Source of the DNA: Prochlorococcus sp. AG-347-G22
GTDB lineage: Bacteria > Cyanobacteriota > Cyanobacteriia > PCC-6307 > Cyanobiaceae
DNA: 64,000 nucleotides
Assembly (NCBI GenBank): GCA_003281635.1
Contig: QCBK01000005.1
Coordinates: forward strand, 1-64,000
Direction of reading: 5' to 3'
This document shows positions 1 to 64,000 of the stretch, in pieces; the stretch's first letter is position 1; each line of letters begins with the position of its first letter. The translations under genes were made by a program, and so were the position numbers. A model generated the notes under the pieces. The model was not told where the DNA came from and made no database searches. It saw nothing but the letters and a program-made list of their open reading frames with translations.

Positions 1-211
1 TCCATAATCTGATTCCGTCATATCTATGAGCTAAAAAATAACTAATCAAGATAATTGCAGATGGCAAACTTAAAAAAACAAAACATAACCGCCATAATCT
101 TGGACCCATAATAGATTCTGCTTTGATTCTTAAAGCAGCTCCCCCACTATGAATGACTGCAAAAATCAAAATCAAAATTAAGATGATTAGCGAAGTTTCA
201 TGAGTCTCCAT
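1..211 (-). CDS. NnrU-family membrane protein, N-terminal fragment
   Basis: This reading frame runs off the left window edge, so only about the first 70 residues are visible. It starts at an ATG (209-211, reverse strand) with METHETSLIILILILIFA. A hydrophobic helix, the segment HSGGAALR and then GPRLWRLCFVFLSLPSA follow. The early helix, the His-Ser-Gly pair and the Arg-rich loop match the NnrU family of multi-pass membrane proteins, named from a denitrification cluster but common in cyanobacteria and plastids. Plant relatives such as Z-ISO act in carotenoid isomerisation, so a pigment role is possible, but that is inference. It is divergent from rbcR. Confidence 0.75.
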   Translation of the reverse strand, partial: METHETSLIILILILIFAVIHSGGAALRIKAESIMGPRLWRLCFVFLSLPSAIILISYFLAHRYDGIRLW

Positions 212-294
212 ATATTTAAATTGTTCAAATAATTTTTGTTCTTAACAAGAATGCTCTTAAGCATTAGAATTATAAGAAATTGTAGGCATAATAG

Positions 295-1239
295 ATGCCA
301 GAATTACCATTTACACTCGACCAATTAAGAATATTAAAAGCTATAGCAGCTCAAGGAAGTTTTAAAAAAGCTGCAGATATCCTATATGTAACCCAACCTG
401 CCGTAAGTTTACAAATACAAAATTTAGAAAAACAACTTGAAATCACAATTTTCGACAGAGGTGGAAGGAAGGCTCTATTGACTGAAGCAGGAAGGCTATT
501 ACTTGAATATTGCGAACGAATTTTGAATCAATGCGACGAAGCTTGCAAAGCTATTGAAGATTTAAATAGCTTAAAAGGTGGAACTCTTGTCATTGGAGCG
601 AGCCAAACAACGGGTACCTATTTAATGCCGCGAATGATAGGACTATTTAGACAAAAATACCCTGATGTATCCGTTCAACTTCAAGTCCATAGTACGAGAA
701 GAACTGGTTGGAGTGTAGCCAATGGACAAATTGACTTAGCTATTATTGGCGGACAATTACCCGGAGATTTGGAAAATTTGCTACAAGTAATTCCATATGC
801 CACTGATGAATTGGCATTAGTTTTACCATCTAAACATCCACTTTCGACCAAAAAAGAGCTTCTGAAAGAAGACTTATACAAATTAAATTTTGTAACATTA
901 GACTCACAATCTACAACAAGAAAAGTTGTTGACAAACTTCTACAAGATTCTGGGCTTGATATTCAAAGATTAAAAATTGAGATGGAACTTAACTCTCTTG
1001 AAGCAATCAAGAATGCAGTTCAATCAGGTTTAGGAGCCTCCTTTTTGCCTGTTGTTTCTATTGAAAGAGAATTATCGGCTGGGACAATCCATAAAGCATT
1101 CATTGCTGATTTAGAGGTAAAAAGAGAACTTAAATTAATTACTAATCCCTCAAGATATACATCAAGAGCATCAGAAGAATTTAAGAAAAACATTCTCCCA
1201 CAATTTGCTAGTTTAGAAAGCCCTTTGAGGCATATATAA
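295..1239 (+). CDS. rbcR: RbcR, LysR-type transcriptional regulator of RuBisCO/CO2 genes
   Basis: A 314-residue LysR-type regulator. The N-terminal winged helix-turn-helix covers about residues 5-65 ([18 protein letters not shown], then [20 protein letters not shown]). The periplasmic-binding-like effector domain begins near residue 95 with [17 protein letters not shown]. Length is normal for the family. The sequence resembles cyanobacterial and plastid RbcR (Ycf30), which controls RuBisCO and carbon-acquisition genes in response to metabolites. No rbc genes lie in this window, so the target is taken from family knowledge. The 83-base gap to the divergent nnrU-like gene must hold both promoters, and autoregulation from there would be typical. 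Confidence 0.9.
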
Positions 1240-1245
1240 TTTCGA

Positions 1246-1869
1246 TCAAAACTGAATTGCTTCTCTGTTAATACCTACCCCGCCGTCTTCAGCTTGTCCT
1301 TCACCTTTTATTATAAATTTATTTTCATTTACATCAGTCTGATAAACGCACTTAACGATTGGTTTATCTCTTATAGAACCAATATAAGCAAAAGTATTCA
1401 TCCTTTGCTTACATTCTCTTACATCTTCATTACTTATTGCGCCCTCTTTTTGTAGCACTGTCCAATTCTCTCTTCTAATAACACACCCTGGCTGAAGAGC
1501 TGGTTGCGTTACAAAACTCGTAGATGGATTCAGAGTCGTATACATTTCAACATCAATAACAAAAGCACTTGCACCCCATTGTCTGCAAAATTCAGGATCT
1601 GGAACAGCCATATCTAATTGTTGTTGACTTGCTATATTTCCCTGCCCGCCATCAGTTGTACTGGTAATAGCGCTCCCGATACCAACTCCTAAAATTAATA
1701 CTCCAGCAAGTACGGCAATGGTTCCTGTACTAAAGTTGATCTTTTGTTCAGAAGAAGCAGGCAATCTGTTGCTTCTTTGACCATACGGATCCATTTCCTT
1801 TGGATTGGAGGGGTAATAACTTCTATTTGAGCCTCTTCTTGGCCTTCTATTTGAGGATGATCTATTCAC
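1246..1869 (-). CDS. DUF3172 cyanobacterial single-pass membrane protein
   Basis: A 207-residue protein with a basic, low-complexity N terminus rich in Arg, Ser and Asn. One transmembrane helix lies at about residues 48-66 ([19 protein letters not shown]), followed by a soluble domain. That domain has conserved-looking Cys residues ([28 protein letters not shown]). This architecture matches the cyanobacterial DUF3172 family, whose function I do not know. It starts with GTG overlapping the ndhM stop by four bases, so it is probably translated from the ndhM message. That linkage hints at a thylakoid or NDH-1 connection but does not prove one. Confidence 0.8.
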
Positions 1870-2213
1870 AGCACTTCATTTGTCTTTGGTAAACCCATTG
1901 AATAATTCATCACTCTACAATCAGGGTTATAGCTAAGCTGACCATTTTGAAGCAATAACTTAATCAAACCTTCAATTTCTGATCCTATTTTTCGAAGTTC
2001 ATAATCATCTAAATCCTTTCCTGCTCTCTCTTTTATTAATTCATTGAATTTTACATTTATTTTGTTTAGAGAATCTTCGTTCCAAATAAATTCGTTATCA
2101 GGATCTAAATCAAGAGTTAGTTTATTGGGATGAAACTTTAATTCCTCGTCTACCACTTCGGCAGTAAAAATTCTTACATGCCTAGTAGTCGATTTTAAAA
2201 GCATTTTTTCCAT
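1866..2213 (-). CDS. ndhM: NdhM, NAD(P)H-quinone oxidoreductase subunit M
   Basis: A 115-residue soluble subunit of the thylakoid NDH-1 complex, which carries out cyclic electron flow and respiration. Diagnostic stretches are [16 protein letters not shown] at the start, [15 protein letters not shown] in the middle and [11 protein letters not shown] near the end. Length matches cyanobacterial NdhM. It is the first gene of a two-gene leftward unit with the DUF3172 protein and is divergent from pds across 90 bases. Together with ndhO at 25.9 kb, two of the oxyphotosynthesis-specific NDH-1 subunits lie in this window. Confidence 0.95.
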
Positions 2214-2261
2214 AATTTTACGAAATAATCAACGAAAAAAACTATTATGTTCTAACTTTAA

Positions 2262-3704
<1,443 letters not shown>

Positions 3705-3738
3705 GATTTACATTCCAAAAAAATTCATCTAAAACTTT

Positions 3739-4647
3739 TTGAAAAATTCAATTTCTCAACTAGATCAAGCATACGAGATATGCAGAAAAGAAACCCAAAA
3801 ATGGGCTAAAACCTTTTACTTGGGAACCCTTCTGCTACCTGTAGAGAAAAGAAAAGCTATTTGGGCTATCTATGTTTGGTGTAGAAGAACAGATGAAATA
3901 ATGGATAGCCTAGAAGCTTCAACAAAATCGCAAGATGAACTTGCAGAAAATTTAAATGCATGGGAAGAAAATACAAAGAATGTTTTTAAAGGCAACATTA
4001 AATCTGAATTAGATGCCGTTTTACTAGACACCATCGAAAAATATCCACAAAGTATTCAACCTTATCTAGACATGATAGATGGCCAGAGAATGGATCTTAA
4101 TAAATCTAGATATAAAGATTTTGATGAATTAAAACTCTATTGTTATAGAGTCGCAGGGACAGTTGGTTTGATGACTCAGAATGTCATGGGGATTGATAGT
4201 GCTTACACATCCGCTCCATGGAGTGCCAAACCTGACCCCTCAGAAGCCGCTATAGCATTAGGTATAGCTAATCAATTAACAAATATACTTAGAGATGTAG
4301 GCGAAGATAGGCAAAGAGGTAGAATTTATCTTCCTCAAGAAGATATTGAAAAATTTAATTATTCTGAAGAAAAACTTTTAAAAGGTGAAATAAACAAACA
4401 ATGGAAAGCACTAATGAAATTTCAATTAACCAGAGCTCGCGATTGGTTCCAGAAATCTGAAGATGGAATCAAATGGTTATCTTCTGACGCAAGATGGCCT
4501 GTTTGGACATCCTTACGTCTTTACAGAGGAATATTAGATTCGATAGAAAGGCTAGACTATGATGTTTTTAATAATAGAGCTTTTGTAAAAAATTCAGTAA
4601 AAGCCTTTGAAATTCCTATATCTTTTTTAATTTCTCGAATTAAATGA
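3739..4647 (+). CDS. crtB: Phytoene synthase
   Basis: A 302-residue squalene/phytoene synthase that joins two geranylgeranyl diphosphates into phytoene. Two Asp-rich metal/diphosphate-binding signatures are seen: YVWCRRTDEIMD near residue 50 and ANQLTNILRDVGEDRQRGR near residue 180. The start is TTG at 3739. An in-frame TAA lies three codons upstream and no ATG fits, so TTG is well supported. It sits directly after pds and is probably cotranscribed with it. The stop codon abuts the end of the convergent RNA-binding-protein gene with no gap, so no room remains for a separate terminator. Confidence 0.95.
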   Translation: MKNSISQLDQAYEICRKETQKWAKTFYLGTLLLPVEKRKAIWAIYVWCRRTDEIMDSLEASTKSQDELAENLNAWEENTKNVFKGNIKSELDAVLLDTIEKYPQSIQPYLDMIDGQRMDLNKSRYKDFDELKLYCYRVAGTVGLMTQNVMGIDSAYTSAPWSAKPDPSEAAIALGIANQLTNILRDVGEDRQRGRIYLPQEDIEKFNYSEEKLLKGEINKQWKALMKFQLTRARDWFQKSEDGIKWLSSDARWPVWTSLRLYRGILDSIERLDYDVFNNRAFVKNSVKAFEIPISFLISRIK

Positions 4648-5067
4648 CTAAGCAGGAGTCTTCTGATTAGCCAACAAATCTTTTAATTTAGATAGTTCTC
4701 CTGCCCATCTTGGATCAGGCGCTTCTAGATTAGGAGCATCACTATGAACAATTTTCTTAAAGTCTTTCCTCTTCTTATTCTTATTTGATTTTCCACTATT
4801 TCTCTTATTTGAGGCAGAATCTTTCTTTTCTGATAGCTCTACTCTTAATTTAGAACCATTAAATTCAAAACCATTTAATTTTTGAATTAATAAATTTGCA
4901 TTATCTTCATTATTGGAAGTCGCAAAACCAAACCCCCTGCATTCCTTAGTTTCCTTATCTAAAACTGCTTTAAATCTAATCGAGTCAGAAACTGACTTTA
5001 AAAGTGTATCAAATTCTTTTGGATTAAATCCCTGTGGTAAGTTGCCAATGTAAATGCGAATACTCAT
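4648..5067 (-). CDS. Single-RRM RNA-binding protein with basic tail
   Basis: A 139-residue protein. Residues 1-80 form an RNA-recognition motif with RNP2 (IRIYIGNLP) and RNP1 (CRGFGFATS), like the cyanobacterial Rbp cold- and stress-responsive RNA-binding proteins. After the RRM comes a Lys/Asn/Ser-rich stretch (KRNSGKSNKNKKRKDFKK), and then a conserved-looking C-terminal segment (APDPRWAGELSKLKDLLANQ) not found in the shortest Rbp proteins. Family knowledge suggests mRNA binding, possibly near thylakoid-membrane translation sites, but the specific RNAs cannot be told from the sequence. Confidence 0.88.
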   Translation of the reverse strand: MSIRIYIGNLPQGFNPKEFDTLLKSVSDSIRFKAVLDKETKECRGFGFATSNNEDNANLLIQKLNGFEFNGSKLRVELSEKKDSASNKRNSGKSNKNKKRKDFKKIVHSDAPNLEAPDPRWAGELSKLKDLLANQKTPA

Positions 5068-5125
5068 AAATTTTTAAAAATGATTTTGAAGTCTAAACTT
5101 CTAAACAAAACTAAGCTATGTGTAT

Positions 5126-6343
5126 TTAATCACATTTTGGCGCATTTTGTTCAATCCATTGCTTTGCTTTATAAATAGCTTCATCAAAATTATTCAATCT
5201 TTTATATGCAAGTTCTTTAGAAAGATACTGTAAAAGCTCTCCCAAGATGGGTCCATCCTTGATTTCCAAATTTTTTTTTATTACATCACCATTAACTAAG
5301 TTTGAGGGATGAAATAATTTATCATTGTTGTCACGCCATCTATGGAGCCAATCTAATTGTAAGTTTTGAGGTAAATAAAAAATAAAAGATGGCAGAAACA
5401 TTTCTAATTCTTGATGTAATTTAAATCTATCCAATTCATCTAACTGAGAGATATTTTTGTTTTTCAAGAAAAAGTGCCATTTTCGCAATAACTTAGTTTT
5501 TGCAATATCAGCTTTACTAAATTGAAGTTTCTCTAAAGTTACAACATCTAAGATTTGAGCAATAAAAAATGATGGTAAATATTTATCTTTTTCTTCCTGA
5601 TCAAGTTCTTCATAATTGATTTTCTCTAAATCCAAAAAAAAAGAATCTTCAAATAAATTTTCAGTATCAAATATATCTAATTTTTTTATCAACAATACTG
5701 CATCAAGAGCATTTGCTCCATTTACTATTTTCTGTATTTCATAAGTAATTCTCTCTTTGCTGACAAGATATAAGTTCCCTTTATTTTTTTTTATAAAATC
5801 GACTAATCTTAAATCAATTTTAAAATTCAACTCTGAAACAAATCTAAAACATCTTAAAATTCGTAAAGGGTCATTTAATAAATTGTTTTCGGAATGGGTT
5901 CTAAGCATAGAAATCTCTAGATCTTCAATACCATTTAATGGATCAAACAAACAATTCTTGTCAAATAAAAAAGCAATTGAATTAATCGAAAAATCTCTAG
6001 AATATAAATCTCCCTCTATCGTAGATGAAACCTGATTAGCAATATCAATATAAATATGATTAAGAATAATTCTTACAACTTCTCTTTTTTCATCTAAAAT
6101 TATTAACTTTGATCCAATATTCTCTGCAATCTTTTTACCAATTTCAATTGCATTTAAAGGAACCACAATATCAACATCTACTTTTTCAGTTTTTCTTCCC
6201 AAAATAATATCTCGTATGAAACCACCAACTAAATATGATCCTTTAGGTAAAAAACCAAATATTGAATCCAAATCATGAGATTTTATACTTGTTTCTAATT
6301 CATCAATTATTAGTGTATGATCTGTGTGAATGCTACTTTTCAT
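5126..6343 (-). CDS. tRNA nucleotidyltransferase / poly(A) polymerase family protein
   Basis: A 405-residue class II nucleotidyltransferase. The head domain has YLVGGFIRDIILGRKTEKVD and the DVDIVV metal-binding pair at about residues 35-65, then the RRD-like segment SRDFSINSIAF and the RNA-binding neck (LRILRCFRFVSELNFKID). These are hallmarks of CCA-adding enzymes and bacterial poly(A) polymerases, and motif reading alone does not separate the two. In this lineage CCA addition to tRNA is the likely essential role, though the long, divergent C-terminal half leaves room for the alternative. The start codon is only 14 bases from the divergent ycf34 start. Confidence 0.85.
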   Translation of the reverse strand: MKSSIHTDHTLIIDELETSIKSHDLDSIFGFLPKGSYLVGGFIRDIILGRKTEKVDVDIVVPLNAIEIGKKIAENIGSKLIILDEKREVVRIILNHIYIDIANQVSSTIEGDLYSRDFSINSIAFLFDKNCLFDPLNGIEDLEISMLRTHSENNLLNDPLRILRCFRFVSELNFKIDLRLVDFIKKNKGNLYLVSKERITYEIQKIVNGANALDAVLLIKKLDIFDTENLFEDSFFLDLEKINYEELDQEEKDKYLPSFFIAQILDVVTLEKLQFSKADIAKTKLLRKWHFFLKNKNISQLDELDRFKLHQELEMFLPSFIFYLPQNLQLDWLHRWRDNNDKLFHPSNLVNGDVIKKNLEIKDGPILGELLQYLSKELAYKRLNNFDEAIYKAKQWIEQNAPKCD

Positions 6344-6357
6344 TTTATTTATTTATT

Positions 6358-6609
6358 ATGTGCATTTGCATCAACTGTAAGTGGGTTGATAGATGTATCA
6401 CATATCATGATGTGGAGAATAATCATGGTGTTGATCATATTTGTGATCTACCTAATTTTAAAGCAAAAAAACCATTCATTCATGTCAGTATAGTTAAAGA
6501 TAATAATGGTGATTATAAAACCGATTGGGATGTTCAATCTTGTGAAAGTTTTGAAAATGAATTTGGTAAATGGTCTAAGTGTAATCCAGGTATGGAATTA
6601 CCTGCTTAA
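6358..6609 (+). CDS. ycf34: Ycf34 family protein
   Basis: An 83-residue protein beginning MCICINCKWVDRC, with further Cys residues at ICDLP, QSCESF and SKCNP. The Cys pattern and length match Ycf34, a small Fe-S-type protein of cyanobacteria and red-lineage plastids linked to photosynthetic electron transport. A longer in-frame reading from 6262 exists, but its extra 32 residues overlap the divergent nucleotidyltransferase gene and look like non-coding translation. The start was therefore set at the ATG where family similarity begins. The tsaB start follows nine bases downstream. Confidence 0.88.
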   Translation: MCICINCKWVDRCITYHDVENNHGVDHICDLPNFKAKKPFIHVSIVKDNNGDYKTDWDVQSCESFENEFGKWSKCNPGMELPA

Positions 6610-6618
6610 AGATAATAG

Positions 6619-7272
6619 ATGACAAATAAAATCAAACTAAGAGAAAATTACCCTACATTAGTTATTCATAGCACAGACAATTCTTTTGGCTTTGGGCATA
6701 GAAAAAACAACAACTTTGAATCTGATGAATTATTTATCAAAAAATTTGATAATGATCTTTGCAACAACTTAATTGATGATCTTAATAAATTCATTTCCAA
6801 AGAAAATTTGCAAAAAATAAATAAGTTATCTGTCAGCGTAGGGCCAGCAAATTTTAATGCTTCACGACTAATTGTCGTTTTAGCAAGAACTATCTCTCAA
6901 CAAATAAATTGTCCTATAGACAGTTTTAGTTCATTTGAAATAATGGCAAAAAGAATTGCATCAAAAAATAATATCTCTACAAATAAAAAATCATTCTGGA
7001 TTTACAAAAAATTAAAAAGGAAGGGTTTTATTGCAGGTAAATATGAAATTTGTCATGAAGAAAAAAACTCCTCGGATCTAGTCATTCGAGAAACAGTTTT
7101 ACCAAAATTTGTCAAAGAAATTGAGAGTAAAGAACTTTCTTTTGAGGCTTCTTATGATGACAAAGAAGATTTAAAAGAACTATTAGATTTATCAAATAAA
7201 AATTTATTTGGTTCAAATGTAGATTCCTGGAGAAAAGTTTTACCTCTTTACCCTATTTCTCCAATCAACTAA
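6619..7272 (+). CDS. tsaB: TsaB-like tRNA threonylcarbamoyladenosine modification protein
   Basis: A 217-residue divergent member of the TsaB (YeaZ) family, the non-catalytic partner of TsaD in making t6A37 on ANN-decoding tRNAs. The N terminus has LVIHSTDNSFGFGH, in place of the usual LaIDTS segment. The family-typical signature appears as VSVGPANFNASRLIVVLA near residues 73-90, corresponding to GPGSFTGLRIG in typical members. It follows ycf34 closely and probably shares its transcript. It ends four bases from the convergent plsC stop. Confidence 0.78.
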   Translation: MTNKIKLRENYPTLVIHSTDNSFGFGHRKNNNFESDELFIKKFDNDLCNNLIDDLNKFISKENLQKINKLSVSVGPANFNASRLIVVLARTISQQINCPIDSFSSFEIMAKRIASKNNISTNKKSFWIYKKLKRKGFIAGKYEICHEEKNSSDLVIRETVLPKFVKEIESKELSFEASYDDKEDLKELLDLSNKNLFGSNVDSWRKVLPLYPISPIN

Positions 7273-7276
7273 ATAT

Positions 7277-7897
7277 TCATCCAATCAAATTATTAATTTT
7301 ATCTTGAAGGTCCAATGTTACAGAATTTAGATCATCTTTTGATGAACTTTGTGGAGGTTGAACAGGATTTCCCACTTTAATAACTATTTTTGAAAACAAA
7401 GGAATAAAGCTTTTAAATCTTATTAATCTATGAGAATTAATTATAGCAACAGGCAATAATAATTTTTGATTTTTAAAAGCTAGTAATGCTGCGCCTTGTT
7501 TGGGCTTATTCACTCGACCATTTTTTTGACGAGTGCCATCAATAAAAATTCCAATAGAATTATCATTTGATAATTTTTTACATGCTGTTTTAATTGTATT
7601 TTTATCAGCAATACCTCTTTTTACAGGATATGCTCCACAAGCCCTGATAATAAAGCCAAGTAAGGGAATTTTAAAAAGCTCTGCCTTGGCCATAAAAGAT
7701 ATATTACGTCCAAGGGCATGGCCTAACAAAGGAGGGTCAAGTAAAGAACCATGATTAGAAACCATGATAAAAGAATCTTTTTGAGGAATATTTTCTCTAC
7801 CGATCAAATGACCTTTAAATACAAATTTATAAATAGGAAATACAAAAAGCTTGCTAACTAATTCATAGATTAATTTTTGGAAAGTATGATTTTTCAT
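7277..7897 (-). CDS. plsC: 1-acyl-sn-glycerol-3-phosphate acyltransferase (PlsC family)
   Basis: A 206-residue membrane-associated acyltransferase. The catalytic motif VSNHGSLLDPPLLGHAL (HX4D) is near residue 50. The glycerophosphate-binding region IGIFIDGTRQKNGRVNKPKQGAALLA is a variant of the FPEGTRS block with Asp in place of Glu. It would acylate lysophosphatidate to phosphatidate at the cytoplasmic membrane. It is the last gene of the leftward plsX-fabH-fabD-plsC run, five bases after fabD, so fatty-acid initiation and glycerolipid assembly are grouped together. Confidence 0.88.
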   Translation of the reverse strand: MKNHTFQKLIYELVSKLFVFPIYKFVFKGHLIGRENIPQKDSFIMVSNHGSLLDPPLLGHALGRNISFMAKAELFKIPLLGFIIRACGAYPVKRGIADKNTIKTACKKLSNDNSIGIFIDGTRQKNGRVNKPKQGAALLAFKNQKLLLPVAIINSHRLIRFKSFIPLFSKIVIKVGNPVQPPQSSSKDDLNSVTLDLQDKINNLIG

Positions 7898-7902
7898 ACA
7901 AA

Positions 7903-8799
7903 TTAATAAGATATTTGATCACTAGATGAAACTTGAGAAATTTTTACATCCTTAAGATGTCTTTTTACTAAACCGCTTAGTACATTAGAAGGGCCAATTT
8001 CAACAATATGAAGATCACTATCTTTTGCCATTAAATCCATAGTTTCACGCCATCTAACTCCATTACACATTTGCTTTTCTAGTCTAATTTTAAGCTCATT
8101 TGAATCACTACAGAGTGAGGGTTCAAAATTACTTATAACTGGGAAAGAGGGATTGTTAAATTTAATCTGTTTTAAATACTCAGAAAATTTTGATGAAGGT
8201 TCATTCATAAATGGTGAATGAAATGCACCTGAAACATTTAATTTTAAGAATCTTTTACAAGAAATTTCTCTCGATAAATTATCTAAGGCTTCAGTAGATC
8301 CTGATAAAACAACTTGGGAAGAGCTATTATCATTGGCAATTACAACATCATCAATTTTTTGCACTAATAGATCAAGTTGATTTCTATCAAAACCAATTAC
8401 TGCTGCCATAGATCCTTTCCCAGCATTTACCATTAATTGAGACCTTTCTTTTATAAGAGAAACACAATCTTCGAATGAAAAAACATCCGCACAATATAGT
8501 GCAGTGATTTCGCCAAGACTATGCCCAGCAACATAATTTGGTTTAAATCCATTTTCCTTTAATGCATCTAATAAAATTGATTCAACTAAAAAAAGACAAA
8601 TTTGTGTATTTCTTGTGTTATTTAAATCAATAAGAGGATTTTTTGGTTCAACATTTAACTCACAAATTTCAAATAAATTCCTCTCAAATATCTCAGATGC
8701 ATAACTAAACCTCTCTTTTGTGTTGGGCAAATTTTCAATTTGTTTTGCCATTCCAATTTTTTGTGAACCCTGTCCAGGGAATACCCATGCAATTGTCAT
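7903..8799 (-). CDS. fabD: Malonyl-CoA:ACP transacylase
   Basis: A 298-residue enzyme loading malonyl groups onto acyl carrier protein. It shows the N-terminal WVFPGQGSQKIGMA, the nucleophile motif YVAGHSLGEITALYCA (GHSxG) and the downstream SGAFHSPFM His block. A longer frame opens at 8844, but those 15 residues overlap fabH and lack family similarity. The chosen ATG at 8797-8799 has a good GGAG ribosome-binding site just upstream and begins MTIAWVF, as is typical. It sits between fabH and plsC in the lipid operon. Confidence 0.95.
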   Translation of the reverse strand: MTIAWVFPGQGSQKIGMAKQIENLPNTKERFSYASEIFERNLFEICELNVEPKNPLIDLNNTRNTQICLFLVESILLDALKENGFKPNYVAGHSLGEITALYCADVFSFEDCVSLIKERSQLMVNAGKGSMAAVIGFDRNQLDLLVQKIDDVVIANDNSSSQVVLSGSTEALDNLSREISCKRFLKLNVSGAFHSPFMNEPSSKFSEYLKQIKFNNPSFPVISNFEPSLCSDSNELKIRLEKQMCNGVRWRETMDLMAKDSDLHIVEIGPSNVLSGLVKRHLKDVKISQVSSSDQISY

Positions 8800-8813
8800 A
8801 ATGCTCCTTTTTT

Positions 8814-9821
8814 TTAACCCCATTTTATGAGGGCAGCCCCCCAACTTAACCCAGCACCAAAACCACTTGTGGCAATAATATCATTTTGTTTAATTTTATT
8901 ATTTCTAATAGCCTCATCCATAACTAGTGGAATTGTTGCTGCTGAAGTATTACCATATTTTTCTAAATTGCTAAGAATTTTTTCTACTGGAATTTTTAAC
9001 CTATCACCTACAGAATCCAATATCCTTTGATTAGCTTGATGCAACACAAGCCAATCAACTTCATCGGATGTATAATTCATTTTTTTAAACAACTTTTCAA
9101 GAACTATCGGAACTTCTCTAACTGCAAATTTATACACTTCCTGACCATTCATCTGAATTGAAGAAAAAGTTCCATTTGAAAATTCTATGTTATCAATTAT
9201 TGAATCCGCATTATTTTTTGAAGGAAGATTAAGAAAAGAACCCCTTTCTCCATCAGTTCTCATATCAAAACCAATTAAATTATCAAATTCATTAGTGGCT
9301 TCAATTGCTAATGCACCTGCACCATCTCCAAAAAGAATACAACTTCTTCTATCATTCCAATCAACAAAGCTTGATAGTTGATCTGCTCCTATAACAATAG
9401 CCCTCTTAAAACTTCCCCCTTTTAAAAATTGTGAGGTTGTAATTAGGGCAAATAAGAACCCACTACATGCTGCAGTTAAATCAAAAGCAACAGCATTAGT
9501 TGCCCCTAATTTAGCTTGAATGGATGGCGCTGATCCAAATAAATCATGCGGAGTAGAAGTAGCCAAAACAATCAAATCAATCGTTTTAATATCCCAATTA
9601 GCCATTTCTATAGCAGTTAGAGCAGCCTTATAGCCCATATGAGTAACATTATCTCCTAAGCTAGAAATTCTTCTTTCAGAAATGCCCGTTCTAGATTTTA
9701 TCCATTCATTGCTTGTATCAACCTTTTGACTAATTTTTTGATTGGTCAGAATTTGATCAGGTACATAACTTCCGCTTCCCTTAAATGATACTCCAATCTG
9801 ATTAAAGTTTATTACTTCCAA
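8814..9821 (-). CDS. fabH: 3-oxoacyl-ACP synthase III (KASIII)
   Basis: A 335-residue initiating condensing enzyme joining acetyl-CoA and malonyl-ACP. Active-site Cys is in FDLTAACSGFLFAL, His in WLVLHQANQRILDSV and Asn in LEKYGNTSAATIPLV, so the Cys-His-Asn triad is complete. The start is a TTG at 9821, and the frame begins MEVINFNQIGVSFKGSGSYVP. The usual family start region is in GSGSYVPDQILTNQ, so a slightly shorter form is possible. It is transcribed leftward after plsX with a 53-base gap. Confidence 0.94.
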   Translation of the reverse strand: MEVINFNQIGVSFKGSGSYVPDQILTNQKISQKVDTSNEWIKSRTGISERRISSLGDNVTHMGYKAALTAIEMANWDIKTIDLIVLATSTPHDLFGSAPSIQAKLGATNAVAFDLTAACSGFLFALITTSQFLKGGSFKRAIVIGADQLSSFVDWNDRRSCILFGDGAGALAIEATNEFDNLIGFDMRTDGERGSFLNLPSKNNADSIIDNIEFSNGTFSSIQMNGQEVYKFAVREVPIVLEKLFKKMNYTSDEVDWLVLHQANQRILDSVGDRLKIPVEKILSNLEKYGNTSAATIPLVMDEAIRNNKIKQNDIIATSGFGAGLSWGAALIKWG

Positions 9822-9874
9822 AAGAGTTTTTTAGTTACTTATATTAGTCAAACATAAATTTGACTCAATATGTT

Positions 9875-11281
9875 TTATGAATTTAAAACTTGAAGCTTTT
9901 GCAGTTGATTTAAATTGTCCATAACACCATGATTCACTGCGGAGTGAGCCAAGCGAAGTGCACTAACTACTGATAAAGATTTGCTACTTCCATGACCAAT
10001 GACACATATTCCATTCACCCCAAGTAATAAAGCTCCTCCATGTTCGGCATGATCTAACCTTTTCTTAATTCTAAGTAGATTACTTTTTAAAAAAGCAGAA
10101 CCAACTTTCCCCCGCCTTCCGCGTGGCAGCTCAGATCTCAAAATATCTAATAAAACCCCTCCAACAGATTCAAGAAATTTCAATAATATATTTCCAGTGA
10201 ATCCATCACAAACTACTACATCGAAACTACCTGATAATACATCTCGGCCTTCACAATTACCTCCAAAATCAAAACTTTTTTCAGAAGATAATAATTCAAA
10301 TGTTTTTAGGGATAAATCATTACCTTTGCATTCCTCTTCTCCGATATTCAAAAGGCCAATTCTTGGTTTTTTTACTTGTAATACATCTTTTGCATAAACA
10401 TTACCTAGAAGAGCAAATTGGTGCAGATAAGATGGCTTACAATCAGTATTTGCTCCGACATCTAAAACTAATACCGGGCGAGTTTGATCCCTTGTTGGAA
10501 ATAATGCTCCTATAGCTGGCCTATCAATCCCTTTCAATCTCCCAATTCTGAATATTGCAGAAGCCATCATGGCACCTGAATTACCCGCTGAATAAACTGC
10601 TTCAGCTTTATTATTTCTCACTAAATCCATAGCAACGTTTATACTTGCATTTTTTCTTTTTCTTACTGCAGTAGCTTCTTCGTTCATCCCAATAGGCTCT
10701 CCACTTTCAATTAATTGAAGACGATTATTGCCTATCTCATTTTCTAATAATTCCGCTAAACCAATTCTATCTGCTGCATCTTTAACTTTTTCAATATTGC
10801 CGACAAACTTTATATTTATTGGAAATCTACTTATTGCTTCTAGGCAACCCTCAAGAATTGGACCAGGAGCATAATCTCCACCCATCCCATCAACTGCTAT
10901 CCAGATTCTTTTAGAGTGAGAATCCTGCACGCTATCTAAAACATTATCGTTATTTTGTAATCTTTTTAATGGATCAAAAACTAATGGCTGTAATGTATTT
11001 TTAGCTATTGAACTAGCACTTGAAACAACAGTGCTGGCAGTATTCACTACAGATTCAGCGCTTGAAACTACATTACCTGCAACATTACTCGCAACATTAC
11101 TAGCAGTGCTCACAACAGAACCAGCACCAGACACTACATTACCCGCGACATTACTAGCAGTTACAGCAGAACTAGCAGCAGTATCTACTATAGAAGTTAC
11201 TGCCGAGTTTCTTTTGTACCAAATAACTAATCTTCTGATAGCTCTGGGCTGATTACTTTTTTGTACACTTTCTTTTCCCAT
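9875..11281 (-). CDS. plsX: Phosphate acyltransferase PlsX with repetitive N-terminal extension
   Basis: A 468-residue protein. The PlsX core starts near residue 125 (RIWIAVDGMGGDYAPGPILE) and continues through EEATAVRKRKNASI, YSAGNSGAMMASA and VCDGFTGNILLK. It converts acyl-ACP to acyl-phosphate for PlsY, as a peripheral membrane enzyme. Typical PlsX proteins are about 330-350 residues. Here some 124 extra residues precede the core: a basic head (RRLVIWYKR) and then a Val/Ala/Ser-rich tandem 11-residue repeat (residues 33-98). The ATG start directly abuts the rpaB stop codon. The extension is in the same frame and has no stops, so a longer protein seems real, although an internal start cannot be excluded. 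Confidence 0.92.
   Translation of the reverse strand: MGKESVQKSNQPRAIRRLVIWYKRNSAVTSIVDTAASSAVTASNVAGNVVSGAGSVVSTASNVASNVAGNVVSSAESVVNTASTVVSSASSIAKNTLQPLVFDPLKRLQNNDNVLDSVQDSHSKRIWIAVDGMGGDYAPGPILEGCLEAISRFPINIKFVGNIEKVKDAADRIGLAELLENEIGNNRLQLIESGEPIGMNEEATAVRKRKNASINVAMDLVRNNKAEAVYSAGNSGAMMASAIFRIGRLKGIDRPAIGALFPTRDQTRPVLVLDVGANTDCKPSYLHQFALLGNVYAKDVLQVKKPRIGLLNIGEEECKGNDLSLKTFELLSSEKSFDFGGNCEGRDVLSGSFDVVVCDGFTGNILLKFLESVGGVLLDILRSELPRGRRGKVGSAFLKSNLLRIKKRLDHAEHGGALLLGVNGICVIGHGSSKSLSVVSALRLAHSAVNHGVMDNLNQLQKLQVLNS
10988..11185 (-). repeat. Coding 33-bp tandem repeat (six 11-residue units) in PlsX N terminus
   Basis: Residues 33-98 of PlsX divide into six 11-residue units. Units 2 and 4 (NVAGNVVSGAG and NVAGNVVSSAE) and units 3 and 5 (SVVSTASNVAS and SVVNTASTVVS) are near copies, so the higher-order period is 22 residues or 66 bp. 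The DNA shows the same period around 11030-11150. An 11-residue periodicity is typical of long amphipathic, membrane-surface helices, though this helix would be only weakly charged. Confidence 0.85.
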
Positions 11282-12028
11282 TTATTTACCGTCAAAAGGT
11301 GCAATATCTACAATCCTTTGGAAAAGATATCCTGTGCCTCTTGCCGTTAATATCAATTCAGGATTTGCTGGATCAGCCTCCAATTTTGATCTTAATCTAG
11401 ATATGTGAACGTCGACTACTCTAGTATCTACATGTCTCTCAGGTGTATATCCCCAAACTTCCTTCAATATTTCTCCTCTACTAAATGGCTCGCCTGACCT
11501 GCTTACCAAAAGCTCTAAAAGACTAAATTCCATACCAGTTAATCTAATTCTTTCATCGCTTTTAAAAACTTGTCTTCGATTTGTATCAATTTTTATATCA
11601 GTAACCAAAATTAACCCTGAATTAGGCATTCCAGGAATTTGCTCTTTGTCAATTCTTCTTAGAACACATCTAATTCTAGCTTCTAATTCCTTAGGACTAA
11701 ATGGTTTCACAACATAATCATCAGCCCCTAATTCTAAACCTGTTATCCTATCTGCAACATCTCCTAATGCAGTTAACATAACGATTGGAACATCAGAATC
11801 TTTCCTTAATTCTTGACACACTCCATAGCCATCTAATTTTGGCATCATAACGTCAAGTACGACTAAATCAGGCTCATAATCTTTAAATAATTTTAGTGCT
11901 TCTTTACCATCACTTGCAGTTACGACTTTGTAACCAATCATGGAGAGGCGCGTCTCCAGAATTCTTCTAATACTTGCCTCGTCATCTGCGACAAGAATTG
12001 TTTCTTTAGTTTGACTAGATAGAGCCAT
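11282..12028 (-). CDS. rpaB: RpaB, OmpR-type response regulator (Ycf27)
   Basis: A 248-residue regulator. The receiver domain has the acidic pair (VADDEASIRRILETRL), phospho-acceptor Asp in LVVLDVMMPKLDGYG and Lys in YVVKPFSPKELEARI. A winged-helix DNA-binding domain follows ([25 protein letters not shown]). The sequence matches RpaB/Ycf27, the essential cyanobacterial regulator that binds HLR1 elements and controls high-light and photosystem genes with the kinase Hik33/NblS. Its stop codon directly abuts the plsX start, so it may be cotranscribed with phospholipid genes. It is divergent from radA across 107 bases. Confidence 0.95.
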   Translation of the reverse strand: MALSSQTKETILVADDEASIRRILETRLSMIGYKVVTASDGKEALKLFKDYEPDLVVLDVMMPKLDGYGVCQELRKDSDVPIVMLTALGDVADRITGLELGADDYVVKPFSPKELEARIRCVLRRIDKEQIPGMPNSGLILVTDIKIDTNRRQVFKSDERIRLTGMEFSLLELLVSRSGEPFSRGEILKEVWGYTPERHVDTRVVDVHISRLRSKLEADPANPELILTARGTGYLFQRIVDIAPFDGK

Positions 12029-12135
12029 TTGTTTCTATTAGCTAATCAGTAAGAGAATTACTTATTATCCTAATCTAACTTGTAGAGGGGCAATATCCCA
12101 AACATTCTAGTTCTAATCCTTTATTCGAAAACTAA

Positions 12136-13488
12136 ATGTCTAGCAAATTGTCGACTTTTATTTGTCAAAATTGCGGAACCGAAACTTCTCAATACTTTGG
12201 GAAATGCCTTAATTGCAACTCATGGAATTCGATTGTAGAGGAAATTAAAAGCAAGAGATCTAAAAATAAAGATACTAAAAATAATAAGAAATCTATTCCT
12301 TTTAAAGAAATTTCATCAAAAAAAATATCAAGATTTACTAGTGGTTTTAGAGAATTTGATCGAGTTCTTGGAGGTGGCATAGTCCCTGGATCTGTTGTCT
12401 TACTTGGAGGAGAACCAGGTATAGGTAAAAGCACAATAATTCTTCAATCAGCAGGAAAAATATCTCTCAATGAGAAAGTTTTATACATAACTGCAGAAGA
12501 ATCCTTAGAACAAGTAAAAATTAGGTGGGAAAGATTAAATCAAAACAGTATTGATTTAAAAATTTTTGCAGAAACTAATTTATCCCTAATTATTGAAGAG
12601 ATCAAAAGTGTAAACCCAAGTTTCGCAATTATTGATAGTATTCAAGCCATCCATAATCATGAAATGGAAAGTTCACCAGGATCGGTTTCTCAAGTTAGAG
12701 CATGTTCGTCTGAGTTGCAAAATCTAGCCAAAGACAATAATATTGCGCTTCTAATAATTGGTCATGTAACCAAAGATGGTGCTTTAGCCGGTCCTAAAAC
12801 TCTTGAGCATTTAGTTGATACAGTAATAAACTTTGAGGGAGATAATCTTTCATCTCATAGATTACTAAGAAGTATAAAAAATCGATTTGGATCAACCTTT
12901 GAAATTGGAATTTTTGAAATGCTTGAAGAGGGTTTACGAGAGATAAAAAACCCAAGTTCAATTTTTACAAATAAAGAAAATATTGCAGGCGTAACAACTA
13001 CTATTACAAATGAAGGTACTCGACCATTAGCAGTTGATATACAAGCACTAGTAAATAAAACTTTCTACAGTAACCCAAGACGTACTACAACTGGAATTAA
13101 CATAAATAGATTGCATCAAATTCTTGCTGTTATTGAAAAACACGTAGGGATAAAATTATCTGAATTTGATTGTTATATTGCTACTGGTGGAGGATTTGAG
13201 ATTAATGATCCCTCATCTGACTTAGGTGTAGCGATATCAATTTTATCAAGTTTGAAAAATATTCCTCCTTTGGCTAGTACCTCATTTATTGGAGAATTGG
13301 GTTTGAGTGGTCAAGTTAGAAAATCGAATAATCTTCGGACGAAAATAGAAGAAGCTGTAAGACTAGGGATCAAAAATATCGTAGTGCCAAAACTGGAAGA
13401 GGAAATAAATAATAATTTTCAAAATTTAATACATATCAAAGAGATATCCAATATTAAAGAAGCAGTTGATTATTCTTTATCAAAATAA
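12136..13488 (+). CDS. radA: DNA repair protein RadA/Sms
   Basis: A 450-residue RecA-like ATPase that drives branch migration during recombinational repair. In order it has the N-terminal four-Cys zinc finger (CQNCGTETSQYFGKCLNCNSW), Walker A (GGEPGIGKST), the RadA-specific segment IKNRFGSTFEIGIFEM, and the C-terminal Lon-protease-like domain (GVTTTITNEGTRP through FIGELGLSGQVR). Length is normal. It is a single rightward gene, divergent from rpaB and convergent with ycf3, with a five-base gap to the ycf3 stop. Confidence 0.96.
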   Translation: MSSKLSTFICQNCGTETSQYFGKCLNCNSWNSIVEEIKSKRSKNKDTKNNKKSIPFKEISSKKISRFTSGFREFDRVLGGGIVPGSVVLLGGEPGIGKSTIILQSAGKISLNEKVLYITAEESLEQVKIRWERLNQNSIDLKIFAETNLSLIIEEIKSVNPSFAIIDSIQAIHNHEMESSPGSVSQVRACSSELQNLAKDNNIALLIIGHVTKDGALAGPKTLEHLVDTVINFEGDNLSSHRLLRSIKNRFGSTFEIGIFEMLEEGLREIKNPSSIFTNKENIAGVTTTITNEGTRPLAVDIQALVNKTFYSNPRRTTTGININRLHQILAVIEKHVGIKLSEFDCYIATGGGFEINDPSSDLGVAISILSSLKNIPPLASTSFIGELGLSGQVRKSNNLRTKIEEAVRLGIKNIVVPKLEEEINNNFQNLIHIKEISNIKEAVDYSLSK

Positions 13489-13493
13489 AAAAA

Positions 13494-14015
13494 TCAAAGA
13501 TACATATCAATTGAGCTTCTGCCTGAGTTTTTCAACCAATTCTCAATATCTAGATATCCACCTGGATAAAGTCTTACTGCTTTAGACCAGACTTCAGCAG
13601 CTTTATCGAACCATATATCCCTCTGGTCTAAATCACCATTTTGCTCAGCATATCTTCCCCTTTTTTCATAAATTAAACCTATATTTTTCAAGCATGATGG
13701 CTGTTTGGGATTTTCTACTAATGCTTTTTCGTAAGTTTCAATAGACAAATCCTCTTCACCATTACTCATATAAATAATTGCCATATTTTTTAAAGTCTCA
13801 CCCCTATCAATTTTATTTTCTTCAAGTAGTAAACTCTCTTTGTAATACTCTAATGCTTCAGAATAATCCCCATTATTTTGTGCAGCTAAGCCATCTCTAT
13901 AATAGATATATGCCTTTTTTTCTTTTTCTGCAATAGGCATTATTTTTACTATAGATTCAGCAATTACAGTAAAAGCTTTATCAATAAAATTGTCTCTGTT
14001 TTGATTACTAGGCAC
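13494..14015 (-). CDS. ycf3: Photosystem I assembly protein Ycf3
   Basis: A 173-residue TPR protein that chaperones PsaA/PsaB assembly at the thylakoid membrane. It begins [20 protein letters not shown], the standard Ycf3 opening. TPR units cover [38 protein letters not shown] and [19 protein letters not shown], and it ends with [16 protein letters not shown]. The start is the GTG at 14013-14015, giving exactly the usual family length. A longer frame from 14108 would add a hydrophobic 31-residue leader unlike any Ycf3. It is divergent from the copper ATPase. Confidence 0.93.
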
Positions 14016-14136
14016 TGCTTTAAATCTAATAAGATTAATATAGTAATTTAAAAAATAACTATTTAAAAAGTCTATTACATTTATTATTATAGTTAAAAAT
14101 AAAGTCAAGCATTAATTCGCTTCTATCGAGAAAAAT

Positions 14137-16431
14137 ATGGAGAGCATTCAATTGAGCATTACAGGAATGAAGTGCGGAGGTTGTGTTAGTACTGTTGAAA
14201 AAATTTTGAATAATTCTGATGGTATTGAAAATGTTTCTGTTAACTTACTTACTGAAAGTGCATATTTTGAAATCAGCCAGAAACATATAAAAATAGAAAC
14301 AATTCTCGAAAACTTAAAAGAGAATGGTTTCCCATCAAAAATTTACATAAATGATTTTTCAAAAAAAATAAATAAAGCAGAATTAGAAAAAAAAAAGAAG
14401 TGGAATAATCAATGGAAAAAACTAACTTTTGCTCTATTACTGTTTTTATTATCAGTTTTAGGTCATCTAGCAGAAGGAAGATATATAAAATTTCCAATAT
14501 TAGGTAACATTTTTTTTCACGCTTCATTAGCAACATTAGCTCTATTATTTCCTGGCAGAAGAATAATCATTAATGGATTTCAATCATTTATTAAGAACCG
14601 TCCGGATATGGATTCTTTAGTAGCTCTTGGAGTAACTAGCGCATATACAACTAGTCTTCTATCATTAATATTCCCTATCACTGGTTTTCCTTGTTTTTTT
14701 AATGAACCAGTTATGCTTTTAGGTTTTATACTAATTGGGCGTTTTTTAGAAGAAAGAGCAAGGTACCAAACTGGTTCATCCATTGGAGAGTTATTAGATC
14801 TTCAACCTGAGATGGCAAATATCTATACAGAAGATAATAAAATAAAGTCAATAAGAGTAAATACTTTAAGACCTAATCAAGAGATTCAAGTTTTAGCAGG
14901 AGATAGAGTACCTGCTGACTGCATTGTTATTCAAGGTAATTCATATATTGATGTTTCTCATATTACTGGAGAATCAAAACCGATCGAAGTAAAAGAAGGC
15001 GAAAATCTATCTAGTGGATCTTTAAATCTTAATTCAACTCTTAGACTTAAAGTACAAAAGGTCGGCGGAGATTCTTCTCTTGCAAAACTAGTCAGTCTTA
15101 TTGAATCTGTAAACGCTAGAAAACCTCGCATTCAAAGAATTACTGATAAAATTGCAGGAAAATTTACTTATTTTGTACTTATTTTTGCTACTTTAACCTT
15201 TTTCTTTTGGTGGAAGGGGGCAAAAAATATTTGGCCTGATTTACTAACTCATAATCATCAATTTTTAACTCACTCTAGCCATACGCTTCATAGCTCACTT
15301 GGTAGTAATGCTGAAAATTTTCTTAGTTTAGCAATTCAATTATCAATTGCTGTTTTAGTCATAGCTTGTCCTTGTGCATTAGGTTTAGCCACCCCAACTG
15401 TAATAACTGTCGCATCAGGTAAAGCAGCAAAAAAAGGGGTTTTGTTTAAAGGTGGTGATCAAATAGAAATGGCTTCGAAAATTAATCACATTATTTTTGA
15501 TAAAACAGGGACCTTAACAAAAGGCAAGCCTTTCATTGTTGATTATAAAAATAATAATGATCATTCATTTTTATTAAGAATAGCTGCCAGTCTAGAAAAG
15601 GAAAGCAGACATCCAATTGCAAATGCCTTGATTGAAGAGGCAGAAAAACAGAATTTAATTTTATTTCCAATAAAAAAAATTTTCACCCATTCAGGTAGAG
15701 GTATTTCTGGAGAACTTGATTCAATTGATGGACTCATTAATATTGGAAATATTGAATGGCTTCTAAGCGAAGGAATATTTATTGATAGTGCTGCAAAAAA
15801 AATCATTGAAAATGAAGAGACTAAAACGAACACTATTATTGGAGTAAGTATAAAAGATAAGTTATTAGGATTTATCTTGCTAGGAGATTTACTCAGAGAT
15901 GATTCAATTACAACAGTTCAAAATTTGAGAGAAAACAAATTTAAAATTAATATTTTAAGTGGAGATAGAAAACAAACAGTTTTAGCTCTAGCAAAAAAAA
16001 TTGGTTGTAAAGAAACAGAAGTAAAATGGGATCTTCTTCCTCAAATGAAACTAAAGATAATAGAAAGTTTAAAAATCAATAACAAAGTAGCAATGATTGG
16101 TGATGGTATCAATGATGCCCCTGCCTTGGCATCCTCAGATTTAGGAATTGCTGTTGGTTCAGGGACTCAAATAGCCAAGGCAAATGCAGATGTAGTATTG
16201 ATGGGAGATCAACTAAATGGATTACCCTACGCTTTAAATCTTTCAAAAAAAACTATAAGAAAAATAAAGCAAAATCTAACATGGGCTTTTGGTTACAACT
16301 TGCTCGCTATACCTATAGCCGCCGGCATTTTATTCCCTAAATACGGTATTCTTCTTACTCCCTCAATAGCAGCATTATTGATGGCTACTAGTTCTATTAC
16401 AGTTGTAATTAATGCTTTATCTTTGGAATAA
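14137..16431 (+). CDS. Copper-transporting P1B-type ATPase
   Basis: A 764-residue heavy-metal P-type ATPase. It has an N-terminal HMA domain with GMKCGGC (about residues 10-16), membrane helices, the actuator motif DVSHITGESKPIEV, the copper-type intramembrane ACPCALGLATP, the phosphorylation site FDKTGTLTKG, the SRHPIA nucleotide-binding motif and the hinge MIGDGINDAPALA. CPC plus one HMA domain matches cyanobacterial CtaA/PacS pumps feeding copper to plastocyanin and cytochrome oxidase. CtaA (import) and PacS (thylakoid) cannot be separated by eye. It is divergent from ycf3, and tmk starts immediately after its stop. Confidence 0.93.
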   Translation: MESIQLSITGMKCGGCVSTVEKILNNSDGIENVSVNLLTESAYFEISQKHIKIETILENLKENGFPSKIYINDFSKKINKAELEKKKKWNNQWKKLTFALLLFLLSVLGHLAEGRYIKFPILGNIFFHASLATLALLFPGRRIIINGFQSFIKNRPDMDSLVALGVTSAYTTSLLSLIFPITGFPCFFNEPVMLLGFILIGRFLEERARYQTGSSIGELLDLQPEMANIYTEDNKIKSIRVNTLRPNQEIQVLAGDRVPADCIVIQGNSYIDVSHITGESKPIEVKEGENLSSGSLNLNSTLRLKVQKVGGDSSLAKLVSLIESVNARKPRIQRITDKIAGKFTYFVLIFATLTFFFWWKGAKNIWPDLLTHNHQFLTHSSHTLHSSLGSNAENFLSLAIQLSIAVLVIACPCALGLATPTVITVASGKAAKKGVLFKGGDQIEMASKINHIIFDKTGTLTKGKPFIVDYKNNNDHSFLLRIAASLEKESRHPIANALIEEAEKQNLILFPIKKIFTHSGRGISGELDSIDGLINIGNIEWLLSEGIFIDSAAKKIIENEETKTNTIIGVSIKDKLLGFILLGDLLRDDSITTVQNLRENKFKINILSGDRKQTVLALAKKIGCKETEVKWDLLPQMKLKIIESLKINNKVAMIGDGINDAPALASSDLGIAVGSGTQIAKANADVVLMGDQLNGLPYALNLSKKTIRKIKQNLTWAFGYNLLAIPIAAGILFPKYGILLTPSIAALLMATSSITVVINALSLE

Positions 16432-17070
16432 ATGAAAGGAAAATTTATTGTTATTGAGGGGATTGATGGATGCGGTAAGACTACCCAGATAGATAAACTT
16501 TCTAAATGGCTGCCTAATAGTGGTCTAATACAAGAAGGGTCCAAATTAATTACAACAAGAGAGCCAGGAGGCAGTCATTTGGGGAAAAGACTTAGAGGAC
16601 TAATTCTTGATAATAATGAAAATAACAAGCCTTCATCGCTTGCGGAATTATTACTTTATTCAGCGGACAGAGCTGAACACGTTTCCAAAATTATTTCACC
16701 TGCTTTAAATAACAATGATTGGGTAATAAGTGATAGATTTTCCGATTCCACTTTGGCTTATCAAGGGTATGGAAGAAATATAAATTTAGAAATAATAAAA
16801 AATATTGAATCTATTGTGTGTCAAGGAGAATCTCCTGATCTAACTTTCTTCTTAGAAATTTCTCCGGAAGAAAGTATATTCCGAAGAAAAAATGAAATTC
16901 CAGATAGAATAGAATCAGAAGGCATTAAATTTTTAGAAAAAGTAAATGAAGGCTTTAAAATAATTGCCAAAGAAAAAAACTGGACAGTAATATCTGCCTC
17001 ACAAAATATTAAAACTATTTCTAATCAAATTAAAGAAACTCTACTAAACAATTTTTCTAATAACAAATGA
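16432..17070 (+). CDS. tmk: Thymidylate kinase
   Basis: A 212-residue dTMP kinase making dTDP for DNA synthesis. It shows the P-loop [14 protein letters not shown] (about residues 6-19), [17 protein letters not shown] and the DR motif [17 protein letters not shown]. Length is standard. It starts on the base after the copper-ATPase stop and overlaps holB by four bases (ATGA). The tmk-holB pairing is common in bacteria, so the two are probably translationally coupled. Confidence 0.96.
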
Positions 17071-18029
17071 TTAAGGTTAAAAAAAATAATTTTTTATTTA
17101 ATGAAGAAGTCAACACTTGCCTTAAAAATATAATAAAAAACAAATCATTTGCTAATGGTTATATATTTTATGGTGCTGAAGGAGTCGGGAAAAAACAAAC
17201 TGCTTTTAAATTTGTAAAAGAGATTTTTAAACAATCTTCTCACAGCGAGAATGTTGAAGAGAAAATCACCAAAAATAACCATCCTGATTTTCTAATTATC
17301 GAACCTGATTCTCTTTTGGGATCAAAAAATTCAAGAAGTTCAGATCTTGAAAAAACAATGAAGAGTGGATCTGAGATTATTAAAATTGCTCAAATACGTA
17401 ATATCAAAACTTTTCTTGGGCAGAAAGCAATAGACTCAGAAAAAAAAATTGTTTTAATTATTGATGCACACCTCCTCAACGAAGCAGCCTCAAATTGTCT
17501 CTTAAAAACTTTAGAAGAACCTAGTAATGGCATCTTTATTTTACTAACATCTAAACTAAACCTTCTCTTAGATACGATCATCTCAAGATGTCAAATAGTT
17601 AGATTTAGATCCTTTTCTAGTAAACAAATAAAGGCTATTTTTGAAGATAACTTAGATTCGTCTAAATTAAAAATTAATACAAAATTAAAATTTGAAGATT
17701 TAATAAACTCTGCAAATGGATCTCCAAATCAATTATTGAAAAATTTTGAAATTTGGAATGATTTTTCAGATGAAATTATAAGTGCATTAGATTCTCCAAT
17801 TAAAAATAATCTGGAAATATTAGAATTATCTAAATTAATATCTGAAAAATTTGAAATTTATCAACAAATTTTTTTAGTCAATTTGATTCAAACTATCTGG
17901 TGGCGAAAAACAAAAAATACCCGTATAGTTAAAAAACTCGAAAATTTAAAATTTCTTTTAAAAAAAAATATTCAACCAAAGTTGGCGTGGGAAACTACTT
18001 TTCTAAGAATTTCAATTGAAGATTTATGA
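17067..18029 (+). CDS. holB: DNA polymerase III delta-prime subunit (clamp loader)
   Basis: A 320-residue AAA+ clamp-loader protein. The P-loop-like [12 protein letters not shown] is near residue 33. Sensor and arginine-finger-region segments follow ([20 protein letters not shown], then [18 protein letters not shown] and [15 protein letters not shown]). The ISRCQ motif is typical of delta-prime and gamma subunits. It helps load the beta clamp onto primed DNA. The four-base overlap with tmk supports the assignment. It ends two bases before the convergent rpaA stop. Confidence 0.88.
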
Positions 18030-18031
18030 GG

Positions 18032-18814
18032 TTAATCTAAAGCAGAATTTATCAAATCAGGATTTCTTGCTTGGATAAACTCTTGCCTAGCAGTTTCAAC
18101 TTGTGAACCAATCGGTAATTCAAGACAATACCCTGCACCGTATACGGTTTTTATATAGGTAGGCTTACGTGGATCAGGTTCAAGTTTAGTGCGCAAATGT
18201 CTAATGTGAACTCTTATTGTTTCAATATCATCATCAGGTTCATATCCCCATACTTCTTTGAGAATTAATGCTGGCGATACAGTTTGCCCATGTCTCTGCA
18301 AAAGACAGTGAAGTAACTCAAATTCAAGATGCGTTAATCTAACAGGAGATTCAAACCATATAGCTTCAAATCTTTCCGGAACAAGCGTTAAAGGGCCATA
18401 GTTTAATATCTCTTGCTGGTTACTAGAATTCAATTGTGCTCTGTTTGTTCTTCTAAGTAGCGCTTTTATTCTTACATGTAATTCCTCAAGATCGAATGGT
18501 TTAGTAATGTAATCATCTGCTCCAGAATTAAATCCAGTTACCTTATCTTTAAGGCCACCTAATGCAGTTACCATCAAAATTGGAATATTTGATGTTCTTT
18601 CATCTCTTCTAAGTCGCTGACATAAAGTTAAACCATCAACATTTGGCAACATTAAATCTAAGAGTATTAAATCGGGTGAGTATTGAAGAGCCAATGCTTG
18701 TCCTTTAATGCCATCTTCAGCTTTTTGGACATCGAAACCTGAATGTTCTAAGTGCCTAGCCACCAAATCACGCATATCACGGTCATCTTCAATTAAAAGG
18801 ATTGAAATTTTCAT
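18032..18814 (-). CDS. rpaA: RpaA, circadian output response regulator
   Basis: A 260-residue OmpR-type regulator. The receiver domain has [20 protein letters not shown], phospho-acceptor Asp in [15 protein letters not shown] and Lys in [15 protein letters not shown]. The DNA-binding half contains [20 protein letters not shown] and [20 protein letters not shown], segments that distinguish RpaA from RpaB. RpaA is the SasA-phosphorylated master output regulator of the cyanobacterial clock. It is monocistronic and preceded by the largest non-coding gap in the window. RpaB lies only 6 kb away. Confidence 0.94.
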
Positions 18815-19211
18815 ATTGATAGACTATTAAATAAAAATTAAGTTTTAGTATTATGATTCTCTCAAGAATTTATAAAGATTGCTGAATTAGTGTAAACAAT
18901 TTTATCAATGAGATTTATCCAATAACTCATTAACAGCAATGGATTAGGCCGAATTTACAAATTTTCAAAAAATTTAAACTTTACAATTTCTTTCGATTCT
19001 ATTTAGTTTTTCTTAATAATCAAAGATGTATTATATGAATTAACTTCTAGATTTGAAAACAACTAATTAAGAATGCCACTGTTCGTTATCTAAAAAAGAA
19101 ATTAAAAAGAGATGCTCAGTTACCAAAAATAATTAACTTACTTTAAAAGTTCAAATTTATACTGAGTGTTTAAACTAATAATTTTGTCTGTATTAAAAAA
19201 TTTAATTATCT
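18815..19211. other. 397-bp non-coding stretch upstream of rpaA
   Basis: No open reading frame of useful length or coding character was found on either strand; the longest seen is about 22 codons. The region must hold the rpaA promoter and that of the rightward gene at 19212. It contains nested inverted repeats: ATTGCTG at 18878-18884 pairs with CAGCAAT at 18934-18940, enclosing AATGAG at 18907-18912 paired with CTCATT at 18926-18931. The arms are short and the sequence AT-rich, so this may be chance, or a structured rpaA leader or small RNA. Confidence 0.6.
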
Positions 19212-19571
19212 ATGAAAAAGAAGCCTATTATCTTCTCTGATTTATCAAAAAAACAACTAGAAAATCTTAAAGAAATTTACATTCAAAAAAAAGTTGAATC
19301 GATGAGTCATCAAGAACTTAGAGAATATGTACTAGAAATTATTTCTCATCAGATAAACGAAACTATCGGCAAAGAAGAGGAAATGGAGGCATGGAGAGAA
19401 ATGTCAGACTTTTTTGGGGAACAATTTGAAATAATTATCTTAGAAATACAAACAAAATACAATGAGGATAAAAATGCACTTAAAACAGAAATAGATCCTC
19501 AGAAACAGCGATTAGAATTACTTGAAAGGAATAATTTAGAACAAGAGAAAAAAGACATGTGGGATGACTAG
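19212..19571 (+). CDS. Acidic, helical hypothetical protein
   Basis: I do not recognise this 119-residue protein with certainty. It is almost all predicted helix and rich in Glu and Lys, with no membrane segment. The centre, about residues 30-78, reads MSHQELREYVLEIISHQINE then EEEMEAWREMSDFFGEQFE, which looks like a folded conserved core. The last third (LKTEIDPQKQRLELLERNN) looks like a coiled coil. Proteins with similar central segments are, to my recollection, frequent in marine picocyanobacterial accessory regions. It stands alone, rightward, between rpaA and the convergent cassette at 19.7 kb. Confidence 0.65.
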   Translation: MKKKPIIFSDLSKKQLENLKEIYIQKKVESMSHQELREYVLEIISHQINETIGKEEEMEAWREMSDFFGEQFEIIILEIQTKYNEDKNALKTEIDPQKQRLELLERNNLEQEKKDMWDD

Positions 19572-19736
19572 AATTTTCTAAATGATTGGTGTAATTCAAA
19601 AGAGAAAAATTATATCTTAATTTTTTAGAACGTAAAATCAACAAAAGAACTTAATTTTTTGTTTCAGTAGAAAATTTAGTATGTGTTTAATTTACTGTGA
19701 TTGAGTTATTGAGTATTTATCTTGAAAAAAATATTT

Positions 19737-20756
19737 TTAGAAACGATATTTAGCTAGTTTGGATATTGGTTCTAATATTTCTTCATTAATAGATTTAATA
19801 GGGAAGTAGGAAATAAAATAACCGTATTCATTTTTAGACTTTTTGTCAGAGCTAAGATTTTGATTTTTAATTGATTTTTTCATGGGATTTGAAAAAACTC
19901 TAGGCCCATGATCACTCATTATTACAAGGTCATCTATATCTTTCTTTAAAATAAGTTGCCCTATAAGAGATCTTAATGAATTCGTTAGTTGTCTATCAAT
20001 CTCGGGGTATATTGAAAAATTATTGTAATGTTGGTGAAAATAAAAGTCATGAAAGATTAGCAAATTAGAATTTACGTGATTAATTTTATTTTGAATCCAA
20101 AGAGGTATTTCTTGGACTACTTTTGGATTTACTAATGAACAATGCTTTACTGCTCGATCGTGAATTTCTATATATTTTTCCTTTAGGTTATCTGATAAAA
20201 AAGGCATCTCACTAGCGATTTTAAAAGGAGCTATTTTTACAAGATCTTTGATAGATTTGAATCTGGAATCACAAAGTGTTGACTCTTGACTAAAAAATTG
20301 ACCTGAGTTTATAAATTCAAGGTAAGAATTATTTCCAAAATAGGGGTATGTACATCCAGATCCTTCATAATAAGTATGCCCTGCTAATAGGTAAGCTAAT
20401 GATTTTGCTGTTCTCTCATATTTAGAATAGTTTGAACCGTAAATTAAGCTATTAGATTTTAGATATTTATGCAGTTGAGACTCATCAGAGGTTAAATCAT
20501 AATAAATTGAATTTACTGGGTATGCATCAATAACAATTAGAAGAGTTTTTCTTTTGCTGTTATTTATAATTGAAAGAATTGAATCTTCCATAGGTATACA
20601 GCTTTTATCAACAAAGTATCTAGAACCAACAAAAGAAACATTTCTACCCTTATGCTCGGAATTGAATATGTACAAATTTTGCAGCAATCTAGAAAAAGAT
20701 GTAAGTGCTAGAAAAAATATAAAATAACCTATATAAATTTTGAAGTTAAGTTTCAT
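19737..20756 (-). CDS. Membrane-anchored alkaline-phosphatase-superfamily (sulfatase-like) enzyme
   Basis: A 339-residue protein with one N-terminal transmembrane or uncleaved signal segment (residues 7-25) and the rest probably outside the cytoplasm. Signs of the alkaline-phosphatase/sulfatase fold are LLIVIDAYPVNSI (metal-binding Asp77), ERTAKSLAYLLAG (Thr116 a possible nucleophile), LIFHDFYFHQHY with several His, and LVIMSDHGPRVF (Asp282/His283). A Thr nucleophile would point to a phospho-group transferase rather than a Cys/Ser-formylglycine sulfatase. No sulfatase CxPxR motif is seen. It is the last gene of the four-gene cassette, one base after its neighbour. The substrate is unknown, and a surface-glycan role is inferred from context. 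Confidence 0.65.
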   Translation of the reverse strand: MKLNFKIYIGYFIFFLALTSFSRLLQNLYIFNSEHKGRNVSFVGSRYFVDKSCIPMEDSILSIINNSKRKTLLIVIDAYPVNSIYYDLTSDESQLHKYLKSNSLIYGSNYSKYERTAKSLAYLLAGHTYYEGSGCTYPYFGNNSYLEFINSGQFFSQESTLCDSRFKSIKDLVKIAPFKIASEMPFLSDNLKEKYIEIHDRAVKHCSLVNPKVVQEIPLWIQNKINHVNSNLLIFHDFYFHQHYNNFSIYPEIDRQLTNSLRSLIGQLILKKDIDDLVIMSDHGPRVFSNPMKKSIKNQNLSSDKKSKNEYGYFISYFPIKSINEEILEPISKLAKYRF

Positions 20757-20757
20757 A

Positions 20758-21150
20758 TTAGTTTCTCTTTTTATTTAACTTCAAATCACTTACCAGAGTT
20801 GAAATAAATAATATTAATTGCAATATAAGAAAATCTAACGAGTAATACTGATGATCAGAGGAAAATAATAAAACAGAATTAATTAAACATAACAACCAAA
20901 TAATCCATGATATTCTTTCGTTCTTAATTTTGTATGAATGTTTTACGACTACTATTATAAAACAACAAATTATCTGAAAAGGTATTAATTGATTACCATA
21001 ATTAGATTCAGCAGGAAAACGAATTGTACTTATATGGGTACTATGAAAAAAAAGATTATTTATTAATTGTGTAATCAGAAAAAGATAACCTATTATGGCT
21101 GATAGTTTTATTAGTCCTTTATTTTGTTTTTTTAATGAGTTCTCAATCAT
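20758..21150 (-). CDS. Small multi-pass membrane protein, unknown function
   Basis: A 130-residue protein with about four hydrophobic segments near residues 15-36, 55-70, 80-96 and 100-119, separated by short polar loops (HSTHISTIRFPAES, SYKIKNERIS). It ends in a basic tail, KLNKKRN. I recognise no family. It overlaps the upstream kinase/methyltransferase gene by eight bases and ends one base before the phosphatase-superfamily gene, so the three are probably cotranslated. It could be a membrane partner of that enzyme, but no motif shows this. Confidence 0.6.
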   Translation of the reverse strand: MIENSLKKQNKGLIKLSAIIGYLFLITQLINNLFFHSTHISTIRFPAESNYGNQLIPFQIICCFIIVVVKHSYKIKNERISWIIWLLCLINSVLLFSSDHQYYSLDFLILQLILFISTLVSDLKLNKKRN

Positions 21151-22528
21151 TTTTCTTTTCTAAGTGAATAGCGAATCTAGTTTCACTTAAAGTCTCTTTA
21201 TGAATTATGTTGAACCAATTTTTGCAGGTTTTATAATGCAGATCTTCCCAAGACCAATCTATAAATTCATTTTTCTTTTTCATTAATGTTTTCACCATAG
21301 GGTCATTTTTTAATGGAAATTCCAACAAAATGTCATTAAATAACAAAGATAATGAATAATATAGAGCATCTACATTTAGTCCTGAATCTATAACAATATG
21401 ATGTATTAATCCCATTATGATTGCTGCATCTGCATAACCATTGCAATTTAATCCCATAAAATCCATATGGTTTTTTTGAGTTAAAGCTTCTGCAATATCT
21501 AGCAATAAAGTTATATCATTTTCAGAAGATTCTCTGTAAAGTTCTCTGCAAACACTTATATCTTTATCTATTCTAATATCAATCCTAGTGTTATTAATTG
21601 TAGTAAGATTAGATCCTAAATCTACTATTTTTCTACTCTGATTAATTTTAGAAAGAAATAGATTAATTGCTTTATTCTTATTCTTCAGGTACGAATCATC
21701 ATGAAAATTTTGATAATTTATCCATTCGCTATTATGATTTAAATTTGGTTTTACCTTCTTCAATAATTGTGATTGAATTAAAGATATTCTCTTTAATAAT
21801 TTCTTAGAGGGTGTTGAATGTTTTTTGGTATGAGAAGAGTATAAAAATTCTATAAATTCAGGAGAAGAATTTAATACTTTTTGAGATATAAAGTTATTAA
21901 TATAATCTCTGATTGATTGTATTGATATTGTTTTACTAAACCAACTATTTATCAATCTCATTGGTAATATATTGAATTTGTAGAGTTCTCCTTTGAAGCT
22001 TGCAGAAACAGGAATATTCATATATTTCTCTAACAATAGTGGATTAAAAATGTATTGACTGAAATCACTCCTAAAAGATTCAATATTTTGTGAAGTTAGT
22101 GGCTTAATGCTTCCTAAATCAACCAATGAATAAGGCTTTGAAGCTAGCCAATAATTTTCGGGTCTACAATCAACTAAGCATAATCCATTCTTAACTAGTA
22201 TTTCTTGTTGCTTTAGAATGTTATTTGCTAAATCATATAACATTTGACCTGTGATCCACTGAGGATATAACCACGGCCTCTTTATTTCTTGAATATAAGT
22301 TAATTTTCGTCTAAGGCTTTTAAAATCTTTCTTTGGCGAATCAATTATTTCAAGAGGAGCTAAAACTGATTTTGGATCATATTTAAGTAAAATTTTTAAT
22401 CCATTCTTTAATGCATTTTCCTCAAGATCATTATTAAAAAATATGGTCTTTCTGATTACTTTTCCATCAGTAGATATCTCCGAGGAAGAAGTTCCTGTTT
22501 TAAATAATAACTTTTCTATATTAGGCAT
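21143..22528 (-). CDS. Kinase-like domain fused to NoeA-type SAM methyltransferase
   Basis: A 461-residue two-part protein. Residues 1-150 resemble a small-molecule or lipopolysaccharide kinase: KVIRKTIF near 23-30, the catalytic-loop-like LVDCRPENYWL (Asp120, Asn125) and the DFG-like LVDLGSI (137). Residues 295-461 form a class I methyltransferase: motif I RKIVDLGSN, an acidic IDIRIDKD, and the C-terminal block LLEFPLKNDPMVKTLMKKK typical of NoeA-like methyltransferases. The joining of phosphotransferase and methyltransferase activities recalls, by analogy only, WbdD, which caps O-polysaccharides with methyl phosphate. It is the second gene of the cassette, and its real substrate is unknown. 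Confidence 0.7.
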   Translation of the reverse strand: MPNIEKLLFKTGTSSSEISTDGKVIRKTIFFNNDLEENALKNGLKILLKYDPKSVLAPLEIIDSPKKDFKSLRRKLTYIQEIKRPWLYPQWITGQMLYDLANNILKQQEILVKNGLCLVDCRPENYWLASKPYSLVDLGSIKPLTSQNIESFRSDFSQYIFNPLLLEKYMNIPVSASFKGELYKFNILPMRLINSWFSKTISIQSIRDYINNFISQKVLNSSPEFIEFLYSSHTKKHSTPSKKLLKRISLIQSQLLKKVKPNLNHNSEWINYQNFHDDSYLKNKNKAINLFLSKINQSRKIVDLGSNLTTINNTRIDIRIDKDISVCRELYRESSENDITLLLDIAEALTQKNHMDFMGLNCNGYADAAIIMGLIHHIVIDSGLNVDALYYSLSLLFNDILLEFPLKNDPMVKTLMKKKNEFIDWSWEDLHYKTCKNWFNIIHKETLSETRFAIHLEKKND

Positions 22529-22533
22529 AAGAC

Positions 22534-22758
22534 CTATTTTATTTTACGATTTTTTTTCTCAAGATTTTTTGTTGCTATCTTAGAAATGATTCCATGAAAT
22601 GGCTTAGTAATAAAAGTTAGGATTTTATTTTTTTTAAACTTTTTTCTATTTAAGTAAATATAAACACAAATAGTAGCTATTAAGGCTCCCAAACTATTAA
22701 AAGCAATAGTTGCAATTATAGGCCCTGCATATCCAAAGGTGTACAAATAATTCACCAA
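22534..22758 (-). CDS. Small membrane protein with basic tail, first gene of cassette
   Basis: A 74-residue protein with one or two hydrophobic segments (TFGYAGPIIATIAFNSLG, then ALIATICVYIYL), followed by a highly basic tail (NRKKFKKNKIL, NLEKKNRKIK). The start is TTG at 22758 or GTG one codon later; no ATG fits. It resembles short membrane-anchor proteins seen in polysaccharide clusters, but I cannot name a family. It is separated from the kinase/methyltransferase by five bases and is the first leftward gene after the tRNA-Asn terminator. Confidence 0.5.
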   Translation of the reverse strand: MVNYLYTFGYAGPIIATIAFNSLGALIATICVYIYLNRKKFKKNKILTFITKPFHGIISKIATKNLEKKNRKIK

Positions 22759-22945
22759 TCATTTATTAGAAGATATCATAAATTGTTCTTAAGAGTCCGA
22801 AAATTTAATTTCTAGAATCTTTATTTATCTATATGAATATTTAAGATATTTCGAATGGACATAAAAAATAATGAATTTTAAGAATATCCTCACCATATTC
22901 CCACCATTTTCGTAAATATAAAAATTCATATAAACAAACCTCAAT

Positions 22946-22968
22946 AAAAAAGACCCCAACGGGATCTT
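22946..22968 (-). terminator. Intrinsic terminator downstream of tRNA-Asn
   Basis: On the reverse strand, AAGATCCC and GGGGTCTT form an 8-bp stem (with one G-T pair) around a GTT loop, followed by a run of T. It lies 27 bases past the 3' end of the tRNA-Asn gene in the transcribed direction. The GC-rich stem stands out in this AT-rich DNA, which makes it the most convincing terminator in the window. Confidence 0.8.
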
Positions 22969-22995
22969 GAGGAATCTTTTGAGATTTAAATTGAA

Positions 22996-23067
<72 letters not shown>

Positions 23068-23078
23068 ATATAAAGTGA

Positions 23079-23107
23079 ATTTAGCTCTTTAAAGTACCTT
23101 ATGACAA
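23079..23107 (-). promoter_or_regulatory. Candidate promoter of tRNA-Asn
   Basis: On the reverse strand TTGTCA (23102-23107) and CTAAAT (23079-23084) are spaced by 17 bases, predicting transcription starting about five bases before the tRNA 5' end. The spacing and -35 match are good and the -10 match is partial. It is a sequence-only prediction. Confidence 0.45.
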
Positions 23108-23116
23108 GTAGGGATT

Positions 23117-23803
23117 TTAATTATATCGAAATTTTGATGGTTCTTGCCAGCTAGATAAAAAACCATTTTTCAGCTCTGCTACTGCATCAGCATAAGTTAA
23201 TTCTTCATAACGATGAGTAATCCACAAAGCAGATAGAGGTTTTTTATGGTTACTTGTAAGATTTTTGATAGTTTTTAAAACTTTTAATTGGCTGGTTTGA
23301 TCAAGTAAAGCTGTAGGCTCATCCAAAACAATAAAATTTCTATCACCAATAAGAGCGCATGCAATAGTTAAGCGTTGTTTTTGTCCACCGCTTAATGTAT
23401 TAACTGGCCTTTTTTCAAAACCTGTCATTCCTACTTGATCAAGCACATATTCAATTTTTCTGTTAATTTCATTTTGACTTATATTTTGATTTATATTAAT
23501 CAGTAGTTCACTCCTACAATTTGGCATCAATATTTGATGATCAGGGTTTTGCAAAACCGTACCAATATTTGCCTTAAGGTTTATTACTCCAGTTTTGGGT
23601 TTAATTATTCCATTAATTAATTTTATAAGAGTACTTTTCCCGCTACCATTTCTACCTACGACCATCCAAAATCCAGGTTTTTTTATTGTGAAGTTACATT
23701 TAAAAATTAAATTTCCTTTTTTACCAGGATATGAAAAAGAAACATCTTTAAATTTAATATGAGGTATTTCATTTTCTAGAGAATCTCTCATTAATCCTAT
23801 CAA
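23117..23803 (-). CDS. ABC transporter ATP-binding protein (CbiO/EcfA-like)
   Basis: A 228-residue ABC ATPase with Walker A VVGRNGSGKSTLIKLI, Q-loop region GTVLQNPDHQILMP, signature NTLSGGQKQRLTIA, Walker B NFIVLDEPTALLD and the H-loop ALWITHRYEELTYA. The QNPDHQ segment is typical of the energy-coupling (CbiO/EcfA) subfamily for metal or vitamin uptake. No permease or substrate-binding gene adjoins it, so its partner must be elsewhere and the substrate is unknown. The ATG overlaps the UPF0367 gene stop by four bases (ATGA), supporting this start. Confidence 0.88.
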   Translation of the reverse strand: MIGLMRDSLENEIPHIKFKDVSFSYPGKKGNLIFKCNFTIKKPGFWMVVGRNGSGKSTLIKLINGIIKPKTGVINLKANIGTVLQNPDHQILMPNCRSELLININQNISQNEINRKIEYVLDQVGMTGFEKRPVNTLSGGQKQRLTIACALIGDRNFIVLDEPTALLDQTSQLKVLKTIKNLTSNHKKPLSALWITHRYEELTYADAVAELKNGFLSSWQEPSKFRYN

Positions 23804-24072
23804 TCTATATTGAGAGAAAATCCTGGCTTTTTAGCTCCTCCTGCTACTGACGATTTTTCGTATATCTGAACAGAAATAATCTCTTTTATTTTGACAGCAA
23901 TTAATTTATCTTGCACTTTGTCGCACCTTAATTCGATCAAATTTGAGGATTCTAAAGTGTCATTCATAGAACTTTTTATTTCATCATAAATTCGTTTAAC
24001 ATCATCAAACTCTTTCTTTTGAATTGAAAGTGGAAAAGGTGAATATCTCAGACTTAGTTCCAAGGTGTACAT
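23800..24072 (-). CDS. UPF0367 cyanobacterial conserved protein
   Basis: A 90-residue protein beginning MYTLELSLRYSPFPLSIQKK and ending VAGGAKKPGFSLNID. Both ends match the UPF0367 family found across cyanobacteria. Function is unknown. A start two codons upstream (24078) is possible, but family members begin at MYT. It overlaps the ABC ATPase by four bases and is divergent from cysK. A perfect 14-bp palindrome lies 30 bases upstream. Confidence 0.85.
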   Translation of the reverse strand: MYTLELSLRYSPFPLSIQKKEFDDVKRIYDEIKSSMNDTLESSNLIELRCDKVQDKLIAVKIKEIISVQIYEKSSVAGGAKKPGFSLNID

Positions 24073-24101
24073 AAGCATTATAAAAACTACCTTTTATCAT
24101 A

Positions 24102-24115
24102 GTAAATATATTTAC
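24102..24115. promoter_or_regulatory. Perfect palindrome matching the NtcA consensus
   Basis: GTAAATATATTTAC is a perfect 14-bp palindrome and fits GTA-N8-TAC, the core of NtcA nitrogen-regulator sites. It sits in the shared intergenic region of the UPF0367 gene (leftward) and cysK (rightward). A TATAAT is found on the reverse strand at 24077-24082, 19 bases from the site. In AT-rich DNA such matches arise by chance, so function is unproven. Confidence 0.35.
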
Positions 24116-24226
24116 GCAGAAAGTTATTTTAAATTAAATTCTTTTGAGAAAATCATATAAAAGATCTTTAAATACAATTAATATATAGGTAAGAAATTTT
24201 ATTTTTGCAAATTAAAAAATCATTTC

Positions 24227-25195
24227 ATGGAAATAGCAAATGATATTACTTCTCTAGTTGGAAATACCCCGTTAGTTAAATTAAATCGAATTAGAAAGTA
24301 TTTTAATTGTTATCCAGAAATAATAGCCAAACTAGAAAGTTTCAATCCATCAGCATCCGTTAAAGATCGCATCGCTTATTCAATGTTATGCAAAGCTGAA
24401 GAAGAAGGATTAATAACACCAGATAAAACAACGTTAATAGAAGCAACGAGTGGGAATACTGGCATCGCATTAGCAATGGTTGCTGCAGCAAAAGGCTATA
24501 AATTGATATTAACTATGCCTGATACGATGAGTATCGAGAGAAGGGCAATGTTGAGAGCATATGGAGCTGAATTACAGCTAACACCAGGACAAGACGGAAT
24601 GAAAGGAGCTTTAGATTTAGCTAATGAGTTGTCTTCAACTATTGAAAATAGCTATCAATTTAATCAGTTTGAAAACTTTGCTAATCCAGATATTCATGAA
24701 AGAACGACGGCTCAAGAAATATGGTCCCAATCCAATAACAATTTAGATGGATTAGTTACAGGAGTAGGCACAGGAGGAACAATCACTGGATGTGCACGTT
24801 TTTTGAAAAAAGTTAATCCAAATTGCAAAATTTATGCCGTAGAGCCCAAAAAAAGTGCTGTGATTTCCGGAGAAAAAGCAGGATCTCATTCGATTCAAGG
24901 CATTGGCGCGGGTTTCGTACCAAAAGTTCTTAATACTAAATTAATTGATGAAATTATAAAAATAGATGACGATGAAGCATTTTATTATGGGCGTTTACTA
25001 GCTAGATTGGAAGGCCTTTTATCTGGCATCAGCAGCGGTGCAGCTTTAGCAGCAACTATAAAAATCGGCAAAAGAAAAGAACTAATGAATAAAAGATTGA
25101 TAGTTATTCTTCCAAGTTTTGGAGAAAGATATTTGTCAACAGCAATGTTTGAATCTAATACTTCAATTCAAGCGAGAAAAGACGGTTATCTTTAA
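24227..25195 (+). CDS. cysK: Cysteine synthase A (O-acetylserine sulfhydrylase)
   Basis: A 322-residue PLP enzyme that makes cysteine from O-acetylserine and sulfide. PLP Lys is in FNPSASVKDRIAYSM, the substrate loop is EATSGNTGIALAMVAA, and the phosphate-binding Gly loop is TGVGTGGTITGCARFL. The C-terminal LEGLLSGISSGAALAA is also present. Length is normal. cysH at 59 kb supplies an upstream step of sulfate assimilation. A DnaJ-domain gene follows 16 bases downstream. Confidence 0.96.
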   Translation: MEIANDITSLVGNTPLVKLNRIRKYFNCYPEIIAKLESFNPSASVKDRIAYSMLCKAEEEGLITPDKTTLIEATSGNTGIALAMVAAAKGYKLILTMPDTMSIERRAMLRAYGAELQLTPGQDGMKGALDLANELSSTIENSYQFNQFENFANPDIHERTTAQEIWSQSNNNLDGLVTGVGTGGTITGCARFLKKVNPNCKIYAVEPKKSAVISGEKAGSHSIQGIGAGFVPKVLNTKLIDEIIKIDDDEAFYYGRLLARLEGLLSGISSGAALAATIKIGKRKELMNKRLIVILPSFGERYLSTAMFESNTSIQARKDGYL

Positions 25196-25211
25196 TGCAT
25201 AATTTATAAAA

Positions 25212-25889
25212 ATGGAAAAAAATTTATATGAAGAATTAGGTCTTAAACAAAATGCAACCAGAAGTGAAATTAAATCTGCATATCGCTCTTTAGTTAAGCA
25301 ACATCATCCAGATGCAGGTGGCAAGAAAGAGAGATTTCTTGCAATACAAAATGCCTGGGAAACTCTAAATGACCCTATCAAAAAGAAACAATACGATAGC
25401 AGTTTTTCCTTTTCCAGCTCATCATTTAATTCATTAAATGAAAATTGGGAAGAGAAATTTAATTCAAAAAAACATAATTCTTCAACTAAGGACAAAGAAG
25501 TTGAAACATGGATTAAAGAAATTTATAGTCCGATAAATAGATTAATTAGTCAAATCATTAAACCTTTAAATAACGAAATAAAAGAACTATCCGCGGATCC
25601 ATATGATGACGAACTAATGGAAAATTTTTGCAGTTATATTATTCTTTCACAAAAGAAAATAGAAAAAGTTGAAAAAATTTACAACAAAAAAATAATTCCA
25701 AAGTCTATTTCAGCTTTAGGCCTCGATCTTTATCATTGTTATTCACAAGTTAAAGATGCGCTATCAGAATTTGATAGATATACACAAGGATACGTAGATA
25801 ATTACTTATTTGATGGCAAAGAAATGATCAAAGAAGCAAAAAGAATACAATCAAAGATGTCTATAGAGAAAAAAAATAAAAACTTTTAG
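25212..25889 (+). CDS. J-domain (DnaJ-like) protein
   Basis: A 225-residue protein. Residues 3-65 are a J domain (LYEELGLKQNATRSEIKSAY, then the HPD motif in KQHHPDAGGKKERFL and NAWETLNDPIKKKQYDS). It would stimulate a DnaK Hsp70. There is no Gly/Phe-rich region, zinc finger or DnaJ C-terminal domain, so it is a specialised type III J protein. A Ser-rich linker leads into a helical domain of unknown function. It lies close behind cysK and is probably cotranscribed. Confidence 0.9.
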   Translation: MEKNLYEELGLKQNATRSEIKSAYRSLVKQHHPDAGGKKERFLAIQNAWETLNDPIKKKQYDSSFSFSSSSFNSLNENWEEKFNSKKHNSSTKDKEVETWIKEIYSPINRLISQIIKPLNNEIKELSADPYDDELMENFCSYIILSQKKIEKVEKIYNKKIIPKSISALGLDLYHCYSQVKDALSEFDRYTQGYVDNYLFDGKEMIKEAKRIQSKMSIEKKNKNF

Positions 25890-25900
25890 ATATAAAAATT

Positions 25901-26137
25901 TTATTGAGTATATTCTTTAAGTTGATCTAATTTCAACCAAACATCTGGAACAGGTCTGCGCCATCGAACCTGAGCATATTCGTCTTTAAGTGAAAGAATC
26001 TCTCCAGGACCTTGAAAGACATAATTAGGTAGATCATTATCACTGGCTAGCGCTTCGATACTTTTTATATAATTTTCTCTATCGACAAAAACTAAGCTTC
26101 CTTTCTTGAGAGGTTTCTTTGGAATAGAATCTGTCAT
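25901..26137 (-). CDS. ndhO: NdhO, NAD(P)H-quinone oxidoreductase subunit O
   Basis: A 78-residue NDH-1 subunit specific to oxygenic phototrophs. Diagnostic features are LKKGSLVFVDRENYIKSIEA, YVFQGPGEILSLKDEYAQVR and the ending RRPVPDVWLKLDQLKEY. Length matches the family. It is a single leftward gene, convergent with the J-domain gene (11-base gap) and divergent from the NAD-dependent epimerase-like gene. Confidence 0.95.
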   Translation of the reverse strand: MTDSIPKKPLKKGSLVFVDRENYIKSIEALASDNDLPNYVFQGPGEILSLKDEYAQVRWRRPVPDVWLKLDQLKEYTQ

Positions 26138-26273
26138 AATAAATTCAAGAAAGTTATTTGAAATTAATTATACAAAAACTTGTTCGAAAACTATTGAAAA
26201 AAATTTATACCGGAATAATAATTACAAACGTCTAAAAAATTTAATAGCCTTAAATGATAAATATTTATAAAAT

Positions 26274-27200
26274 ATGCGTCTTTTACTACTTGGCTGCACT
26301 GGATTTGTTGGGAAAGAATTAGTTCCAACACTTCTCAATGAAAATCATGAAATATACATTGTAAGTAGAAAACCCATTAGTAAATTAAAGCTTGATTTAG
26401 ATTTCAATAAGTTTAAATTTTTTCAAATAGATTTATCAAAAGAAAAAAACTGGAATAACGAAAATCTTCTAAATATTTTAAGAGAGACAGATGGAATTAT
26501 TAATTTGATGGGAGAACCCATAGCAGAAAAAAAATGGACTTCTAAACAAAAGCGTGAGATTGAAAATAGTCGTATTAACACCACAAAATTTATGATGAAG
26601 ACCCTTAAAAATTCAAAAATAAACCCAAAAGTCATTATAAATGGATCAGCTATAGGTTATTACGGTACAAGTTTGTCTAGTGAATTCACTGAAAATAGTC
26701 CTGGAGGGAAAGATTTTTTAGCGAATCTTTGCAAAAAATGGGAAGCGGTCGCCGCTGAAAAACCATTTTTCTCAAGGTTAGTTATTTTTAGAATTGGAAT
26801 TGTGCTAGAGAAAGACGGCGGAGCATTAGGAAAAATGCTCCCTATATTTAAAGTTGGATTAGGTGGACCAATTGGAGATGGTAAGCAATGGATGAGTTGG
26901 ATTCATAGAACTGATTTATGTGCGTTAATTACTCAAGCATTAGTTGATAAAAAGTATTCGGGAGTATTTAATGCAGTTGCACCAAATCCAGTATTAATGA
27001 GAAAATTTTCTCAGACTTTAGGCAAATGCCTGAATAGACCTAATTTACTTCCAGTGCCTGGAGCGGTTTTAAAAATATTGTTAGGAGATGGCGCGAAAGT
27101 TGTTTTAGAAGGACAAAAAGTAATTAGCAGTAAAATACAAAATTATAATTTTAAATATCCTCTTCTTGAGAAAGCAATTTACGCCTCCACCAAGAATTAA
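26274..27200 (+). CDS. TIGR01777-type NAD(P)-dependent epimerase-like protein
   Basis: A 308-residue extended short-chain dehydrogenase family protein. It has an N-terminal Rossmann motif (LLLGCTGFVGKELVPTLL), the segment GIINLMGEPIAEKKWTSKQK, INGSAIGYYGTS with a candidate catalytic Tyr, and WMSWIHRTDLCALI. These match the YfcH/TIGR01777 family (often mislabelled cell-division inhibitor SulA). Substrate unknown; plant and cyanobacterial homologues are linked to plastid function. Its last 50 bases overlap the convergent membrane-protein gene. Confidence 0.87.
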   Translation: MRLLLLGCTGFVGKELVPTLLNENHEIYIVSRKPISKLKLDLDFNKFKFFQIDLSKEKNWNNENLLNILRETDGIINLMGEPIAEKKWTSKQKREIENSRINTTKFMMKTLKNSKINPKVIINGSAIGYYGTSLSSEFTENSPGGKDFLANLCKKWEAVAAEKPFFSRLVIFRIGIVLEKDGGALGKMLPIFKVGLGGPIGDGKQWMSWIHRTDLCALITQALVDKKYSGVFNAVAPNPVLMRKFSQTLGKCLNRPNLLPVPGAVLKILLGDGAKVVLEGQKVISSKIQNYNFKYPLLEKAIYASTKN

Positions 27201-27420
27201 TACCGTTTACTAAAGCACCAATAATAAGAATTGTTATCAATGGAACTACAAGAGGATTCCAAACTATCTGAACAAAATTAATAAAAATAAATATCCCATT
27301 AAATTGCATTATGATTGCAAAAATAAAAAATATTGCAAAAAAAATGACTGTAAATAAATTTATTAATAACAAATTATCGATAATTTGTTTTAACTTATTT
27401 TGATTATTCTCCTTAGTCAT
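27151..27420 (-). CDS. Small two-helix membrane protein, unknown function
   Basis: An 89-residue protein with two hydrophobic helices (about residues 17-45 and 50-68) and a basic C-terminal loop (NSWWRRKLLSQEEDI). No family was recognised. Its 3' end overlaps 50 bases of the convergent epimerase-like gene, the longest overlap in the window. Its 5' end overlaps the end of the LpxB-related gene by eight bases. That coupling suggests a membrane role next to the glycosyltransferase-like protein. Confidence 0.7.
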   Translation of the reverse strand: MTKENNQNKLKQIIDNLLLINLFTVIFFAIFFIFAIIMQFNGIFIFINFVQIVWNPLVVPLITILIIGALVNGINSWWRRKLLSQEEDI

Positions 27421-28615
27421 TTTTTATAACAATGTTCATATCATCAACCATTTTAAGACAAGCTTTGTTTTCACCCATTCTTTTTTTAGCATTTTCATTA
27501 CATGAGATCATAAACTTCTTATTTAGCTGTATGAGGTATATTATTTTTATGATCAATTTAATTGTCTGATTGATTTGATCATTTTTGTCTTTATAGTTAC
27601 TGGCACAAAAAACATATTTCCCAAGTAAACGTCTTTGCGCTTCAGCAAAAGTTTTTGTAAATTGTGGACCTTTACCTTCAATCTGGATAACCGGTTTTCC
27701 TAATCCAATCGCTTGCTCTGCTGCTGTTCCTGCCATGCTAATACAGCATCTACTTTTCAATAATATTTTGTCAAAATTATTCCAATATATATTCACTTCT
27801 AAAAATTTATATTGGAATTTCAAGAGATTATTATCTTTTATATTTTCTATTTTTAACCATCCTCTTTTTTGAAATATCTCCTTTATTTTTGATGAAGATA
27901 GAGTATTAACTATTGCAAAATTAAACTGAATTTTTTGAAAATATCTTAAATCTGACAATGCCTCTAATACCTCTAAAATCAAAACAAAATTATCTAAAAT
28001 CTCAGGAAATCTACTACCTGGAAATAATCCAATACTAAATTCATCTTTATTTAATTCTTTGTTTCTAGGAAAAAACTTATCCATAAATGGGTTGCCTAAA
28101 AAAGACACTTTCTTTTTTAACTGCAAAGTTAAATCATTAGCTGTAAGGGAATCTCTTGTATATATTTTTTTTGTTTTTTGTGAGAGTAAGAAAAATTTAG
28201 AAGGCCATGGTAATTTCAACTTCCCTTCATAATGGCTGGAATAAGCAACTAGATATGTAAAAAAATCTTTCTTACAAACCCATGCAAAAAAAACTGGCAC
28301 AATATCTCCAACTACAAAAAAATAATCATATTTTTTTTTTATTTTAATAGTTAAATATAATCTTTTTAAAAGATAAAATATTTCTCCTCCTAATATCTCA
28401 GTAAGTCTTCCCCTCAAAGAATTATAACCAATTCCTCCAGTTCTAAATTCCTTAGTTTTACCGATAATCTTAATTTTTTCTTTTTCGTAATGGTTTCCCA
28501 TACCAACAATTGGCAAAGCATGAACAGAATAACCACTTTTTACGAGTTGTTTAGCTATTAGACTGCCAGATAAATCTTCTCCATGCCCATTACTTAAAAT
28601 TAAAATCTTAAACAA
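27413..28615 (-). CDS. Lipid-A-disaccharide synthase-related glycosyltransferase (TIGR03492-like)
   Basis: A 400-residue GT-B-type protein. The N-terminal half begins FKILILSNGHGEDLSGSLIA and contains FRTGGIGYNSLRGRL and YFFVVGDIVPVFFAW. The C-terminal half carries the donor-side region FSIGLFPGSRFPEILDN and CISMAGTAAEQAIGLGKPVI. This matches the cyanobacterial family related to LpxB but distinct from it. Marine picocyanobacteria are generally considered to lack classical lipid A, so a galactolipid or other lipid-glycosylation role is possible but unproven. The start is TTG. It is downstream of and adjacent to the TPR gene. Confidence 0.83.
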   Translation of the reverse strand: MFKILILSNGHGEDLSGSLIAKQLVKSGYSVHALPIVGMGNHYEKEKIKIIGKTKEFRTGGIGYNSLRGRLTEILGGEIFYLLKRLYLTIKIKKKYDYFFVVGDIVPVFFAWVCKKDFFTYLVAYSSHYEGKLKLPWPSKFFLLSQKTKKIYTRDSLTANDLTLQLKKKVSFLGNPFMDKFFPRNKELNKDEFSIGLFPGSRFPEILDNFVLILEVLEALSDLRYFQKIQFNFAIVNTLSSSKIKEIFQKRGWLKIENIKDNNLLKFQYKFLEVNIYWNNFDKILLKSRCCISMAGTAAEQAIGLGKPVIQIEGKGPQFTKTFAEAQRRLLGKYVFCASNYKDKNDQINQTIKLIIKIIYLIQLNKKFMISCNENAKKRMGENKACLKMVDDMNIVIKND

Positions 28616-28616
28616 T

Positions 28617-29045
28617 TTAAAATTCCAACCATTTTTTTACTTTGGTTAACTCAGGCCAATCTGGATATCTACTTAATCCGTCTTCAACAGATTCTTTCAA
28701 CTCACTTTTCACATCTGGCATCATCATAGACATTTTTTTTATTAACTCAATATGATCCCTAACACCTTTATTATTGGTAGCCAAAAGAGCTAAAGACAAA
28801 TTCATTCTTGCTTGTGGATCTTGCTGATTTAATCGAACAGCTTGTCTGGCAGCTGACAAAGCTTCTTCATTATTTTTCAAAAGTAATTGAAGCCATGATA
28901 AACAAGTCCAAGCCGCAAAATGATTTGGAATTTGCTGTATAATTTTTTGAAAATCTTGAACGATTGGAATTAAATCTTGCCCTGCTTTATATCTTGATAA
29001 AGCTGCATTAAAATCCTCTTCGATGGGATTAATTTCGTTATTCAT
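28617..29045 (-). CDS. TPR-repeat protein
   Basis: A 142-residue helical protein. Tandem tetratricopeptide-like units are visible in FAAWTCLSWLQLLLKNNEEA and PQARMNLSLALLATNNKG, preceded by FNAALSRYKAGQDLIPIVQD. No signal peptide or enzyme motif is seen. It would be a cytoplasmic protein-interaction module. It lies one base before the LpxB-related gene and six bases after the A-type carrier gene, so the three form a leftward run. Confidence 0.85.
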   Translation of the reverse strand: MNNEINPIEEDFNAALSRYKAGQDLIPIVQDFQKIIQQIPNHFAAWTCLSWLQLLLKNNEEALSAARQAVRLNQQDPQARMNLSLALLATNNKGVRDHIELIKKMSMMMPDVKSELKESVEDGLSRYPDWPELTKVKKWLEF

Positions 29046-29051
29046 TATTTA

Positions 29052-29444
29052 TTAAACTGCAAAAGAGCTTCCACAACCGCAAGTTTGAGAGGCATTGGGA
29101 TTTACAAAATTAAAGCCACCTCCAATTAATTCCTTACTAAAATCTAACTGCATCCCATAAATATATAAAAGACTTTTAGGATCACAAACAACTTGAAAGC
29201 TTTGATCAGCTTTTAATGAATAATCATAAACTTTATCATCGGGGTTTATTTCATCAGTTCCTATAAAATCCATCGTATAACTCATCCCACTACAACCGCC
29301 AGATCTTACTCCTACCCTTAGTGCTTTTTTGTCACTTTGGCCCTTCAATAAATTCGAAATTTGTTCTATAGCATCATTCGTAATTAAGATACCTTTGCCA
29401 TCATCAGAATTTTTAATTTCCTGTTTAACTTCTACATTTTCCAT
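29052..29444 (-). CDS. A-type iron-sulfur carrier protein (HesB/IscA/SufA family)
   Basis: A 130-residue Fe-S assembly carrier. Three conserved Cys are present: one in GVRSGGCSGMSYTMDF and two in the C-terminal CGCGSSF. It begins with a family-typical ILITNDAIEQISNLL segment after a 20-residue variable head. It would hold and transfer [2Fe-2S] or [4Fe-4S] clusters to apoproteins, important where photosystem I is abundant. The frame can be extended two codons to a TTG; the first ATG was chosen. It is divergent from zds. Confidence 0.92.
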   Translation of the reverse strand: MENVEVKQEIKNSDDGKGILITNDAIEQISNLLKGQSDKKALRVGVRSGGCSGMSYTMDFIGTDEINPDDKVYDYSLKADQSFQVVCDPKSLLYIYGMQLDFSKELIGGGFNFVNPNASQTCGCGSSFAV

Positions 29445-29543
29445 AAACAAGGGATTTCTACTATTTATAATATAAAAACTTAATCAATAGGATGCATAGA
29501 ACAAACGTTATCCAAACTTGATTTGTTATAATTCTAAGAAAAA

Positions 29544-30998
29544 GTGAAAATTGCAATAGTTGGTTCTGGATTAGCTGGTCTTACAGCGGCAGTCAATTTA
29601 GTTGATGAAGGCCACGAAGTTGAAATTTACGAGAGCAGGTCATTTTGGGGAGGTAAAGTAGGTAGTTGGGAAGATAAGGATGGCAACCACATAGAGATGG
29701 GTTTACATGTATTTTTTTACAATTATGCAAATCTTTTTCAATTAATGAAAAAAGTGGGAGCGCTAGATAATTTACTTCCGAAAGATCATACTCATCTATT
29801 TATCAATAATGGTGGTAATTTAAAATCGTTAGATTTCAGATTCCCTTTAGGTGCTCCATTTAACGGACTTAAAGCTTTTTTTACCACCGAACAACTTACT
29901 TGGGTAGATAAGTTTAGAAATGCCTTAGCTTTAGGGACAAGTCCAATCGTTAGAGGATTGATAGACTATGAAGGTGCAATGAAAATAATTAGAGATCTAG
30001 ATAGAATTAGTTTTAAAGAATGGTTTTTAAACCATGGTGGAAGTGAAAAAAGTTTAGAAAGAATGTGGGATCCTATCGCATATGCATTAGGTTTTATTAA
30101 TTGCAAAGATATTTCAGCAAGATGCATGCTAACTATATTCATGATGTTTGCTTCAAAAACAGAAGCCTCAAAACTCAATCTTTTAAAAGGTTCTCCACAT
30201 AAGTGGTTAACGCAACCTATCGTCGACTACATCACAAACAAAGGTGCAAAAATACATCTTAACCATAAGGTGGAAGAAATAATTTATGAAAAGGAATCTT
30301 CCTCTTATTCAGTAAATCAATTAAAAATATCTTCTCCTGAAGGAATTAAGGCAGTGTTTGCAGATAAATTTCTAGCTGCCTGTGATGTTCCTGGAATAAA
30401 AAAAATAATTCCAAAAGAATGGTATCAATTTAAAGAATTTGAAGGTTTGAAAAAACTTAGAGCTGTAGCTGTTGCCACAATCCAATTAAGATATGACGGT
30501 TGGGTTACTGAATTGCAAAAAGATAATACTGGAAACGAACCAATTGGACTAGATAACCTTCTATATTCTGCTGATGCCTCTTTCAGTTGTTTTGCTGATT
30601 TAGCACTAGCAAGTCCAGCAGATTATAGAAAAAAAGATATGGGATCACTTCTCCAATGTGTTTTAACTCCGGGCGATAGATGGATGGGAAGATCTACAGA
30701 AAGAATTACAAAAGAAATAGATAAAGAGGTTCGCTGTCTATTCCCATCCTCAAAAAACCTTAAATTGCTTTGGAGTAATGTAGTACAAATTCCACAATCA
30801 CTCTATAGAGAAGCTCCCGGTATGGAACCTTTCAGACCCGATCAAAAAACATCTATATCTAATTTCTTTATGGCTGGTAGTTATACAAAACAAGATTATA
30901 TAGATTCTATGGAGGGAGCTACAATGAGTGGGCATTTAGCTGCCGCCGCAATTTTAGAGAAGAAAGCCGAATTAGCAAAAAATCTTGCAGTAAGTTAA
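29544..30998 (+). CDS. zds: Zeta-carotene desaturase (CrtQ/Zds)
   Basis: A 484-residue flavoprotein desaturating zeta-carotene to prolycopene. It has the FAD fold ([17 protein letters not shown]), [20 protein letters not shown] and the C-terminal [20 protein letters not shown]. It is a paralogue of the Pds at 2.3 kb: both share GG-K-V-W-D-G-E and GDY/GSY signatures. The start is GTG at 29544 and the Rossmann strand follows at once, so it is well supported. The SRPBCC gene follows three bases after the stop. Confidence 0.95.
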
Positions 30999-31001
30999 TT
31001 A

Positions 31002-31472
31002 ATGGGTACTTGGCTAAAACATAACGTAATAACAGTTGTTAATGCGCCTCTTGAAAATGTATGGGATACATGGAGCGATTTAGACTCAATGTCACTTTGG
31101 ATGAGCTGGATTGAATCTGTAAAAACAGTTGACGAAGAAACTAATACGTTACCAGATTTAACAGAATGGACTTTGGCTGCAAATGGCTTTAGGTTTAAAT
31201 GGAAAGCTCAAATTACAGAAAGGGTTGAAAAAAGCAAACTTAAATGGAAATCAATAGGAGGTTTACCAACTGAGGGATCAGTAATTTTCGAAAGTAAAAC
31301 TGATCAAATCACAACGGTAAATTTAGCAATAACTTATGAACTACCAAAAATGATTGCTCGGTTTATGGAAGAAAATATTTTAGGAAAAATGGTTACAAAC
31401 GAATTACAGACCAATATTGATAGGTTCAAAGATTTAGTTGAAAAGAACTATACAAAAAATTTTTCTAATTAA
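31002..31472 (+). CDS. SRPBCC/START-like ligand-binding protein
   Basis: A 156-residue protein of the polyketide-cyclase/START fold: NAPLENVWDTWSDLDSMSLW at the start, FRFKWKAQITERVEKSKLKW in the middle and an amphipathic C-terminal helix. Such proteins bind hydrophobic molecules in a deep cavity. It lies three bases after zds, so translation is probably coupled and the ligand may be a carotenoid or other lipid; that is inference. It overlaps the convergent hemD by eight bases. Confidence 0.85.
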   Translation: MGTWLKHNVITVVNAPLENVWDTWSDLDSMSLWMSWIESVKTVDEETNTLPDLTEWTLAANGFRFKWKAQITERVEKSKLKWKSIGGLPTEGSVIFESKTDQITTVNLAITYELPKMIARFMEENILGKMVTNELQTNIDRFKDLVEKNYTKNFSN

Positions 31473-32262
31473 AAATATTAATTGCTACATCTAGTAATCC
31501 TTCAAAAGTATATTTTTGTGCCTGACTATCAACTCTTCCAAAAATCTTGTTACATATTTTTGTTGTCTGAGGTCCAATAGTTAATAACTTAATTTGATCA
31601 AAATATTCTAACCATTGTTTACCAAGGTTTTTTTCTAGTAAAAAAGCAGCATTTACTACGGTTTTACCGCTTGAGAAAATAATTGCATCGACTTTTCTAT
31701 TAGAAATAATATCAATTGTTTCTTCTGGAATTGATTCAGGACATCTAGTTTCATATGCAGCAACCTCAAATACACGAGAACCAGCCTTTCTAAATTGATC
31801 TGCAATTAAATCCCTACCACCTGTTTGAACTCTTGGTACAAAAACTCGAAGTCCATAACCAGATACTGGGAAATTATCAATTAAACTTTCAGCAACAAAT
31901 TCTGGAGGTATGAAATCAGCCTTAATCCCAAGATCATCAAGAGTTTTTGAGGTTTTTTCTCCAACTACGGCGATTTTTGTTTTTTTTGAACATTCTTTTA
32001 ATGAACTATTAAAGTATCTAAGTCTTTTATCCACAAATTTGATCCCATTACTACTGGAAAAAATAATCCAATGAAAATCATTTATTTGATTTAATGCTTC
32101 ATCAAGAGGATTCAAATCATCAGGATCAGCAATACTTATTGCAGGTAAATCAAATACATTAGCGCCTTTTCTCATGAATATCTTTTTTATATCCAAGATC
32201 CCTTCTTTTGATCGAGTAATAATTATATTTCTTTGATCAAGGGGTAGATCAACTTTTGGCAT
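31465..32262 (-). CDS. hemD: Uroporphyrinogen-III synthase
   Basis: A 265-residue HemD, which cyclises hydroxymethylbilane to uroporphyrinogen III for chlorophyll and haem. Seen: NIIITRSKEGILDIKKIF at the start, FHWIIFSSSNGIKFVDKRL, KIAVVGEKTSKTLDDLGIK, FVPRVQTGGRDLI and KLLTIGPQTTKIC. HemD diverges widely, but this order of segments fits. The ATG at 32260-32262 was chosen because GAGG lies seven bases upstream; a start 15 bases earlier lacks a ribosome site. It overlaps rbfA by 14 bases. Confidence 0.9.
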   Translation of the reverse strand: MPKVDLPLDQRNIIITRSKEGILDIKKIFMRKGANVFDLPAISIADPDDLNPLDEALNQINDFHWIIFSSSNGIKFVDKRLRYFNSSLKECSKKTKIAVVGEKTSKTLDDLGIKADFIPPEFVAESLIDNFPVSGYGLRVFVPRVQTGGRDLIADQFRKAGSRVFEVAAYETRCPESIPEETIDIISNRKVDAIIFSSGKTVVNAAFLLEKNLGKQWLEYFDQIKLLTIGPQTTKICNKIFGRVDSQAQKYTFEGLLDVAINIFN

Positions 32263-32641
32263 CCTTATCCTCAACATTATGATTTTGATTTTTATTTTTT
32301 AATTCATCGAGAAGTTTCAAGACTGATAATCCTTTATCAAGAACAACATCTTCTTTAAAAATTATCTCTGGAACTCTTCTCATCTCAATTCTTTTTCCTA
32401 AAATATGCCTTATAGAGCTTTTAGCAGTATTCAAGTTTGATACAATTTCTTTCCTCACTTTCTCTTGAGCAGTTGAAGTTATATAAATTTTACAGTGTTG
32501 CAAATCACCTGATAAATCAATCTTAGAAATATTGACGAAATGATCTCTAATAAGATCATTTTCTAAATCATTCTGCAAAATAAGGGTTATTTCTTTCTTC
32601 AAAAGAGAAGAAACTTTTGCAAGACGGTAATTATTTGGCAT
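32249..32641 (-). CDS. rbfA: Ribosome-binding factor A
   Basis: A 130-residue KH-type 30S maturation factor. Typical features are RLAKVSSLLKKEITLILQND at the N terminus, HCKIYIT followed by a long helix, and RVPEIIFKEDVVLDKGLSVL near the C terminus. The tail beyond residue 115 is Asn/Lys-rich and variable. It would assist 16S rRNA 5' processing. The gene is between the DUF751 gene (five-base gap) and hemD (overlap), forming a three-gene leftward run. Confidence 0.92.
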   Translation of the reverse strand: MPNNYRLAKVSSLLKKEITLILQNDLENDLIRDHFVNISKIDLSGDLQHCKIYITSTAQEKVRKEIVSNLNTAKSSIRHILGKRIEMRRVPEIIFKEDVVLDKGLSVLKLLDELKNKNQNHNVEDKDAKS

Positions 32642-32646
32642 TATAG

Positions 32647-32850
32647 TTATAAATTTATTGGGTTTGTCATCGCTTGCAAGACAAAATAAACAGTTATGAA
32701 AGCACTTAAGAAAGAAGATATCAAACCTACTATTGTGAGTGGATTTGATCTATTCTTGAATAAAGGTTCAAGCAAAGCAACAAGTCCCCCAACAATGATA
32801 GATATCAAATACTTTGGATATCTCGCTACATTAGAGAAAAATTCGCCCAT
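32647..32850 (-). CDS. DUF751 (Ycf33-like) small membrane protein
   Basis: A 67-residue protein beginning MGEFFSNVARYPKYLISIIV with two transmembrane helices (YLISIIVGGLVALLEPL and IVGLISSFLSAFITVYFVL). This resembles the DUF751/Ycf33 family of cyanobacteria and plastids, for which I know no fixed function. A GTG three codons upstream is possible, but the ATG at 32848-32850 has GGAG four bases before it. It is the first gene of the rbfA-hemD unit. Confidence 0.82.
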   Translation of the reverse strand: MGEFFSNVARYPKYLISIIVGGLVALLEPLFKNRSNPLTIVGLISSFLSAFITVYFVLQAMTNPINL

Positions 32851-32904
32851 CAGCTCCACAAATAGATTACTTTTTTAGCTAAGTTTTAACAAACATTAAA
32901 CAGC

Positions 32905-33630
32905 ATGATTACATTATATCAATTTAGGCATAGTGCTTTTTGTTTAAAAACAAGAATGGCTCTTCATGCAAAAAAACTACAATATAGAGTTGAAGAAGTA
33001 ACACCTGGAATAGGCCAATTTGAAATTTTTAAATTATCAGGACAAAAACAAGTACCTGTAATAGTCGATAGTAATGATCAGGTTATTAATGACTCTTCAA
33101 CTATTTGCGAATATATAGATAAAAAAAATGAAAACAATCGACTTTTTCCGGAGGATCCAATATTATTTGCACAATGCAAACTAATTGAAGACTGGGCAGA
33201 TACTACAATGGCTATAACTTGTAGAAAAGCTTTAATAAAATCTGCAATAGAAAATCCACAGCTAAGAACTGCATTACTTCCAGATGAAATACCTTCTTCA
33301 GTTAAAAGTATTGTTGATAAATTACCTTTTGAAAATCTTAGTAAAATTTCTAATGTAGTTTTGTCTTCTAAAGATAATTTAGAACTCCAAAAATTACTGG
33401 AAGCTTTATCAAAATCCTTGATCAACAAGAAATATTTAGTTGGAGATAGTTTATCAATTGCAGATATTTCAATTGCTGCTCAATTATCCCTTATTAAATT
33501 TCCAAAGTCTGCAGGACCAATACTTTCAGGAGAGGGGAGCCAAGAATATATAAACAACCCTTATTTAGAAAATCTTTTCATTTGGAGGAACAACTTAGAA
33601 GAATATCTTTTTAGTGCTAACTCTCAATAA
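32905..33630 (+). CDS. Glutathione S-transferase family protein
   Basis: A 241-residue protein. The N-terminal thioredoxin-fold domain begins ITLYQFRHSAFCLKTRMALH and contains QVPVIVDSNDQVINDSSTIC, the cis-Pro and glutathione gamma-glutamyl-binding region. The C-terminal helical domain includes YLVGDSLSIADISIAAQL, a typical GST motif. It may detoxify electrophiles or peroxides; substrate not predictable. The 3' end overlaps the convergent DUF6816-like gene by 14 bases. Confidence 0.9.
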   Translation: MITLYQFRHSAFCLKTRMALHAKKLQYRVEEVTPGIGQFEIFKLSGQKQVPVIVDSNDQVINDSSTICEYIDKKNENNRLFPEDPILFAQCKLIEDWADTTMAITCRKALIKSAIENPQLRTALLPDEIPSSVKSIVDKLPFENLSKISNVVLSSKDNLELQKLLEALSKSLINKKYLVGDSLSIADISIAAQLSLIKFPKSAGPILSGEGSQEYINNPYLENLFIWRNNLEEYLFSANSQ

Positions 33631-34324
33631 ATTCAAACTTCAATTTATATTGATTTGTTTTGATAGCATGAATAGAAGGATCACCAACTTTTGAACCATA
33701 AGAAGCAACATATTGCACTCCACAAATTGATGGTTTGATTGAATTATCAACTTCCAATATTTCTTCGGGACATTTTTGAAATTTACTAATGGTCTCTACC
33801 TGATTAATCCTTGAAGCACCTGGCTTATGTGCTGTTTGTATAACTAGCTCATCTGCGAAAAAAATATCATTATCTTGGATCTGATTTCTCCCTGTAATTC
33901 TTGAATCAATATAAAAATCATCTTTTAAATAAGTAATTTGATTATTAATAGATTGGGGATCATTTACAACCTTGATTAAGGTATCACCAAATATTGCTTT
34001 TCCAATAGATTCAGAATTTTTTGCACGATTACCAACAATTAAATCTGAATCATTCTTAAAGAAATTTACTTTATAAATAACTGGCTCTTCTGAATCATTC
34101 ACTATATCTTGAGAAGTAACAAGCCAATTCCCCTCGAACCACTTAGGATAAATTAAATCCTTAGAAGTATCCGATAATTTAAAATTTGGCAAATATAATT
34201 CTGGCCATTGATTTACACGATTTTCCAAAAACTCTCGTACGTTAGAATCTACTAGAGCAAAAGAACTTTCTAAAAAAATTCCTTGAAAAATCAAGCAAAG
34301 AATTAATCCAAGAAGAATTTTCAT
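33617..34324 (-). CDS. Exported DUF6816-like protein
   Basis: A 235-residue protein with an N-terminal signal peptide (KILLGLILCLIFQGIFL, then ESSFALV), so probably periplasmic or thylakoid-lumenal. The body is beta-rich, with LIYPKWFEGNWLVTSQDIV resembling the opening of small lipocalin-like barrels, and two Cys near the C terminus (FQKCPEEI, ICGVQYVA). I think it belongs to the cyanobacterial DUF6816 group; function unknown. Its start codon is one base away from the divergent CRR7-like start. Confidence 0.7.
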   Translation of the reverse strand: MKILLGLILCLIFQGIFLESSFALVDSNVREFLENRVNQWPELYLPNFKLSDTSKDLIYPKWFEGNWLVTSQDIVNDSEEPVIYKVNFFKNDSDLIVGNRAKNSESIGKAIFGDTLIKVVNDPQSINNQITYLKDDFYIDSRITGRNQIQDNDIFFADELVIQTAHKPGASRINQVETISKFQKCPEEILEVDNSIKPSICGVQYVASYGSKVGDPSIHAIKTNQYKLKFEFIES

Positions 34325-34325
34325 T

Positions 34326-34583
34326 ATGTCAAATCCACTAATAAGAGCATCAGATCATTACGTACTATTAGAGCCAGATTCAAAGGAAAAAATTGTATCA
34401 AAGCAAGAAGCAATTTTATGGTTGAAGAATTGGCTTAGTAAGAAAGAAACACAAACAATATATCAAAATATAGAAGATTCTGATCAAGATTTTTTTGAAG
34501 AATTATTGGAAAGCACTTATGAATTAGAAATAAAATTAGGATACGTTATCAAATGGTTTGCAGTAAGAATTGAACCAGATTAA
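34326..34583 (+). CDS. CRR7-like (chlororespiratory reduction 7) protein
   Basis: An 85-residue soluble protein with DHYVLLEPDS near the start and LGYVIKWFAVRIEPD at the end. Both ends and the length resemble CRR7, an NDH-1 assembly-related protein conserved between cyanobacteria and plastids; similarity is by eye and moderate. If right, it adds a third NDH-1-linked gene to ndhM and ndhO in this window. It overlaps the convergent aroK by four bases and lies one base from the divergent exported-protein gene. Confidence 0.6.
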   Translation: MSNPLIRASDHYVLLEPDSKEKIVSKQEAILWLKNWLSKKETQTIYQNIEDSDQDFFEELLESTYELEIKLGYVIKWFAVRIEPD

Positions 34584-35137
34584 CTGATTATTTCTTTATG
34601 AATTGCATTAATTATTTTCATAGCAACTTCTTCAATATTTTCTTTTTTTACCTGAATTCTTAAATCTGCTTGAGAATACAAATTTTCTCTAGATTGAAAA
34701 ATGCTCATATATAGATCATTTAGATTCTTTCCCTGAAGAAGTGGCCTATTTTCAACTTCATTTTTCAATCTTTCAATTGCTATATCTTTGTCGAGATCTA
34801 TCCAAGCAATTATTCCCTGTCTTAAAATTCCCCAGTTTTCCGATTTGGAAACTATTCCTCCCCCAGTGGAGATTACTAATGAAGGAATTTTGATAGTTTC
34901 TTTAAGGCAGTTTGCTTCTAATTCGCGGAAATTATCTTCTCCTTCATCCTTAAAAATTTGATTGATAGATTTTTTTGCCAACTTCTCTATTAATGAATCT
35001 AAATCAATGTATTTATACTTCAATAATTCAGCCAGCTTCAAACCAGTTTGTGACTTACCTGAACCCATCATTCCTATTAAAAATATGCTTCTACCCTTAA
35101 TAGCATGAACTGTTTTTTCGATAATGGATTGTTCCAT
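34580..35137 (-). CDS. aroK: Shikimate kinase
   Basis: A 185-residue kinase for the shikimate pathway to chorismate. P-loop FLIGMMGSGKSQTGLKLAEL, YIDLDSLIEKLAKKSINQIF, shikimate-binding VISTGGGIVSKSENW and the lid region ENRPLLQGKNLNDLY are all present. Length is normal. It is a single leftward gene, divergent from the tandem PTPS gene by 50 bases, and its 3' end overlaps the CRR7-like gene by four bases. Confidence 0.95.
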   Translation of the reverse strand: MEQSIIEKTVHAIKGRSIFLIGMMGSGKSQTGLKLAELLKYKYIDLDSLIEKLAKKSINQIFKDEGEDNFRELEANCLKETIKIPSLVISTGGGIVSKSENWGILRQGIIAWIDLDKDIAIERLKNEVENRPLLQGKNLNDLYMSIFQSRENLYSQADLRIQVKKENIEEVAMKIINAIHKEIIS

Positions 35138-35187
35138 AAAGACAAAAGCGTATTTAAAACCTTAAGATAGTATTATCGCAGACAGAT

Positions 35188-36114
35188 ATGACTTCTACAC
35201 AATCCAAACCATCTCATGGAAAAGGACGTGAATGCGTCATAACTCGACGTGCCTGCTTTAGTTCTAGTCACCGTTATTGGCTCCCTGAAAAAAGCCCAGA
35301 AGAAAATTTATCTCTTTTTGGAAAGTGCAGTATTGCACCAGGTCATGGTCATAATTATGAACTTATTGTTTCAATGGGCGGAGAACTAGACTCTGATGGA
35401 ATGGTACTTAATCTCTCTGATGTAAAACACTCTATTAAAGACAAGGTTACCGGACAATTAGATTTTCGTTTTTTAAATGATGTCTGGCCTGAATTTAATG
35501 TTAATAATCAAGAGGGTATACTTCCCACAACTGAAGCATTAGTTAAGGCCATTTGGAGTCGTCTGAAGGATGATTTACCTCTTACAAGTCTAAGACTTTA
35601 TGAAAACCCAAATTTATGGGCAGATTATTTTGGAAAAACCATGGAAGCATTTCTAACAGTACAAACTCATTTTGCAGCAGCTCATAGACTTGCAAAAGAA
35701 GAGATATCCTTTGATGAAAATAAAAAAATTTATGGAAAATGTGCCAGAGTTAACGGACATGGTCATAACTATCTTGTCGATATAACTGTAAAAGGAGACA
35801 TTGATAAAAGAACAGGAATGGTTTGCGACTTATCTGCCCTCCAAGAGATAATTAACGACTTAGTTGTTGAACAACTAGATCATACTTTTCTTAATAAAGA
35901 CATCGAATTTTTCCATACTTGTGTTCCAACTGCTGAAAATATAGCTTTATATATTTCTGATATTCTTAAAAAACCAATACATAATCTTGGTGCAACATTA
36001 CACAAAATAAGACTTCAGGAGAGTCCAAATAATGCTGCAGAAATTTATGTTGATCAAAAGTTAACCAATTCGTTGAAGTTGACATTGGAAAATAGTTTAG
36101 TCACACAAACTTGA
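35188..36114 (+). CDS. Tandem 6-pyruvoyl-tetrahydropterin-synthase/QueD-fold protein
   Basis: A 308-residue protein with two PTPS/QueD domains in a row. Domain 1 (about residues 16-140) has SSSHRYWL and LFGKCSIAPGHGHNYELIV. Domain 2 (about 150-285) has HFAAAHRL and YGKCARVNGHGHNYLVDITV. Each keeps the three zinc-binding His and a nearby Cys, so both sites look potentially active. The reaction could be 6-carboxytetrahydropterin (queuosine route) or another pterin side-chain step. The RibD-like reductase starts within its stop codon, suggesting joint work on pterins. Confidence 0.85.
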   Translation: MTSTQSKPSHGKGRECVITRRACFSSSHRYWLPEKSPEENLSLFGKCSIAPGHGHNYELIVSMGGELDSDGMVLNLSDVKHSIKDKVTGQLDFRFLNDVWPEFNVNNQEGILPTTEALVKAIWSRLKDDLPLTSLRLYENPNLWADYFGKTMEAFLTVQTHFAAAHRLAKEEISFDENKKIYGKCARVNGHGHNYLVDITVKGDIDKRTGMVCDLSALQEIINDLVVEQLDHTFLNKDIEFFHTCVPTAENIALYISDILKKPIHNLGATLHKIRLQESPNNAAEIYVDQKLTNSLKLTLENSLVTQT

Positions 36115-36761
36115 ATATCCCGAGAGTAATAATTGTTATAGCATCAAGTCTTGATGGGAGAATTGCATTTCCTAGAGGTGGAGAATCGCATCTTGGAAGC
36201 GATGAAGATAAAAAAATATTAAATCAAAACTTATCAATGGTTGACGCCACCATTTTTGGTTTAGGTACTTTAATAGCTCATCAATCAACTTACCTAGTTA
36301 AAAATCTCACTGATAACGACGAAGTAAATATATCAAAAAGCCAACCAATTTCTATAGTTGCCTCAAATAGCAAAAAATTTAACAGTAATTGGAAATACTT
36401 TCGTCAACCAATTAGAAGATGGCTAATAAGCTCAAGTAAAGTTGATAATTCGTCGAATAATGAATTCGAGAAAGAACTCTTTTTCGAAGATTCATGGAAA
36501 AAAACTTTAATTTCACTTAAAAAACAAGGGATAAATGATTTAGCTCTGCTAGGAGGTGCAAAACTTATAAATTCATTCATAAAAGAGGATCTAATAACAG
36601 ATATAAAAATTACAATAATTCCACGAATTATTGGAGGTATATATACATGGGTCCCTCCAGAACAAACAAATGCGATTTTTAATCTCAAAAGGCTATGGGA
36701 AATAAAATCAATTAAAAATTTAATGAATAATGAAATCCATGTTCATTACAAAAAGATTTGA
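36111..36761 (+). CDS. Stand-alone RibD C-terminal (DHFR-like) reductase
   Basis: A 216-residue protein with IIVIASSLDGRIAFPRGGES, the segment VDATIFGLGTLIAHQSTYLV and DLALLGGAKLINSFIKEDLI. These match the RibD C-terminal reductase fold, related to dihydrofolate reductase. The N-terminal deaminase domain of full RibD is absent. It may reduce a pterin or riboflavin precursor. The start is TTG at 36111, overlapping the stop of the PTPS gene (TTGA), so the two are translationally coupled. Confidence 0.85.
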   Translation: MNIPRVIIVIASSLDGRIAFPRGGESHLGSDEDKKILNQNLSMVDATIFGLGTLIAHQSTYLVKNLTDNDEVNISKSQPISIVASNSKKFNSNWKYFRQPIRRWLISSSKVDNSSNNEFEKELFFEDSWKKTLISLKKQGINDLALLGGAKLINSFIKEDLITDIKITIIPRIIGGIYTWVPPEQTNAIFNLKRLWEIKSIKNLMNNEIHVHYKKI

Positions 36762-36778
36762 AATAGTTTCAATAATAA

Positions 36779-37933
36779 ATGAACCAAAAAATACATAAAG
36801 TTGAAGTCAAATTGTCAATTAAGGAAATCTCCAAGGAGATATGGAATGAATTAGCAAATGAAATTAATAATCCATTTTATGAATGGAATTGGTTTAAAAA
36901 CCTTGAGATCTCTAAAAGTGTTTCAAGAGAAACTGGTTGGCAGCCTCTATATTTTGTTGCTTATAAAAATGAAGAAATATTAGGAATTGCCCCACTTTTT
37001 TTAAAAAATCATAGCTATGGAGAATTCATTTTTGACCAATCATTTGCAAGATTGGCTCAAGAGCTGAATTTAAATTATTACCCTAAATTAATTGGAATGA
37101 GTCCTTATAGTCCTGTAAATGGATATCAATTTCTTTATAAAAAAAATAAAGACAAGAAAGAAATTACAAATTTACTTATAAACCACATCGAAAGCTTTGC
37201 GATTACAAACAAAATTCTAAGTTGTAATTTTTTATATATTGATGAAAGCTGGGGCAACCATCTTAAATCTTTGGGATACCATGAATGGATAAATTCCAGC
37301 AGTGAATGGAGGAGTAATGGAGAAAAAACATTTAATGATTTTCTTTCTAGATTTAACTCTAATCAGAGAAAAAATATAAAAAAAGAGAGGAAATCAATTA
37401 CTAAACAAAATATTAAAGTAGAAATTTTTAATGAAGATGATATCAACCAAGAAATCCTCAAAAAAATGCATAATTTTTATGAACAGCATTGTTCCAGGTG
37501 GGGAGTTTGGGGAAGTAAATATCTAACATCTACATTTTTCGAAACACTGGTTGATAATAAAAAAAATCTTTTACTTTTTAGTGCATCAAAACATGATTCA
37601 AATGAAATTTTTGCTATGTCGATGTGCGTTAAAAATCAAAACAACTTATGGGGTAGATATTGGGGTAGTCAAGAAGAAATATCTAATTTACATTTTGAAT
37701 TATGCTATTACCAGCCAATTGAATGGGCAATAAAAAATAGTATCCATTTGTTTGATCCCGGAGCGGGTGGTAAACATAAAAGGCGGAGGGGTTTTTTTGC
37801 AAAAAGCACCATTAGCTTACATAAGTGGTTTGACGAAAAGATGGAAAATATAATTAGTCCTTGGCTAAATGAAGTGAATAAACAAACGGAGATGGAAATT
37901 GATTTTGAAAATAAATCTATACCCTTTAAATAA
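36779..37933 (+). CDS. FemAB-like N-acyltransferase (GNAT fold, DUF482-type)
   Basis: A 384-residue protein with NPFYEWNWFKNLEISKSV near the start and repeated GNAT-like segments, including RFNSNQRKNIKKERKSITKQ, FAMSMCVKNQNNLWGRYWGS and FDPGAGGKHKRRRGFFAKST. The latter Arg/Gly-rich block is typical of the FemAB-like (PF04339) family of peptidoglycan- or aminoacyl-transfer-related proteins. The substrate is unknown. It follows the RibD-like gene by 17 bases, so it may be in the same transcript. Confidence 0.8.
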   Translation: MNQKIHKVEVKLSIKEISKEIWNELANEINNPFYEWNWFKNLEISKSVSRETGWQPLYFVAYKNEEILGIAPLFLKNHSYGEFIFDQSFARLAQELNLNYYPKLIGMSPYSPVNGYQFLYKKNKDKKEITNLLINHIESFAITNKILSCNFLYIDESWGNHLKSLGYHEWINSSSEWRSNGEKTFNDFLSRFNSNQRKNIKKERKSITKQNIKVEIFNEDDINQEILKKMHNFYEQHCSRWGVWGSKYLTSTFFETLVDNKKNLLLFSASKHDSNEIFAMSMCVKNQNNLWGRYWGSQEEISNLHFELCYYQPIEWAIKNSIHLFDPGAGGKHKRRRGFFAKSTISLHKWFDEKMENIISPWLNEVNKQTEMEIDFENKSIPFK

Positions 37934-37994
37934 AAAATTATTCGGCTTTACCTAAGATTATATTAGTAATATAGTTTGAAATTAAATTCCCAAA

Positions 37995-38381
37995 ATGGAT
38001 TCAAGTCAAAGTTTAGATGAAAAAATAAAGATTGATAATAGTCTATCCAACCGATATATAGACTTAGATCCAAACGGTTATTTCATTATAAAAGTAGATT
38101 TAGAAGATAATAAAATAATTTTAGAGCACTTTCTAAATAACATCGATGAGGAAGGCTATGCGCTTGACCCAGAAACAAATGAACCAATTAAATGCGACTC
38201 TCAAAATAAAAGAGTTTGTAATGAAGTTTTTGAAGGAATTAGTGCGAAACAACTTGGAATATTGATCACTGAAGAAAGAAATGACTTAATAACAAGATTC
38301 GATCATGCTCTATATTTAGGCCGGGAACTACAAAAAGCAGAAGAATGTTTATACAAAAAATTACCATATATCCAAGATTAA
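37995..38381 (+). CDS. DUF4346 protein
   Basis: A 128-residue soluble protein with YIDLDPNGYFIIKVDLEDN in the first third and FDHALYLGRELQKAEECLYK then KLPYIQD at the end. The His-x2-Tyr-Leu-Gly-Arg-Glu-Leu block identifies DUF4346, a family that, as I recall, is sometimes attached to dihydropteroate-synthase-like domains. That association and its place after a PTPS/RibD-like pair hint at pterin metabolism. No catalytic motif is evident. Confidence 0.8.
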   Translation: MDSSQSLDEKIKIDNSLSNRYIDLDPNGYFIIKVDLEDNKIILEHFLNNIDEEGYALDPETNEPIKCDSQNKRVCNEVFEGISAKQLGILITEERNDLITRFDHALYLGRELQKAEECLYKKLPYIQD

Positions 38382-38445
38382 GAAATTAAACGAAAAAATC
38401 TAATCTTTTCATCTGATGTTAAATTAAATAAAAATAATAAAATTA

Positions 38446-38538
38446 ATGAACATCATTTTCTATTTTGCATTTATCGGTTTTGGTTTTGGAGCTGCTTTCG
38501 CATTAGATAAGCTCTTAAGAGCAGTTAAATTAATTTAA
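38446..38538 (+). CDS. petL: Candidate cytochrome b6f subunit PetL
   Basis: A 30-residue reading frame encoding one transmembrane helix and a short basic tail (FGAAFALDKLLRAVKLI). The size, single helix and C-terminal Lys-Leu-Ile resemble PetL, a small stabilising subunit of cytochrome b6f (plastid PetL ends similarly in RLI). It has its own ATG, sits 64 bases after the DUF4346 gene and ends three bases before the convergent rimO stop. The assignment rests on a short sequence. Confidence 0.55.
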   Translation: MNIIFYFAFIGFGFGAAFALDKLLRAVKLI

Positions 38539-38541
38539 AAA

Positions 38542-39906
38542 CTAAAAAATTTTAATAATCTCTCCATACAAATCATATTCATCAGCAAAAGAAATATTTG
38601 CTTCAACAAATTTACCAATATAGTTTTTCAAATCATTTTTAGTATTAGTAGATAAAATAACATTTCCGTCAATTTCAGGAGCGAAATTGTAGGACCGACC
38701 TATTAATTCGTTATTATCTGATATTTTTTCTACCAAAACTTTCATTTTTGAACCAACATATGCCTGATTTTTATCTTTAGAGATATTTTGTTGAACTGAA
38801 ATAACATTATCTTTTCTTGCCTCTGAAACCTCTGGTAATACTCTATTTGGCAAATCAAAAGCTGCAGTTCCGTCCTCAGGAGAAAAAATAAACACTCCTA
38901 CATGATCAAATTTGTGCCTATATAAAAATTCCAGAAGATGTTCAAAATGTTCTTTTTTTTCTCCTGGGAAACCAACAATAAGACTAGTTCTTAATACAGC
39001 AGATGGAATTTCTGTTCTAATTTTCTCCAAAATTGATTCATTCAAAGAAGCTTGCCAAGGTCTATTCATACTCTTCAACACATCTGGATGACTATGCTGA
39101 AGTGGCAAATCAAAGTAAGGCACTATATTCTCTGAATCTTTGAAAGCTCTAATAACTTCATCAGTTAAACCCGTTGGATAAGCATAATGTATCCTGATCC
39201 AAGGAATTGGAACTTTAGAAAGCTCATTCAAAAGTTTGGCTAATGATGGTTTTCCATAAATATCTTGACCATAATTAGTTGTTATTTGACTAATTAATAT
39301 GATTTCTTGTATCCCCTGCTTTGCAAGACTTTTGGCTTCTGAAACTATAGATTCTATTGTTCTACTTCTTTGGGGACCTCTCAATTTAGGAATAATACAA
39401 AAAGCACAATTATAGTTGCAGCCTTCAGCAATACGAAGATAAGCGACAAATTTGTTTTTATCTACAAAACGAGGTATTTCCTCATCTGCAATAAATTCCG
39501 GTATTTTTGAAACTTCATTAACGATTTCCCCTTGTTCTACTCTTTCTAAAACCTTGGCTATCTTTTGATAATCTCCAGTGCCAACTAAACCTTTTATTTC
39601 AGGGATTTCTTTTATAAGCTCATCTTTAAAATGCTGAGCCATACAGCCTGCAACTATTACTTCCTTTCCTTGATTAGTATATTCTAAAATTTTTCTAATA
39701 GATTCTTCTCTAGCTGTTTCAATAAAACTGCAAGTATTTACAACAACAACATTTGCATCATTTATATTGCTGTCAACTTCATAACCTTCTTTATCCAATA
39801 AGCCTTGCATATGTTCAGTATCAACAAGATTTTTCTCACAACCAACATGACTGAATGCAATCTTAGATATTTTTTTTTCTTTTACATTGAGACTATTTTG
39901 TTTCAC
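38542..39906 (-). CDS. rimO: Ribosomal protein S12 methylthiotransferase RimO
   Basis: A 454-residue radical SAM methylthiotransferase that modifies Asp88 of ribosomal protein S12. The N-terminal UPF0004 domain has [20 protein letters not shown] with further cluster Cys in [11 protein letters not shown] and VAGCMAQHF. The radical SAM triad is [20 protein letters not shown], and a TRAM domain ([20 protein letters not shown]) closes the protein. The GCEKN and SH motifs separate it from MiaB. The start is GTG. Confidence 0.95.
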
Positions 39907-40011
39907 AACTTAAGAAATAAGAATTAAAAGATTTAAACAGCATTTCGTATATAACTCTCATGCCAAGATAATATTAGGATAGATAATGTAAATAACAAAC
40001 TTTCTTTTTGT

Positions 40012-40947
40012 ATGGCTCTTAAGACTTTAAACAGAAGAAATAAAAAAGATTTGAAATGGCCAAAAATCATAATCGCAATTCTTAGCACTATAGGCATAGT
40101 TGATACAGGTTCAATTACTTTAAAAAACTGGGGATTATTTACTTCGCTTTCATGCCCAGGGATACAAAATGGTTGTGAAACAGTTTTAAATAGTCCTTGG
40201 GGTACTTTATTTGAAAATAATCAAGTTAATATACCTCTCTCATTAGCTGGATTCATAACATATTTATCAATATTAGTTATCACAATAATACTCTCACTTA
40301 ATTTAATTTCCCCAAAAGAAAAACTAAATAAGTTTTTATGGTGGTTAGTATTTCTAATATCTTGTACGTCATCAACATTTAGCTTTTTATTGATAAATAT
40401 AATGTTTTTTAAAATTCAAGCATATTGCTTTTTTTGTATACTTTCAGCAATTTTATCGTTTTCTATCTTTATAATTTCTATGATTGGAGCAAAGTTTGAA
40501 AGTAGAGAACCTATGATTTTTAGAGGTTTCATTGTAGCCATTAGTGTCCTGCTGGGGGGCCTAATTTGGTCAACAAACGTTGACCCCTCTAAAGCTATCG
40601 ATGTTGCAAACCCTACTGAAAATGTATCGCCTTTAATAACCACTTCAAGCTCTCCCCAGAGGGTAAAGTTTGCAAAATTTTTAAGTGAAAACAATATTGT
40701 TATGTATAGTGCATACTGGTGCCCGCATTGCCACGATCAGAAACAATTATTTGGTAAGGAAGCAGTTAAAGAATTAAAAGTAGTTGAATGTGCTAAAGAT
40801 GGTAAAGATAATGAGTATGAGCTATGCCAAACAAAAGGAATCAGTGGATTTCCATCTTGGGAAATAAATGGAGAAATTATTAGTGGTACGCGAGACTTAA
40901 AAGAATTAGCAACAAAAACAGACTATCAAGGAGATCTTAATTTTTAA
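40012..40947 (+). CDS. VKOR-thioredoxin fusion (LTO1-type disulfide-forming protein)
   Basis: A 311-residue membrane oxidoreductase. The VKOR part (about residues 15-190, roughly five helices) has the loop Cys pair in SCPGIQNGCETVLNSPWG and the active-site CxxC in YCFFCILSAIL. The thioredoxin-like domain holds MYSAYWCPHCHDQKQLF and a C-terminal GISGFPSWEI. It would form disulfides in periplasmic or lumenal proteins, passing electrons to quinone; the plastid homologue LTO1 is needed for PSII. The last 11 bases overlap nadB. Confidence 0.94.
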   Translation: MALKTLNRRNKKDLKWPKIIIAILSTIGIVDTGSITLKNWGLFTSLSCPGIQNGCETVLNSPWGTLFENNQVNIPLSLAGFITYLSILVITIILSLNLISPKEKLNKFLWWLVFLISCTSSTFSFLLINIMFFKIQAYCFFCILSAILSFSIFIISMIGAKFESREPMIFRGFIVAISVLLGGLIWSTNVDPSKAIDVANPTENVSPLITTSSSPQRVKFAKFLSENNIVMYSAYWCPHCHDQKQLFGKEAVKELKVVECAKDGKDNEYELCQTKGISGFPSWEINGEIISGTRDLKELATKTDYQGDLNF

Positions 40948-42604
40948 TAAATCTTTTTTGAATTTTTTGATCTAACTGTTGTCTAGTATGGCATTCCCAA
41001 TTTTTATCTTTATCAGGGAAATCATCTCTATAATGCCCTCCTCTACTTTCTTCTCTAAATAGACAAGCTTTTAATAAAGTTATGGTGGTTATTTGTCTAT
41101 TCTTTAAATCAAGTAAAAGATTTAATGCTCTCCTATTGCGTTCACTAAGTTTTATTTTTTGATCAAATTTTATTTTTTCAAGACTATTTAATAAATCATT
41201 TTTATTTAATTTATTTATATCATTTTGAATGTAATTTAAAAATTTACTCATATTTACCTTATTTCTAGATACACCTAAATTTAACCAACATAGTTTTCTT
41301 AGTTCATCAATTTTTTCAGCAATTATAGAAATTTGATCTTCCTTAGGATCTTCAATATCAAACTCTTGAAATGATCTATCAAATTTTTCAACTTTAAAAA
41401 GGTCATTCAAAACAATTGAAGACATTTTTCTTGCGAAAACAAGACACTCCATCAGTGAATTACTTGCCAGTCTATTAGCACCATGCACACCTGTAGAAGC
41501 AACTTCTCCAACGGCATATAATCCTTTTCTTGTTGAAGATGCATTTAGATCAGTTTTAACACCTCCCATCCAATAATGAGCTGCAGGAGCTACGGGAATA
41601 ACCTCATTTAAAGGGTTAACTCCATAATCCTGACATCGACTTAAGATCGTGGGGAAGCGCTCTACAATTTTTTCTGGGTCAATATAACGAAGATCTAAGC
41701 CAACATGGTCTACATTATTATCATGCATATTTTTCATAATTGCTCTACTCACTTGATCTCTAGTAGCTAGATCACGATTTTCAAGATTTTTAACTGGACT
41801 TTCACCATTTTTATCAACTAAAATCGCTCCTTCCCCTCTAAGTGCCTCAGAAATTAAGAAGCAAGGTGCACCATAAAATTTTAAAGCTGTTGGATGAAAT
41901 TGCACGAACTCTAAATCTTCGATAGCAGCTCCTGCTTTCCATGCAAGAGCAATCCCTTCACCAGAGGATTGAGCAGGATTCGTTGTATTTGTAAATAAGT
42001 GCCCACCCCCACCTGTAGCCAAAACAACAGCTCTAGATTTGATCCAATATAAGTTTGCTCCATCAAGAACCTGAACTCCTCTACATTCTTTATTTTCGAT
42101 GAGAAGTTCAGTTACTCTTACACCCCTGCAGTGAAGAATATTTTTTTGATTCTCAATATGATCTTCTAGAACTTCAACTAATGCTCGTCCAGTACGATCT
42201 TTAACATGTAAAACTCTTCTTCTTGAATGGGCTGCTTCCAAGGTAGTAGCTAGTTGATCAGAACTTTGATCAAAAATCATCCCTAAATTCTGCAACCTTT
42301 CTACACAACTTGGAGCTTCTTTAACTAGCATTTCTACAGCTTGAAAATCACATAGTCCATCACCTGCTTTTAAAGTATCATCAGCATGAAGATCAAATGA
42401 ATCATCTTGTCGAACAACAGATGCAATTCCTCCTTGAGCCCATCTACTGGAAGATACCTTACTAGTATTTCTATTTAAAAGAAGCACTTTTAAATTTGAG
42501 GGTAATTCGAGACAAGTCATAAGTCCAGCAGCTCCAGCACCTATAACGATGACATCCCAATTATTTATTGGTATCGGCTCTTGCGAAAATGGAGGCCTTA
42601 ACAT
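40937..42604 (-). CDS. nadB: L-aspartate oxidase
   Basis: A 555-residue FAD enzyme oxidising L-aspartate to iminoaspartate, the first step to NAD. Seen in order: FAD fold VIVIGAGAAGLMTCLEL, SSRWAQGGIASVV, AAHSRRRVLHVKDRTG, FHPTALKFYG, APAAHYWMGGVKTDLNASST and GVHGANRLASNSLMECLVFA. Length is normal. These separate it from succinate dehydrogenase and fumarate reductase flavoproteins by context and sequence. Its start overlaps the DUF3120 stop by one base. Confidence 0.95.
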   Translation of the reverse strand: MLRPPFSQEPIPINNWDVIVIGAGAAGLMTCLELPSNLKVLLLNRNTSKVSSSRWAQGGIASVVRQDDSFDLHADDTLKAGDGLCDFQAVEMLVKEAPSCVERLQNLGMIFDQSSDQLATTLEAAHSRRRVLHVKDRTGRALVEVLEDHIENQKNILHCRGVRVTELLIENKECRGVQVLDGANLYWIKSRAVVLATGGGGHLFTNTTNPAQSSGEGIALAWKAGAAIEDLEFVQFHPTALKFYGAPCFLISEALRGEGAILVDKNGESPVKNLENRDLATRDQVSRAIMKNMHDNNVDHVGLDLRYIDPEKIVERFPTILSRCQDYGVNPLNEVIPVAPAAHYWMGGVKTDLNASSTRKGLYAVGEVASTGVHGANRLASNSLMECLVFARKMSSIVLNDLFKVEKFDRSFQEFDIEDPKEDQISIIAEKIDELRKLCWLNLGVSRNKVNMSKFLNYIQNDINKLNKNDLLNSLEKIKFDQKIKLSERNRRALNLLLDLKNRQITTITLLKACLFREESRGGHYRDDFPDKDKNWECHTRQQLDQKIQKRFIKN

Positions 42605-43371
42605 TAAACCAATCCACTAAAAGTTGGTTGCAGAATTGCTAAAACAATAAAAATACAATCAACAATTAATGTCGTTTGAATTACATAACCAGCAACTAAG
42701 AGTGCTTTACCACTAGAAGTATTAATTGTGCCAGAATTTAAAATTTCTTTTGAAATAAACCAAAGTATAAGAGCAACAAAAACAATAATAGATAATGATT
42801 TTATTTGAATAAGACTCTCTGAAGTTTTTTGAAGAATCATGGGTGCATTTTCAGAATCTGCTTCAATAACCTGCCTCCATTGATCCATGATTCCGATTAA
42901 AAATATTGTAATGTCAGTAACTGCGGTTCCAAATAAAGAAGATATATAAAAACTTGAACCTATTTTCCAATTAGTACCAAATCCAATTAAAGCTAATGGG
43001 AGAACTACAGCTTCTACAGGGATGTGTAGGATAGGAAATGGGCTTAACCATCCCCAGAACAAACATCCACCCAGCCAACTACCTGATATACCAAGTAATA
43101 ATGAACTGACAATAAACCACTTATTTGATCCTTTCTGATTCAAAACAATTGCCACAAAGACAATAACAAAAGTAAAACAAAGAGCACTTATTGGTTCAAA
43201 TCTAACCCAAGGAGCTTGAACAAAAATAGGTAGAATTACAAAAAAAGAAGACCACAATCTTAAAGATATAGGATTTGATAAAAAACTATTTTCGTATGAA
43301 TCAACTGTCTTATGGGATTCATAGTTGAATTTATCTTTTACTTCTAAATTTTTTGTAATTAATTCTTTCAA
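42604..43371 (-). CDS. DUF3120 membrane protein
   Basis: A 255-residue protein with about six to seven transmembrane helices after a 35-residue soluble head. The region PISLRLWSSFFVILPIFVQA and the loop GGCLFWGWLSPFPILHIPVE match DUF3120, a family restricted to cyanobacteria and algae; role unknown. The start is TTG. The stop overlaps the nadB start by one base, so the two are cotranscribed, giving no clear functional link. A 178-base gap separates it from the divergent radical SAM gene. Confidence 0.85.
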   Translation of the reverse strand: MKELITKNLEVKDKFNYESHKTVDSYENSFLSNPISLRLWSSFFVILPIFVQAPWVRFEPISALCFTFVIVFVAIVLNQKGSNKWFIVSSLLLGISGSWLGGCLFWGWLSPFPILHIPVEAVVLPLALIGFGTNWKIGSSFYISSLFGTAVTDITIFLIGIMDQWRQVIEADSENAPMILQKTSESLIQIKSLSIIVFVALILWFISKEILNSGTINTSSGKALLVAGYVIQTTLIVDCIFIVLAILQPTFSGLV

Positions 43372-43549
43372 TGAAAAAGGTTATTTTAATTAATCTAAAT
43401 CGTGTTTTTAAAAACTGCGAATGCCATATTTTAATAAATAAAAGGCCCATAATTTCACACCTATATTTAGTTTTTTAAAAGTATTTAATACACTTTGAGT
43501 CATATATAAGTTTAGAATAAATATAAATATAAGTATTTGGCCTTAAATT

Positions 43550-44929
43550 GTGTGGCAAGAAATTAATTACACGAAAGATCCTATTGATCTTTTGGTTCCT
43601 AATATTACTTATAAAATAAAACCTGCGGAAATTGAAAGTATTGAAGCTAATTCTATTGCTGAAGAAATAGGATTTGAATCAGGTGATTCAATTATTAGTA
43701 TTAATGGGAAAAAGCCAAGAGATTTAATTGATTATCAGATTCTGATTAGTGAAGAAATTTTAGACATATCAGTTTTAGATAAAAATCATGAGGTTCACAA
43801 TATAAATATTGAAAAAGATCAAGACGTTAATTTAGGTATCAATTTTAAAGATGCATTATTTGATTCAATCAAGCAATGCAATAATAAATGTCCATTTTGT
43901 TTTATTGATCAACAGCCAAGTGGTAAAAGAAAAAGCCTATATGTAAAAGATGATGATTATAGATTAAGTTTCCTATATGGCTCTTATTTAACACTTACGA
44001 ATTTAAAAAAAGAAGACTGGGAAAGAATTGCTATGCAAAAACTGTCCCCACTTTTTATTTCAGTTCATGCTACTGATCCCGCCACAAGAGAAAAATTATT
44101 AAAAAATAAAAAAGCAGGAGTGATACTTGATCAAATTTCGTGGTTTGAAAAAAACTCTATTCAAATACATGCTCAAATTGTAGTTTGTCCAGATATAAAT
44201 GATGGGGATATTCTTGAGAAATCAATTTTGGAACTTGCTGCATACTACAAAAAAACTACTCAAACAGTACTTTCAGTCGCAATAGTTCCTGTAGGTCTTA
44301 CAAAATTTAGACCTGAAAATGATGGATTGAAATCAATCAGCCCAGAATACGCAAAAAAAACCATTAAACAAGTTGAGAGAATTCAAGCTTCTCTACAAAT
44401 TACTCTTGGAACTCGTTTTTGCTGGCTAGCAGACGAATGGTATTTAATTGCTGGTGCAAATTTACCAAGTTACAAAACCTACGAAAATATGCCACAAGAA
44501 TCTAATGGAGTTGGGACTATAAGAAACTTTCTAGAAGCATTAAGAGAGAAGACTCAAAACCTACCCAAAAAAGTAAAGAAGCCAAAAAAAGTTAGTTGGA
44601 TTGTTGGTAAATTAGTTTATGAGGCCCTAATTCCTACAGTTAAGAAATTAAACTTAATTAATGGATTAACAATTAATTTATATGGTTTGCCAAGTATTTA
44701 TTGGGGTCAAGATCAAGTTGTTACAGGTCTTCTTACTGGAGAAGATCTAATTTACGGGCTGAAAAATAAGGATTTAGGAGAAGCGGTTTACATACCATCT
44801 ATTATGTTAAAAATTAATACTGATTTATTTTTAGACGATAAAAATATTAAAGAAGTTGAGAATCAAATAAATACTAAAATTCACGTTCTTGATGATTCAA
44901 ATGATATTATTAATACTTTGATTGGTTAA
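43550..44929 (+). CDS. PDZ-radical SAM DUF512 protein (TIGR03279-like)
   Basis: A 459-residue protein. Residues 10-100 form a PDZ-like domain (IKPAEIESIEANSIAEEIGF, then ESGDSIISINGKKPRDLIDY). A radical SAM-type Cys triad follows (CNNKCPFCFIDQQPSGKRKS) and then the DUF512 domain with FLYGSYLTLTNLKKEDWERI and a C-terminal SWIVGKLVYEALIP. This is the conserved cyanobacterial TIGR03279 architecture. Its reaction is unknown; the PDZ could bind a C-terminal peptide of a target. The start is GTG. Confidence 0.88.
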   Translation: MWQEINYTKDPIDLLVPNITYKIKPAEIESIEANSIAEEIGFESGDSIISINGKKPRDLIDYQILISEEILDISVLDKNHEVHNINIEKDQDVNLGINFKDALFDSIKQCNNKCPFCFIDQQPSGKRKSLYVKDDDYRLSFLYGSYLTLTNLKKEDWERIAMQKLSPLFISVHATDPATREKLLKNKKAGVILDQISWFEKNSIQIHAQIVVCPDINDGDILEKSILELAAYYKKTTQTVLSVAIVPVGLTKFRPENDGLKSISPEYAKKTIKQVERIQASLQITLGTRFCWLADEWYLIAGANLPSYKTYENMPQESNGVGTIRNFLEALREKTQNLPKKVKKPKKVSWIVGKLVYEALIPTVKKLNLINGLTINLYGLPSIYWGQDQVVTGLLTGEDLIYGLKNKDLGEAVYIPSIMLKINTDLFLDDKNIKEVENQINTKIHVLDDSNDIINTLIG

Positions 44930-44954
44930 TCGAATATTTTCGATACTATACAAC

Positions 44955-46382
44955 ATGCTTAGAAGAGTAATAAATCCTTTCTTATTATTGCCGCTTACCC
45001 TAAGTATGAATACCTTTAATGTTCTATCGAGCGAAACAAAAAATTACATTGATAATGTTTTAGAAGAAAAATCAAATATTACTTTTGTTGATTATCAAGA
45101 AATAGAAAAACTTGTATTAAATAATCAAGAATTAAAATCATTACAAAACCTAGTAACCTCTACAAGCTTTAATCTTTCCAGCCAAATTTCCAAAAAATAT
45201 CCATCCTTAGATTTTCAAGCCAATGGCTTACCAAAATATGTTGCAGGTAAAAACTATAATAGCAATTCATCTACTTTAAAAACATCACAATTTACGGCTA
45301 ATCCCTCCCTGAATATTAAATGGGATATAATTGCCCCGCTTAGAGGATCTGAAATTCAAATTGCCAAAACAAATTACAAAATTGCAGAAAATAATTATGA
45401 AATAAAGAAAAAAGATTTAATTCAAGAAGCAAGAATAAGGTATCACAAATACACAAAGTCATATCAAGATATTCAAAATAAAAAATTCACACTTGATTTA
45501 TCAATTACAAGTTTAGAAAATTCTAAAGCGAAGCTAAATGCTGGAATTGGTACAAAATTTGAAGTTCTTGAAGCAGAAACTCAATTATCTCGAGATCAAC
45601 AATCACTTAATGAAAAGAAAATAGAACATGAAATTAATAAAATTTCTCTTAAAGAGATTCTTAATATTAAAGGAGATTTCGAAACTAATAAAGAGCAAAA
45701 TCTTATAGGGTTTTGGAATCATAAACTGAATAAGAATATTAATGAAGGTTTGGATAAAAATCTTTCCTTAAAAAACCTTATTCTTCAAAAATCAATCAAA
45801 AAGACCCAAGCAGAAAGTTTTTTAGCTCAAAATAAGCCAACTATCTATATCAGTAATTCATTATCTAGTACATTTTCAAAGGGTGACTCTCTAGCAACTA
45901 ATATCGACTCTGAAAAATCTGGATCTAATTATACAAATACTATAAGTCTAAATTTTGCATGGAGTATTTTTGATGGCGGACAAAATAAGAACTCCTACAA
46001 ATCAAAAATAGCAGATGCAGAAGCCGAAAAATATGCTTATGAAAATCTAAAAAATGTTTTAACCACAAGTATTAGTAAAGCATATTTAAATCTTAAATTA
46101 AATGAAGAAAAAATAATCTCTTCTCTTAAAGAAATTGAATCTAGCGAAGAGTCTCTAAGGCTTTCTAGACTTAGATATGATGTCGGAATATCAACTCTAA
46201 AAGATGTTCTTGTTAGGCAAAGCGAATTAAGTAATGCGAAATCAAAAAAGATTAATGCAATATATAATTACAATCTGAATCTAGATGAATTAGAAAGATT
46301 AACTTTCCTTGAATTAAGCAAAAATTGTTTAGGTAGTAATAATAGTAAAATTAAAGATGCAGAGTCTATTTGCAATATATAA
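44955..46382 (+). CDS. TolC-like outer-membrane efflux protein
   Basis: A 475-residue protein with a signal peptide (RRVINPFLLLPLTLSMNTF) and two OEP-type repeats of long helices plus barrel strands, e.g. YQEIEKLVLNNQELKSLQNL, TKFEVLEAETQLSRDQQSLN and YDVGISTLKDVLVRQSELSN. The repeat-phase Gly-x-Thr/Ser-x-Glu/Asp-Val-Leu segments are TolC hallmarks. It would be the outer-membrane channel of an efflux or type I secretion system. No membrane fusion protein or pump adjoins. A TTG 33 bases upstream (44922) is an alternative start. Confidence 0.88.
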   Translation: MLRRVINPFLLLPLTLSMNTFNVLSSETKNYIDNVLEEKSNITFVDYQEIEKLVLNNQELKSLQNLVTSTSFNLSSQISKKYPSLDFQANGLPKYVAGKNYNSNSSTLKTSQFTANPSLNIKWDIIAPLRGSEIQIAKTNYKIAENNYEIKKKDLIQEARIRYHKYTKSYQDIQNKKFTLDLSITSLENSKAKLNAGIGTKFEVLEAETQLSRDQQSLNEKKIEHEINKISLKEILNIKGDFETNKEQNLIGFWNHKLNKNINEGLDKNLSLKNLILQKSIKKTQAESFLAQNKPTIYISNSLSSTFSKGDSLATNIDSEKSGSNYTNTISLNFAWSIFDGGQNKNSYKSKIADAEAEKYAYENLKNVLTTSISKAYLNLKLNEEKIISSLKEIESSEESLRLSRLRYDVGISTLKDVLVRQSELSNAKSKKINAIYNYNLNLDELERLTFLELSKNCLGSNNSKIKDAESICNI

Positions 46383-46384
46383 AG

Positions 46385-47185
46385 ATGAATCCACCAAATT
46401 TAACTAATAAGCAACTTAGTGAATTAGATTCTTTATTTGAATTAGTTAGTCAACGTCAGAAAAAAGATTTTGGAAATATTGCTGCCTGCAATAAAGCAGA
46501 CGGGTCATTATTGACAAGTTGTGATTTATGGAGTGACAAAACAATCGTAGAAGGGTTAGCTTCAATAGCTCCTGGAGAGGGCGTCTTAAGTGAAGAAGGA
46601 GAAAAGTTAATTCCAAACTCAAAAGCTTATTGGGTGGTCGATCCACTCGATGGAACAACAAATTTTGCTGCAGGTATTCCTTACTGGTCTATATCAGTAG
46701 CAAGATTCGTTGATAATAAGCCGCAATCTTCTTTTTTAATAATTCCTACATTGCAAAAAAAGTTTTTATCCATCAAAGGTAAAGGGGTTTGGTTAAATAA
46801 CGAGAAAATAAATCCTAGCCAAAATAATCGTCAGAGTGAGTGTATTTCTTTGTGCAGTAGATCTATAAAAATTTTACAAAAAAAACCTACCTCAGTATTT
46901 CCTGGCAAAATCAGACTCTTAGGTGTATCTAGTTTAAATCTTACGAGTGTAGCGATGGGACAAACTTTCGGAGCAATAGAATCAACCCCAAAGATATGGG
47001 ATATAGCAGCAGCCTGGCTGCTATTAGAAGAACTCAATTGTTCTATAAAGTGGTTAGAAAAAGATCCTTTAAATTTTGCGCCAGGAGAAGATTTGAGTGA
47101 TGTTAATTTTCCATTAATTGCTTGTAGATCTATAGAAAAAATTGAAATTTTAAAGCCATGGGGCAATTTATTATTAGAAAAATAG
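46385..47185 (+). CDS. Inositol-monophosphatase-family phosphatase
   Basis: A 266-residue metal-dependent phosphatase. Motif LLTSCDLWSDKTIVEGLASI, EGVLSEEGEKL (metal Glu), VVDPLDGTTNFAAGIPYWSI (Asp-Pro-Leu-Asp-Gly-Thr) and PKIWDIAAAWLLLEEL are the IMPase signatures. Possible substrates include inositol phosphates, histidinol phosphate or 3'-phosphoadenosine phosphate; the family reading alone does not decide. The ATG at 46385 starts two bases past the TolC-like stop; an earlier TTG at 46370 would add MQYIK. Confidence 0.9.
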   Translation: MNPPNLTNKQLSELDSLFELVSQRQKKDFGNIAACNKADGSLLTSCDLWSDKTIVEGLASIAPGEGVLSEEGEKLIPNSKAYWVVDPLDGTTNFAAGIPYWSISVARFVDNKPQSSFLIIPTLQKKFLSIKGKGVWLNNEKINPSQNNRQSECISLCSRSIKILQKKPTSVFPGKIRLLGVSSLNLTSVAMGQTFGAIESTPKIWDIAAAWLLLEELNCSIKWLEKDPLNFAPGEDLSDVNFPLIACRSIEKIEILKPWGNLLLEK

Positions 47186-47276
47186 TTGCATCATAAATAT
47201 ATAATTGCTTGAAAAATTTCTTAATCAGATACAATAAAAAATAAGTAAATAAATAAAATATTTGAAGATAATTAAT

Positions 47277-48191
47277 ATGCAGCGAAGTTCAACATGGATA
47301 CTTAAAAGTTTGTGGGGAGCTTGTGAGCGATGGAGCAAATCTGATTGTGTTGATTTAAGCGCTGCATTTGCATACTACACACTCCAATCATTTTTTCCTA
47401 TTCTTCTGATTTCTCTTTCAATAGCTTCATGGTTCTTAGGAAAACAAGAAGGATTAGATCAACAAATAATTTCTATTGCGGCGCAACTTTTACCTCCTTC
47501 AGTAGTTGAGTTAGTAGAAACAACATTATTTAATTTAATAGATCAAGGTTTTGGAGCAGGTCTTCTTGGAGCTATGTTTTTGCTTTTTACTGCCGGAAAT
47601 GCATATCTATCTCTTCAAAGAGGTTCAGATAGGCTTTGGGAGGACGAAATTCCTTCTAAAAAAGTTAATGCTGCCTGGAGAGTGCAAGCTTCGAAGTTTC
47701 TCCGAAATAGAGTTGAAGCCTTTTTAATAGTTTTTTTTATTGGTTTTTTAATGGTATTAGATCAGATTAGTGCAAATCTTAGGATGATCCCAAATAACGT
47801 TTTAGAAAATCTTTCAAAATCTAATAATCTTATTTCTGATTTATTATTAAAGTTGCCGTTATCGCAAGTTGGTCAGTTTGCAATACCACTTATTGGCTTT
47901 TCTTTAATGGCTCTTTTACTACAAGCACTTTTACCCAGTAGAAAAGTTCCATTGCAACCACTTTTACCTGGGTCTTTTCTTATTGGAATTGGCCTAACCA
48001 CTTTGAACCTAGCAGTAAGTAAAAGTATCCTTTCACTTGGAGTAAGATTTCAAGCATACGGTTTTATTGGAGGTTTTCTTGTACTTACTTTGTGGGTATG
48101 GCTAGTAGGAGTGATTTTATATTTTGGACAGTGTTGGAGCGTTGTTATTGCTAGCATGAGCTTAGTAAATAAAAAAAGAAATTATAGATAA
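47277..48191 (+). CDS. YihY/BrkB-family inner-membrane protein
   Basis: A 304-residue membrane protein with about six helices. The N-terminal CVDLSAAFAYYTLQSFFPIL and the C-terminal FQAYGFIGGFLVLTLWVWLV, with GVILYFGQCWSVVIA, are family signatures. It is often annotated as ribonuclease BN, which is a mistaken transfer; a membrane transport or export-related role is more likely. The first ATG was chosen; a TTG 15 bases earlier is possible. A small zinc-ribbon gene follows by 11 bases. Confidence 0.9.
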   Translation: MQRSSTWILKSLWGACERWSKSDCVDLSAAFAYYTLQSFFPILLISLSIASWFLGKQEGLDQQIISIAAQLLPPSVVELVETTLFNLIDQGFGAGLLGAMFLLFTAGNAYLSLQRGSDRLWEDEIPSKKVNAAWRVQASKFLRNRVEAFLIVFFIGFLMVLDQISANLRMIPNNVLENLSKSNNLISDLLLKLPLSQVGQFAIPLIGFSLMALLLQALLPSRKVPLQPLLPGSFLIGIGLTTLNLAVSKSILSLGVRFQAYGFIGGFLVLTLWVWLVGVILYFGQCWSVVIASMSLVNKKRNYR

Positions 48192-48202
48192 GAATAACCA
48201 AG

Positions 48203-48544
48203 ATGAATGATTTTCTTAAAGCTAATAAAAATCTTCTTACTTACTCATTAATCATACTCATCGTAATTCCAATTTTTGGATTAAACTTTTTCATTAGCTT
48301 CGTTGGAAATATCCTAATTCTTTTATTTCTCATTCCACTTTTATTATTAATTTTAGTATTTATAGGTCTTAACTCATTCAAATCTAAAATTAATACATGT
48401 AGTAATTGTGGTTCAATATCATTAGGTTCAAGTGAAACCTGCATGAATTGCGGTGCAGATTTAGATAATATTAGTAAGAATAATCAATTAGACAAAAAGC
48501 CTAGTGAAAGTACCATTGAGGTGAAAGCAGAAGAAGTAAAATAA
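48203..48544 (+). CDS. Small membrane protein with C-terminal zinc ribbon
   Basis: A 113-residue protein with two transmembrane helices (about residues 12-34 and 36-56). A zinc ribbon follows (TCSNCGSISLGSSETCMNCGADL; two CxxC pairs) and then an acidic tail. Helix pair plus zinc ribbon is a common membrane-scaffold design; no catalytic motif is present and I cannot name a family. It is 11 bases after YihY and probably in the same message. The convergent hli gene ends four bases away. Confidence 0.7.
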   Translation: MNDFLKANKNLLTYSLIILIVIPIFGLNFFISFVGNILILLFLIPLLLLILVFIGLNSFKSKINTCSNCGSISLGSSETCMNCGADLDNISKNNQLDKKPSESTIEVKAEEVK

Positions 48545-48548
48545 AGTA

Positions 48549-48695
48549 TTAACCTATTCCGATTTGTCGAAGAATACTTTGTCCAGTAATTAATTCAGTC
48601 CCAAGACCAATCAAAATACCCATCATCGCCATACGCCCATTCCAAGTTTCTGCAAAATTTACGAAGCCAAATCTTTGTTGATTGTCATTATTCAT
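48549..48695 (-). CDS. hli: High-light-inducible protein (Hli/Scp), short form
   Basis: A 48-residue single-helix protein with the chlorophyll-binding motif AETWNGRMAMMGILIGLGTE; it begins MNNDNQQRFGFVNF and ends with SILRQIGIG. The ExxNGRxAMMG pattern is diagnostic of the one-helix light-harvesting-like proteins that bind chlorophyll and carotenoid and protect photosystem II and chlorophyll synthesis under stress. It is below common gene-calling length cut-offs. It sits in the 70-base-spaced leftward series with the gene at 48766. Regulation by RpaB would be expected from family knowledge; no HLR1 repeat was seen. Confidence 0.93.
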   Translation of the reverse strand: MNNDNQQRFGFVNFAETWNGRMAMMGILIGLGTELITGQSILRQIGIG

Positions 48696-48765
48696 AATTA
48701 ACTATATTTAACTATCAAATTATCTTAACGTTTTAAGGAAGAATTTATGATAAATAATAAATTAT

Positions 48766-49149
48766 TTATTTAACATGTCTTACACCATCAACAGGTCGAT
48801 ACTCATCTCCAGTCAATTCCTCATACACAATAGCTGGTAATCCTGTATCGAACATTGTTTGCAATGCCTCTTTCAACATAGGGTTCCATCCTCCAGTGCT
48901 AACTTTTCCATGTCTTACAGTCCAGTCCCATGTCCCTTGAAGATCTCTGGGTAATCTACCTTCTCTGTCTCTTCGAGCAACTAAATCTAAAGATTCAACT
49001 AAACCAACAATCACTGGACTTTTACCGTAAGAAGGAGTAAGGCTCAGTTCGAGTCTAACGGGATCCTCTTTAACCATTTTTAAACGAAACCTTGGTGGTA
49101 ACTTGAGAGATCTAATTACTGCTGAGACAATTTTTGTTCTTAATTCCAA
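48766..49149 (-). CDS. Conserved picocyanobacterial protein of unknown function
   Basis: A 127-residue soluble protein with no recognised family. The second half is dense in invariant-looking residues: RLPRDLQGTWDWTVRHGKVS, then TGGWNPMLKEALQTMFDTGL and EELTGDEYRPVDGVRHVK. The first half is basic (SLKLPPRFRLKMVKEDPVRL). It has more Arg, Trp and Gly than neighbouring genes, as is usual for slowly evolving core proteins. The start is TTG at 49149. It lies between the DUF2973 and hli genes, all leftward, so a photosynthesis-related role is possible but unsupported. Confidence 0.78.
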   Translation of the reverse strand: MELRTKIVSAVIRSLKLPPRFRLKMVKEDPVRLELSLTPSYGKSPVIVGLVESLDLVARRDREGRLPRDLQGTWDWTVRHGKVSTGGWNPMLKEALQTMFDTGLPAIVYEELTGDEYRPVDGVRHVK

Positions 49150-49171
49150 TTTTTTCCTAAATGTAATTTGA

Positions 49172-49435
49172 TTAGTCAGTTGTTGAACCTTTTTCTTCTA
49201 ATGTAGTGTCATTATCATTCGAAAATCTTACTGTTAATAATTCCTCTTCTGTTATATTTCCTGATTTATCTAAAAGTTCTGGATGTATTGTGTACTTTTT
49301 TTGTTTAAAACTGGAGGTACTGAAGCTTTTATTTTTATTATCAGATATACCCCAACCATTGGACATTACTTTAAATGCTTTCCAAACTAAATAAGTTAAA
49401 GCCGCAGAATATATGATTGGAAATAGAATAGTCAT
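49172..49435 (-). CDS. DUF2973 small membrane protein
   Basis: An 87-residue protein with one N-terminal helix (TILFPIIYSAALTYLVWKAF), a polar middle and the conserved block KKYTIHPELLDKSGNITEEE then LLTVRF. The HPELLD(x)SGN(x)T segment matches DUF2973 of cyanobacteria; function unknown. A TTG one codon upstream of the chosen ATG is equally possible. It is divergent from the HtrA protease gene and 22 bases before the next leftward gene. Confidence 0.83.
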   Translation of the reverse strand: MTILFPIIYSAALTYLVWKAFKVMSNGWGISDNKNKSFSTSSFKQKKYTIHPELLDKSGNITEEELLTVRFSNDNDTTLEEKGSTTD

Positions 49436-49610
49436 CAAACTTATAAATTGATTAGTTATATTTTTAATATGATAGCCCGAAAAAATGAAATTTAGCTATT
49501 TTTAAGTAAATAAATTATTCTCTAAATTAAATTAATTTATTTGTTACTAATAGTTAAATTATATTTAATAACGTATATCAGATCTCTAGAAAAACATAAA
49601 AAAATCAAAA

Positions 49611-50732
49611 TTGAAAAGCTACATCCAAAAGTTATTACTTCTCGCCTCATTAATTACAGTAGGCATAACAAGTACTTCAAAAGTAATATCCCAACCATTA
49701 AATAAACCAAAAATTAATGCAATTGATTTATATTCAAACAAATCTTTCATAACTAAAGCTGTAGAAAGAACCGGTGCAGCTGTGGTGACAATTGATACTC
49801 AAAGATTCGTTAAAAAAAGAAAATTTCCAAGAAATTCCCAGCTATTTATAGACCCATATTTTGAGAAATTTTTTGGATTAGATTTACCTAATGAGAATCG
49901 ACCAAGGATAGAGCAAAACCAAGGCAGTGGATTTATATTTGCAGATGGACTTGTAATGACCAATGCTCATGTTGTGAATCGATCAGATAAAGTGATTGTA
50001 GGTTTAACCAATGGCAAAAAATTAAACGCAAAACTTATTGGGCAAGACTTTTTTACTGATTTAGCTGTGCTAAAGATTGAGGGAAAAGGACCCTGGCCAA
50101 AAGCAAAATTGGGCAATTCGGCGAAAATTAAAGTTGGTGATTGGGCTATAGCAGTTGGGAATCCATTCGGACTGGAAAATACAGTTACCCTCGGTATTAT
50201 TAGTAATCTAAATAGAAACGTCACTAAATTAGGAATATATGATAAAAAACTTGAACTGATACAAACAGACGCTGCTATTAATCCAGGCAATTCTGGAGGT
50301 CCACTATTGAATAGCGATGGAGAAGTAATTGGTATTAATACCTTGATAAGATCAGGTCCAGGAGCTGGTTTGAGTTTCGCAATCCCAATTAATAAAGCTA
50401 AGGAAATTGCTTATCAACTTATAAAAAATGGAAAAGCAATACATCCTATGATTGGGATTAGCCTAATAGAAGAAAGTAATTCTGAAAGAAAACCTAATGT
50501 CGTAAAAGTTGCATATATAGTACCTAACAGTCCAGCTGAAAAAAGTGGAATCAAGATAAATGATATTTTGATAAAAGTAGGAAATAAAGATATTGAAACC
50601 TCATCAGACGTAATAGACGAAATCAGTAAAAATGGTATAAATAAACAAGTCAATATACTATTGGAGCGTAAAAATAAATTTATAAAATTAAAAGTAAAAC
50701 CAACTGATATAACTAATCTACAAAATAACTAA
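49611..50732 (+). CDS. HtrA/Deg-family serine protease with PDZ domain
   Basis: A 373-residue exported protease. N-terminal hydrophobic segment (KLLLLASLITVGITST), then a trypsin-like domain with complete catalytic triad: His in VMTNAHVVNRS, Asp in FFTDLAVLKIEGKG, Ser in NPGNSGGPLLNSDGEVIG. One PDZ domain (about residues 285-365, with AYIVPNSPAEKSGIKINDIL) follows. It would degrade damaged or misfolded periplasmic or lumenal proteins, relevant to high light. The start is TTG. Cyanobacteria usually have HhoA, HhoB and HtrA; I cannot say which this is. Confidence 0.92.
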   Translation: MKSYIQKLLLLASLITVGITSTSKVISQPLNKPKINAIDLYSNKSFITKAVERTGAAVVTIDTQRFVKKRKFPRNSQLFIDPYFEKFFGLDLPNENRPRIEQNQGSGFIFADGLVMTNAHVVNRSDKVIVGLTNGKKLNAKLIGQDFFTDLAVLKIEGKGPWPKAKLGNSAKIKVGDWAIAVGNPFGLENTVTLGIISNLNRNVTKLGIYDKKLELIQTDAAINPGNSGGPLLNSDGEVIGINTLIRSGPGAGLSFAIPINKAKEIAYQLIKNGKAIHPMIGISLIEESNSERKPNVVKVAYIVPNSPAEKSGIKINDILIKVGNKDIETSSDVIDEISKNGINKQVNILLERKNKFIKLKVKPTDITNLQNN

Positions 50733-50737
50733 AAGAT

Positions 50738-50881
50738 TTAATTGTCATTTTGTTTAAGTATTTCCACACACCTTGAAATGCATCTACCGTCTTTAATATC
50801 ACAGGTAGTAATGCATTCAAAATAACTTTCAATAGGATCATAAATTTGAAACTGATTTTCTTGGAAATCGTAATTTTTCAT
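50738..50881 (-). CDS. Cys-rich 47-residue conserved small protein
   Basis: A small leftward reading frame, MKNYDFQENQFQIYDPIESY then FECITTCDIKDGRCISRCVE and ILKQNDN. The two C-x3-C pairs, separated by six residues, suggest a two-helix hairpin held by disulfides (twin CX3C) or a metal or cluster site. I recall similar short proteins in marine Synechococcus and Prochlorococcus, but no function. It is intact, ATG-started and lies in the gap between HtrA and the ABC-F gene; the stop is five bases from the HtrA stop. Confidence 0.65.
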   Translation of the reverse strand: MKNYDFQENQFQIYDPIESYFECITTCDIKDGRCISRCVEILKQNDN

Positions 50882-51000
50882 ATCAATTATTTTATTTTTA
50901 TTTGTGTATTTTTAGATTAATCAAAGAAGGTAAATTATGTAAAGATAAATGAGTGATCTTACTTAGCTAAATGTAAACTTTATCAAAAGTAATCAAATTA

Positions 51001-52620
51001 CTATAACTTTGATTTTTTCTCTAAAAAATATTCATAATTACCATCATATGAAAATAACTTTGAATCTCTAATTTCAACAATTCTATTTGCAACCTTTGAG
51101 ATAAAATACCGATCATGAGAAATGATTAATAATGAACCTTTATAATTTTGAATTGCTAATTCTAAGTTTTCTTTCGATTGCAGATCCAAATGATTAGTTG
51201 GCTCGTCTAAAAGAAGAAAATTACTAGGATTAATAATCATGAGCGCCAATGCTAATCTTGCCTTTTCTCCGCCGCTGAGTTGTTTAATATATTTAAAAAC
51301 AGTTTCATTTTGAAAGCCAAAACCTCCTAAAAATTTTCTTACTTTTTTTTGAGACCATGTTGGAGACTTATCACATATTAAATCAATAACCCTTTCATCA
51401 AGTGAAAGTGCTTCGGCCTGATTCTGTTCATAATAGCTAGTAATTATATTATGTTTACCAAGATTTATTTCTCCAATTTCAGGTGATATTTTTTTCATAA
51501 TAATTTTGAGCAATGTAGATTTACCGCAGCCATTAGGCCCTAAAACTGCTATTTTTTCCCCTGAAGAAATCTTTAAATTAACATCTAAAAAAAGAATTTT
51601 ATCCTCAAAACTATGAGATAAATTTTTAATGTTAAGAACTAATTTTCCTGAGCGAGGACAATCTGGAAAATTAAAGACAGGACTTTTTGATTTTGCTATA
51701 GGAGCCTCAATTTTAGAAATCTTTTTTAATTGCTTTTCTCTACTCTTTGCTTGAGAACTTCTAGTTGCACTAGCTCTAAATCTATCTATATACCTCTTCT
51801 GTAACTCAATTTCTTTTTGTTGTAATTGATATGCCTTATTTTGTGATTCTTCATTTAAAGATTTCTGTTCAACAAAAAAAGAATAGTTCCCATTATATAT
51901 TTCAGATAGTCCTCTATCTACAAAAATTATTTTTTTACATAATTTGTCTAAGAAATATCTATCATGGCTAATAATAATGACTGCAATTTTAAGCGATGAT
52001 AGATATTCTTCCAACCAAAAAATAGTCTCTAAATCTAAATGATTGGTTGGTTCATCCAGTAAAAGTAAATCAGGTTTTTGTAAGATTATTTTTCCAAGTG
52101 CAACTTTCATCTGCCAACCACCTGAGAAATTGCCAACTAATTTATCAGCATCTTCTGTAGAAAAGCCTAATTTTGGTAATATTTTTTCTACATCAGATTG
52201 CATTTTATAACCACCTAAAGCTTCAAATTTTGCTTGATATTTTGCGAGTTGATTTACAAAAATTTCAAGTTCATCGGAATTTTTCTTTATATCCAACGAT
52301 TTCATTTTATTCTCAATTTCTAAAAGTTTAATAGCAACAATTTGTATATCTTTAAAAGAACTTTCTAATTCCTGTCTCACTGAAAAATTCAAATTACAAT
52401 CAAACTCTTGCCTTAAATGGGCAATTTTAGGATTTCCCTCTTTGATGATCGTTCCACTTGTTTGCTCTTCCTCTCCAATTAAAATCTTAAATTGGGTTGA
52501 TTTACCTGCACCATTAGAACCTACTAAGCCAACTTTTTCTCCTTTCTTAATCTCCCAACTAATATTTTTTAAAACAACATCTGTAGAATAAATTTTGCTT
52601 ACACCTTCAAATCTAATCAC
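51001..52620 (-). CDS. ABC-F family ATPase (Uup/EttA-like translation factor)
   Basis: A 539-residue protein with two ABC domains in tandem and no membrane segment. Domain 1 has Walker A LVGSNGAGKSTQFKIL and signature GNFSGGWQMKVALGKII; domain 2 has VLGPNGCGKSTLLKII and QLSGGEKARLALALMI. Between them is a charged linker with KRYIDRFRASATRSSQAKSR, typical of ABC-F. These proteins act on stalled ribosomes. The start is GTG. It is a lone leftward gene. Confidence 0.93.
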   Translation of the reverse strand: MIRFEGVSKIYSTDVVLKNISWEIKKGEKVGLVGSNGAGKSTQFKILIGEEEQTSGTIIKEGNPKIAHLRQEFDCNLNFSVRQELESSFKDIQIVAIKLLEIENKMKSLDIKKNSDELEIFVNQLAKYQAKFEALGGYKMQSDVEKILPKLGFSTEDADKLVGNFSGGWQMKVALGKIILQKPDLLLLDEPTNHLDLETIFWLEEYLSSLKIAVIIISHDRYFLDKLCKKIIFVDRGLSEIYNGNYSFFVEQKSLNEESQNKAYQLQQKEIELQKRYIDRFRASATRSSQAKSREKQLKKISKIEAPIAKSKSPVFNFPDCPRSGKLVLNIKNLSHSFEDKILFLDVNLKISSGEKIAVLGPNGCGKSTLLKIIMKKISPEIGEINLGKHNIITSYYEQNQAEALSLDERVIDLICDKSPTWSQKKVRKFLGGFGFQNETVFKYIKQLSGGEKARLALALMIINPSNFLLLDEPTNHLDLQSKENLELAIQNYKGSLLIISHDRYFISKVANRIVEIRDSKLFSYDGNYEYFLEKKSKL

Positions 52621-52691
52621 TGTTTTAAAATAGAATTTACAAAATCTGTGGCTTATTTACTAAAAAATATTTTGTGGAATAAAATTAAACC

Positions 52692-52868
52692 ATGAAAAGA
52701 ATAGAACAAATTGTAGTCATTTTCATAGCTGCAGCACTTGCCATTCCAAGTTATTGGTTTTTTTGGACTTTAGCTGGTGGAGGTGGCTACAACAAAAGAA
52801 CAAAGCCTATTCCTAATCCAAATAATGAATATTCGAAACCTTTTCCTAAAGACCTCCTCGAGCCTTGA
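52692..52868 (+). CDS. 58-residue single-helix membrane protein
   Basis: A short frame starting MKRIEQIVVIFIAAALAIPS then YWFFWTLAGGGGYNKRTKPI, ending PFPKDLLEP. One transmembrane helix is followed by Gly-rich and Pro-rich stretches, resembling the small thylakoid proteins of cyanobacteria; no family can be named. It is divergent from ABC-F (71 bases). Its last 23 bases overlap the end of the convergent Nif11-like gene. Confidence 0.6.
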   Translation: MKRIEQIVVIFIAAALAIPSYWFFWTLAGGGGYNKRTKPIPNPNNEYSKPFPKDLLEP

Positions 52869-53076
52869 TTAACCACATTTTAGTTGCCTCATCATCAATA
52901 GTACTTAAATATTCAATAACCTCTTCTTTAGTCACAGAAATATTTAACTCGTTGCCAATATCGCATATTTTATCTAAGGCTTTTTTGGGATTAGTTAAGG
53001 CTGTCATAAACAGACTTTGTTTCTTTTTGGAATCGTTGGCTATTAACTTATAGAGCTTTTCAGCATTACTGGACAT
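52846..53076 (-). CDS. Nif11-like leader-domain protein ending just after Gly-Gly
   Basis: A 76-residue protein with the Nif11-type helical domain: SNAEKLYKLIANDSKKKQSL, ALTNPKKALDKICDIGNELN, then VTKEEVIEYLSTIDDEATKM. It ends in IKARGGL. Nif11-like leaders are used by some cyanobacteria to guide ribosomal peptide modification, with cleavage at a Gly-Gly site before a Cys/Ser/Thr-rich core. Here the chain stops one residue after Gly-Gly and no core follows, so it may have another role as a free-standing helper or regulator. Confidence 0.72.
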   Translation of the reverse strand: MSSNAEKLYKLIANDSKKKQSLFMTALTNPKKALDKICDIGNELNISVTKEEVIEYLSTIDDEATKMWLIKARGGL

Positions 53077-53110
53077 GTTTTTAAAATCTATTTATTAATA
53101 GATTATTACT

Positions 53111-53482
53111 TCAAGCTACATTTTGTTCATTATATTTATTATTAGATAAATCATTATCCACTTCTTTTATCTCTTTTGCAGAGGCATCTGCCATACTTCT
53201 TGCGTCTAAACATAAAACTTTTCTCAGTTTCGCAAAGTTAGCTGCGTGAGATTTTCTACCATCCTTTTGGGCATAATACTCAGACTGCTGAAGAATATGG
53301 TGAAGATGAGTTAACAAATATGGACTAATTACAGCTGATACCAAAACGTCACTATTTTCATTATCGTGAGAATCAGAATTGACTAATCTTTTTTTCGGTT
53401 TATCAATTATCGATCTTTTAGGAGAATCAATTTTTCTTGAATTTTTCATGGGTACAATAAAACAATTAATTGATACGGACAT
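53111..53482 (-). CDS. Conserved hypothetical, helical
   Basis: A 123-residue protein without a recognised family. Residues 1-50 are variable and basic (KNSRKIDSPKRSIIDKPKKR). The core (about residues 55-110) reads SAVISPYLLTHLHHILQQSE, YYAQKDGRKSHAANFAKLRK and VLCLDARSMADASAKEIKEV, which looks like a helical bundle. The start was set at the ATG of 53480-53482 because AAGGA lies five bases upstream; a TTG nine codons earlier is less likely. It is divergent from the RHH gene. Confidence 0.65.
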   Translation of the reverse strand: MSVSINCFIVPMKNSRKIDSPKRSIIDKPKKRLVNSDSHDNENSDVLVSAVISPYLLTHLHHILQQSEYYAQKDGRKSHAANFAKLRKVLCLDARSMADASAKEIKEVDNDLSNNKYNEQNVA

Positions 53483-53567
53483 AAATTTCCTTACTAATAA
53501 TATACACAAAGATAGTATCCTTGACTAACTGTGTATACTAATAAGTAACAGTTATCAACTTTTACTT

Positions 53568-53870
53568 ATGGCTACCCGCCAAACCTCAACTAATGGGAAG
53601 CCTAAATCCCCCAGAATTCAAGTAGTTCTTCCAGAATTAATATGTGAGCAATTAACTATTTTGGCCGATAATGAATCTAGGACAGTGAGTAATATGGCAA
53701 AAGTACTAATACAAGAAGGTATAAAAAAATATTTCGAAAAAGAAAGTAAATCACCTGTTTCAGAAAATAATTTAAATACCGATAAATTTAGAGATGAACT
53801 TGAAAAACAAAGCGTCAGAAGATTAAAAAGAGCTCCTCAAAGGATTAGATACTATAAAAAATCTGATTAA
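53568..53870 (+). CDS. Ribbon-helix-helix (CopG-like) DNA-binding protein
   Basis: A 100-residue protein with an RHH motif at about residues 14-55: strand PRIQVVLPELICEQLTILAD, then NESRTVSNMAKVLIQEGIKK. The second half is charged and ends in RLKRAPQRIRYYKKSD. RHH proteins bind DNA as dimers and often repress their own promoter or act as antitoxins. The divergent 58-base intergenic region with the 53111-53482 gene would be a natural operator site. No toxin-like gene was found beside it. Confidence 0.75.
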   Translation: MATRQTSTNGKPKSPRIQVVLPELICEQLTILADNESRTVSNMAKVLIQEGIKKYFEKESKSPVSENNLNTDKFRDELEKQSVRRLKRAPQRIRYYKKSD

Positions 53871-53876
53871 AAATAA

Positions 53877-54581
53877 TTAATTTTGAGGCAATTTCTGTAA
53901 ATCTACAGTTTTACCCATGACTACCAAAATATTGCCTCTTTCCAAAATATATTTTGCTGGAGGATTAACTGTTAACTCTTCAGCAGGTCCTGCAGCAAGA
54001 ACATTTACTAAATAATTTTTCCTCAAATTTAAATCTCTTAAAGATCTTCCAATAAATTCCTCTGGAACAGTTATTTCATCTATACCAGTTTGATTATCTA
54101 GTTCCAATCTTTCGATTAGGTTTGGTCTTACTAGTTCTAAACCTAATCTTTCTCCTTGCATCCTAGATGGGAAAACAACTTTATCTGCACCTACTCTTTT
54201 TAACATTTTTTCATGCAAGTCACTGGTAGCTCTTGCTATTACCCTTTTCACTTTGCTACCTTCACTATCCTTAGCAATAAGAGTTGTAGTTATACTTGCT
54301 TCAATAGGTTCACTAATGCCCACTACAACAGTATTCATTTCAAGAATTCCAGATTCCTTCATTGACTCTTCATCAGTACAATCTACAACTCTCGCTTCTA
54401 TCGAAGGTTCTAATTGCCTTAAATCATCAATAGCTTTTTCCGAATAATCTGCAGCCAAAACATCAGCACCATTACTAATAAGTTCTCTGCAAACTGCGGT
54501 TCCAAATCTTCCAACTCCGACAACTGCAAAAGTGAGTGCTTCATTTTCTCTCTTTTGAGACCACTGCCACCAATCAGCCAT
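53877..54581 (-). CDS. TrkA/KtrA-type RCK potassium channel regulator
   Basis: A 234-residue cytoplasmic regulator. The Rossmann-type RCK-N domain has FAVVGVGRFGTAVCRELISN and ATSDLHEKMLKRVGADKVVF; the C-terminal TrkA-C domain (about residues 155-230) includes IDEITVPEEFIGRSLRDLNL and GNILVVMGKTVDLQKL. It would bind nucleotides and gate the adjacent membrane subunit encoded 18 bases upstream in the same leftward operon. Sequence fits KtrA as well as TrkA. Confidence 0.93.
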   Translation of the reverse strand: MADWWQWSQKRENEALTFAVVGVGRFGTAVCRELISNGADVLAADYSEKAIDDLRQLEPSIEARVVDCTDEESMKESGILEMNTVVVGISEPIEASITTTLIAKDSEGSKVKRVIARATSDLHEKMLKRVGADKVVFPSRMQGERLGLELVRPNLIERLELDNQTGIDEITVPEEFIGRSLRDLNLRKNYLVNVLAAGPAEELTVNPPAKYILERGNILVVMGKTVDLQKLPQN

Positions 54582-54599
54582 AATAAAAATCAGTCAATT

Positions 54600-56003
54600 C
54601 TAAACATATAGATCAGCCCTAGGATAGCCAATTCTCTTTTGTCTATCTATTCTACTCTTATAAAGAGCCTGCCAAAGTGCACTTAAAAGCAAAAGGATCC
54701 CAAGTCTGCCCACAAACATACCCACAATAAGAATAAATTGACCAAAGTGATTTAATTTTGCGGTTAAACCAATATCAAAACCAACTGTTGCAAATGCAGA
54801 TATACAAGTGAACAGAATTTCTAGGAATGTGAATGATTCTTTTTTAACAAAAGTATTAGTTGTACTAAGCAACATTGCCATTAAAAGAACAAAAAGCAAA
54901 GATCCAACTGTGATTCCAACTGCCTTTAGAATAACTTTATCTGAAATTAATCTATTGCTAATTATTACATCTTTCTGACCTCTTAAAGTTGATCTAGTTG
55001 CAGCCATTAAAGCAATAAATGTAGTTGTTTTTATGCCTCCACCAGTACCTCCTGTACTTGCTCCAATAAACATAAGCGTCATCAATAATAAGAGGCCCGT
55101 ATCTGAGATAGAGTTCAAAGAAATCGGAAAATTTGTAAAGCCTGCAGTTCTTGCACTAACTATTTCGAAGATGGATGACATTAAGCGTTCAAACAAATTT
55201 AAATCATTAAAAAATTGACTATTTAGCAATGATTCAGTGATAAAGAATCCTAATGATCCAAACAATATTAGAGACAAACTTGTCCTAATAACTAGTCTGG
55301 AATGAAGGCTTAATTTCTTATAAGAAAGATTTTTTTTATGACTCCAAATATCATCAATAACCCGCCAGCCCAATCCACCCATAACAATGAGAAAAACAAA
55401 AACACTATTCACCAAATAATTTGTTCTATAGTCTTGAAGACTATTTGACATTAACGAAAATCCTGCATTGTTATATGCAGAAATGCTGTGAAAAATCGAG
55501 GACCATAGTCTTTCCCAATTATTATGAATGTCTACAAATCCAAAAGAATATAAGAAGATTGCGCCTAAGGATATGATACTAATCGCAGTAATAGCAATGC
55601 TTTGAAAAGTTCGACCAATTCCTCCAACTCCAAATTCATCTAAAGTCTTTCCTTTATCTAATCTAGTTCTTAGCTTTGTCCCCTTTACAACAAACCCTTG
55701 TAAAAATGTTGTAATGGCCATTAATCCTAGACCACCTGATAAAAGCATAAAAGCTAAGAAAACTTGGCCAAAGAAATTTAAATCAACACCAATATCTATT
55801 ATGGTCAAACCAGTAACGGTTATTGCAGAAGTAGATGTAAAAAATGCTTCCCACAAACCAACCTTTGAAGATGAACATAATGGAGAGCTCAAAATTAAAG
55901 TTCCAAGGCAAATAATAAACAAGCCTGTAACAATAGTAAATTGAGGTACAGATAGCTTTTTGTAAGCATCTTTTAACTTATAAACCTTATTTGTGAATTT
56001 CAC
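54600..56003 (-). CDS. Potassium transporter membrane subunit (TrkH/KtrB family)
   Basis: A 467-residue membrane protein of the SKT family with four loop-pore-loop repeats. Visible selectivity-filter-type Gly segments include TSTSAITVTGLTIIDIGVDL, SISAYNNAGFSLMSNSL, VSARTAGFTNFPISL and ISAFATVGFDIGLTA. It would take up K+ (or Na+ and K+) at the plasma membrane with the RCK subunit encoded downstream. The start is GTG. The SLC13 gene lies four bases upstream, so the three genes form an operon. Confidence 0.93.
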   Translation of the reverse strand: MKFTNKVYKLKDAYKKLSVPQFTIVTGLFIICLGTLILSSPLCSSSKVGLWEAFFTSTSAITVTGLTIIDIGVDLNFFGQVFLAFMLLSGGLGLMAITTFLQGFVVKGTKLRTRLDKGKTLDEFGVGGIGRTFQSIAITAISIISLGAIFLYSFGFVDIHNNWERLWSSIFHSISAYNNAGFSLMSNSLQDYRTNYLVNSVFVFLIVMGGLGWRVIDDIWSHKKNLSYKKLSLHSRLVIRTSLSLILFGSLGFFITESLLNSQFFNDLNLFERLMSSIFEIVSARTAGFTNFPISLNSISDTGLLLLMTLMFIGASTGGTGGGIKTTTFIALMAATRSTLRGQKDVIISNRLISDKVILKAVGITVGSLLFVLLMAMLLSTTNTFVKKESFTFLEILFTCISAFATVGFDIGLTAKLNHFGQFILIVGMFVGRLGILLLLSALWQALYKSRIDRQKRIGYPRADLYV

Positions 56004-56007
56004 GATA

Positions 56008-57816
56008 TTACCCGTAATTTAAAATTATCAATGCTGGTACAGTAAATGACATTATAAGTGTTAATCCAGCTCCATATTTTGCGATGTCAAAAAATCTATA
56101 TCTTCCAGGACCATAAACCATTAAATTTGTTTGATAACCCATTGGAGTCAAGAAAGATTGACTTGCACCGAATAAAACGAGCATTATTAAAGCGCTTGGT
56201 GAAATTTCCAAGACATTTGAGAATTCAATAGCAACAGGCAAAATTAAAGCAACTGAAGCAGCATTACTTATAAATTGAGTAAGAATAACTGTAGATACAA
56301 AAATTACGACTAGTGCAAAATAAAGAGGCATTCCGTTAAGGGCGAAGTTTAGATTAACAGCAATTAGATCTGCTAATCCAGTCATCTGCATAGCTACACT
56401 AAAACACGATAAAGATCCCAGCAATAAAATGACGTCTAACCTAATTGATTTTTGTATCTCTGCAGGTCTTAAACATCCACAAGCAACCATTGCAATCACG
56501 GCCAAAAGAACTGAACCTACTAATGGAATATTAGAAACCGAAGGCAAAACCACCATTCCTAATGCAATTGCAATCGATATAGGTTTTTTTATCAAAAAAG
56601 GTAAGTCATCTTCGAATTGATCTAAAATAAGCAAATCATTACTAGCTTGCAAACCTCTTATTGAATCTAGCGGTGCTTGCAATAATAAAACATCTCCAGC
56701 CCTTAAAACAGCTTGGCCTAATCTCTCCTGAACAGTTTGCTGACCTCTTCTTAATGCTAAAACTGTTGCATTATGACGCTGCCTAAATCTTAATTCTCTC
56801 AAACTTGCACCGGCTAAAGTTGAACCAGCTGGTAACAAGGCTTCAAAAGTCTTAGTACCTTCATCATCTGAGAAAACATTAGACCCATCGAAAGATGTTT
56901 TGTTTTCTCCTAACAGAATAGTATGTTCCTGCTGCAACCTAAATAAGTCTGCCCTTGTAACGCGGATTATTAATCTATCATCCGGTTCAATCTTTCTATC
57001 AGCCAAAGGAGGAAGAATAACTTTCCCATTTCGTTGCAATTCCAGAACATCAACGTCAAATCGTCTTTGCAATCTACTATTTCTGACAGATTGTCCAACT
57101 AATTCTGAAGTTGAGGGAATAGTAACTTCGGTAAAATATATATTCATATCACCATTTTTAATAAACTCCTTATCTCTCCCTCTGTCTGGCAAAAGCATAT
57201 CAGAAACTAGAATCATATAGGTTGTACCTATTAGCCACACAGGAATTCCTATTGAAGTCAAACTAAATAATTCCAAACTTCCATAACCTAATTGTTGACT
57301 AATGTCACTTACAAGAAGATTTACTGAGCTACCTAATAATGTCAGAGTTCCACCGAGTAAAGTAGCAAAAGAAAGAGGTAATAAAACTTTTGATGGTGAT
57401 ATATTTCTTCGCTCGCACCAACTTTCAATTAAAGGTAACAAAGATGCTACTACTGGAGTATTAGGTACAATTCCAGATATTGGAGCAATCAAAAAAGCTA
57501 TTAAAGAAATTAATTTCCTTGGAGTTCGAATACTTTCAGAAGAAATCAATTCTCTTACTCTGTCTAAGGCACCACTTTTAAATAATGCCGAGGAAACTGC
57601 AAATAAACCCATAAGGGTAATTAAAGAAGGGCTACCAAATCCTGCTAAAGCTTTTTCAGGAGAAAGAACCCCAGTAGATATAAATATCCCGACACATAAC
57701 AAACCAGTCAATTCTGGTGCAATAGTATTTCTAATAAACAAAATTATTGACATTATTAAAACAACTACCGTTATAAACGCATCAAAATTATTACTAACTA
57801 CTGCAATTAAATTCAT
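56008..57816 (-). CDS. SLC13-family permease with two TrkA-C domains
   Basis: A 602-residue divalent anion:Na+ symporter-type protein. Membrane segments (about 1-200) with IAPISGIVPNTPVVASLLPL, then two soluble RCK-C/TrkA-C domains (about 220-380: VTIPSTSELVGQSVRNSRLQ and ALLPAGSTLAGASLRELRFR), then the second membrane half with FISNAASVALILPVAIEFSN. Sulfate, citrate or dicarboxylates are possible substrates. The gene is first in a leftward operon with trkH and trkA homologues, suggesting coordinated Na+/K+ and anion handling. Confidence 0.9.
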   Translation of the reverse strand: MNLIAVVSNNFDAFITVVVLIMSIILFIRNTIAPELTGLLCVGIFISTGVLSPEKALAGFGSPSLITLMGLFAVSSALFKSGALDRVRELISSESIRTPRKLISLIAFLIAPISGIVPNTPVVASLLPLIESWCERRNISPSKVLLPLSFATLLGGTLTLLGSSVNLLVSDISQQLGYGSLELFSLTSIGIPVWLIGTTYMILVSDMLLPDRGRDKEFIKNGDMNIYFTEVTIPSTSELVGQSVRNSRLQRRFDVDVLELQRNGKVILPPLADRKIEPDDRLIIRVTRADLFRLQQEHTILLGENKTSFDGSNVFSDDEGTKTFEALLPAGSTLAGASLRELRFRQRHNATVLALRRGQQTVQERLGQAVLRAGDVLLLQAPLDSIRGLQASNDLLILDQFEDDLPFLIKKPISIAIALGMVVLPSVSNIPLVGSVLLAVIAMVACGCLRPAEIQKSIRLDVILLLGSLSCFSVAMQMTGLADLIAVNLNFALNGMPLYFALVVIFVSTVILTQFISNAASVALILPVAIEFSNVLEISPSALIMLVLFGASQSFLTPMGYQTNLMVYGPGRYRFFDIAKYGAGLTLIMSFTVPALIILNYG

Positions 57817-57865
57817 ACAAAACTTATTTAACTCAATATACCCAAAAACAATATTTCAAAAAAGT

Positions 57866-59059
57866 TTAATTCGAATAATCTTTTTTAAGAAACTTTTTAA
57901 AAATAGATTTTTTTTGGAATATCCATGAAGATGCAGATTTTAAGCTTTCTGTAATATCAGGCAACTTAGAAGCATATATAAGTCTTCTTGCCTCAAAAGC
58001 CAATTTCCCAGATAAAGTAACCCCAAGCCCAGAAATTGAAGCCTCGCCTATTCCCAAGCTAATCATTTCACCGTTGTCTTTAAATTCAAAAGGTAAAAGA
58101 TCTTTTCCTTGAATTAAAAGTTCTAAATTTTTAGCAAGATGATTTCCTTCCTGCATAGCGACCTGAGCAGTTATGGGTAAATCCTCCATTCCTTCAATAA
58201 CTGAAATATCCCCAATAGCAAAACAGTTTTTATGGTTTTCTATTTGCAAATTCTTATTAACTAAAATTCGTCCAAATTTTTTTGTTATTTGACCAGTGTC
58301 TAAGTAAGACAAATTAGGTTTAACACCTGCTGTCCAAATAACAATATCTTTATCCAAGGAAGTTATTCCAAAATTACTAGAAATACTAATCTTAGTTTCT
58401 GAGACTTCTTTAACTGTCGAATTCAAAAGAACGTTGATTTTTTTTCTTTCTAATGCATTCTCTGCTTGTTCTCTATTAAAAATTTTATTTTTATTGAGGA
58501 TTTCGTTTGATTTTTCTATTACATTAATTTCAAATTGGTCTGTAAATATATCTTTAATTTTGCATGCCAACTCGATGCCAGAGGGACCACCTCCAACTAT
58601 GAATAACTTTTTATGCAACGCAGTATCTTGTGATTTTTTTAAAAAAGAATTTAATTTATTTAAATCATGAACATCATTAAAAAAATAACAATTTTTGTCT
58701 ACACCTTTTATGAAAAAATTATTTGGAATAGATCCTGTGCAGATAATAAGATACTGATAACTTAATTTTAATTCGTCACTAAATTCAAGAATATTTTCAT
58801 TGAAGGAAATCTTGGTTAAACAATTTCTTAAAAAAGTTATACCCGCTTCAGAAAAAATATTTGCGAATTTTGGGGTGGCTTCCCAAGTTCTTATTTCTTT
58901 ACTTAAAACTTCGTACATTAAAGGTTTAAATATAAAGTTAGTTTCAGAATCAACCACAAGAATCGGTAAAGAAGGATTAAGTTTCTTTAAATTCAAAGCA
59001 AATGTCATACCTGCAAAACCTGCTCCAACTATTACTATTGGTTTTTGTATTGATTTCAT
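57866..59059 (-). CDS. Type II NADH dehydrogenase (NDH-2)
   Basis: A 397-residue FAD-dependent single-subunit quinone reductase. FAD domain VIVGAGFAGMTFALNLKKLN, the NDH-2 segment FIFKPLMYEVLSKEIRTWEA, NADH-binding LFIVGGGPSGIELACKIKDI and the second FAD motif FAIGDISVIEGMEDLP are all visible. It would oxidise NADH to reduce plastoquinone without proton pumping, or sense redox. The SLC13-TrkH-TrkA operon follows 49 bases downstream on the same strand. Confidence 0.93.
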   Translation of the reverse strand: MKSIQKPIVIVGAGFAGMTFALNLKKLNPSLPILVVDSETNFIFKPLMYEVLSKEIRTWEATPKFANIFSEAGITFLRNCLTKISFNENILEFSDELKLSYQYLIICTGSIPNNFFIKGVDKNCYFFNDVHDLNKLNSFLKKSQDTALHKKLFIVGGGPSGIELACKIKDIFTDQFEINVIEKSNEILNKNKIFNREQAENALERKKINVLLNSTVKEVSETKISISSNFGITSLDKDIVIWTAGVKPNLSYLDTGQITKKFGRILVNKNLQIENHKNCFAIGDISVIEGMEDLPITAQVAMQEGNHLAKNLELLIQGKDLLPFEFKDNGEMISLGIGEASISGLGVTLSGKLAFEARRLIYASKLPDITESLKSASSWIFQKKSIFKKFLKKDYSN

Positions 59060-59154
59060 TAGAGAAATATTGTTATGCGTAAATGTATTATTAAACTATA
59101 CGAAGAATTTTTAAATTGAGCGAAATAAAATTAAACTCATAATAAAACTGAAGA

Positions 59155-59877
59155 ATGATTGAAAAAATTCACAAAGATATTCAAACTAACTTGAGGAAAT
59201 ATAATCAAGAGCTTGAAGATATGAAGCCTGAAGAAATGCTTACTTGGGGTTATGAAAAGTTTGATAATCAATTTGCTATTACAACAAGTTTTGGTATACA
59301 GTCTTCAGTCCTTTTAGATATGGTCAGTAAATTATCTCTACAAAAAAAAATTAAAATATTTTGGGTAGATACAGGTTACCTTCCTCCAGAAACATACCAT
59401 TACGCTGAAAAGCTTATTGATAATTTATCTTTAGAAGTTGAAGTTCTGCAAAGTGAATTATCTCCAGCAAGAATGGAGGCCAAATACGGAAAACTTTGGG
59501 AAACAAAAAAAGAGAGTGATCTAGATAAGTATCATGAATTGAGAAAGATAAAACCTCTAGAAATTGGTCTAAAAAAATATGATATTTTCTGCTGGGCAAG
59601 CGGTGTTAGATCAAATCAAACAGAAAATAGAAATAAAATGAAATTCATAGACGTAATTCGTCAAAGACTCTCTTTAAGACCTTTATTAAATTGGACAAAT
59701 AAAGATATTTTTTATTATATGGAAAAGAATAACTTACCTGCCCATCCACTCTTTATCAAAGGTTATTCTTCTGTAGGAGATTGGCATTCAAGCAGTCCCG
59801 ATGGTATTGAAACAAAAGGCAGAGATACAAGATTTGGAGGGATTAAACAAGAATGTGGAATACACACTAATAATTAA
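59155..59877 (+). CDS. cysH: Phosphoadenylyl-sulfate reductase
   Basis: A 240-residue thioredoxin-dependent reductase of the PAPS type that produces sulfite. It has QFAITTSFGIQSSVLLDMVS (substrate-binding), IKIFWVDTGYLPPETYHYAE, the Arg-rich FCWASGVRSNQTENR, and the catalytic C-terminal KQECGIH. No CC-x~80-CxxC iron-sulfur motif is present, separating it from APS reductases. The coaX gene follows at 15 bases. cysK at 24 kb uses the sulfide produced later in this pathway. Confidence 0.94.
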   Translation: MIEKIHKDIQTNLRKYNQELEDMKPEEMLTWGYEKFDNQFAITTSFGIQSSVLLDMVSKLSLQKKIKIFWVDTGYLPPETYHYAEKLIDNLSLEVEVLQSELSPARMEAKYGKLWETKKESDLDKYHELRKIKPLEIGLKKYDIFCWASGVRSNQTENRNKMKFIDVIRQRLSLRPLLNWTNKDIFYYMEKNNLPAHPLFIKGYSSVGDWHSSSPDGIETKGRDTRFGGIKQECGIHTNN

Positions 59878-59892
59878 ATTGATCATAGAACA

Positions 59893-60582
59893 ATGGTCTC
59901 AGATATAAATTTTTTATTAGTAGGCAATAGTAGGCTTCATTGGGCAAAATATTCTAAAAATCAATCTAAATTCTTCCATACCAAAAAAGAGCAAAAAGTT
60001 CCCGAAAATATAGATCCTGATCAATTAATTTGGGCTTCTGTAGGAAAACTACCAAATTTTTTGCTGAAAAAAGAAAATAAAATAAAAACTAAAGATATCG
60101 AATTATCAAATCTTCCTGATTATTTTGGAGTTGATAGAGCTCTAGCCTGTATTGCAGCTTTAAAAATTATTGAAAACCCTTTCAATAAAGATTTGCTCAT
60201 TGCAGATTTTGGAACAATATTATCCATAACAAAATTGAATTCCAATGGATCTATTATTGGAGGTCAACTTCTTCCAGGTTTTCTAACACAATTAAAATCA
60301 ATGGAACAAAATACAAAAAATCTTAAAGTTCCCAAAAAATATGATATTCCGATCAAAGATTTTTTAATTAATACTGAAGAAGCAATCTTAAAAGGAGTAA
60401 TCAACTCTCTTACTGGCGTTATTAATAGTTTATTTAATCCCGAAAAAGATATTTTAATAATCTGTGGAGGAGATTCTCAATTATTCTCAAAATCTCTAAA
60501 GACTCAAAATGAAAATATTATCAATGCTCCTAATTTAGTTATGGAGGGGATGATTATTCACCACCTGTCCAAAAAAAATTAG
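59893..60582 (+). CDS. coaX: Type III pantothenate kinase
   Basis: A 229-residue ASKHA-fold kinase opening coenzyme A synthesis. N-terminal FLLVGNSRLHWAKYS is a divergent form of the usual Asp-x-Gly-Asn-Ser/Thr motif; other signatures are DRALACIAALKIIENPFNKD, LLIADFGTILSITKLN and GGQLLPGFLTQLKSM. The acidic residue at the usual first position (Asp) reads as Val-Gly-Asn here, worth noting. Its stop overlaps the convergent bcp stop by four bases. Confidence 0.85.
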   Translation: MVSDINFLLVGNSRLHWAKYSKNQSKFFHTKKEQKVPENIDPDQLIWASVGKLPNFLLKKENKIKTKDIELSNLPDYFGVDRALACIAALKIIENPFNKDLLIADFGTILSITKLNSNGSIIGGQLLPGFLTQLKSMEQNTKNLKVPKKYDIPIKDFLINTEEAILKGVINSLTGVINSLFNPEKDILIICGGDSQLFSKSLKTQNENIINAPNLVMEGMIIHHLSKKN

Positions 60583-61046
60583 TTTAATCCAAGGTCTGCA
60601 ATTATATGATCAGCCATTATTGCTGCTTTTACCTTTAAGTAAATTTTTTCGATGTTTCCTTCACTATCAATTAAAAAAGTATTTCTCATCATTCCCATAT
60701 ATTCTTTTCCCATGAATTTTTTCAGTCCATAGCTATCATAATCAGAGGAAACTTTGAAAGGTTCAGGATCAGTTAAAAGAATAAAAGGTAAATTGAATTT
60801 TTCTATAAACTTCTGATGAGAGGATGCATTATCTTTACTAATACCAAGCACAACAATATTATTTTTTTGTAGTAAATCCCAATTCTCTTTAAAATTACAT
60901 GCTTCTTTAGTACATCCAGGAGTATTATCTTTTGGATAAAAATATAGTATTATTCTTTTACCTTTAAAATCACTAAGAGAAACTTCTTTCTCAAAAGAAT
61001 CTTTTAATTTAAATTCTGGTGCTTTGTCGCCAACCTTAAGAGCCAT
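60579..61046 (-). CDS. bcp: Bcp-type thiol peroxidase (peroxiredoxin Q)
   Basis: A 155-residue peroxiredoxin with the catalytic Cys in YPKDNTPGCTKEACNFKENW (peroxidatic and resolving Cys five residues apart), typical of PrxQ. C-terminal MGMMRNTFLIDSEGNIEKIY follows the family. It would reduce H2O2 and organic peroxides using thioredoxin. The ATG 61044-61046 (MALKVGDKAPEF) was chosen; the frame extends upstream 12 residues but that part overlaps the divergent gene. Confidence 0.95.
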   Translation of the reverse strand: MALKVGDKAPEFKLKDSFEKEVSLSDFKGKRIILYFYPKDNTPGCTKEACNFKENWDLLQKNNIVVLGISKDNASSHQKFIEKFNLPFILLTDPEPFKVSSDYDSYGLKKFMGKEYMGMMRNTFLIDSEGNIEKIYLKVKAAIMADHIIADLGLN

Positions 61047-61702
61047 TGAAATTATTAAATGAGTATAAATATAAAATACCAAAAATTTGGTTTTATGAGA
61101 TTAAAGGTGTGCAAGATGTCGCAACTGTAGAAGAAATTAAGACTGCACAAAACCTAACAAATTCAAGATCAAAAATTTTCTTAGAAACAAGAGCTTATTT
61201 GCGACAATCACTTTCAGCACTTTTTGATTTAGACCCCCTAAAAATTCCAATTAATGCTCATCCTGGAGAACCTCCAAGTTTACCCTCTGGCATGGGAAAT
61301 ATAAGTTTAAGTCATTGTAAAGATGCCATTACTATAGTCTGGCATAAAGGTAAAATAGGGATAGATATTGAGAGAACAGATAGAGATTTTAACTATTTAA
61401 AATTTGCAGAGAAATATTTTTTTCATACCAACAAATCAATCCATAATGATTATTTAACAAAAAATAAAATATTAAATCAATGGTGTGCTGTTGAAGCGGC
61501 TATAAAATGGGATCATGGAAAATTAGCTCAAGACATTAACCATTGGCAATTTTTTGAAAAGCCAAAAAAATTAATCCATAAGAAGAAAAACATACATTTA
61601 AATTATTCACAGATTAACTTCCATCATTGGACTATCGCTTTAGCCTACGAAGAAAAAACTTCTTTTAATCCTGAGATTATTTGTTGTTCGAAAAATTTTT
61701 AG
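61046..61702 (+). CDS. 4'-Phosphopantetheinyl transferase (Sfp type)
   Basis: A 218-residue enzyme moving phosphopantetheine from CoA to acyl carrier protein. Conserved blocks are HPGEPPSLPSGMGNISLSHC, HKGKIGIDIERTDRDFNYLK (metal-binding Asp/Glu) and NQWCAVEAAIKWDHGKLA (WxxxEAxxK, with Val-Glu in place). In this lineage it probably primes the fatty-acid ACP. The only upstream in-frame start compatible with the N-terminal KIWFYEI segment is TTG at 61046, which shares its first base with the divergent bcp start. Confidence 0.85.
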   Translation: MKLLNEYKYKIPKIWFYEIKGVQDVATVEEIKTAQNLTNSRSKIFLETRAYLRQSLSALFDLDPLKIPINAHPGEPPSLPSGMGNISLSHCKDAITIVWHKGKIGIDIERTDRDFNYLKFAEKYFFHTNKSIHNDYLTKNKILNQWCAVEAAIKWDHGKLAQDINHWQFFEKPKKLIHKKKNIHLNYSQINFHHWTIALAYEEKTSFNPEIICCSKNF

Positions 61703-62988
61703 TTTTCTTTTCTTCTAAGCAGTTCTTCATATTGAGTTTTTTCCCATCCATTATTATTTGGTTCCCATATTTGTAAACCTCTTAAAGATTTGGGAAGATA
61801 TTCTTGTGCGACCCAATTACCTGGATAATTATGAGGATTGACATAACTATTAGAATTATTTTTTAAATGAAGTGGAACATCAAAAGCATTGGTAGATTTG
61901 ATAGTTTCAATTGCTTTAAAAATACTTTTCGTACTATTACTTTTTAGAGACATAGCTAAATATAAAGAAGCCTGCGTTAAGAAATATAATCCTTCTGGAA
62001 AACCAACTCTATCAAAAGCATCACAACAGGATTGTACAACTACTATGGCATTAGGGTCAGCAATTCCAATATCTTCACTGGCAGATATAAGTAGTCTTCT
62101 AAAAATAAAATTAGGATCTTCACCAGCCTCCAACATATTCGCAAGCCAGAATAAAGTTGCATCTGGGTCAGAACCTCTTATTGACTTGATAAAGGCACTT
62201 ATTACATCGTAATGATTTTGACCATTTTTATCGTAAACAATATTTTTCTTTTGAATTGCATCCACTGCTATTGAGAGATTAATCTTGATTTCTTTAGCAT
62301 CATTTTCAGCAGTTGTTTCTATGGCCATCTCTAGGGCATTGATTAATGTTCTTGCATCACCGCCAGAAAATGTAACTAAATGACTTATAGCATCTTGAGT
62401 TAAATTAATTTTTTTTGAATCTTTTTTTTTGGAATAATGAGTTATGACTTTTTGTATTATTTTCTGCAAATCATTTTCTGACAAAGGAAGTAATGTAAAA
62501 ATACGAGACCTACTAACAAGCGCTTTATTGACAGCAAAGAAAGGGTTTTCCGTTGTAGCACCAATAAAAGTTATAGTTCCATTTTCTATTGAAGGTAATA
62601 AAGCATCTTGTTGAACTGATGTAAATCTATGAACCTCATCGATAAATAAAATTGTTTTTCTTTTTGAATTTATTAATCTGTCTTTTGCATTAGCAATTTC
62701 ATTTCTTAATTCTTTAACACTTGATAATACTGCATTTAACTTAATTAATTTTGAACGCGTATTAAAGGAAATAATTTCAATTAGAGTAGTTTTTCCAACA
62801 CCAGGAGGGCCAGAAAAAATAAAATTACTAATTTTATCGTTTAATATTGCACTTCTCAAAAGCGAATTCTCATTCAGGATTGATTGTTGACCAAAAAAAT
62901 CTTCCAAATTCTTTGGTCTTAATTGATCTGCCAAAGGTGCATTATTTTCTATCTGAGAATAATTAGTAAATAAATTTTCTGAATGCAT
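61699..62988 (-). CDS. rarA: RarA/MgsA AAA+ recombination factor
   Basis: A 429-residue AAA+ ATPase acting at stalled replication forks. It opens NNAPLADQLRPKNLEDFFGQ, then Walker A FIFSGPPGVGKTTLIEII, Walker B KTILFIDEVHRFTSVQQDAL, sensor 1 TFIGATTENPFFAVNKALVS and the C-terminal tetramerisation domain with FKAIETIKSTNAFDVPLHLK. Length is that of the bacterial protein, without the extra C-terminal domain some cyanobacteria have. It overlaps the phosphopantetheinyl transferase stop by four bases. Confidence 0.94.
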   Translation of the reverse strand: MHSENLFTNYSQIENNAPLADQLRPKNLEDFFGQQSILNENSLLRSAILNDKISNFIFSGPPGVGKTTLIEIISFNTRSKLIKLNAVLSSVKELRNEIANAKDRLINSKRKTILFIDEVHRFTSVQQDALLPSIENGTITFIGATTENPFFAVNKALVSRSRIFTLLPLSENDLQKIIQKVITHYSKKKDSKKINLTQDAISHLVTFSGGDARTLINALEMAIETTAENDAKEIKINLSIAVDAIQKKNIVYDKNGQNHYDVISAFIKSIRGSDPDATLFWLANMLEAGEDPNFIFRRLLISASEDIGIADPNAIVVVQSCCDAFDRVGFPEGLYFLTQASLYLAMSLKSNSTKSIFKAIETIKSTNAFDVPLHLKNNSNSYVNPHNYPGNWVAQEYLPKSLRGLQIWEPNNNGWEKTQYEELLRRKEN

Positions 62989-63017
62989 ATAAAATCAAAA
63001 AATTGCTACTTTCAATT

Positions 63018-64000
63018 CTATGTAATTACTGTAGGAGTTTCCATTTGAGTAAGTTTTGAAATATTTAATAAAGCATCTAAATCATTTATTAAAGGCTTCA
63101 AAGCGATCTGAGGATTTAACGAAAGATTCTGTCGAGGATTGAAAAATTTCTCGAAGTAAAGTCTTAAGGTTGCACCCTTAGTTCCTGTTCCAGAAAGGCG
63201 CACAATTACTCGAGAATTATCATCAAGCACCAATCTTAAACCTTGATTGTTACTTGTGGAATTATCAACGGGATCTAAATATGAAAAGTTATCTGCGACT
63301 TTAACTAAATGGCCAGCAAATCTATTTCCTTTTAAATTTTCGAGCATAGAAGTTAGGTTACCAAAGATTTGATTAGCAATATTTGAGGGAATTGACTCAT
63401 AATCATGTCTTGAATAATAATTCCTACCAAATTGTTTCCAATGATTCTGCATCAAATCACTTACCGAACATTTTTTCTCAGATAAAACTTGTAACCAATA
63501 CAAAACTGCCCATAGTCCGTCTTTCTCTCTCACATGATTACTACCTGTTCCGAAACTTTCTTCTCCACATAAAGTAATTAAATTAGAATCTAAAAGATTT
63601 CCAAAGAACTTCCAACCAGTAGGTGTCTCGAAACAAGGTATATTTAATGCTCGAGCAACATTATCAACCGCTGAGCTGGTTGGCATGGATCGTGCTACAC
63701 CTGTAATACCATCTTTATAACCAGGGACACATTTTGTATTAGCAGTGATAACTGCAAGGCTATCACTAGGATTTACAAAACATCCACTTCCTAAAATCAT
63801 ATTCCTATCTCCATCTCCATCGCATGCAGCGCCAAAACTATAGGATTTTTTATTTAATAACAAATCAGCCAAGTGGGATGCGTAAGTAAGATTAGGATCA
63901 GGATGTAAACCTCCAAAATCTTTTAACGGATTACCATTCATGACACAATCATCTGCAAGACCCATTTTTTCAACAAAAATATTTTTTGCATATGGACCTG
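63018..64000 (-). CDS. pgm: Phosphoglucomutase, C-terminal part (runs off window)
   Basis: The open reading frame continues past the right edge with GPYAKNIFVEKMG upstream of 63965, so the ATG there is internal. Visible features are DFGGLHPDPNLTYA, the metal-binding AACDGDGDRNMILG, LCGEESFGTGSNHVREKDGL (substrate-specificity loop) and the phosphate-binding VIVRLSGTGTKGATLRLY. These match phosphoglucomutase, which interconverts glucose-1-phosphate and glucose-6-phosphate for glycogen and sugar-nucleotide supply. About 326 residues are present; the active-site Ser region lies outside the window. rarA is 29 bases downstream. Confidence 0.93.
   Translation of the reverse strand, partial: GPYAKNIFVEKMGLADDCVMNGNPLKDFGGLHPDPNLTYASHLADLLLNKKSYSFGAACDGDGDRNMILGSGCFVNPSDSLAVITANTKCVPGYKDGITGVARSMPTSSAVDNVARALNIPCFETPTGWKFFGNLLDSNLITLCGEESFGTGSNHVREKDGLWAVLYWLQVLSEKKCSVSDLMQNHWKQFGRNYYSRHDYESIPSNIANQIFGNLTSMLENLKGNRFAGHLVKVADNFSYLDPVDNSTSNNQGLRLVLDDNSRVIVRLSGTGTKGATLRLYFEKFFNPRQNLSLNPQIALKPLINDLDALLNISKLTQMETPTVIT

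Follow-up and report, generated by a model that had tools for sequence, protein, structure and literature searches.

A four-gene cassette beside tRNA-Asn in Prochlorococcus sp. AG-347-G22 is related to the NoeA-NoeB gene pair and may modify the end of a surface glycan

Introduction

What is the function of four tightly packed genes located beside a tRNA-Asn gene in Prochlorococcus sp. AG-347-G22? The window, i.e. the whole stretch of DNA that was analysed (64,000 nucleotides; contig QCBK01000005.1, positions 1 to 64,000), had previously been interpreted from its letters and open reading frames (ORFs), and in this sequence-only reading the genes were proposed to form an exchangeable accessory cassette for the modification of a surface glycan. 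Judged by sequence comparison, the cassette looks like a relative both of a gene pair from plant symbiosis, noeA and noeB, and of a known sugar-chain-capping enzyme, WbdD. NoeA and NoeB are encoded in the operon nodL-noeA-noeB, which has been tied to Nod-factor host range, and their reaction has been described as uncharacterised (PMC9758233). WbdD of E. coli O9a and K. pneumoniae O3 combines a kinase for the glycan end with a phosphate methyltransferase; the exchanges D351A and D351E abolish its kinase activity, and H132A or H133A abolishes methylation of the phosphate (PMC3482155).

Layout of the cassette

The cassette comprises four leftward ORFs with gaps of 5, -8 and 1 bases, and both coordinates and gaps agreed with those first reported. 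The following features were annotated in the window:

19212..19571, plus strand: DUF7326 ORF, 119 aa, other edge of the hotspot, outside the cassette (Pfam, E 1.7e-18)
19737..20756, minus strand: gene 4, membrane-anchored alkaline-phosphatase-superfamily enzyme, NoeB-like, 339 aa (hhalign, alignment)
20758..21150, minus strand: gene 3, four-helix membrane protein, 130 aa (hydropathy scan)
21143..22528, minus strand: gene 2, divergent NoeA-family protein, 461 aa (hmmsearch, hhalign, fold search)
22534..22758, minus strand: gene 1, small membrane protein with one helix and a basic tail, 74 aa, TTG start
22950..22972, minus strand: terminator-like hairpins straight after tRNA-Asn (pattern scan)
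22995..23068, minus strand: tRNA-Asn (gtt), one edge of the hotspot (ARAGORN)

The tRNA-Asn gene, at 23068-22995 on the minus strand, was found beside the cassette, as in the sequence-only reading. Besides the cassette, no ORF longer than 61 aa is present in the interval 19572-22994, and neither a glycosyltransferase, as had been stated before, nor an exporter including Wzm-Wzt is found among the cassette ORFs. The GC content of the cassette is 0.27 (window, 0.31), and equally low values occur in 2 of 122 sliding windows of cassette size. In Pfam, NCBIfam and PHROGs, none of the four proteins matched a family with a meaningful E-value. By a simple hydropathy scan, 1, 0, 4 and 1 membrane segments were predicted for genes 1 to 4; at the same cut-off the copies of genes 3 and 4 in a second genome, AG-679-M10, give 2 and 0, so that a count of "4+1" is only approximate. 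The conserved DUF7326 ORF, which runs rightward between the cassette and rpaA, and the hairpins after tRNA-Asn (2 found, 0.9 expected) had not been recorded in the first interpretation.

Gene 2 is a very divergent member of the NoeA family

Gene 2 was matched by a profile of 24 relatives that excluded Prochlorococcus (hmmsearch, E 1.1e-19), and hhalign aligned it with the NoeA family over 415 columns at E 1.7e-17, the best of six shuffled controls reaching 0.048. The alignment covers both domains, kinase first and methyltransferase last, at only 15 to 20% identity to members outside Prochlorococcus. On these alignments, gene 2 and NoeA share ancestry, gene 2 being a very divergent NoeA. In the fold search the gene 2 model retrieved WbdD at ranks 1 to 3 as well as protein kinases such as STK16, and its methyltransferase domain matched NodS with the top Z; the earlier assignment as a NoeA-type kinase/methyltransferase was therefore upheld by all three methods. 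Searched directly, protein 2 had no match among phage records and two weak ones among plasmids (E 0.5), and nothing was returned by the first genome-collection and viral scans or by a viral scan with a two-row profile.

In the N-terminal kinase-like domain, D120 is retained in 23 of 26 rows and N125 and D137 in all 26; in another alignment the kinase D, N and D are present in 15/15 rows. The C-terminal class I methyltransferase domain carries D303, G305, D321, H376, H377 and E403. The second glycine of its SAM loop, G in 24/26 rows, is replaced by Thr309 in the window copy and by Thr in AG-679-M10, and methylation may therefore have been lost in Prochlorococcus. Both Prochlorococcus copies have also lost the NPSP-type block. 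Together with the retained kinase residues, these two changes would suit a kinase-only descendant, in which the methyltransferase is a dead scaffold and a bare phosphate is then exchanged or removed by the alkaline-phosphatase (AP)-fold enzyme. We consider this unlikely, as both copies retain the His-His pair, the conserved acidic residues and the E-F motif.

Relationship of the NoeA family to WbdD

When the PDB was searched with a NoeA-family profile of 15 rows, WbdD was the best relative (E 1e-12; next family, 9e-5). It was likewise the best match at E 3e-7 with a 6-row profile (next, 0.007) and at 0.012 with 26 rows, and it was not found in the PDB with single protein 2 or when the profile was built from only the two Prochlorococcus copies. 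In the 15-row and 6-row searches the kinase loop also aligned to WbdD, with the domains in swapped order, a match that is weak by itself (E 0.089 and 4e2, respectively). D351 of WbdD aligns with D120, and H132/H133 align with H376/H377. At the latter place NodS has His-His or Tyr-Tyr (PMC3482155), so the His-His match is not diagnostic of WbdD alone. R203 of WbdD, which NodS and RebM do not have in common with it, was reached by no alignment, R451 being a candidate for it by place only. PDB matches to ribosomal protein S8 were taken as chance, as were TubZ and two more matches from a search with the methyltransferase C-terminus only.

Gene 2 thus resembles WbdD clearly in its methyltransferase and weakly in its kinase loop, with the catalytic Asp and the His-His pair in matching places. 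In contrast to WbdD, which has the order methyltransferase - kinase, its domains are reversed, the glycine-rich SAM loop is altered (Thr309) and no coiled-coil ruler is visible; moreover, the cassette lacks Wzm-Wzt and a glycosyltransferase and contains an additional AP-fold enzyme. Given the reversed domain order gene 2 is not a member of WbdD, and it may work similarly. A pairing of methyltransferase and kinase is also described for the K. pneumoniae O7 terminator ORF6-O7, a bifunctional methyltransferase-kinase to which gene 2 is likened here by that description; the kinase domain of ORF6-O7 is characterised as unlike that of WbdD (PMC11231755).

Genes 1, 3 and 4

The assignment of gene 4 to the alkaline phosphatase superfamily, as originally made, was upheld by hhalign, fold matches and residue alignment. 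In hhalign, gene 4 matched 21 NoeB-type proteins over 206 columns (E 3.3e-6, probability 88), the best of six column-shuffled controls reaching E 0.69, and it was not linked to the NoeB-type family by hmmsearch. The gene 4 model is poor (mean pLDDT 51); its fold matches belong to the alkaline phosphatase superfamily with all Z under 8, which proves little alone, and no Foldseek E-value under 0.001 was obtained for it. Conserved residues in the alignment are D77, T116, H236, H241 and D282-H283-G, with T116 at the nucleophile place, where Thr is present in at least 90% of the 21 rows. The formylglycine motif of sulfatases is C/S-x-P-x-R; it is absent from gene 4, which has T116 in that place. 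With LtaS, EptC/MCR, BcsG and GacH, phospho-group transferases of this superfamily that reside in the membrane, and with YejM, gene 4 shares the predicted fold, the Thr at the nucleophile place and the Asp/His ligands; unlike in these proteins, the membrane helices reside mostly on another protein, that of gene 3.

Since only one predicted membrane segment lies on the enzyme and four lie on the separate upstream gene, gene 4 is called NoeB-like rather than NoeB. Gene 3 may correspond to the N-terminal membrane part of such an enzyme, now on a chain of its own, and NoeB seems here to be divided into a four-helix protein and an enzyme: by hydropathy scan, 13 of 21 fused NoeB-type proteins have 4 to 6 helices, compared with 4+1 on genes 3 and 4. 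Profile comparison gave no sequence match of gene 3 to NoeB N-termini. The place of gene 1 and its single helix fit the small protein found upstream of NoeA in relatives; its comparison with this YLDPGTGS-type protein gave E 0.19 in hhalign and no hmmsearch match. Neither gene 1 nor gene 3 had a significant sequence match outside Prochlorococcus in hhalign and hmmsearch.

Gene order and neighbourhoods of the relatives

The order of a kinase-methyltransferase followed by an AP-fold membrane enzyme is common to the cassette, to nodL-noeA-noeB of Sinorhizobium meliloti and to Lani_1194/Lani_1195 of Legionella, and the nodL-noeA-noeB layout was seen in the Ensifer locus. A small membrane protein also lies upstream in Ensifer, and on plasmids of Ensifer, Singulisphaera and Novosphingobium a small protein, NoeA and NoeB follow one another in this order. 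The cassette differs from these systems in the replaced SAM-loop glycine, in a NoeB part that seems to be two genes, with gene 3 between gene 2 and its AP-fold partner, and in gene 1, which is not recognisably related by sequence. In a phylum set of 20 non-independent loci of related lineages (locus L040 was left out due to internal stops), the small protein lies upstream of NoeA in 17/20 and an AP-type gene directly downstream in 16/20, with Pfam Sulfatase in 3 of 5 tested. Across 816 loci, NoeB neighbours NoeA in only 38% (PMC9758233).

Five full-length relatives from the cyanobacterial class were obtained, one short match (G985) being left out of the relatives. Three of the five directly follow Wzm and a Wzt that carries a Wzt_C domain, whereas glycosyltransferases adjoin the remaining two; no NoeB or small protein was present in the ORF lists of the five, and the His-His pair is missing in three, one of them Wzt-linked. 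Families f31 and f38 of the relatives are presumably Vampirovibrionia/Gastranaerophilales. Glycan clusters surround the Novosphingobium and Smac51 copies, and the Singulisphaera copy adjoins plasmid genes. The neighbours in the phylum set were not glycan-rich (133 of 137 scanned, four of more than 1000 aa being left out; the scan had no control regions). Relatives were also found on four predicted phage contigs, in one case straight after tail-fibre genes.

These surroundings bear on whether a NoeA-NoeB-type module in the cassette would decorate a small secreted molecule or a lipid, as has been proposed for Nod factors, rather than the end of a surface polymer. The phylum-set copies lie mostly outside glycan clusters, the methyltransferase domain is close to NodS, and noeA and noeB share with nodL an operon that is linked to Nod-factor host range (PMC9758233). 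The match to WbdD, the Wzm-Wzt neighbours of relatives and the clustered glycan genes at the Novosphingobium and Smac51 copies argue against a small molecule or lipid, which appears a rather unlikely target. Nod factors are themselves glycans, and the two readings therefore overlap.

Proposed function

The cassette is best explained, with a probability of roughly 0.55, as a laterally exchanged NoeA-NoeB module, highly divergent in sequence, by which a glycan of the cell surface is modified at its end, the product on the best reading being a (methyl-)phosphate cap. The small membrane protein would hold the NoeA-type protein at the cytoplasmic face, where its kinase domain would phosphorylate the terminal sugar of a lipid-linked glycan and its methyltransferase domain could methylate the terminal phosphate, a reaction known from WbdD of E. 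coli O9a; alternatively, a bare phosphate would remain if the altered SAM loop is dead. The products of genes 3 and 4 may be the two parts of a single NoeB-like enzyme. Equipped with a threonine nucleophile, it would work on this glycan from the outer face, and its most likely reaction would be the transfer or hydrolysis of a phospho-group.

The capping of a surface glycan, as proposed in the sequence-only reading, was supported in part. The relationship to WbdD and the Wzm-Wzt-linked relatives speak for it, and structures placing the proteins in unrelated intracellular pathways did not appear. Support was only partial because glycan acceptor and activity are inferred, the SAM-loop glycine is replaced, genes 1 and 3 are unmatched outside Prochlorococcus and the 133 phylum-set neighbours are not glycan-rich.

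A wider proposal, which we put forward tentatively and with less than even odds, is that NoeA proteins in general are relatives of WbdD with exchanged domain order and make methyl-phosphate or phosphate caps. Together with the small protein and NoeB, NoeA would form a portable capping kit that alters recognition by hosts or viruses and is common to nodulating bacteria, to cyanobacteria from the sea and elsewhere, and to phages, filamentous phages among them. In Prochlorococcus this kit would have a split NoeB and would be swapped in and out at the tRNA-Asn hotspot. If true, a concrete and testable chemistry could be assigned to noeA and noeB in nodulation. The link to WbdD names a reaction to test for these host-range genes, and the cyanobacterial copies beside Wzm-Wzt offer a natural setting for a WbdD-like reaction.

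A second copy and the tRNA-Asn hotspot

The cassette was found in 2 of 266 genomes of the genus Prochlorococcus, with all four genes in one order in both, and hence travels as a block, as expected for the accessory unit first proposed. Of 15 genus matches, 13 were dropped as chance (short, E 0.004 to 0.01, ORFs of 391-393 aa), as was a second match within the own genome. The second copy is located on contig QCUQ01000025.1 of Prochlorococcus sp. AG-679-M10, where genes 2, 3 and 4 are 43%, 25% and 32% identical to the window copy and gene 1 is present, truncated at the contig end. Conservation of the order at only 43 to 25% identity indicates that the genes have been held together over a long divergence, and makes it extremely improbable that they are neighbours by chance or a decaying remnant with no function in common, for which the rarity of the cassette could be quoted. 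Downstream of the AG-679-M10 cassette lie a gene that by eye resembles GAPDH and one for a 2-hydroxyacid dehydrogenase, the upstream side being the contig end. A location at tRNA-Asn in this genome as well was not borne out, a 1623-aa ORF adjoining tRNA-Asn there; rpaA was not found in this 61%-complete genome.

The rpaA loci of 34 of 38 relatives were fetched, the four others having rpaA near a contig end. tRNA-Asn was reached in 25/34, in which the site spans 117-6529 bp; the remaining 9 stop short of it (contig end or interval beyond the fetch). None of the 34 loci contains cassette genes within the fetched part, and the cassette is accordingly not universal at this site. The variable cargo and length establish a hotspot, in accordance with the place of gene exchange suggested before. 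Variable cargo beside a tRNA is shared with replacement genomic islands and with tycheposons, the features of the latter being described in PMC10872708. In contrast to tycheposons, no tyrosine recombinase and no recombinase-sized ORF besides the cassette is present, and a far-edge tRNA repeat is missing: with up to 3 mismatches allowed, the window contains the 22-base tRNA end a single time.

In a scan of 50 picked ORFs, a subset of all hotspot ORFs, glycan or restriction-modification genes were identified as alternative cargo in some strains. The restriction-modification genes, and a published discussion in which the family is considered a putative effector kinase of Legionella (PMC9758233), would fit an intracellular signalling or defence pair that has no relation to the cell surface and whose kinase acts on a protein. 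This is very improbable in view of the predicted membrane segments in 3 of the 4 proteins, the glycan surroundings of some relatives and the PADLOC search for known anti-phage defence systems, in which none of the four proteins had a match up to E 1. In Prochlorococcus, the cassette marks a site at which surface, restriction and other genes alternate, and such alternation of surface and restriction cargo is the pattern that would be expected under phage pressure. The DUF7326 ORF lies beside rpaA in 34/34 fetched loci.

Organization and distribution of the cassette

The four closely packed leftward genes beside tRNA-Asn that had been described in the sequence-only reading were located again, and the coordinates of the ORFs, their gaps and the tRNA agree with that description.

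19737-22758, leftward: cassette of four genes encoding proteins 1 to 4 (74, 461, 130 and 339 aa)
19212-19571, rightward: DUF7326 ORF between rpaA and the cassette

The cassette is real and exchangeable and belongs to a kind that is known but uncharacterised; its form, split and divergent, is new. A hydropathy scan gave one, zero, four and one membrane segments for proteins 1 to 4, and two and zero segments for the copies of genes 3 and 4 in Prochlorococcus sp. AG-679-M10 at the same cut-off. Among 265 other genomes of the genus, just one, AG-679-M10, contains a true relative of protein 2 (43% identity), and protein 4 is present in the same two of the 266 genomes and absent from all 87 that are at least 90% complete; since only these 87 of 266 reach that completeness, the absence counts are approximate. 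The four genes co-occur in AG-679-M10, where all are present in the same order, gene 1 being cut by the contig end. Searches of the wider family matched one of 201 genomes, namely the source genome of the window, and an order-level search with a 26-row profile matched 2 of 399. One of these two matches, from a different genus within the family, covers solely the NoeA-like methyltransferase part of an 802-aa ORF (locus L139, 7565-9970); by eye, the genes surrounding this ORF look glycan-related.

Relationship to NoeA and NoeB

When 24 relatives from outside Prochlorococcus were combined in a profile, its best matches among 4454 ORFs were protein 2 (E 1.1e-19) and the AG-679-M10 copy (7e-13), the next best standing at 0.14. 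A bridge protein (L024), which is matched by 65 plasmid records, shows 34% identity over 99% to proteins annotated as NoeA in Ensifer and Sinorhizobium. As far as the consulted text of PMC9758233 goes, NoeA is a conserved kinase-methyltransferase with the AP-fold neighbour NoeB, a NoeB homolog adjoining in 38% of 816 surveyed loci (PMC9758233), so that the two genes often, though not always, occur as a pair.

The order in Ensifer is nodL, small protein, noeA, noeB. Of the 20 loci in the phylum set, 17 have a small membrane protein upstream and 16 have an AP-type membrane protein directly downstream. These 17 short proteins and those preceding NoeA in two further relative loci (L042, 6754-6969; L043, 8817-8999) mostly carry the motif Y-[LIV]-[DN]-P-G-[TS]-G-S, and the three tested gave no notable Pfam or NCBIfam match. 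The three loci that lack both the small protein and the AP-type gene (related copies L031, L034, L035) are also the three in which the kinase Asp is changed to Ser and the first His to Pro; loss of the partner genes accompanies loss of active-site residues.

Pfam Sulfatase was matched in three of five tested AP-type proteins of the 16, as well as in the proteins from Ensifer and Novosphingobium. The remaining assignments were made by gene place or by alignment, the NoeB alignment containing 13 of the 16. NoeB-type proteins have Thr at the position of the sulfatase formylglycine. Protein 4 was missed by hmmsearch with the NoeB-type family; profile comparison with these proteins gave E 3.3e-6, against 0.69 for the best of the shuffled controls, and D77, T116, H236, H241 and DHG are kept. 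Proteins 1 and 3 had no significant match by either method. Judging from gene place, helices and order, protein 1 may stand in for the small protein upstream of NoeA, and protein 3 for the missing membrane domain of NoeB.

Relationship to WbdD

WbdD was the top match across the whole PDB for all three family profiles, at E 0.012 (26 rows), 1e-12 (15 rows; next family 9e-5) and 3e-7 (6 rows). The score comes chiefly from the methyltransferase; the kinase loop, in reversed order, aligned too and by itself reached E 0.089 (15 rows) or 4e2 (6 rows). Aligned kinase residues (WbdD/protein 2) are D351/D120, N356/N125 and D369/D137, and WbdD H132/H133 correspond to H376/H377. In the portion of PMC3482155 consulted, D351A/E abolished the kinase, H132A, H133A, R203A and Y16F abolished phosphate methylation, and His-His or Tyr-Tyr is also present in NodS and RebM, which lack R203; no counterpart of R203 could be placed in the family alignments. 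The structure predicted for protein 2 (mean pLDDT 66) has WbdD at Foldseek ranks 1 to 3 and likewise matched protein kinases. For the methyltransferase domain, Z was 15.2 for NodS, 14.6 and 14.4 for the RNA phosphate methylases BCDIN3D and MePCE, and 13.2 for WbdD. Two results count against the link to WbdD: a profile of the Prochlorococcus pair alone did not reach it in the PDB, and the second glycine of the SAM loop is Thr in both copies. The consulted text of PMC9758233 treats WbdD in connection with a different family, and the open-access literature (as distinct from subscription papers) yielded no paper joining NoeA with methyl phosphate or with Prochlorococcus.

The best reading of the cassette is glycan-end phosphorylation, with or without methylation, which protein 2 would perform, combined with an AP-fold enzyme, protein 4, that would act at the outer face.

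Glycan and phage contexts

A class search matched 7 of 388 genomes, the source genome of the window included. Three of the five full-length relatives, all in other cyanobacteria of the class (L140, L143, L144), lie directly after Wzm and Wzt with a Wzt_C domain, which is the WbdD arrangement, and L141 and L142 adjoin glycosyltransferases. His-His is absent in three of these five, and neither NoeB nor the small protein is in their ORF lists. Glycan clusters surround the copies in Novosphingobium and strain Smac51; the Singulisphaera copy lies outside one. Glycosyltransferases are few among 133 phylum-set neighbours, a count without a control set alongside.

Four predicted viral contigs in IMG/VR carry the NoeA family; 50,697 phage records gave no match with three family members as queries. 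In IMGVR_UViG_3300024433_000373 and IMGVR_UViG_3300025146_000155, an ATPase resembling filamentous-phage Zot/protein I (PHROGs) stands beside NoeA and a NoeB-like gene. The latter contig, whose NoeB-like gene is cut by the locus end, also has a small membrane protein, as well as a distinct membrane protein of 92 aa between NoeA and the NoeB-like gene, a predicted phage layout resembling that of Prochlorococcus. In a third predicted phage (L106), the small YLDPGTGS protein and NoeA (7681-9371) directly follow tail-fibre genes (1264 to 6927); the additional genes that follow appear methyltransferase-like by eye.

The rpaA-tRNA-Asn hotspot

Of 40 other genomes with at least 90% completeness, 38 yielded rpaA, and 34 loci were fetched. 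DUF7326 adjoins rpaA in every one and apparently marks a fixed border of the hotspot; a search for cassette genes at E 1e-5 found none in the stretches fetched from these 34 loci. The interval could be followed to tRNA-Asn in 25 loci and measures 117-6529 bp (11 under 600, 14 over 1000), compared with 3424 bp in the window. Its cargo includes sugar-nucleotide and glycosyltransferase genes at L069, L075, L079 and L081 (locus assignment partly by eye) and restriction-modification genes, both of type II (a DNA methylase at L058 and a helicase-like gene at L080) and of type I (restriction genes at L073).

The window site has no extra recombinase-sized ORF and no tRNA-end repeat, which favours homologous recombination, proposed for replacement islands in the part of PMC4033161 consulted, as the likelier route of exchange over a self-moving element. 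Terminator-like hairpins lie directly 3' of tRNA-Asn. As cargo at the tRNA-Asn site, AG-679-M10 has a 1623-aa ORF (L128, 1009-5877), and another locus (L059, 2978-7815) holds genes that by eye resemble nitrite-use genes, with one Form_Nir_trans match in a pooled scan.
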